Shown here: positions 1 to 25,017 of the stretch, piece by piece | Position numbering within the stretch: the first letter of the stretch is position 1 | How the letters are laid out: every line of letters starts with the position of its first letter | Source of the DNA: a virus | Direction: 5' to 3' (one strand) | DNA: 25,017 nt | Virus record (IMG/VR): IMGVR_UViG_3300046011_002851 | Span: 1 to 25,017 of that record | Notes under the pieces: generated by a model | Told to the model about the DNA's origin: nothing | Database searches by the model: none | The model's input: only the letters and a program-made list of their open reading frames with translations | Program-made: the position numbers and the translations under genes

Positions 1-2
1 AT

Positions 3-620
3 TCATTGCCACCACTTAAATGCTTTGTCAAGCGTGAGTTCCTGTACAACGAACACAAAGGTCATGGCGAATTAGAGCCTGCCATTTGGGTAAGCCTTAA
101 GGCATTGCGAGGCCAGGTGTTTCGTATTGAATCACTGCTGCCTAACTACGGTGCGCTTTATGACAAGCTACCTATCCATGCATATGTGTGGCACACAAAC
201 GCAGGCAATCTACCTATAGACACCCTACAGCTCTGGGATTGCATGGGCTATAGGTTTACCATTCTTGAAAAGATTGGTTTGCGCAACCTCGGCGTGAAGT
301 TCTTAGGCAAAGATAAGCAGTGGCACTTTGGCCGCTACTTGTTTACTGTAGACTTTTGCGCTGATGGAATGGACTTAGACACAGGCTTTACAGAGCAAGC
401 AGAAGAGCATAAGTCGTTCAACTGGATTGCTTTAGAAAACGGTCAGTTTGCATGCCAACCTAACAACCGCTGCTTATGGTACGACCAGTCGTTGATCCCT
501 TCGGAGACAAAGTTTCCTGACTTCCAAGCTGCACAAAGATTATGGACAGTCGATGGTACGCGCAAATGGTCTGCAGGTGATGACTGGTTTTATGACATCA
601 AGGAGAAGTCAAATGATTGA
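3..620 (+). CDS. Conserved phage protein of unknown function (5' end cut by window edge)
   Basis: The reading frame is open to the left edge. The first usable start inside the window is a TTG at position 6, with no room for a ribosome site, so the true start probably lies just outside. About 205 residues are visible. The protein is rich in aromatic residues and has no membrane segment. Its pattern (LLPNYGALYDKLPI near residue 45, LQLWDCMGY near 75, EEHKSFNWI near 133, GQFACQPNNRCLWYD near 146) resembles, from memory, a hypothetical-protein family widespread in aquatic phages. No catalytic motif is visible. It leads a run of four overlapping plus-strand genes and its stop overlaps the next start by 8 bases. 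Function is unknown; that it is a real gene is well supported by length and pattern. Confidence 0.85.
   Translation, partial: SLPPLKCFVKREFLYNEHKGHGELEPAIWVSLKALRGQVFRIESLLPNYGALYDKLPIHAYVWHTNAGNLPIDTLQLWDCMGYRFTILEKIGLRNLGVKFLGKDKQWHFGRYLFTVDFCADGMDLDTGFTEQAEEHKSFNWIALENGQFACQPNNRCLWYDQSLIPSETKFPDFQAAQRLWTVDGTRKWSAGDDWFYDIKEKSND
600..605 (+). promoter_or_regulatory. Shine-Dalgarno that fixes the 613 start
   Basis: AAGGAG lies 7 bases upstream of the ATG at 613, inside the last codons of the preceding gene. It favours 613 over the more upstream in-frame ATG at 553, which would overlap the neighbouring gene by 68 bases. Confidence 0.6.
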
Positions 621-774
621 AAAGATCAGATCATTTTTTGGGTTTGCAGACAAAAAAATAGTGTCAAAAGGAAAGTTGTGGCATTGCACCAAATGCAAGT
701 TGATTTTCCTAACTGAGTCTGCATGTGAAAAGCACTATTGCATTGAAAAGGAAATTGATAATGGAAAAATTTGA
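613..774 (+). CDS. Small C2HC zinc-finger-like protein
   Basis: This 53-residue protein contains CTKC, then 12 residues, then H and a Cys two positions later. That is Cys-x2-Cys-x12-His-x1-Cys, a plausible C2HC zinc-finger arrangement. The N-terminus is basic (MIEKIRSFFGF) and there is a further Lys/Glu-rich tail. The fold suggests nucleic-acid or protein binding, but the target is unknown. It overlaps the gene before it by 8 bases and the gene after it by 14, as in a coupled operon. The start is chosen from a good ribosome site just upstream. The gene call is moderately secure; the zinc-binding role is inferred only from Cys/His spacing. Confidence 0.6.
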   Translation: MIEKIRSFFGFADKKIVSKGKLWHCTKCKLIFLTESACEKHYCIEKEIDNGKI

Positions 775-943
775 ACCAATGTGCCCATGGCACATTCAAG
801 TAGAGAGTCTGTTTATTGCTCCAGGCAGAGTGCCTAACCAAGGCACTATTTGGATTGGGGACATAAAAACAGGTGAGGGCGGTGAATTTAAAACAGAAGA
901 CTTTATAAAAGTGCTGCGTAAGTTTTATCTTGAGAATTACTAA
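761..943 (+). CDS. Small hypothetical phage protein (60 aa)
   Basis: The ATG at 761 is preferred over the in-frame ATG at 725 because an AAAGGA ribosome site lies a few bases upstream, and 761 gives only a 14-base overlap with the preceding gene. The product begins MEKFEPMCPWHIQVESLF and ends in a helical stretch (EDFIKVLRKFYLENY). A central segment, GTIWIGDIKTGEGGEF, looks like a beta hairpin. No family was recognised. It sits in the small-gene operon of the plus arm, and its stop TAA shares one base with the next ATG. Confidence 0.55.
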   Translation: MEKFEPMCPWHIQVESLFIAPGRVPNQGTIWIGDIKTGEGGEFKTEDFIKVLRKFYLENY

Positions 944-1371
944 TGGCTACACTAACCGTTAAAAAAGTAAAAAAGCAAACTGGCATGAATCCCATAGCCA
1001 GAGCAGTAGCTAGGGAAAACCTGCGCAAGTCTGTGCTTGACCAAAAAATCCAATTGTATTTTTTGAAAGAGGGCGACGAATGCTGCGATGTAGTAGGCCC
1101 AATATTTCTATTGATGACAGCTTTTGTTTTGGCAGCAAGTAAAGATGAAAATGTAGGTTCTGACGCGCGTGAGGTACGCATACTCAAAGGTGCAATCTCT
1201 GCTTGTGATCAGATGATGGCCAATAATTCTTATCGACCGGCAAACACCACAACGCTTGATGTTGCATTAGACTGCGCCATTGAGTTAAGCAAACAAGTTG
1301 ATCATGTTTTGTTCAACGAGACTTGGAATGAATTGCTGAGTAAAAAAGAAACCCTGCCGAAGCAGGGTTAA
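943..1371 (+). CDS. Hypothetical phage protein (142 aa)
   Basis: It starts at the ATG overlapping the preceding TAA (TAATG), so translation is probably coupled. The N-terminus is strongly basic (several Lys in the first 12 residues). The middle (about residues 50-66, DVVGPIFLLMTAFVLAASKD) is hydrophobic and could be a buried helix or a single membrane segment. The rest looks helical and acidic. No family or active site was recognised. It is the last plus-strand gene, and its final codons (LPKQG) overlap a hairpin that works as a terminator on the other strand. Confidence 0.65.
   Translation: MATLTVKKVKKQTGMNPIARAVARENLRKSVLDQKIQLYFLKEGDECCDVVGPIFLLMTAFVLAASKDENVGSDAREVRILKGAISACDQMMANNSYRPANTTTLDVALDCAIELSKQVDHVLFNETWNELLSKKETLPKQG
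1342..1369 (-). terminator. Intrinsic terminator of the minus-strand late operon
   Basis: On the minus strand a perfect 8-bp stem (AACCCTGC with GCAGGGTT, 1362-1369 and 1350-1357) closes a TTCG loop, giving the extra-stable C(UUCG)G tetraloop. It is followed at once by TCTTTTTT. It lies about 40 bases after the stop codon at 1410. The plus strand has no T run after the stem, so the terminator is directional. It overlaps the end of the converging plus-strand gene. Confidence 0.85.
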
Positions 1372-1409
1372 AGATGGCAACTGCTCGTGAAGGAGTCAGC
1401 CATTACATC

Positions 1410-3476
1410 TTACTTTGTTTTCCTCATCTCCGCTTCAATTTCTGCTTCGATGTCAGGCCCTGTCATTTTGTAACCTGGAGGCATAGGCGTTTCTTCGTCA
1501 ATGTTTCCTGCAGGCATGTCAGGGTCCATAGGCGTAGGAGCATATGCAGCAGTTGAACCCATAATGGCACCAGTCTCACCTTTGTTTAGGTTTTGAACAG
1601 TCTGTTGGGCTTTAGCTGAATTGCGCTCCAGGATCTTTACGGCAGCGGCCACTTCTTCAGGCTTTGAAGAAGAAAGAAGCTTTGCAACTTTTGCAGCAAC
1701 ATCATCGCTAATGCCTGATTTTGTTGCAGTAGTTGCAGCCATGTTCATTAAAGAATTGACCCATCCACCGGTTATGGAATTGCCAACAAAAGCATTGACT
1801 GCGCTTTCACCTTCATCAAAAGCTTCAATGCCTGCTAACCTTCTAGCTGATGGAGAGCCTGACATAATTTTATTTGCCTGCTGGAAAAGCTGGTTTTCAC
1901 GCTGCAAAGCAGCTTCAAACAAATCAAATTTTGCCTGACTTGGGAACAATGCCTTAAGCCTATCTTTAGCTTCTGGAGAACCAATCACACGCTGAGCTGC
2001 ATTGATGTTGCCGCTAGGGTCCATCACTGTAGCGTATATGTTGCGGATAGCGCCTGTCTTAAAGGCTTCTTGTTCTGCTGCACTGAAACCTTTCATCATG
2101 GAAACAACTTGCTCAGGGTCTAACTTCTTAAAGTCAGACATGCCTGTGCGCAAAGCATCTAGCACTTCCGCATCGCCGGCGTATTGAGCTCTAGCTGTCT
2201 TATAGGCAGAAACTCCATCAACTTCTGTGGCTTTGTCTAGTGCAGCAACCATAGACTTTTTCAAGTCTTTTAAGCTGTTAGCTTCTGCGCTGGACATTCC
2301 TTCGCCTCTGTAACCTTTATCGATTACAGCGTCCATGCCTCGCTTGATGTAGTCAAGTGTACGTACATCAGGCAGCTTTGCCAAAGTGATATTGCCTGCT
2401 TCATCGCCAATAAAAATGTCATCTAGCACAAACCTGCGTGGGTCTTCTCCACGCAATTCTGCTGCAAGCTTCTCATTATCGGCAATCTTTTTGGCTTCAT
2501 CAAAAAACGTTTTAAACCTAGGATTCTGTAAAACTCTAGTAATTGTTGGGTCGTTGACCGTGCCAAAGTTGTAAGCTTCGTCATACAGAGTACTTGCATT
2601 GGCACGCAGATTTTGAACCATGTCTTGTTCTTGCTGGTAGAAATTGCCTTCATTTCCAACACCGCGTTTTGTCTGGCCAACTACTCGTTCTCTCATTCCT
2701 GCTTTATTGGCTTCAAGCACATCGGCAAGGGCGTCGCCAGCTCTTTCGCTTTTAGCGGTAACAATCTCTGCAAGACCAACGGTTGGCCTAGTTGTGTTTG
2801 CCAAGGTAGAAGGCACTCCAGCAGCTCTATCCAGCGACATTGAAGCAGCAGCTTCTTTTGGTGTAATGCCTGAACGTTCTAGTGCTGTATTGACTTTTGC
2901 AGCAGCACGGCTTTCAATGTAACCAGGATCGCGACTCAATCTGTCTCTTGCAAATGTTGCAAGATCTTTACCGCCACGAATTACAACAGGAGCAGCTGTT
3001 CCAAGTACAACGCCTGCGGCACCGCCGCCAACAGCACCAATACCTCTTTCACCAGGTTGTGCAGAACCTGCACCAGAAACAGCACCTGTAGTACCGCCGA
3101 CTGTGGCTCCTCTAGCTAGAGGATTATTAGGCAAAGCTTTTCCAATTTGAGAAGAAAGTCTTGACAAAGCACCGGCAGAACGAGCACCTGCTACAGCTGC
3201 TGCAGGAGCAGCCGCTCCGCCTGTTGCAGGAGTTGCCAACATTGCAGCAAGAGCAGGAGCGGCTCCACCTGTAAACTCAAGGGTAGGAGCCAAAAGAGGA
3301 TTTTCTTGAGAATACTGGGCGTACTCTTTATTGATCTTGGCAAGCTCAGCCTCATAGCCTTTGCTGCCGGCTAATTTAGAACGAAGCCAAGCTTCAGCTT
3401 CGTCGCCCCAGCCCATACCTAGGCCTTGACCTATTGCAGCACGTGCAGCTCCAACATAAGGGTTTACTGTAGCCAT
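1410..3476 (-). CDS. Large DNA-ejection / internal virion-type protein (688 aa)
   Basis: The N-terminus (residues 9-70) contains GLGMGWGDEAEAWLRSKL and a long helix, followed by Ala/Gly-rich hydrophobic stretches at about 70-100 and 125-168. The remainder is long, charged and helical, with an acidic tail that includes EIEAEMRKTK. This design recalls, from memory, phage DNA-transfer proteins such as the P22 gp16 type, which are packaged in the virion and leave with the DNA to help it cross the cell envelope. It is the last gene of the operon. Its ATG overlaps the previous stop (TAATG), and a GGAGG ribosome site is encoded in that gene's final codons (3486-3490). No lytic transglycosylase motif was seen. 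The role is inferred from composition and from its place next to three similar proteins. Confidence 0.7.
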   Translation of the reverse strand: MATVNPYVGAARAAIGQGLGMGWGDEAEAWLRSKLAGSKGYEAELAKINKEYAQYSQENPLLAPTLEFTGGAAPALAAMLATPATGGAAAPAAAVAGARSAGALSRLSSQIGKALPNNPLARGATVGGTTGAVSGAGSAQPGERGIGAVGGGAAGVVLGTAAPVVIRGGKDLATFARDRLSRDPGYIESRAAAKVNTALERSGITPKEAAASMSLDRAAGVPSTLANTTRPTVGLAEIVTAKSERAGDALADVLEANKAGMRERVVGQTKRGVGNEGNFYQQEQDMVQNLRANASTLYDEAYNFGTVNDPTITRVLQNPRFKTFFDEAKKIADNEKLAAELRGEDPRRFVLDDIFIGDEAGNITLAKLPDVRTLDYIKRGMDAVIDKGYRGEGMSSAEANSLKDLKKSMVAALDKATEVDGVSAYKTARAQYAGDAEVLDALRTGMSDFKKLDPEQVVSMMKGFSAAEQEAFKTGAIRNIYATVMDPSGNINAAQRVIGSPEAKDRLKALFPSQAKFDLFEAALQRENQLFQQANKIMSGSPSARRLAGIEAFDEGESAVNAFVGNSITGGWVNSLMNMAATTATKSGISDDVAAKVAKLLSSSKPEEVAAAVKILERNSAKAQQTVQNLNKGETGAIMGSTAAYAPTPMDPDMPAGNIDEETPMPPGYKMTGPDIEAEIEAEMRKTK

Positions 3477-6214
3477 TACTCAGTTCCTCCATCAATTGTG
3501 GATGTAGTATCGCGGTAAACACCTTGGTTAATATCGACAAGGCGTTTAGCGTGACGAGCTCTAACAGACTGAAGTGCCTTATAAGCATTCTTCATAATTT
3601 TTCCTCGTTCCTCAATACTCTTAGCACCCAAGCCCTGAACATCTTGTAAAGCTTTACGTTCGTCATTAGAAATTGCACCTGGGAAAGTAGACTTCAACTG
3701 AGCAAGAGCAGCTCTCTCAAGCAAGTTTTCTTGCTCACGGGTAGCCACAACTTTAGGATGCTTGGAGTTAGTAACTTCCAGGGCTTTTCTCTGGGCAATG
3801 TCGCTTATAGACGTGTCAAAAGTATTTGGGTTCAAAGCAAAAGCTTGTTTCAAAATACCAAGAGCGGCATCCGTTTGAGCCAGTGTGTCTTCAGTTTCAG
3901 TTTTAAGTTTTACTTCAGGGCCGGTCAACTTAGCTTGTTGATTTTTTTGGTTTTGGAATTTCTCTTGATTCAGAGCTAAGTTAGCTTGAGCAGTAGAAAC
4001 GTTGGCAAGCGCAGCACTAATCTGTGCCATCTTACCTTCCACGTTCAAATTGCCGATTTCGCCAACTCGCTTCTGATACGCTTCGGTGCCTGGCTTAAGA
4101 CCCTCATCAAGAGCTTGTTTACCAGCAGCAGACTGAGGTTCGCCTGACTTAATGTAGTCTTTGATGAGCTCTGTTGCAATGGCTCGCTTGTCATCCATTT
4201 CTTTACCGGCCAATGCTCGCAAAGTATTCAAGTCTTCTTTTGAAGAAGTCATTTTCATCTTCTGAGCTTCAAGAGCAAGAGCAAGTTTCTGCTGAGTAGT
4301 TGCGCGCTTGCCTTTAGCATATTCGCCTAACTCTTTACCAACCATGCCGAGATTTTCACTGAACTGGCCTGTCTTAGTAGGGGCGCCAAATGCTGCAGCC
4401 AAACGGAAATACATTTCGGCTTTAGAGCTTTGAGCATCTTCAGGTGAATTCATAGCTCCTGTGAGCATCTTAGCAAAAGCATCAGTTTCAGCTTTAGCAG
4501 CAGCTCGAGCAGTTGTAAGTTCTTTGTCGTAAGCACTATCTTTAGGGCCATACGATGCAAGCAAAGCCTGAATGTTAGCCATACGCTCATTGCCAAATGG
4601 GACAGGAGCTTTAGGGGCAGCAGGCGGTACGGCAACAGGAACAACTTCTGCAACAGGAGCAGCTGGCATTGGATTTGCTTTAAGATTATTAGCAGCAACT
4701 TCAGTCAACACAGACCTAGGCGCTGCTGCAACAGGTGCAGGAGCAGGCATCAGGTCCACAGTGACAGGAGGCGGAGGTGTGCTCATGTCTACGGGATAAG
4801 TTACAGCATCTGCTGAAGGAGTAAAAAACCTGTTTTTAAAGTCTTCTTCTTCCTCAATGCTGCCATAACCGCTAGGTAGCTTAACTTCGCCGGCAGTTTG
4901 GTAATGAGTTTTTACAGGACCGCCCATAGCGTACTTATCGGCCAGGTCATGAACAGAACCACCATGGGCCATATAACTATAGTCAATGTTTGAATTATTA
5001 CCGCTCACGTCTAAGCTAGTGGCTAGTTTGCCTGTCGTATCTTTTGTGTTGGCAATAGTGGCTAGCCTAGTTGCTTCTGCAGCTTTAGCATCAGCAGCAG
5101 CTTTTTCATCGGCAGCAATTTTTGCAAATGTGGAGTTTAAATTTTCAGGTTTAAATGCTCCGGTCGAAAGCTGGTTCATCCAGTAGTTATAACCAGGCGC
5201 GTCAATTGTTCCTGCGTCCCAGCTACGACCAATGCTTTTATAAGCATCAACAATGTTCTGGTTGTAAGTCGGATAAGCTCTTGCTGTGAGTTGCGCCCAA
5301 TCACCTTCAGCGGGTTTGCCAAAAGTAGAAGTTGTTGCATTGCGCAGGTCTGCGTCTGTATAACCGATATCGCGTTGGCTTCTGTAATAGTCTGCTTTAT
5401 TCTGTGGAGTCTGATTAAAAAGAGATGCATTTACAGCGCCATACGTTGGGTTCTTAAGCTGATTGCCGTAATAACTTCCTGTGGCGTTGTACATGTCTTT
5501 GTTGCTAACACCCCACTTATCACCTTCAGCTTTAATCTGAGCTGTAGTAGCGTAAGGATTGTCAGTAATATATTGGTTGATATTAGTTTTGACTTGGTCC
5601 ATACCGATGCCACCAGGACCTCTAGCAGAGCGTTCCATGTTTGACCCATAACCTGCAAACTGGCCATCACCATACCTGAAGTCTGAGCCCATAGCATTGC
5701 GAATGTCTGCGTCGGTAACGTCATACTGTTTTTTAACGGCAGCAATGTCAGCAGCAGAGGCTTTTGGATTTTGAGCAAACCAGTTTTGAATGTTGCGGTT
5801 AGCTTGGTCAATACCTATTCCGCCTGCTTTATCTGCAGCAATCCTCATAGCAGAGCCTGTAGGTGTAGTCGAAGCAGTGCGGCCATAACCAGTATCAAAC
5901 TGCCCTTGCAAATACATCGGCGTATTTGACAAACGATTTTGATAGTCAGTCTTGTAGGTGTCGTATGACTTCTGGTCAAGACCGTACTTACGAAAAGCTT
6001 CATTGAAAGCGGTTTTGTCTTTTGCGTAAGCATCAGCATCTGCCTTCTGTTTGTCATAAGCAGCTTGCGCTGCTTTTGCAGCATCGTCATTGCCGCCTGG
6101 TCTTTCACCAGTAGGAGCTGTGGGAATTACTGGGGCGGCAGCACCTGTGTAAGTAGCCATACCAGGCGTGTTAACGCCGTACTGCTTCATAATTCGATTG
6201 AGTTCAAATCCCAT
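3476..6214 (-). CDS. Very large internal virion / ejection-type protein with internal repeats (912 aa)
   Basis: The start ATG has a strong AAGGAGCAGAT site upstream. An Ala/Lys-rich helical N-terminus (about 41-95) precedes two copies of a 46-residue unit at 131-176 and 201-246. Each begins GGIG.DQ, contains NP.A, and ends in V...D..NA.G. A third fragment (TDADLRNAT) lies near 286. Residues 413-445 carry MAHGGSVHDLADKYAMGG, a Gly-Gly motif also seen in other proteins of this operon. A Pro/Ala-rich linker (about 475-550) leads to a long, charged, probably coiled-coil C-terminal half. There is no obvious membrane segment. Size, composition and position suggest a protein packaged in the capsid and ejected with the DNA. 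No catalytic motif was found. Confidence 0.7.
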   Translation of the reverse strand: MGFELNRIMKQYGVNTPGMATYTGAAAPVIPTAPTGERPGGNDDAAKAAQAAYDKQKADADAYAKDKTAFNEAFRKYGLDQKSYDTYKTDYQNRLSNTPMYLQGQFDTGYGRTASTTPTGSAMRIAADKAGGIGIDQANRNIQNWFAQNPKASAADIAAVKKQYDVTDADIRNAMGSDFRYGDGQFAGYGSNMERSARGPGGIGMDQVKTNINQYITDNPYATTAQIKAEGDKWGVSNKDMYNATGSYYGNQLKNPTYGAVNASLFNQTPQNKADYYRSQRDIGYTDADLRNATTSTFGKPAEGDWAQLTARAYPTYNQNIVDAYKSIGRSWDAGTIDAPGYNYWMNQLSTGAFKPENLNSTFAKIAADEKAAADAKAAEATRLATIANTKDTTGKLATSLDVSGNNSNIDYSYMAHGGSVHDLADKYAMGGPVKTHYQTAGEVKLPSGYGSIEEEEDFKNRFFTPSADAVTYPVDMSTPPPPVTVDLMPAPAPVAAAPRSVLTEVAANNLKANPMPAAPVAEVVPVAVPPAAPKAPVPFGNERMANIQALLASYGPKDSAYDKELTTARAAAKAETDAFAKMLTGAMNSPEDAQSSKAEMYFRLAAAFGAPTKTGQFSENLGMVGKELGEYAKGKRATTQQKLALALEAQKMKMTSSKEDLNTLRALAGKEMDDKRAIATELIKDYIKSGEPQSAAGKQALDEGLKPGTEAYQKRVGEIGNLNVEGKMAQISAALANVSTAQANLALNQEKFQNQKNQQAKLTGPEVKLKTETEDTLAQTDAALGILKQAFALNPNTFDTSISDIAQRKALEVTNSKHPKVVATREQENLLERAALAQLKSTFPGAISNDERKALQDVQGLGAKSIEERGKIMKNAYKALQSVRARHAKRLVDINQGVYRDTTSTIDGGTE
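5477..5824 (-). repeat. Two 46-residue protein repeats, 70 residues apart
   Basis: The segments coding residues 131-176 (5687-5824) and 201-246 (5477-5614) of the 912-residue protein align without gaps. They share GGIG, DQ, NI, NP, an Ala/Ile pattern, V and NA.G. The DNA has diverged, so this is an old duplication. Confidence 0.75.
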
Positions 6215-6223
6215 ATCTGCTCC

Positions 6224-7669
6224 TTAACCTAAACTGCTCAAGCCCTTAGCCGTATACGTAGCCGCCGCCAATTGAGCCAAAGGCGAAGCTGAGTATGTGG
6301 CGCCGGTTGAACCGCCGGATTGTGTTGTCATTTGCGGTGTGATTGGAGCCATACCGCGTATTTGCGTACTGAGGAAGTCAGCTTGTTGTTTTCCGTACAA
6401 GTTTTCGGCATCAAATTGTGATTTAGCCGCATTGAGTTGCTGCTGCATTTGGTTTTGTTGAGCAGAACCGGCTCCTTCAAGAGCTGCAACATCGGCAGAG
6501 CGCATAGCTTGTTCTTGCTGCTGCATATTGGCAAACTGGCTAAGTGCAGACATTTGACGCTGATAATCAGCGGCTTGTGCTTGTTGAGCAGCTTGAGCAG
6601 CATTAAGACCAAACTGTTGCTGAGTTTGACCTGCACCTGTTTGAGTCTGACCTAAATTAGCCAGGTTTTGCATTTGCTGCGACGTCATCTGACCTTGAGC
6701 TTGACCTATGTTGGCCAAATTCTGTTGTTGCTGTGCAGTCAAACTACCTGCAGTTTGTGCGAGGTTTTGATACTGACCTGCGCCTTGCAAGACGCGAGAA
6801 AGGTCTGCACCAGAAATGCTGCCAACTGTTCCGGCCAATTGAGCTTGGCGTGCAAGATCTGCCTGAGAAGCACTAAGAGCCTGACCATAACCCTGGTTAG
6901 CAAGTTGAGCTTGTTGATTAAGGATAGCTTCTTGAGTATCACGCAATGCTCGACTACCAAATTCACCCATGCGGCTAGAGCCAAACTGACCGGCTTTGAT
7001 GAAAGAATCAGATACTCCAGGCAATAAATTTTCGCTAAGATTGCGTGCACCTTGCTTAGCAATTGCATCCATGACTCCTGTTTGATAAGGAGACATGTAG
7101 TCTTTAATTCCTGCAGAAGCAGTACCTGCGGCAGCGGTAAGATACGGATTAGCTGCAGTCAAAGCTTTATCGGCTAGTGCTGCAGCTGTTGTTGTATCAG
7201 ATTTTGTCAGGTAAGGATTGGCCGCTGCAACTGAGTCTAAGCCGGCAGCTTTATTCAAATTGACATTGGCCGCAGCAACTGCATCCAACTTGCCGGCTTG
7301 ATCAAAATAACCTTGACCTTTGGTCAATTGACCCAATGCAGTTGCAGGATCTTGTAGATATTTGTTTTGCGCTGTTTGCAAATCTGCAGCTGTACCTTTG
7401 CTGCCAAATTCATACATGCCTGACTGAGCTTTGTCAATATCGCCTTGATAGAAGCCTTGATTGGCTTGTACATTTTTGTAAGCTTGTTGCTGCAATGGCG
7501 AAAGCTCGGCAACGGTTGGCATGTCATAAGACTGAAAAGGCTTATTGGCAAGATTTGTTGCAATCTGGATTTGGTTGTAAATTGCATCCTGCATCCACTT
7601 TGGTGTCTCAGTGGATGAGGTTGCATAAGACGTTGCGGTCTGTGGAGACCCTTGGAATAGGCTACCCAT
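6224..7669 (-). CDS. Gln/Ala-rich internal virion (DNA-ejection) protein (481 aa)
   Basis: The start overlaps the preceding stop (TAATG) behind a strong AAGGAG site. The N-terminus (TPKWMQDAIYNQI, then ELSPLQQQAYKNV) is followed by Ala-rich repeats containing AAANPYLT (about 130-180). Then comes a conserved-looking core, GARNLSENLLPGVSDSF.KAGQFGSSRMGEFGSRALRDTQE (about 205-245). Next is a Gln-rich helical region with repeated QNLAN.GQ units (about 300-345). From memory this core is common in podovirus-like phages, where it is annotated as an ejection or tape-measure-like structural protein. It lies between two other ejection-type genes. No enzyme motif is seen. Assignment to the virion is firm; the exact step in DNA delivery is inferred. 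Confidence 0.72.
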   Translation of the reverse strand: MGSLFQGSPQTATSYATSSTETPKWMQDAIYNQIQIATNLANKPFQSYDMPTVAELSPLQQQAYKNVQANQGFYQGDIDKAQSGMYEFGSKGTAADLQTAQNKYLQDPATALGQLTKGQGYFDQAGKLDAVAAANVNLNKAAGLDSVAAANPYLTKSDTTTAAALADKALTAANPYLTAAAGTASAGIKDYMSPYQTGVMDAIAKQGARNLSENLLPGVSDSFIKAGQFGSSRMGEFGSRALRDTQEAILNQQAQLANQGYGQALSASQADLARQAQLAGTVGSISGADLSRVLQGAGQYQNLAQTAGSLTAQQQQNLANIGQAQGQMTSQQMQNLANLGQTQTGAGQTQQQFGLNAAQAAQQAQAADYQRQMSALSQFANMQQQEQAMRSADVAALEGAGSAQQNQMQQQLNAAKSQFDAENLYGKQQADFLSTQIRGMAPITPQMTTQSGGSTGATYSASPLAQLAAATYTAKGLSSLG

Positions 7670-9564
7670 TATGCAAACTCCTTCAAATATGATAAGGGAG
7701 ACTTAGCATTAGGGCTAATCTTGCCTTTTGCCAAAGTTTTTCCTTTGTGCGCACGAATGTTTTGGCGCATAGCTTCAAGGCGCTTAGCTCCTTCTTTACT
7801 GGAACCGTCTCCTAGCATTGCAACTGTTTCTGCATCAATCACATATTCACCATCAGATAGTTTTGCATCAATGGTGTCTGCTCGACCTGAACCGGCTCCT
7901 TGCGCAAACCGGGCTACAGCTGACAGAGCGCCGCCGCGTGCTTTATTGACAACCGGCGCTTGAGGAATATTATACAATCCTTGCTGTGAAGCCACTTGTC
8001 CAGGTTGTGTTTGTGCATAACCTGTAATCTTTGGCCAGTTGGCAGCCATAAACTGGTCAAGACTCATATTAGATGCATTGGCATCTGTTTGCATTTTGTT
8101 CCAGTCCCAAGTAACTGAAGGGCGGTTGAAATACTCTTGCTGCTCAGGAGACATCTTAGCAATAGCCTCTTGAGCTGCAGGTGGTGGTTTTTGCAAAGCA
8201 CTCAAAAGGCTTAAACCGCCTATTACCTTACCTGTCGTACCCATGCCGGTATCAGCTTTGACACCGTCAGCAGTAGTGGTTGTTGGTGCTGTTTTCTCAA
8301 ATATGCTGCCTTTGAGAGCTCTATCCATAAACCCTGGCTCAGCAGCTTTCCATTCAACCGTATTGGTCTGTGGATTTAGTTGGTAAGAACCTGCATCAAC
8401 TTTAAAAGCCATTTTGCCGGTTGCAGGGTCTAGTACGTTTGTACCTGTCCTACCTTGAGCATCTACACCAGGAGTTCCTGGTGCCTGCACAACGCTGCCG
8501 TCAGGCAAGGTAACTGTTTTAGGCGCCGCTGTTTCTCCTGATTTAAGGCTATCGACCACAGCATCTGAGGGCTTCATGTTTGTTTGAATGCCCTTTAAAA
8601 GGCCTGAAGTCACGCCGATCGTAGCCGCTGTTTTAGGGTCATAACCTGCAGTCAATGCATTGCCAAAACTTTGACCCGCGCTACTGATGCCTTGCTCAAA
8701 AGCAGTAGGGCCGCCATAACCGCCAGCAAGTTGACCGATAGCACCACCAGCCACGCCTTGCAAAGCCCCTTTAACTACACCTTGACCAGTTAATGCTCCT
8801 GCGCCGGCGCCTACCAAGCCGCTACCTATAATACTTTGCGTAGCTGCACTTGCGCCAGGAGCAACGTATTGACCAACCGCACCGCCTAAACCTCCGCCCA
8901 GGCCGCCCATCAGAGCGCCTTTTTTCCAATCACCACCAGTCAAAGCAGAAGTAGCACCACCTAAAATAGCGCCTCCCAACATGCCGGTTGCTAAAGTGCT
9001 AGCACCTGCGCCAAGCAAACTTGAACCGATAGCTGTACCAAGACCAGGAACAAAAATAGCAAGAGCAATAGGAGCAAGAGTAGCAAATAATTCTTTACCA
9101 CTCTTATATTCACGAAGACCTGTGTTTGGATTGATTGTTCCTGCACCACCCATGCGCTTAAGCATTTCAGCTTCACGGTCATTGATGTGAGCTAATTGGC
9201 TATCACCCCCTCGACCTGCAGAGGCAACGCGCCTAGCAGCAACAGCCAAACCTCCGCGGGCATAACCTTGCTTTTTCAAGCGATCTTGTATGCCATAAAG
9301 AGCAACTAGTATGGAAACTATGAAAACAATGTCAAACTGCTCAGGGAACATGTTTGCATCGATGTCGCCGTCTTTAATAGCACCTGCACGCACTTCCTCA
9401 TACTTATCAGGATTCTGAATCACAAACTCAAGAATTTGAATAGCTTGATCAAGATCTTCTGGCACAATAGGCATTCGCGCTATTTGTGCTTCCATTGCAT
9501 CAATAGCCGGCGCGTACTGAGGATCTTGCTCAGCCATCTGCATAATTGCGTTTTTAATTTCCAT
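7669..9564 (-). CDS. Glycine-zipper internal virion / ejection protein (631 aa)
   Basis: The start lies behind an AGAGGTTGAT site encoded in the end of the preceding gene. Residues 1-60 look helical, 76-92 are hydrophobic, and 160-285 form a long run of Gly-zipper hydrophobic helices (GAGAGALTG, GGLGGGLGGAVG) suited to membrane insertion. Two related modules flank this: ARGG near 102 followed by GRGGDSQLAHINDREAEML (118-136), and ARGG near 542 followed by GRADTIDAKLSDGEYVIDAE (560-579). The second form is a motif common in phage tape-measure and internal proteins. The architecture fits a protein that is ejected and helps form a channel through the host envelope. This role is inferred from composition and neighbours, not shown. 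Confidence 0.7.
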   Translation of the reverse strand: MEIKNAIMQMAEQDPQYAPAIDAMEAQIARMPIVPEDLDQAIQILEFVIQNPDKYEEVRAGAIKDGDIDANMFPEQFDIVFIVSILVALYGIQDRLKKQGYARGGLAVAARRVASAGRGGDSQLAHINDREAEMLKRMGGAGTINPNTGLREYKSGKELFATLAPIALAIFVPGLGTAIGSSLLGAGASTLATGMLGGAILGGATSALTGGDWKKGALMGGLGGGLGGAVGQYVAPGASAATQSIIGSGLVGAGAGALTGQGVVKGALQGVAGGAIGQLAGGYGGPTAFEQGISSAGQSFGNALTAGYDPKTAATIGVTSGLLKGIQTNMKPSDAVVDSLKSGETAAPKTVTLPDGSVVQAPGTPGVDAQGRTGTNVLDPATGKMAFKVDAGSYQLNPQTNTVEWKAAEPGFMDRALKGSIFEKTAPTTTTADGVKADTGMGTTGKVIGGLSLLSALQKPPPAAQEAIAKMSPEQQEYFNRPSVTWDWNKMQTDANASNMSLDQFMAANWPKITGYAQTQPGQVASQQGLYNIPQAPVVNKARGGALSAVARFAQGAGSGRADTIDAKLSDGEYVIDAETVAMLGDGSSKEGAKRLEAMRQNIRAHKGKTLAKGKISPNAKSPLSYLKEFA

Positions 9565-9565
9565 A

Positions 9566-10000
9566 TCAACCTCTGTACCAAACGTGTGAATGATAATCCT
9601 CAGCTAAAAAACCATAAATGTGTAAGTCATCATCGATGAAAGACTTACGCATTATGCCTTCTAACTTAAACCCAAAATGCTCATTGATTCTTTTGGCCAG
9701 TTTGTTTTTACCGCGCAGCAATCCAGTAACTCTGGCTGCGTGCAGCTTATCAAACACAAAACCAAAAACCCCATTAAACATCTCAATCGTGCCTTTCGGC
9801 GTTACTTTCCTACTATCAATTGCAATGCTAAGATCAATATTACGTGGAGTGAAATTGGTCATCACAACTACGCATACAAACTCATCATTCTCATCAACAG
9901 CCGACATCGCCCTAAAAAACGATGGCGCATTTTCAAGCTCAAGCTTTGCACGCGCCCAAGCCTCTGCTTCATCCTCGCGTTCAAAACCAATAAACCGCAT
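9566..10000 (-). CDS. GNAT-like N-acetyltransferase (144 aa)
   Basis: The C-terminal half has the pattern of RimJ/RimL-type GNAT proteins: beta strands, RVTGLLRGKNKLAKRINEHFGF (about 89-110), then EGIMRKSF..DDLHIYGFL. Asn/Arg-Lys residues before the GF motif sit where acetyl-CoA-binding GNATs have their helix. The N-terminus (FEREDEAEAWARAKLE) is helical and not typical. Such genes occur among podovirus tail and ejection genes, where their substrate is generally unknown. Acetylation of a virion or host protein is possible. The stop is one base before the next gene, and the start overlaps the previous stop (TAATG). Confidence 0.7.
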   Translation of the reverse strand: MRFIGFEREDEAEAWARAKLELENAPSFFRAMSAVDENDEFVCVVVMTNFTPRNIDLSIAIDSRKVTPKGTIEMFNGVFGFVFDKLHAARVTGLLRGKNKLAKRINEHFGFKLEGIMRKSFIDDDLHIYGFLAEDYHSHVWYRG

Positions 10001-10236
10001 TACTCAGCAGACTGACAGAACCTTTCGGCCCATTCGTGCCAGTCGTCAAACTGATACGGGTTAGGAAAGTTCTCTTTTAAAGACATGATATTCAAAAACT
10101 GCATTGCCCAATTCTGCCAATCATCAACATTGTCTAACCGGCCAAAAGCACCAAATGGATCAAGGTCAAGCGTGATCTGGTCAGCCCAGTCACGCAGCCC
10201 CATGTATGTCGGCAAAGTGATACGAAGATTGCTCAT
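10000..10236 (-). CDS. Small acidic Trp-rich protein (78 aa)
   Basis: This short acidic protein has six Trp residues, mostly in DW.(N/E)WA patterns (DWADQI, DWQNWAMQF, DWHEWAERF). It starts inside the end of the nozzle-protein gene (ATGA overlap) and its own stop overlaps the next start. No membrane segment or metal site is present. The repeated D-W-x-x-W-A pattern suggests two or three similar helical units. Its place between the nozzle-like and ejection-type genes suggests a virion or assembly role, but this is a guess from position. The family was not recognised. Confidence 0.6.
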   Translation of the reverse strand: MSNLRITLPTYMGLRDWADQITLDLDPFGAFGRLDNVDDWQNWAMQFLNIMSLKENFPNPYQFDDWHEWAERFCQSAE

Positions 10237-12080
10237 CCAAGCACCGTCTTATCGCCGGTTGACACATGACCAATGATCTGACCCATCTGATAGTCACCAT
10301 AAACTTCATTTGACTCAAAGCGCACGCGCAATTCGCGACGCTGTTCTTTGAGCATCACAATCTCTTTATAAGGCTCATCAACACTGCCAGGGTCAACAAA
10401 TGTAAAAATTGAGCTAACCACTTCAGGCGCTCTTGCATTTGCTCGACCTGTGACTTGCACAGTCATGTCGCCATTTTGCACAAAGTCAGGCTCAATACGC
10501 GTGATGCGCAAATATTCATTCTTACCTTGTGTAAGAGAAGACAAATCGGCTGTTTCAAAATAAGAGCGAATAGGATTGATAGTCTGACCATCAATCTCAT
10601 CAACGCCTTGCTCTTGAATCCAAACGCGATAATCATTGCCTACGCCTACAGCACCTGCTAAAATGGGCGCTGCAAAAGCATTGTTGAATGCGCCAGCAGC
10701 ACGACCATTTGCAGGCAACTCAGTGTCGTACCATGTATTTTCACGAACGTTATACACAACGGCATGTGTGCATTCTGTAGCATCACCTCTAGGGTAGGCC
10801 CACCAGATTTCACCGTAGCGTGGCACTTTGTAAGCAAAAACTTTGTCTCGCTCACGCTTGTTCAAGCCGTCAAAAAAGTAGTTTAAGTTTAGCGAGTTTG
10901 GCACTTCGCGCACTACGCCGTTAAACATCAAGAAACGATCAACGCCTGCCCAAAAGAACACGCCGTCATAATCTACGACGGCATTCTCAGAGATGATCGA
11001 TGTATCAGTTGCAACAATGTCGAACTGGAATACAGAAGCGCCGCCAGTAAAAGTTGCTCGAATGACGGCGTCATAAGCCCAAAAAATACCAGCTGGAGCG
11101 GTGCCTGAACCTGCACGCAAAGGCAAACCTTTAATGATTTTTTGACCCCAAACACGGGCAACTCCTGCGCCTGCTCCGGTTTCTGTCAAATTAGTAGGCT
11201 CTCCTGGGACAGACCAGCCGATGATGCCGTCAGTTCCGTAGTAGAACAAATAGGGATGCAATGAAACAATACCGCCAGTGCAGTTTGTATTTGCAGGCAA
11301 GTTGACAGATTGCAAAATGCCTGTGCCTAAAACTTCACCGAAAAAAATCTGACCGCCAATACTATTAGAGATGCTTTCTAAGTTAGGAGCAACGTGGGCA
11401 ATGATGTAGTTTTGGTTTGTAGACGAGTCATACTGATAGTCAAACATCCACATGTTTTTAACGTCATTTACAAGCGCGTCAGACCCGCCGTACATGTCTA
11501 CCTTAGACGTAGTTATTGTTGTTGCTGTGGCCACAACAGGCAAGCCATTAGGCGCAGAACCTGCAAGAGTTGCAGTGATATTGATCTGTGCACCTACAGC
11601 AACAGCAGAATAATTTGGGCTAGATGTATAAGCCGTGATGTTTGCAGCAACAGCGGTTGCAGTTGCTGCTAAGCTGGTTGTGTAAGCAACCGAGCCTGAC
11701 ATGATGTTGATGCCGCCGACTGTAATGCTATCGACAGATCCGGCAGCGCCTGTAAGCAGAGTGACACTACCTACAGATTGAACTGCGGTAGGCGTTCGAT
11801 TACTGACAATAGAACTGTTGCCGGTAATGTCTAGGGTAAAACGCTCTAATTTTGTGGCACTGCCAGAATGGCAGTAAACGTATTCTTGCTGGGTAAAGTT
11901 AGAAAAGCCACGGCTTATTTCTGACAAATACTTCTGCGTAGATTTATAGCCTCCAATTTTGCGAGGCAAACCGCGTTGCCAACGAACCCATTGGCCGTCT
12001 GTATAAAAGTCGCCTTCAAACTTGGTACCATCTCTTTTGATACCAGGGCTAGACTTAAGAACAACGGTAATATCAGGCAT
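10233..12080 (-). CDS. Tail nozzle / packaged-DNA stabilisation protein, P22 gp10-like (615 aa)
   Basis: The N-terminus (SSPGIKRDGTKFEGDFYTDGQWVRWQRGLPRKIGGY) and the later run of beta strands (FFWAGVDRFLMFNGVVREVP, GEIWWAYPRG, YNVRENTWYDTELP) match the general form of phage beta-propeller nozzle or tail-tube proteins of the P22 gp10 type, which plug and extend the short tail. Residues about 101-198 interrupt this with a Thr/Ala/Val-rich beta domain (see findings). It follows the adaptor and a fibre-like gene, as expected for a tail module. Start and stop overlap the flanking genes by 1 and 4 bases. The ribosome site is weak, so coupling is likely. T7 gp12-type tail tubular protein is the main alternative name for the same role. 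Confidence 0.72.
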   Translation of the reverse strand: MPDITVVLKSSPGIKRDGTKFEGDFYTDGQWVRWQRGLPRKIGGYKSTQKYLSEISRGFSNFTQQEYVYCHSGSATKLERFTLDITGNSSIVSNRTPTAVQSVGSVTLLTGAAGSVDSITVGGINIMSGSVAYTTSLAATATAVAANITAYTSSPNYSAVAVGAQINITATLAGSAPNGLPVVATATTITTSKVDMYGGSDALVNDVKNMWMFDYQYDSSTNQNYIIAHVAPNLESISNSIGGQIFFGEVLGTGILQSVNLPANTNCTGGIVSLHPYLFYYGTDGIIGWSVPGEPTNLTETGAGAGVARVWGQKIIKGLPLRAGSGTAPAGIFWAYDAVIRATFTGGASVFQFDIVATDTSIISENAVVDYDGVFFWAGVDRFLMFNGVVREVPNSLNLNYFFDGLNKRERDKVFAYKVPRYGEIWWAYPRGDATECTHAVVYNVRENTWYDTELPANGRAAGAFNNAFAAPILAGAVGVGNDYRVWIQEQGVDEIDGQTINPIRSYFETADLSSLTQGKNEYLRITRIEPDFVQNGDMTVQVTGRANARAPEVVSSIFTFVDPGSVDEPYKEIVMLKEQRRELRVRFESNEVYGDYQMGQIIGHVSTGDKTVLG

Positions 12081-13279
12081 TAGAAAGTCCCGCCGTTAAC
12101 AGCGCCTGCTGGCAATGCGCCTAGCGCTGCATAAGCAGCAGCGCCGTCCACAGCAGTAAACACGCCAATACCAACAGAAGTACCGCCTAAATTGATCAGA
12201 GCAGAACCTGCAGAAGTTGCACCGGTGCCGCCTTGTGCAATTGAAACCGGCAAAGAAATACCTGCCGTATCGGCGCGCAACACATCAGTGCCGTCACTAT
12301 ACAAAATAGCGCGTTCGCCACTAGCTAGAGCCACACCTAAACCTGCAGGTGTTTTTACTGTAAAAGTATACGCGCCTGTAGTCTGGTTGTCAACCCAGTA
12401 TTGCTGCACAGTAGCAGGAACAATGATGTTGCGGTTACCCGTCAACACGCCTGTAAAGCGGTATGAAACTCGATTAAGTTCTGTGCCTGTCAGGGTGTAA
12501 TTTCCTGTACCACCTACAGCAATAACTGTGTAGTCAAATGCAAATACAGCTGACTTGCCAAAGCCGATGGTGTAAAAATTAACACCGTCGCAAGCAATGA
12601 TTGCAGACTCGCCAGGTTGAAAGCTAAGAAAAGATGTACCGTCAATTGTAGTGACGCCTGGAGCATCGGCTACAATAGCACCGCTGCCTGAGTTGCGTAA
12701 ATATAAAAACCAATTATTTCCAACTACTGACGGGTCTGGCAGTGTAAGCGTACCGCCTGCGCCTGTCCAGTTAAACATCTTTGCACGATCAGCCAATGCT
12801 GATGTGTAGTTGCTATTAAACTCAGTAATAGGTACCGATTGAGAAAGCAATGCACCAACTGCTACAATACCTGTGCCTGCAAGAGCAGAAGCATTAACGT
12901 TAGATGTTGTTGCGCCAAATTGCAATGACTCCCATGTTCCTGCAACCGTGGAATTGTTGGTCAGATAGACCTGCCAAACAGTGCCTGGAGAAATAGAAAC
13001 AACTTGAACGCCTGCAGCATCTCTAACTATAAAAGTTTGAGCGCCTTGGTTGTTGAAAAGAATCGTATTGCCGGTGCCTGTTTTAGAAGCATCGGGCAGA
13101 GTGATAAACAACCCTGCAGAGGACGCAACCACGTCCATAATGCGGGTTGCAAGGTTTACACTAGTTGAGGTTTCAGTTGGCCAGCTAAGAACAATGTTTG
13201 TGGACAATGCCACAGAACTATAGCTAATCTCACTAGGATAGATGTTAGCGCCACCAAAGACGTCATTGTAAATAGGCAT
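12080..13279 (-). CDS. Tail fibre-like virion protein (399 aa)
   Basis: This is an almost wholly beta-strand, Thr/Ser/Gly/Ala-rich protein. The N-terminal part (about 30-130) and middle (about 160-240: LTLPDPSVVGNNWFLYLRNSG, QPGESAIIACDG) contain repeated jelly-roll-like units. The C-terminus has SIAQGGTGATSAGSALINLGG, a motif frequent in phage tail fibres, and ends NGGTF like the 940-residue fibre. It lies between the adaptor and nozzle genes with one-base overlaps on both sides, behind an AGGAG site. A receptor-binding or fibre role is likely. A tail-collar decoration protein is the alternative. Confidence 0.68.
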   Translation of the reverse strand: MPIYNDVFGGANIYPSEISYSSVALSTNIVLSWPTETSTSVNLATRIMDVVASSAGLFITLPDASKTGTGNTILFNNQGAQTFIVRDAAGVQVVSISPGTVWQVYLTNNSTVAGTWESLQFGATTSNVNASALAGTGIVAVGALLSQSVPITEFNSNYTSALADRAKMFNWTGAGGTLTLPDPSVVGNNWFLYLRNSGSGAIVADAPGVTTIDGTSFLSFQPGESAIIACDGVNFYTIGFGKSAVFAFDYTVIAVGGTGNYTLTGTELNRVSYRFTGVLTGNRNIIVPATVQQYWVDNQTTGAYTFTVKTPAGLGVALASGERAILYSDGTDVLRADTAGISLPVSIAQGGTGATSAGSALINLGGTSVGIGVFTAVDGAAAYAALGALPAGAVNGGTF

Positions 13280-13911
13280 TACGCTTCACTCCTGTTTGCT
13301 GTGCGATCCATGATGCGCTTGAGGTCTTCTCCATTGAGAGCCTGAGCAGCACGGTCATACATTGCTTGCCAAGTCTGAATACGTTCATCACTCTTAAGAA
13401 ATGGAGTGGCTTCAAGCAAGGTTGCATAAAGCAACACATCAGGTGCGTATTCAGTGAGCCAATTTGTTTGAAAGTCATCGCCCAAAAAGCGCGGCTGCTC
13501 GTAGTACAAAATTTCTAGTGTCTTTACTGTAGCCGGTGTCGGGGCAATAAGCCAGTGCTGAAAGTCATAATCAGCATAATAAGCAGGGCTGCCGGTTTGT
13601 GTTTCAACTGGCCAGTAGTTGCGGATATACTCGTATGAACGAGCAAAAATAGGCACTCCATCAACCGTCATGCTGACTGTATCGCGCCAACGATCAGGTT
13701 TTAAGTAGACAGCTACGCCTACCGAAAGAGGCGTTGTAACTGCGCGAATAAAGCCTTCAATCTTTAATTCACGGGCAATACGACGCTCGCCTAGTGTGAC
13801 TAAGCGAGGAAGCTGGTCATAAACAATTTGATCGCTCTCTTGCGTGAAGCCACGCTCAAGATAACGTCGCACGTCTACCAGCAAGCTGTCGTAGGTCATG
13901 CTATAGCTCAT
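13279..13911 (-). CDS. Head-tail adaptor protein (SU10-adaptor / gp6-like)
   Basis: The pattern is that of a common phage adaptor family: MTYDSLLVDVRRYLERGF, helices with LPRLVTLGERRIARELK, a beta segment, then SPAYYADYDFQHWLIAPTP, EILYYEQPRFLGDD, TNWLTEYAPDVLLYATLLEA and a final helix with DRTANRSEA. Such proteins form a ring under the portal and connect it to the tail nozzle. The ATG at 13911 is chosen because a GGAG (13917-13920) lies 5 bases before it; the upstream GTG at 13917 overlaps that site. It is the first gene after the 94-base gap that follows the endolysin, so it may start its own transcript. Confidence 0.78.
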   Translation of the reverse strand: MSYSMTYDSLLVDVRRYLERGFTQESDQIVYDQLPRLVTLGERRIARELKIEGFIRAVTTPLSVGVAVYLKPDRWRDTVSMTVDGVPIFARSYEYIRNYWPVETQTGSPAYYADYDFQHWLIAPTPATVKTLEILYYEQPRFLGDDFQTNWLTEYAPDVLLYATLLEATPFLKSDERIQTWQAMYDRAAQALNGEDLKRIMDRTANRSEA

Positions 13912-14005
13912 ATACACTCCATGGGTATTAGCCGCTGATTCAGCATGCGCCGTTTAAAAGAATTATAACCTTGAAACAAAGTTCAAGGTAAATTGTTGTA
14001 GTTTG
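13912..14005 (-). promoter_or_regulatory. Intergenic gap with inverted repeat and TATAAT
   Basis: This is one of only two sizeable gaps in the operon. On the minus strand, 16 bases after the endolysin stop, an 8-bp inverted repeat (ACCTTGAA/TTCAAGGT, arms 13982-13989 and 13968-13975, 6-base loop) is followed immediately by TATAAT (13962-13967) and then TCTTTT. It could be a weak terminator after the lysis genes, a promoter for the adaptor-nozzle-ejection genes, or both. No good -35 stands at the usual distance (TTTACC at 19 bases is the best seen). The ribosome site for the adaptor is at 13917-13920. Confidence 0.45.
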
Positions 14006-14347
14006 TCAACCAACATTGCGCTCAAAGTGAGGGCAATCAACCAATGACTTGAAATTGCCGCCCCAACGGTTTTTAGGATGCAAAGTTTCCCAATAAGCAC
14101 CTAATGGAGCCAAAGCTTCTTTGTCCCAAATAATCTTTCCGCCTCTAAAAAAGTTCAGGTCAATGGCGCAGCGCTTTAGGTGGATGGAGTTCATGGTTTT
14201 AGACCTGCCGGCTTTAACGTGCAAGGCTTGTTGCTCAGGGGTGCGAGCCAATTCACCGCCGGTTACCATAAAACCTTGTGCAGTGGCGTATTGGATAAGT
14301 TTGCAAGCGTCCAGTAAGAACGCAGCTTGTTCATTACTTAAGCTCAT
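14006..14347 (-). CDS. Endolysin, M15 peptidase (L-Ala-D-Glu / D-Ala-D-Ala type)
   Basis: This 113-residue protein degrades host peptidoglycan. It matches the VanY/M15 fold: GELARTPEQQALHVKAGRSK (31-50), then S54-I-H56...D63 and D104-C-P-H107-F-E. H56, D63 and H107 are the expected zinc ligands and D104 the catalytic acid (DxxH). The usual S-x-H-x-x-G-x-A-x-D motif has Arg59 in place of Gly. No signal peptide is present, so release depends on the holin encoded just before it, with which it overlaps by 4 bases (ATGA). The ribosome site AAGGATAAAG is encoded in the holin's last codons. Length fits the short single-domain members. The peptide bond cut cannot be told from sequence alone. Confidence 0.88.
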   Translation of the reverse strand: MSLSNEQAAFLLDACKLIQYATAQGFMVTGGELARTPEQQALHVKAGRSKTMNSIHLKRCAIDLNFFRGGKIIWDKEALAPLGAYWETLHPKNRWGGNFKSLVDCPHFERNVG

Positions 14348-14862
14348 TCTTTATCCTTTTTACGCATTTCCATGACTTTTTCAACAGTGCGACCACCAAA
14401 GTAGGCAGTCATGACTAGCATGCCCCATTGACCAAGTAGGCTGACATAAGCCTCATTGACCTCAATGCCTGCGGCACTTAAACCTGCAAAAAGTAAGTAG
14501 GCTGTCAAGATGTAGACAAGAGTTCCAGGCCTAATATTCTTTGACATCCAAGAGTCTGATGACATATCGGCCTGCCAACGCTTAGATACATTGTCTTCCT
14601 GGTTAGCCTGAGCCTTTAGTAATGCAGCTAACTCTTCTTGCTCAATTCGAGCCTTTTCAATGCCCAGTTCAAGCAACCGCTCTTCATGGTCGTACTGCAG
14701 TTGGCGCAGTTTGGCAACTTCAACATCAGATGGATTGTCTGAAATTTTTACACCGAGTGCATTCTCAACAACTTCTTTGCCTTTGGCTTGGATGGCAGAA
14801 GACAAAAGGCCCAAACCATTCTGAGCCAATGTACCTAGTAGTGTTGCAACTATTGGGATCAT
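14344..14862 (-). CDS. Holin of the 3-TM (GTA holin) type
   Basis: This 172-residue protein has a hydrophobic N-terminal segment (about 3-24), a long charged helical region with many Glu/Lys residues (about 40-88), then NVSKRWQADMSSDSWMSKNIRP (about 89-110). Two hydrophobic segments (about 111-132 and 141-159) follow, with a basic tail. The RW-AD-S-DSW-SKNIRP motif before a membrane pair is characteristic of the Holin_3TMs family. It would form lesions in the inner membrane to let the endolysin out. It lies directly upstream of the endolysin and behind an AAGAAGGG site encoded in the end of the preceding gene. Confidence 0.85.
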   Translation of the reverse strand: MIPIVATLLGTLAQNGLGLLSSAIQAKGKEVVENALGVKISDNPSDVEVAKLRQLQYDHEERLLELGIEKARIEQEELAALLKAQANQEDNVSKRWQADMSSDSWMSKNIRPGTLVYILTAYLLFAGLSAAGIEVNEAYVSLLGQWGMLVMTAYFGGRTVEKVMEMRKKDKE

Positions 14863-14864
14863 TT

Positions 14865-15332
14865 TTAGCCCTTCTTGATGTTAAATTTTAAGTTCTTGTG
14901 GTTAGGATAGTTGACCACCACTTCTCTTTCAGGGCACTTGTATTTTATATGCGCCATCAGCGTTGCTTCACCAGCCGCAATCTTTTTCTGCACTTCAGGT
15001 GAGAACGTGAACTTGTAACCAAATTTGTCTACCGTGGGCGTTGCCGGGCCACTAAACGTTGCAATGCTCGGGATAGCCGGATGAACAACGTAGTCAGAGT
15101 CTTTGATTTCTATTTTGAAATTTGTAACTTCACAATCATCTCTTAGTTTTTGACGAGCGACGACAACTTTGAATTCACCGCCGGGTGCTCCGTCAGAAAT
15201 TTCAAAATGCTCAGGTGACCAATTCAAAACAGACTTATCAAACCAACCAAATTTATCAGCTAGCGTATAGCTCCCGCCAAGTGCTGCTACACTTGCAGCA
15301 ACGGCGCTGATTGTTTTGGCAACGTCCATCAT
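14865..15332 (-). CDS. Membrane-anchored beta-sandwich protein in the lysis block (155 aa)
   Basis: A hydrophobic N-terminal helix (about residues 5-23, ISAVAASVAALGGSYTLA) precedes a mainly beta region (about 40-155) with Cys at about 66 and 131, which could form a disulfide outside the membrane. The gene overlaps the coiled-coil/TM gene before it by 4 bases (ATGA) and lies 2 bases before the holin gene. The position suggests a lysis accessory such as a holin regulator or a spanin-like envelope protein, but no family was recognised. There is no lipobox, so it is not a typical outer-membrane spanin subunit. Two adjacent ATG codons (15332 and 15329) could serve as the start. Confidence 0.6.
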   Translation of the reverse strand: MMDVAKTISAVAASVAALGGSYTLADKFGWFDKSVLNWSPEHFEISDGAPGGEFKVVVARQKLRDDCEVTNFKIEIKDSDYVVHPAIPSIATFSGPATPTVDKFGYKFTFSPEVQKKIAAGEATLMAHIKYKCPEREVVVNYPNHKNLKFNIKKG

Positions 15333-15562
15333 TTAGCCCCATGAAAGTAATTGGCAAGATAACCCACCGCAGAGGACATAGCAGAGATGAGAGCCATACC
15401 TGCCCAGAAGCCGCCACGTCCTTGATTAGCAAGACCAACCAGCTGCTCAAGCTGACTTTCCATCTTGTCCATTTTCTTTGACATTTCGTCAAAGCGGCGT
15501 TCATAGTCTTCGACTTTTTGCCAAAGCACGCCGTATTTAACTGGGTCGATCTCGAGAGCCAT
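15329..15562 (-). CDS. Coiled-coil plus TM protein, XhlA/holin-accessory-like (77 aa)
   Basis: Residues about 14-43 form a heptad-rich coiled coil (YERRFDEMSKKMDKMESQLEQL). A Gly/Arg turn and one hydrophobic segment (about 52-70, FWAGMALISAMSSAVGYLA) follow. This order, cytoplasmic coiled coil then C-terminal membrane anchor, is that of XhlA-type proteins which assist phage holins. It opens the four-gene lysis block and shares ATGA with the next gene. The ribosome site is weak (AAGATAAG). A small structural membrane protein is the alternative. Confidence 0.62.
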   Translation of the reverse strand: MALEIDPVKYGVLWQKVEDYERRFDEMSKKMDKMESQLEQLVGLANQGRGGFWAGMALISAMSSAVGYLANYFHGAK

Positions 15563-15571
15563 ATCTTATCT

Positions 15572-16714
15572 TTACAAGTTGCCAGTGTTTGTTGAAGGGA
15601 AACTGCGTGTTGAACCTGGCCAAATAATTCTAACAGCTCCACCAGCTCCTATACCATAACCTGCACCGCCGCCATAAAGACCGCCGCCTCCTTTAATGCC
15701 ACTAGAATCTTGAGATTCTGCAGAAGCTCCACCAGAACCGCCTGTAGCATTTGAGTTATAGCCGCTAGAACCAGAACCATCGCCGCCTTGACCTAAAATT
15801 CCAACGCCTCCACCTCCGCCGTTGTAACCGCCGCCACCGCCACCGCCACCGCCGCTTCCGCCGCCGCCACCACTTCCGTTATTACCGCCGTTACCGCCAG
15901 AACCTGCATAACCGCCAGCGCCTCCGCCGCAACCGTAGCCACCTGGACCGCTAACAGCATTAGCTGGACCGCCATTACCCCCGCCATCACCAGTGTATGA
16001 ACCGCCGGAGTGAGAAGAAAAGTCTGCGGCACCAACTCCGCCACCGCCTCTAACAACCCCTGTAGAAACAAAATAACTAGCCCCTCCTGAGTTACCTCCG
16101 ACAGAAGCGCCTGATCCAACAACAACGGTATAACTATTGCCTGGAGTGACGGTGTAGTTGTTTTTATAACCTAGTCCGCCACCACCGCCGCCCGCACCTG
16201 GGCCTGCACCACCTCCTGAACCGCCACCGCCAACAGCAACTACAGAAACATTAGTAACAGCGCTAGGAGCTACCCAAGAATAAGTGCCTGGCGTTGTATA
16301 TGCTTGTTGGCCTGTTACGGGCAAAGTTACGCTATTGCTAGCAGCGCTAGATGCTCCTGTTCCAGCAGCATTAGTTGCAGTAACTGTAAATGTGTAAGTT
16401 GTACCGCCTGTTAAACCTGTCATAGTTAAAGGAGAAGATGCTCCTGAAACAGTAACTCCTCCGGGACTAGAAGTGGCAGTGTATTGAGTAATTGCAGAAC
16501 TTCCTACATAAGAAGGTGCTGTAAAGGGAATGCTGGCAGATGTTGAACTGACAGAACTTGCAGTACCAATAGTTGGTGCATTAGGAGAACTTGGCCAAAT
16601 GCCTAGTTTACGATAACCGGCTGCTTGGCTCAAAGTCCACATCCCTTTAGCTACAGTAGCGCTAACTGTAGGGGAAGTTTTACTTATAAATCCGCCAGGA
16701 TATTGTTCGCTCAT
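15572..16714 (-). CDS. FN3 + glycine-rich adhesin, copy A (380 aa)
   Basis: A short N-terminal head (1-44, with GMWTLSQAAGYRKLGIWP) is followed by a fibronectin type III domain (about 46-131, APTIGTA...SSPLTMTGL.GGTTYTFTVTATNA). A glycine-rich domain (about 135-380) starts QQAYTTPGTYSWVAPS and includes GLGYKNNYTVTPGNSYTVVVG. Long poly-Gly runs follow, and the protein ends AVRIIWPGSTRSFPSTNTGNL. Gly-rich domains of this kind are known in phage receptor-binding tips, such as the distal adhesin of T-even-like phages. It is one of three paralogs here. The start has a GGAGG site encoded in the end of the previous gene. Receptor binding at the tail tip is likely but unproven. Confidence 0.78.
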   Translation of the reverse strand: MSEQYPGGFISKTSPTVSATVAKGMWTLSQAAGYRKLGIWPSSPNAPTIGTASSVSSTSASIPFTAPSYVGSSAITQYTATSSPGGVTVSGASSPLTMTGLTGGTTYTFTVTATNAAGTGASSAASNSVTLPVTGQQAYTTPGTYSWVAPSAVTNVSVVAVGGGGSGGGAGPGAGGGGGGLGYKNNYTVTPGNSYTVVVGSGASVGGNSGGASYFVSTGVVRGGGGVGAADFSSHSGGSYTGDGGGNGGPANAVSGPGGYGCGGGAGGYAGSGGNGGNNGSGGGGGSGGGGGGGGGYNGGGGGVGILGQGGDGSGSSGYNSNATGGSGGASAESQDSSGIKGGGGLYGGGAGYGIGAGGAVRIIWPGSTRSFPSTNTGNL

Positions 16715-16716
16715 AC

Positions 16717-17142
16717 TTAAGCCTCCGGAACAAACTCAACCCAAGAAACCGTAGGTTCGTCCCAAATATAATTTTTACCTGTGGTTGGATAAGCAACAGG
16801 AGGTTGAAAAGAACAAGTTGCTTCGTCAAAAAGCCAAGATTTAGGGTTTGTTGCGTTAGTTGCCCAATTCGCTTTAACCCCATCTTGTTTTGTTTTAATT
16901 TCTTCAGCAGTCATCTTATCGCAATACCATACATCGCGATACACGCCGTCAGAACCAAGCTCATACTGAACACGTTTATTTTTATCATAAACTCCCCAAA
17001 CAGGAGCTTGAATACGCTCAAATTTGGCAAACTCAGGCGGTAACTTATTTGTATCAACGTCTGGGAAAGCTTGTCTAAAATTATCTTCAAAAATTGGATG
17101 TTCAAAAGCTTGACCGTTTTTGATTCTAATGAAAAGTTCCAT
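16717..17142 (-). CDS. Small conserved phage protein between adhesin genes (141 aa)
   Basis: This soluble protein contains NKLPPEFAKFERIQAPVWG (about 32-50), a beta region with DGVYRDVWYCDKMTAEEIKTKQ (about 65-86) and a Trp-rich C-terminus (SWLFDEATCSFQPPV, YIWDEPTVSWVEF). The MTAEEI...KQ...V helix resembles, from memory, small phage proteins found beside tail fibre genes, some of them fibre-assembly factors. It sits between two paralogous adhesins behind a strong AAGGAG site, so it may be a chaperone or partner of the copy downstream. That role is inferred from position only. Confidence 0.6.
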   Translation of the reverse strand: MELFIRIKNGQAFEHPIFEDNFRQAFPDVDTNKLPPEFAKFERIQAPVWGVYDKNKRVQYELGSDGVYRDVWYCDKMTAEEIKTKQDGVKANWATNATNPKSWLFDEATCSFQPPVAYPTTGKNYIWDEPTVSWVEFVPEA

Positions 17143-17159
17143 TTGGTTTTCTCCTTAAT

Positions 17160-18335
17160 TTACAGATTGCCGGTATTAGTTGAAGGGAAGCTGCGAGTAT
17201 TTCCTGGCCAAATGATGCGGACTGCACCACCTCCTGCTACAGATGAGCCGTCGTTAGAAAAACCACCACCACTACCTCCGCCGTACGCTCCACCGGCACC
17301 GCCTTGACGACCTGAACCTTGGCTACTTCCAGAAGCGCCACTAGATCCGCCGCCACCGCCTGTTGGATAACCAGAACTACCTCCAGCTGCACCACCTGCG
17401 CCGTTAGAACCTTGACCAAGAAGACCAACGCCTCCTCCGCCAGCTCCGCCAAAATCAACCGTGGAGTAATTTGCTGTTCCGCCGCCACCGCCACCGCCAC
17501 CGGCTCCGGCAGAACCTGCCGTATTTACTGGGATAGCACCATTGCCACCAGCTCCGGCATAACCGCCTCCGCCTCCGCCTGCACCAGTACCTCCAGGCGA
17601 ACCTGAACCACCTCCGCCGTTACCGCCTCCATCGCCTGTGTAAGTTCCTACTGCAGGATTACTTGAATCGGCATAATAACCACCGCCGCCACCGCCACCG
17701 CCTTTAACGACGCCTGTTGAAACAAAATATGAATCTGCCCCGCCAAAACCTCTGCGAGCTGCGCCTGCACTTGGAGCTCCGCCAGCACCCACAACGACTG
17801 TATAAGAACTTCCTGGAGTAACTGTGTAGTTGTTTTTATAACCTAAACCTCCACCAGCACCACCGCCGCCTGAACCTGAACCGCCTGAACCACCGCCTCC
17901 AACTGCAACAACAGAAACAGTAGTGACTCCTGAAGGTGCAACCCAAGAATATGTACCAGAAGTTGTATATTCTTGCTGTCCATTTATAACTGCAGGAGTA
18001 GCGCTATTGCTAGCAGCGCTAGCAGGCCCTGTGCCTGTAGCATTAGTAGCTCTAACCGTAAATGTGTAAGCTGTGCCTGTTGTTAAGCCTGTCACCGTTA
18101 TTGGTGAAGAAGATCCTGTAGCGGTTATACCGCCTGGACTAGAAGTTACGGTATAACCAGTTATTGTTGCAGGATAGCCAGAATTAGCAGGTGCAGTAAA
18201 AGTAACTGAAATAGAAGTTGACCCAGCATTTGTTGCTGTACCAATAGTTGGTGCTCCTGGTGGTGATGGCCAAATACCATCACCAAGTGCCTGTAATTGT
18301 TGTCTTGAAGTCCAAAGACCTGAAAAATTAGGCAT
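17160..18335 (-). CDS. FN3 + glycine-rich adhesin, copy B (391 aa)
   Basis: The domain order is as in copy A. A short head (1-26, GLWTSRQQLQALGDGIWP) is followed by an FN3 domain (about 27-114) and a glycine-rich domain (about 118-391) opening QQEYTTSGTYSWVAPSGV and containing GLGYKNNYTVTPGSSYTVVVG and TYTGDGGGNGG. The C-terminus, GAVRIIWPGNTRSFPSTNTGNL, is nearly identical to that of copy A. The start overlaps the stop of copy C (TAATG), with a GGGGA site inside copy C's final codons. The poly-Gly segments differ in length and order from the other copies. A surface-binding tail-tip role is inferred. Confidence 0.78.
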   Translation of the reverse strand: MPNFSGLWTSRQQLQALGDGIWPSPPGAPTIGTATNAGSTSISVTFTAPANSGYPATITGYTVTSSPGGITATGSSSPITVTGLTTGTAYTFTVRATNATGTGPASAASNSATPAVINGQQEYTTSGTYSWVAPSGVTTVSVVAVGGGGSGGSGSGGGGAGGGLGYKNNYTVTPGSSYTVVVGAGGAPSAGAARRGFGGADSYFVSTGVVKGGGGGGGGYYADSSNPAVGTYTGDGGGNGGGGSGSPGGTGAGGGGGGYAGAGGNGAIPVNTAGSAGAGGGGGGGGTANYSTVDFGGAGGGGVGLLGQGSNGAGGAAGGSSGYPTGGGGGSSGASGSSQGSGRQGGAGGAYGGGSGGGFSNDGSSVAGGGAVRIIWPGNTRSFPSTNTGNL

Positions 18336-19405
18336 TACAAATTCCCCGTGTTTGTCGATGGGAAGGCTCGGCCAGCGCCCCAGATAATTCGGACGGCTCC
18401 ATCATTGCCGGCACGAGTATCACCTGCACCCCCACCATACGTTCCGCCAAAAGCGTTGGCGCTTGTGTTTGCTGCTGCATAAGTACCGCCGGAACCGCCC
18501 TGCCCCCCGTAACCGTAACCGAAACTTCCAGGCGCAATTCCGCTATTTGAGCCGGAACCGCTAGTGCCTTGGCCTAGAATACCTACCCCACCGCCGCCGC
18601 CGCCTTCCCAATCAGAGCCTGCACCGCCACCGCCGCCACCGCCGGAACCGCTACTACCGGCTCCCCAACGGCTACCGCCAGTTCCACCGGAACCTCCGTT
18701 ACCGGCATAACCGCCTGCACCACCGCCACCAGCCCCAAAACCAGAACCGGGTGCGCCGCCGTTACCACCACCGTCACCAGTATAAGTACCACCTGAAGTA
18801 GTTTGACCTCCACCGCCTTTAACAGTTGAAGTGTTGATGAAATAAGAGTCACCGCCTGCGCCAGAAGTTCCAGCCCCTACAATTACTGTGTAAGAGTTGC
18901 CGGGCGTCACGGTAAGATTGTTTTTATATCCTAATCCGGCTCCACCACCAGCAAACTTATAATTACTATTTCCACCGCCAGCTCCAACAGCTACAACGCA
19001 AACACTAGTAACACCACTCGGAGCAACCCATGAGTAAGAACCTGCAGTTGTATAGGCATCTTGGCCTATTGCAGCAAGAGTTATTGAATTACTTGAAGAG
19101 CTTTTTGGCCCTGTACCAAAAGCATTAGTGGCTGCAACTGTAATGGTATAAGTAGTACCAGTTGTCAAACCTGTTACTGTTATTGGAGAAGAAGAGCCTG
19201 TTGTAGTTACAACTGTTCCCGTAGAATCTTTGGCTTCGGCTATGTAGCCGGTAATAGCTCCTCCGCCAATGTTAGATGGAGCCGTAAATGTTATGGAAAT
19301 TGAAGTTGAACTAGCTTGAGTAGCCGCACCAATAGTAGGTGCGTCAGGAACTTTCAACGGAAAATAGGAAGCGGTCAATATTGCCGCCTGATAGCGCATT
19401 GACAT
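18335..19405 (-). CDS. FN3 + glycine-rich adhesin, copy C (356 aa)
   Basis: This is the first and most diverged of three paralogs. Its head (MSMRYQAAILTASYFPLKVP) differs from the GxW...IWP head of the other two, which suggests a different attachment point. FN3 spans about 21-111. The glycine-rich domain (about 115-356) has GLGYKNNLTVTPGNSYTVIVG and TYTGDGGGNGG and ends in RAFPSTNTGNL. A strong AGGAG lies 6 bases before the ATG. The C-terminal 8 residues are the same in all three copies despite a changed core, so they are probably important for folding or capping. Confidence 0.76.
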   Translation of the reverse strand: MSMRYQAAILTASYFPLKVPDAPTIGAATQASSTSISITFTAPSNIGGGAITGYIAEAKDSTGTVVTTTGSSSPITVTGLTTGTTYTITVAATNAFGTGPKSSSSNSITLAAIGQDAYTTAGSYSWVAPSGVTSVCVVAVGAGGGNSNYKFAGGGAGLGYKNNLTVTPGNSYTVIVGAGTSGAGGDSYFINTSTVKGGGGQTTSGGTYTGDGGGNGGAPGSGFGAGGGGAGGYAGNGGSGGTGGSRWGAGSSGSGGGGGGGAGSDWEGGGGGGVGILGQGTSGSGSNSGIAPGSFGYGYGGQGGSGGTYAAANTSANAFGGTYGGGAGDTRAGNDGAVRIIWGAGRAFPSTNTGNL

Positions 19406-19418
19406 AAGTCGCTCCTAT

Positions 19419-19790
19419 TTAAGTGATTGCTTCGTAGCTAGCTGTAAGTTCAAGAGCGTTGCTGGTTGCGACAGTCACCACAATAGACTGAGATTCACCG
19501 ACATAAATAGCTGTTGTTTTATCAATGATGATTAAAGACGCGTTAGCGGGCACGCTGATTTGATAAGCAATGTCGTAAGCCGTACCTCCGCCCCCAGTAG
19601 CACTGTTGATGGACACTGTTACGTTAACGGCCGAACCTGTCACATTGGCTGCAACAATATTGTTTAATTTATTGACTGTTCCAACAGCAGGGGTCAGCGC
19701 TGTCCACGCAGTTGCGCTTGTCGTGCTAGGGATCAAGTATGTTGTATTTCCGTAAATTGAAGTTACGTTGACTATGTTTGGGTTTGCCAT
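19419..19790 (-). CDS. Small beta-sandwich virion protein (123 aa)
   Basis: The sequence is nearly all beta: MANPNIVNVTSIYGNTTYL, KLNNIVAANVTGSAVNVTVSIN, AYQISVPANASLIIIDKTTAIYV, ESQSIVVTVATSNALELTASYE. From memory this closely follows a small virion-protein family common in marine cyanophages and pelagiphages (start MA.PNIVNV, a PA.A.L.(I/V)IDK core, and an ...L.A..SYE.I end). It may be a fibre base or decoration protein. It has a strong AAGGAG site and lies 13 bases from the next gene. It contains no Cys and no membrane segment. Confidence 0.7.
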   Translation of the reverse strand: MANPNIVNVTSIYGNTTYLIPSTTSATAWTALTPAVGTVNKLNNIVAANVTGSAVNVTVSINSATGGGGTAYDIAYQISVPANASLIIIDKTTAIYVGESQSIVVTVATSNALELTASYEAIT

Positions 19791-19799
19791 GATTGCTCC

Positions 19800-20117
19800 T
19801 TAGAATCCAAAAATCATCGCCATGGCGATGGCTTTGCCTGTTGAAACACCGGCCGCTGGGGTTGCAAATGTCAAGTTACCAACACCATCGGTTGTGATAA
19901 CTTGATTCACTGAACCATCAGCCGTGGGATACTTCAACCCGGCAGGGTTGTTCATAAGGCGCGTCACTGTACCTGAGGCATTCTCAGCAAACAGCGCCAT
20001 GTCCGTATTAGCAATGTTGATTGCAAGCTCTCCGGGATTCAAATTTCCCGTAACTGGTATTGCTCCGCCCGTTGTTGAACGGTAAAGCTGAATTGGGGTA
20101 TAGCCTGGTTGTGCCAT
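19800..20117 (-). CDS. Short tail-fibre-like protein (105 aa)
   Basis: The N-terminus has TPIQLYRSTTGGAIP, then NLNPGELAINIANTDMALF and GTVTRL, the pattern of the N-terminal domain of many phage fibre or tropism proteins (L.pGElAiN...). A short linker and GSVNQVITTDGVGNLTF lead to the hydrophobic end GKAIAMAMIFGF. It is far shorter than a full fibre, so it may be a fibre adaptor or a separate stalk. The ribosome site GAGG is encoded in the last codons of the Dps-like gene. Confidence 0.62.
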   Translation of the reverse strand: MAQPGYTPIQLYRSTTGGAIPVTGNLNPGELAINIANTDMALFAENASGTVTRLMNNPAGLKYPTADGSVNQVITTDGVGNLTFATPAAGVSTGKAIAMAMIFGF

Positions 20118-20122
20118 ATTTG

Positions 20123-20467
20123 TTACCTCAAGTTTTCAAGTTTGTAAAGGGTTTTCATGTGCATCCCGGTGAGATCATCGACGATATTCTCTAAGGCTGG
20201 AACACCCTTAGCAACCTTGCTGCGGTTTTCATTCAACCAAATTATATCATCGTGAATTATTTTTGCAATGTTTTTCTCTTGCTCGTCAACGCTACCAATG
20301 ATGCCAAAAGTGCCTTGATAGGCTTCAATCAGGTCATCAAGTTGCTCAATCACATCTTCATAGTAGTGGCCAAGTGCCTTATGCTCAGCATAGGACTTAG
20401 TCTTCCAATGAGCAATGTGAGCTGCATTCCTAGCATGGAATAAACGCTCGATTAGTTCTTCAATCAT
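20123..20467 (-). CDS. Dps/ferritin-like protein (114 aa)
   Basis: This helical protein contains H17, H20-W21-K-T-K, H29, H34-Y-Y-E-D38 and D44-D45 (AHWKTKSYAEHKALGHYYED). The HW...HxxxD pattern matches the ferroxidase-site region of Dps and related phage proteins. Dps proteins oxidise and store iron and protect DNA. At 114 residues this one is shorter than bacterial Dps (about 160-190), so it may lack helices needed for the full shell. The start shares one base with the fibre gene's stop (TGATG), with GGAGG in that gene's last codons, so it is made with virion proteins. Iron binding is plausible but unproven. Confidence 0.68.
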   Translation of the reverse strand: MIEELIERLFHARNAAHIAHWKTKSYAEHKALGHYYEDVIEQLDDLIEAYQGTFGIIGSVDEQEKNIAKIIHDDIIWLNENRSKVAKGVPALENIVDDLTGMHMKTLYKLENLR

Positions 20468-23289
20468 CAGAATGTGCCTCCGTCCATGTTACCCCAAACC
20501 GGAGCGCTTGAGCCGGCAGAAAGCAATACTTGACCTGCAGTGCCTGCAGCTGTTACAGCGTACGCAGTACCTGTGCCATAAATCGCACCTCCAGCTGTTG
20601 GAGTAGCGGTTGAATTTGTACCGCCATTGGCAATAGGCAAAGTGCCTGTCACACCGGTCGTCAGAGGCAAACCGGTTGTATTTGTCAATGTTCCAGAAGA
20701 AGGTGTGCCTAGAGCACCACCATTAACAACTGGAGATCCAGCAGAACCAATGCTTACAGCTAAAGCTGTTGCTACACCAACGCCAAGACCTGTGATAGAA
20801 CCTACAGCAGGAGTTACCGTGGTGTTGCCTGCAGAAGTCAGTTGGCCTTGGGCATTAACTGAGAATGTGCCTACCTGAGTTGCAGAGCCGTAAGATCCTG
20901 CAGTGACCGCTGTGTTAGTAATGCTAAACTGAGTGCCTGCAAGAGTTAGGCCTGTGCCTGCAGAGTAGATCTGAGATGAACTAATCTGAGTAAACGTAAT
21001 ATTGGTTGTGCCAAAAGTGATCGTGCCTACAGTGTTGCAAGTGTATGTTTCACCTGCTCCTGTGGTACCTTGCTGCACAAAGAAAGTAGAGCCTTCGCCT
21101 AATGTATTAGGGCTAGTTAGGCCGTAAGTATTTGTGTCAGAAGAACGAGTCAAAATCCAGTTAGTTGCGCCTGAACCTACATCACTAACCACATACACAC
21201 CGTTTTGCGTCTGATCTGTTTGTTGATAGACCAACACACGATCAGCTACGCTTAATGTGACCCCGTCAATAACTAAGGCGACTTGCGTACCAGAGTTTGT
21301 CAACGTAGCTCCAACCCCGGAAGTGCCATTGTTGTATGTGGCAGTGAGGTTAGTTGGAGATTCTACCCGCACAGGCTGGTGAAAATGAATACCTGAGGCA
21401 ACAAGTGTGTCTACATATTGTTTGGTTGCCAACTGCAAATTAGTTGTTGGATCTTGAGTTACAGCAACAGAAGTCAACCCGCCAAGCGTCAACGATGATG
21501 CGCCTAGTGAGATTGGCGTTGTACCTACCGTGACTGAACTATTTGTCAATGCAGCATTGGGAATGGCACTAAAGTTTGTGCCGGTCAATGTTGGAGTAGT
21601 GCTGTAACTAGGCGTTGATCCACCAACCAAAACGCCTGTTCCTGCAGCAAGTAATGCAGTAGCACCTAAACCTGTTTGGTAAGGCACAGAACCTGCCGCT
21701 CCACCTGCAATATTAGTTGCCGTTGTTGCTGTAGTGGCCGTTGTTGCTGTAGTGGCCGTTGTTGCCAATGTTGCAGTTGCAGCATTACCGCCAATAGACA
21801 AACCGGCAGCAGTGCCTGTCAAGCTTGTACCTGGGCCGCTAAATTCTGTGGTAGCTGTGATTGTTGTACCACGAACTGTAGTTGCCGTTGTAGCTCCAAT
21901 TGTCGTGCTATTGATTGTGCCACCGTTAACAGCAGCAGTAGTCAGCACGGCAGAGTTCAAAGTCACAATGCCTGTTGTGTCAGCAATAGATCCTGCGGCA
22001 GTGCCGTCTTTAGCCTTGAGGTTCATTACTTCAAGGTTAGTTGCATCAACTAAAGACGCAGTCACATCAGTTGCATCAACAGTGGTAAACACACCGCTTG
22101 AAGGCGTAGTGGCTCCAATAGTTGTGCTATTGATTGTGCTAGTAGTTATGCTGCTACCGGCAATTGTTTTACCTGACAAAGAAGACGGAATATCTTGATT
22201 AGTCAGTGATCTGAAAGTAGGAGTGGCATCAACCCCTGAAGTAGGACCTGAAAGAATACGATTAGCAGGTTGCGCTAACCAAGAGCCTGTCAAAGTTCCG
22301 CTAGTTGTAACTGGTGAACCAGAAACAACAAAATCGGCCGGCAAAGCCAAACCAACTGAAACAACAGTTCCTGTTCCTGGCACAGAACCCCAAACAAGAT
22401 TAGTGCCATTCCAATACAAAACTGTATTGGCACTTGTTGGTGCTGGTACAAAGCCTGTAGTCCCAACGCCGGTTTGGTAAAGCACCTGATTAGCTACACC
22501 GCCGTTAATATTGTTGGCTTGACCTACATTGAGTCCACTTTGATTGGACCAAGTATATTGGCTAGTGCCACCTGAAAGCAAAACTTGACCAGCAACACCG
22601 GCAGGCCCAACATACAAACCATCAGCGCCTGACCAAATAATAGCGCCTGGCTGCATGACTAAACTGCGAGCCGTACCACCGTTGTTTAAACCAAGGATGT
22701 TGTCAACTTGATCATCGGCAGAAAGGTCAACAGCAGGGTGTTTGTGGTCACCTCGTGAGAGCGTATTTAAAACACCCGCTGAGCCTGTTTGAAAACCTGA
22801 TTGAGGAGCAACTGCGCTAAAGTTAGCAGTCAGCGTGACGTTGCTACTCAAAGCACCACCGCCCGTTAGACCGTTGCCTGCAATAACCTGAGTTGTAGTA
22901 GGAACAAAACTACCGCTACCGCCTGTGGCAGGAACAGTTGTTGCTGCTGTTACTCGGCCCGTGCTATCGACTGTGAACACAGGGATGTTTGTGGCATTGC
23001 CATAAACTCCTGCAGCAACGCCTGTGTCATTGATCAATGTGCTGTTGATACCTTTAGGCGCAACGCTTAAAGTCACATTGCCGGTCAACTGACCACCGCC
23101 GGTCATGCCTGTGCCTGCAATCACCTGAGTGCTAGTTGGCACTCCGGCAACGCTAAGCAAGTCACCTACACGGATCTGATAATTATTGCCTTGATAGACA
23201 ATCATCATCAAACTGTCTTCGCTAGCCACAGGCGCAACAGGCAACTGTGTGAGTCGTGTGGGGATTAGATTACTTGGGACATCAGACAT
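20467..23289 (-). CDS. Large tail fibre protein (940 aa)
   Basis: The N-terminus (about 10-50: LTQLPVAPVASEDSLMMIVYQGNNYQIRVGDLL) looks like a virion-attachment domain. It is followed by Thr/Gly/Ser-rich beta repeats: TQVIAG.G(M/L)TGGG.L (54-69, 133-147), STTIGATT (twice, 388-395 and 461-468), and a Thr-Ala run (508-525). Residues 182-184 (HKH) and 635-637 (HFH) are HxH motifs like the metal-binding sites of trimeric fibres. A domain at about 640-720 (DGVTLSVADRVLVYQQTDQTQNGVYVV) is widespread in phage fibres. The end (GTLPIANGGTN..., GQVLLSAGSSAPVWGNMDGGTF) is typical too. It follows the zinc-ribbon gene directly (TAAATG). No peptidase or chaperone tail domain was seen. Confidence 0.82.
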   Translation of the reverse strand: MSDVPSNLIPTRLTQLPVAPVASEDSLMMIVYQGNNYQIRVGDLLSVAGVPTSTQVIAGTGMTGGGQLTGNVTLSVAPKGINSTLINDTGVAAGVYGNATNIPVFTVDSTGRVTAATTVPATGGSGSFVPTTTQVIAGNGLTGGGALSSNVTLTANFSAVAPQSGFQTGSAGVLNTLSRGDHKHPAVDLSADDQVDNILGLNNGGTARSLVMQPGAIIWSGADGLYVGPAGVAGQVLLSGGTSQYTWSNQSGLNVGQANNINGGVANQVLYQTGVGTTGFVPAPTSANTVLYWNGTNLVWGSVPGTGTVVSVGLALPADFVVSGSPVTTSGTLTGSWLAQPANRILSGPTSGVDATPTFRSLTNQDIPSSLSGKTIAGSSITTSTINSTTIGATTPSSGVFTTVDATDVTASLVDATNLEVMNLKAKDGTAAGSIADTTGIVTLNSAVLTTAAVNGGTINSTTIGATTATTVRGTTITATTEFSGPGTSLTGTAAGLSIGGNAATATLATTATTATTATTATTATNIAGGAAGSVPYQTGLGATALLAAGTGVLVGGSTPSYSTTPTLTGTNFSAIPNAALTNSSVTVGTTPISLGASSLTLGGLTSVAVTQDPTTNLQLATKQYVDTLVASGIHFHQPVRVESPTNLTATYNNGTSGVGATLTNSGTQVALVIDGVTLSVADRVLVYQQTDQTQNGVYVVSDVGSGATNWILTRSSDTNTYGLTSPNTLGEGSTFFVQQGTTGAGETYTCNTVGTITFGTTNITFTQISSSQIYSAGTGLTLAGTQFSITNTAVTAGSYGSATQVGTFSVNAQGQLTSAGNTTVTPAVGSITGLGVGVATALAVSIGSAGSPVVNGGALGTPSSGTLTNTTGLPLTTGVTGTLPIANGGTNSTATPTAGGAIYGTGTAYAVTAAGTAGQVLLSAGSSAPVWGNMDGGTF
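21719..21765 (-). repeat. 18-bp tandem repeat, about 2.6 copies, in the fibre gene
   Basis: On the plus strand the unit GCCGTTGTTGCTGTAGTG occurs at 21719-21736 and 21737-21754, with 11 bases of a third copy. On the minus strand it codes Thr-Ala-Thr repeats. The first two copies are identical, so the array may be young or prone to slippage. Confidence 0.8.
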
Positions 23290-23592
23290 TTAAAACTCCA
23301 GGTAGCCGTCACCGTCTTCAGTGATGAAGAACTCATCGCCGGCTTCTTGAATTACGCCAGCAGGATGAGTATTGATCGGTGTGTCCGGGCGGTTGAATGG
23401 AAGGACAATCTGGTCAGGGCGACGAGGTGCAAGTCGATACGGATCGTATTCATCACGGTCCTCTTCACAAACCATTAAGCCAGGGTAATTTGGATCTGGA
23501 GAAAGCTCAGAGAGTAACATCTTGCGCGAGCAGCGGCCACAAATGGCAATGCCATAAGTTGGCTGTCCACTCGGATCAAGAAATACGCTCAT
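23290..23592 (-). CDS. Zinc-ribbon-like virion-operon protein (100 aa)
   Basis: Cys18-G-R-Cys21 (ICGRCSRKM) and Cys42-E-E-D45 (GLMVCEEDRDEYDPYRLAPR) are placed like the two knuckles of a zinc ribbon, with Asp45 where a fourth Cys would be. The rest is a proline-rich, acidic tail (RPDTPINTHPAGVIQE, then DGDGYLEF). From memory, genes of this form often sit beside the connector-like gene found upstream here. Its start overlaps that gene's stop by 4 bases. The role is unknown; a small assembly or structural protein is likely. Confidence 0.65.
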   Translation of the reverse strand: MSVFLDPSGQPTYGIAICGRCSRKMLLSELSPDPNYPGLMVCEEDRDEYDPYRLAPRRPDQIVLPFNRPDTPINTHPAGVIQEAGDEFFITEDGDGYLEF

Positions 23593-24578
23593 TTTGTATA
23601 AACCCCGATGCCAGGATTGATTTGAATTGGAGAACCATCATTGTCGCCGTCCCAAGCACGCTGTAAGCTCATTGCTGCTTTTTGCTCAAGAACTGCCATG
23701 ATTTGAGGATCAACTTGTGGTGTTTCAGCAGCAACTTCAGCTGCCAATCCATCAACGATTGCATTTAGCCAACGTTGTGGCACTTCAACATCTTGCTGCA
23801 AGTTTGCAGTGTCCATGATCTGACGATGACGCCAAAGAACTAACTGCGCTTGTTCTGCAGCATAGAATGGTGCTGGCCACAAGTTCACAACAGGCCTTGG
23901 TAAATCACGTTGGAAGTAGTAATTGCTAGGGCGACCAGGAAACACTTTATTGCTCTGGTTGACGTAGCTATCACGATTCAATTGACCAAGAGGAATCTCT
24001 TGAGGCATGTTGCCTAGACTCACAACCGCATAGTTGAAAGTGGCATTAGGGTCTTGTGTATAAATACGGAAGTAGGGATACGCAAGAGCTCCTGAAATGT
24101 CTGTCCAAGTAATTTCACCTGCAACAGCAACATCGTCATAGCTACCAACCGTAACCCACACAGAGCCGTTGGTACTTACTTGGAAATACAAAGGAGTTGA
24201 TGCGCCTGACCACTCAATGCCTACAGTGTCAACTACTGTTTGAGTAGTAAAGCTGACTTGGTACAAATTACCAAAAACAGTATTTGCACCTGTGACAGGT
24301 TGAATTGTGCGATAGTTCAGGTTAAGAACTTCAACCGTGCCATTAGGCAAAGTGACAATCGGTTGATTCTCATACATTGGCAAAACCATTTTCTCAATAC
24401 ACCAGCTAGGTGTTTTGATACTGGCCAACTCTGACAAGAACAAATACAAAGACTCTAGGGCATAAGTCTGCATTTCGGCAGTAATAGCTTGAGCCGGCAG
24501 ACGGCAACGTCTGAAGGCGTGGTCTACCACCTTCAGAGCGTTAAACGTCGTCGTGCTCACTGTGCCTGAATAAGCCAT
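23589..24578 (-). CDS. Head-tail connector / stopper-like virion protein with beta insert (329 aa)
   Basis: An N-terminal helical part (about 10-60, ALKVVDHAFRRCRLP, TYALESLYLFLSELA) and a beta segment (LPNGTVEVLNLNYRTI) are followed by a C-terminal part with GRPSNYYFQRDLPRPVVNLWPAP (215-237), RHRQIMDTANL, VPQRWLNAIVDGLAAEVA and a terminal SPIQINPGIGVYTK. This outline resembles phage connector proteins of the P22 gp4 / T7 gp11 type that bridge portal and tail. Residues about 100-185 form a beta-rich module with a discoidin-like look (VDTVGIEWSG, YFQVSTNGSVWVTVG, YFRIYTQD). It follows an intergenic region with a possible promoter. The ribosome site is weak (GGGG). The exact connector type is uncertain. 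Confidence 0.66.
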   Translation of the reverse strand: MAYSGTVSTTTFNALKVVDHAFRRCRLPAQAITAEMQTYALESLYLFLSELASIKTPSWCIEKMVLPMYENQPIVTLPNGTVEVLNLNYRTIQPVTGANTVFGNLYQVSFTTQTVVDTVGIEWSGASTPLYFQVSTNGSVWVTVGSYDDVAVAGEITWTDISGALAYPYFRIYTQDPNATFNYAVVSLGNMPQEIPLGQLNRDSYVNQSNKVFPGRPSNYYFQRDLPRPVVNLWPAPFYAAEQAQLVLWRHRQIMDTANLQQDVEVPQRWLNAIVDGLAAEVAAETPQVDPQIMAVLEQKAAMSLQRAWDGDNDGSPIQINPGIGVYTK

Positions 24579-24669
24579 ACTAACCCCATTTTAGTAGTCA
24601 GATGGCAGCTGTCTCAGCACGCCCGATATTGACAAATTATAATTCAATCTCTATAAAGCAAGAAATTAC
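24579..24669 (-). promoter_or_regulatory. Intergenic gap with TATAAT before the connector gene
   Basis: This 91-base gap carries TATAAT on the minus strand at 24636-24641, inside the palindrome AATTATAATT and flanked by ATTGA/TCAAT. No convincing -35 is seen at 16-18 bases (TTCTTG at 17 is the best), and the hairpin 24656-24685 overlaps that place. It may be a weak promoter or a phage-specific control site for the genes downstream. Confidence 0.4.
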
Positions 24670-24685
24670 TTAGCATTTCTTGCTT
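24656..24685 (-). terminator. 11-bp hairpin at the end of the 108-residue gene
   Basis: The arms AAGCAAGAAAT (24675-24685 on the minus strand) and ATTTCTTGCTT (24656-24666) pair perfectly around an 8-base loop, and the stem covers the stop codon region. The 3' arm is T-rich, but only TATAG follows, so it may be an attenuating terminator, an mRNA 3'-end stabiliser or a processing site rather than a full stop. Confidence 0.5.
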
Positions 24686-24996
24686 GATTTAGACATTGTC
24701 ATGCCACCCTTTTTCATCATCATTTTGTCGCCTGGCAAATTAGGGGCTGTGCGCATTTTGGTTTCACCTGGGTTTTTGTTGTTCATAACACCCAAAGTAC
24801 CGCGGTTTTTAATCATCCCTTGAGGAGCTGATGGAGCCTTAACAGTTTCACGCACCATGACTTCTTTACGCATCATCTTTGGGGCTTCAGAAACTTTTCC
24901 GCCTTTAGAATAGCAGTTTGCACTGCCGCCCATGGCAAAACCTTTAGTCATTTTGCCTGATTTGAAATCAAAATCTTTTACTTTTCCAACTGTCAT
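24670..24996 (-). CDS. Met/Lys/Gly-rich small virion-type protein (108 aa)
   Basis: The composition is unusual: 14 Met, many Lys, repeated Gly-Gly motifs (GFAMGGSANCYSKGGKV at about 19-35, MKKGGMTM near 98) and a C-terminal Cys (SSKKC). It is strongly basic and probably disordered. Strong ribosome site AGGAG, 6 bases before the ATG. It is the first gene seen in the minus operon, before the connector-like gene, where phages often encode small capsid-associated proteins. A DNA-binding or capsid-interior role fits the charge, but this is inference. The AMGG motif recurs in the 912-residue protein. Confidence 0.62.
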   Translation of the reverse strand: MTVGKVKDFDFKSGKMTKGFAMGGSANCYSKGGKVSEAPKMMRKEVMVRETVKAPSAPQGMIKNRGTLGVMNNKNPGETKMRTAPNLPGDKMMMKKGGMTMSKSSKKC

Positions 24997-25017
24997 GATT
25001 TGCTCCTGCTTTTCTCC

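Follow-up and report, generated by a model that had tools for sequence, protein, structure and literature searches.

The window analysed here comprises 25,017 nucleotides of the viral record IMGVR_UViG_3300046011_002851 (positions 1 to 25,017) and encodes a 631-aa protein in which the tetrapeptide ARGG occurs twice, which raises the question of what the regions behind these two sites are and what they suggest about the role of the protein. The initial annotation had placed ARGG near residues 102 and 542, each followed by a quoted string, and both sites (residues 102–105 and 542–545) and both strings were confirmed on the ORF 9564..7669 (minus strand). The features concerned are as follows:

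7669..9564, minus strand: 631-aa predicted ejection protein with both modules, ORF of the window
9250..9261, minus strand: first AxGG, residues 102–105 (YARGGL); G104, G105 and L106 invariant in 72 members, A102 present in 69
7930..7941, minus strand: second AxGG, residues 542–545 (KARGGA); GG in 70 of the 70 members covering the site, A542 in 57

Relatives of the protein were found in at least 586 related stretches of viral contigs, from which 79 loci were kept. The family sample consisted of 72 distinct members, some of them truncated. Conservation peaks at the block behind the first ARGG (N-block, in 71/72), at the block behind the second one (C-block, in 70/72), and at a third block at about residues 471–490. 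AxGG stands ahead of the N-module in 68, of the C-module in 58, and of both in 57 of the 72 members. Two or more ARGG arose in 26 of 20,000 composition shuffles of the 631-aa protein, and the whole pattern of the initial annotation, which was chosen after the sequence had been seen, did not arise even once in 20,000.

The genes around the 631-aa gene include structural and ejection-type ones. The gene order is a 615-aa structural protein, a 78-aa protein, a GNAT-type protein, the 631-aa protein, a weakly phrog_4287-like protein, a 912-aa protein and a 688-aa protein, and an SU10-type adaptor gene also lies nearby; one neighbour is probably nozzle-like, judged from gene position. The 631-aa protein adjoins this putative nozzle-type gene and other ejection genes and has hydrophobic segments, as a podophage ejection protein does, whereas the long tape and the tail-tube and chaperone gene setting of a tape-measure protein (TMP) are missing. 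With the whole protein as query, nothing in PHROGs matched at E≤0.1 and just three chance-looking matches appeared among PDB sequences; the full-length model gave 89 PDB fold matches, of which none had E≤0.001. Three further features belong to this framework:

6224..7669, minus strand: 481-aa neighbour with a weak match to the phrog_4287 DNA ejection protein (E=7.2e-5)
9271..9564, minus strand: N-terminal helical domain, residues 1–98 (AF2 block pLDDT 75–91; hydrophobic segment 70–97)
8722..9096, minus strand: hydrophobic, Gly-zipper-like stretch, residues 157–281 (Kyte-Doolittle segments within 157–201)

The last of these is what had been described as a membrane-type, glycine-zipper segment between the ARGG sites. 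The hydrophobic stretch at 157–201 bears out the first half of this description, whereas the Gly-zipper_YMGG model (PF13441) matches residues 192–233 only below threshold (E=0.0097, 16 bits, cut-off 28.9). In the low-confidence full-length AF2 model, stretch 157–281 is helical and the N- and C-modules lie mostly at pLDDT <50.

The C-terminal one of the conserved blocks is the following:

7681..7944, minus strand: C-module of the tape-measure hook type, residues 541–628 (TMP matches in PHROGs, phage records and PDB chains)

Its consensus begins with ARGG..GaGsGRaDtIdAkLSDGEYVIDAETVAMLGDGS and continues with GAkrLd.MR..IRxHKGK.LaKGKfSPnAKSPL.YL, so that the 631-aa protein shows the hook core, i.e., AxGG and then D-x-I-x-A-x-L-S-x-G-E-[FY]-V. 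The C-module of the window alone matched eight PHROG families, five labelled as TMP and three unknown (best E=1.4e-5), and the GB2A segment matched 16 (11 TMP, one endolysin, four unknown; best E=2.2e-8); the MinM2 module matched no TMP family in PHROGs. Among cultured Caulobacter phages, GB2A has a protein that terminates in this hook, and RW, RLK and KcrB match over this region. With a composed hook query, 1,282 of the 50,697 phage records gave a match at E≤1, and 60 rows sampled down the ranking comprised 50 tape measures, three endolysins, five hypothetical or coil-containing proteins and two unannotated ones. Among PDB sequences, the family profile gave a single match, the Douge TMP (E=0.0021), whilst the hook query gave two matches in the Douge TMP as well as residues 1018–1056 of the JBD30 TMP; it was via this structure-entry match that the JBD30 hook was reached. 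With a broad hook profile, JBD30 was matched at E=2.5e-7 and lambda weakly (E=0.0053), the T5 TMP was unmatched, and the HK97 match (E=0.15) lay outside any hook. The module has no Pfam model of its own and appears inside PHROG TMP profiles; four module segments gave only sub-cut-off Pfam matches. Residues 1022–1066 of the JBD30 TMP have been predicted as a hook that anchors the TMP, built of helices and a short beta-hairpin (PMC11445458). Thus, at the level of sequence, homology of the C-module to the siphophage TMP hook is well supported, and in JBD30 the matched region coincides with the published predicted "hook".

When the C-module was modelled alone as a 101-residue piece, AF2 yielded two helices at positions 48–54 and 59–82 of the piece (residues 578–584 and 589–612; block pLDDT 75–93, mean 66.7, pTM 0.42), which gives the helix pair of a hook. 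No strand was modelled at this mean pLDDT, unlike in the predicted JBD30 hook with its beta-hairpin. A BFVD search with the module model returned 42 matches, five of them at ≤0.001 and all five to uncharacterised or unnamed phage proteins.

In one scan of phages unclassified by type, in which a few frames run off the end of the locus, all but one of 80 distinct hook proteins had the hook core 36–83 residues from the end of the frame. For a TMP-seeded scan 57 distinct ORFs were kept from 80 loci, and for another scan 53 from 80, the rest being identical or without a pattern match. In the TMP-seeded scan, AxGG preceded the hook in 47/57 ORFs and followed it in 39 of the 53 that reached far enough, compared to a mean of 3.25 and a maximum of 9 in 200 shuffle runs and to 12/57 in an upstream control window. 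Eight of 14 inspected TMPs (two partial) have two AxGG 45–74 residues apart. In TMP-type ORFs the layout is thus usually AxGG-hook-AxGG. The 631-aa protein has no second AxGG 25–80 residues past its hook core. Some TMPs carry several hooks far from the end (two in Douge, three in the tape-measure-like protein L257), and a single tail-tip anchor can therefore not be the whole function of the module. HTVC104P gp81, whose gene lies between portal and capsid genes and for which an ejection role would be hypothetical, is also hook-terminated. The idea that hooks regularly lie beside membrane segments was rejected, as lambda is the only named hook-bearing TMP in which hook and hydrophobic segment are separated by no more than about 20 residues.

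The block behind the first ARGG is of a different kind:

9106..9264, minus strand: N-module, residues 101–153, defined by family conservation and present in other proteins too

Its consensus is YARGGL..GRGGD[ST]xLAHINxREAxML..GGsGTINPxTGLxEY, with an invariant core of H126, N145, P146 and T148 that is absent from hooks. The N-module also heads other ejection proteins, and in phage Venkman and one relative it forms a fusion with a DNA ejection protein of phrog_4287. N- and C-block are two different portable modules, each headed by AxGG in the 631-aa protein.

The 631-aa protein, as read from its sequence, carries a siphophage TMP module and ends at the hook. With moderate confidence, we propose that it acts in podophage DNA ejection and resembles a processed TMP in its architecture, the hook anchoring an ejected membrane channel. 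Behind a helical N-terminus and the N-module would come a channel segment, hydrophobic and Gly-zipper-like, with the hook module at the C-terminal end. On ejection, the hydrophobic part would enter the envelope, and the hook would dock to a tail-exit protein, with the nozzle or a fellow ejection protein as candidate partners, so that the channel stays in register. AxGG, placed ahead of each module, would provide a flexible joint and, in some TMPs, a processing site as well. To our knowledge, podophages lack the siphophage hub, the proposed binding site of the hook. The C-module homology aside, we infer the anchoring mechanism by analogy: docking is modelled on T5 TMP*, whose C-terminal 42–43 residues have been modelled in a crevice of the opened hub (PMC10038345).

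AxGG might itself be a processing site, ahead of which ejected phage proteins are cut (P1'–P4' = A-x-G-G), and a host or unknown protease might thereby free domains from anchors or cargo. We keep both parts of this as a live minor reading that we consider unlikely. In two large proteins from related contigs AxGG lies 24–29 residues past a muralytic domain (lysozyme 181–313, AxGG 342; SLT 111–207, AxGG 231), and the AxGG that trails most hooks would also suit a cut. Lambda gpH* has a mass of about 78–79 kDa, and the computed gpH mass is 79.8 kDa for a cut at 733 and 84.6 kDa for one at 778. A lambda tail structure models gpH residues 818–849, and the available text contains no word starting with "cleav" or "proteoly" (PMC10721106), so that it is neutral on a gpH cut. 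The T5 TMP is cut after R1127, as mapped by proteomics and mass spectrometry (PMC10038345), directly ahead of A1128-E-G-G, one of only two AxGG in this TMP. RAxGG is kept in 5/5 relatives examined, drawn from 901 records that matched a query itself containing RAxGG. However, T5 is the one case of mapped cleavage at AxGG, and its P1 is R, compared to mostly Y, F, M or K in the 631-aa family. Moreover, AxGG is missing from the 30 residues ahead of 36/80 hooks and 46/53 N-modules, and the authors of the JBD30 study speculate on a cut at 1066 rather than at AxGG (PMC11445458). As to a phage-encoded maturation protease of the kind that processes internal head proteins in T4-type phages, neither Peptidase_S78 (PF04586) nor CLP_protease (PF00574) was found in 15 records, some of them possibly fragments; on these records both families were set aside as candidate cutters, and a cleavage signal for these two is unsupported. 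What persists of the suggested "cleavage" signal is the T5 cut with its conserved RAxGG. Rather speculatively, [aromatic or basic]-A-x-G-G could mark junctions in ejected phage proteins in general, in siphophage TMPs as well as podophage ejection proteins; it might join hooks, channel segments and muralytic cargo and in some phages be the point of protease separation. Podophage ejection proteins such as the 631-aa one would then, again tentatively, be encoded with the hook end that siphophages expose by cutting.

The initial annotation had further pointed to related xxGG motifs in other proteins of the operon, which apply in part: AHGG and AMGG are present, whereas SKGGKV is not an AxGG.

4919..4969, minus strand: AHGG (416) and AMGG (429) in the 912-aa protein, by sequence reading
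24925..24936, minus strand: AMGG (21) in the 108-aa protein, by sequence reading; also in a 115-aa frame

A packaging or assembly tag for head-internal proteins could explain such sharing, and we regard this as quite improbable. The expected enrichment of (A/M)xGG in internal versus external virion proteins gave no separation: loose [AM]xGG was observed 31 times versus 19.7 expected in the 631-aa class, 25 versus 14.5 in the 940-aa fibre-like class and 10 versus 6.0 in the 399-aa tail-fibre class. The test fails because Gly-rich fibre-like proteins carry the motif too, and the loose form was rejected as an unselective virion signal. The stricter [YF]AxGG occurred 43 times versus 6.66 expected in 406 predicted genes (~6-fold), concentrated in few protein kinds. 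In the 912-aa class 7 of 10 gene pieces have it, as do small basic proteins, there in up to four copies (L099:6799-7059), and in the related genomes no adaptor, nozzle-like, 399-aa or 940-aa class member carries it. A shared signal therefore holds in this form for a few protein kinds, but not for the cassette classes of 481 aa (0/9 genes) and 688 aa (0/7), and the element also occurs in siphophage TMPs, which are located in the tail tube rather than in the head.

That AxGG and the modules serve merely as Gly-rich linkers, flexible and unselective as to partner, would agree with the low confidence of both regions in the full-length model and with the frequency of other first residues ([ILV]AxGG: a raw count of 31 among those 406 genes), but long invariant non-Gly runs in about 70 members and the recurrence of the modules in otherwise different proteins make this very unlikely. 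The least credible reading is the original one of a single duplicated module, dropped although narrow family profiles align in register over 33 columns (score 26.1; best of 300 column shuffles 22.6, none as good) and L257 carries both module kinds with an AxGG-like start, since broad profiles with AxGG excluded align over 11 columns at chance level (109/300 shuffles equally good) and hooks lack the N-module core.

The proposed anchoring role would link the ejection proteins of podophages with the tape measures of siphophages by a concrete common module, beyond analogy, and would reduce the question of how ejected channel and tail are aligned to specific mutable residues. It also predicts possible processing points in many TMPs, T5 being the sole mapped case in the sources available. 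In open-access literature, hook core strings (LSDGEYV, LTPGEFV type) gave no match, whereby a description elsewhere is possible; for short AxGG strings the matches listed were only apparent nucleotide or chance matches. Among the matches listed in keyword searches, the module is unnamed in titles and abstract starts, and it is not described in the available parts of PMC8954989, PMC13243795 and PMC7291167.

Among known systems, the hooks of JBD30 gp46 (1022–1066) and Douge gp16, whose solved-structure entries match the C-module in sequence, share with it the AxGG start, a core of the type G-x-G..SD-x-I-x-A-x-L-S-x-G-E-[FY]-V and the helices behind it. The hook of siphophage TMPs is as a rule trailed by another AxGG and further sequence, in Milly and GTE6 including a muralytic-looking domain (by eye), whereas the 631-aa protein stops at the hook. 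T5 pb2 has no hook core by profile and its end is made by proteolysis, in contrast to the encoded hook C-terminus here; mature pb2* shares the hydrophobic segment upstream of a C-terminal anchor, which lies directly before AxGG. With phrog_4287 and P22/T7-type ejection proteins, the 631-aa protein shares the cassette position after a nozzle-like gene and the hydrophobic segments, and it differs from them in having no PHROG match of its own and in carrying a TMP module.

The 631-aa protein of the window (7669-9564, minus strand) belongs to a family of at least 586 related stretches; 79 loci were retained from these, and 72 distinct proteins entered the alignment. Conservation in this alignment peaks around residues 101-153 (N-module), about 471-490 and 541-628 (C-module), and R561, D563, I565, A567 and LSDGEYV were invariant in all 70 members covering that region. 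The block at residues 471-490 (MSPEQQEYFNRPSVTWDWNK) had no match to anything, and residues 350-410, where the protein is poorly conserved, are predicted with confidence as a beta domain (block pLDDT 81-90).

When the isolated C-module was compared with PHROGs, five of the eight matched families were labelled tape measure. The GB2A module gave 11 of 16, the DSL-LC04 and HTVC104P modules gave a similar picture, and the sole match of the MinM2 module was one family of unknown function. A composed query for the hook, a conserved module of siphophage tape-measure proteins (TMPs), matched 1,282 of 50,697 phage records (E up to 1); 60 rows sampled across this ranking comprised 50 tape measure, three endolysin and five hypothetical or coil-containing proteins, as well as two without annotation. 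The query also matched two solved TMP entries, Douge gp16 twice (964-1003 and 1411-1447) and, at 1018-1056, a 1,158-residue TMP whose sequence is that of JBD30. According to the available text on JBD30, the authors predict a hook for residues 1022-1066, made up of two helices plus a short hairpin, and speculate that this hook keeps the expelled protein anchored in the baseplate (PMC11445458). The texts describe the TMP as resolved for the last 33 residues alone in JBD30 (PMC11445458) and for the last 42 alone in Douge (PMC13033339), so that the module itself is visible in neither structure. An AF2 model of the C-module alone yielded two helices and lacked the hairpin of the JBD30 prediction. 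In a scan seeded with the GB2A-type hook and taken without regard to phage type, 79 of 80 distinct proteins had the core 36-83 residues away from the end of the frame. The 631-aa protein stops 58 residues past LSDGE and thus resembles, from its sequence, a TMP after processing. By sequence kinship the C-module is a tape-measure hook; its position at the protein's end and its cassette context are likewise shown.

The initial annotation had suggested one duplicated ARGG module on either side of a membrane-type segment. Both ARGG sites (102-105 and 542-545) and the two strings quoted with them lie exactly where claimed, and the whole pattern, picked after the sequence was seen, arose in 0 of 20,000 composition shuffles. 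Narrow family profiles, which took in AxGG and closely related sequences, aligned the two blocks in register over 33 columns, with 0 of 300 column shuffles as good. The duplication did not hold once AxGG was cut away and the profiles were made broad and non-redundant (34 sequences for the N-module, 72 for the hook): 11 columns aligned and 109 of 300 shuffles scored as high. AxGG occurred at most 30 residues before the hook in 44 of 80 distinct proteins in one scan and before the N-module in seven of 53 proteins in another; by our own count 36 of these 53 form one Venkman-like group without AxGG, leaving seven of 17. The profile comparison and these counts thus separate AxGG, N-module and hook as three elements, combined in the 631 family.

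The N-module was also found at the N-terminus of the phrog_4287 DNA ejection protein of Venkman and one relative. A tape-measure-like open frame of 1,536 aa (L257:1-4608) has three hooks and one N-module interspersed, the latter lying between hooks and headed by FANGG. Of eight N-module proteins scanned against PHROGs, three had a match, to tape measure in two cases and to DNA ejection in one; the remaining five had none. From its position, the N-module may have a docking or anchoring role.

The window, a virus contig of 25,017 bases, carries the following features among others.

Minus strand: SU10-type adaptor, 212 aa (E=4.1e-27)
Minus strand: 329-aa protein, match to the adaptor's family below that family's cut-off
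Minus strand: 399-aa protein with tail-fibre matches
Minus strand: 615-aa virion structural protein (phrog_3287), by position a putative nozzle
Minus strand: 481-aa protein, weak match to phrog_4287 DNA ejection protein
Minus strand: 912-aa and 688-aa proteins
9566-10000, minus strand: GNAT-type acyltransferase gene (phrog_4470, E=4.2e-22)

The GNAT-type gene sits within the virion cassette, adjoining the ejection protein gene. Three Gly-rich proteins (380, 391 and 356 aa; 15572-19405), similar by eye, are probably fibre paralogues. Gene order is alike in the named phage DSL-LC04 (stabilization protein, two small genes, 631 homologue, phrog_4287 protein, two large proteins), where a Pam1-type adaptor is annotated and the 631 homologue is annotated as tail tape measure. 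Therefore, a podophage-type ejection cassette is predicted for the window by synteny.

Among 406 predicted genes (frames of at least 80 aa, uncurated) from seven related contigs, one of them partial, and the window, [YF]AxGG without a following G had 43 occurrences, spread over 30 genes, where 6.66 were expected. Permuted motifs were counted 13 (A[YF]xGG), three ([YF]xAGG) and 10 times (GGxA[YF]), and [ILV]AxGG 31 times (raw count, without expectation). Carriers were 7/8 genes in the 631 class, 7/10 gene pieces in the 912 class and 16/328 unclassified genes; the motif was found in none of the adaptor (0/8), 329 (0/7), nozzle-like (0/9), 399 (0/8), 940 (0/8), GNAT (0/4), 481 (0/9) and 688 (0/7) class genes. 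By inspection, the unclassified carriers were six proteins adjoining the 329-class gene (the position of the 108-aa protein), five large proteins, two small basic proteins with repeated GYAKGG, and one each after the 912 class, Gly-rich fibre-like and of 92 aa. Small basic proteins consisting largely of repeated KGYAKGG units lie at L099:6799-7059 and L104:1-265. In DSL-LC04 (47 of 85 annotated features and forward-strand frames >100 aa), matches fell twice each in the 631 homologue, in a PcfJ-like protein encoded between terminase and portal and in a Gly-rich protein, with a further match in a 114-aa protein close to the portal. A set of large proteins lies at the following positions.

L091:10994-13588, large protein
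L094:15286-18792, large protein
L096:4837-7776, large protein
L104:9328-13560, large protein
L106:11152-12918, large protein
L110:10344-12821, DSL-LC04 large protein, PcfJ-like middle domain

A phrog_7595 N-terminus recurs in 4 of 5 cases, but the middle domains vary between these proteins: tail lysozyme, SLT, dockerin type or, below cut-off, DUF6973. Several finish with [YF]AxGG plus a YDP..V-like tail. By position they probably adjoin terminase and portal genes, as annotated in DSL-LC04 only, and they resemble virion proteins whose cargo is exchangeable.

Most likely, the 631-aa protein would be ejected from the particle, its hydrophobic part would enter the envelope and the hook would hold it to the particle exit. 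Against this reading, some tape measures have several hooks per protein, hooks of named TMPs are mostly distant from hydrophobic segments, the T5 anchor has no hook core, and a pelagiphage hook protein is encoded between portal and capsid.

L084:6144-7445, pelagiphage HTVC104P gp81, between portal and capsid genes; hook at the end, several AxGG sites

Also against it, podophages are not known to have a siphophage-type hub.

A TMP-seeded scan of 80 viral-contig loci gave 57 distinct hook ORFs. AxGG lay 8-20 residues upstream of the hook core in 47 of them, which is partly due to the search seeds, and 25-80 residues downstream in 39 of the 53 reaching far enough, which is not; shuffling gave a mean of 3.25 and a maximum of 9 downstream (200 runs), and a same-width upstream control window 12/57. 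AxGG pairs 45-74 residues apart occurred in eight of 14 TMPs inspected (two partial), the exceptions being Marinitoga virus 2, HK97, T5, KP13-27, Whirlwind and PSonyx. AxGG may mark a cleavage site. This reading has one mapped case, T5, but P1 residues in the 631 family differ from that of T5, and neither of two protease families was found in the 15 records searched. The T5 residues right after R1127 are A1128-E-G-G, and RAxGG is conserved in all five relatives fetched from 901 matching records (most distant E=0.4) with a query that contained the RAxGG string itself. In the available text on T5, the cleavage site is placed after R1127, and the model puts the last 42-43 residues of the cleaved protein in the crevice of the opened hub (PMC10038345).
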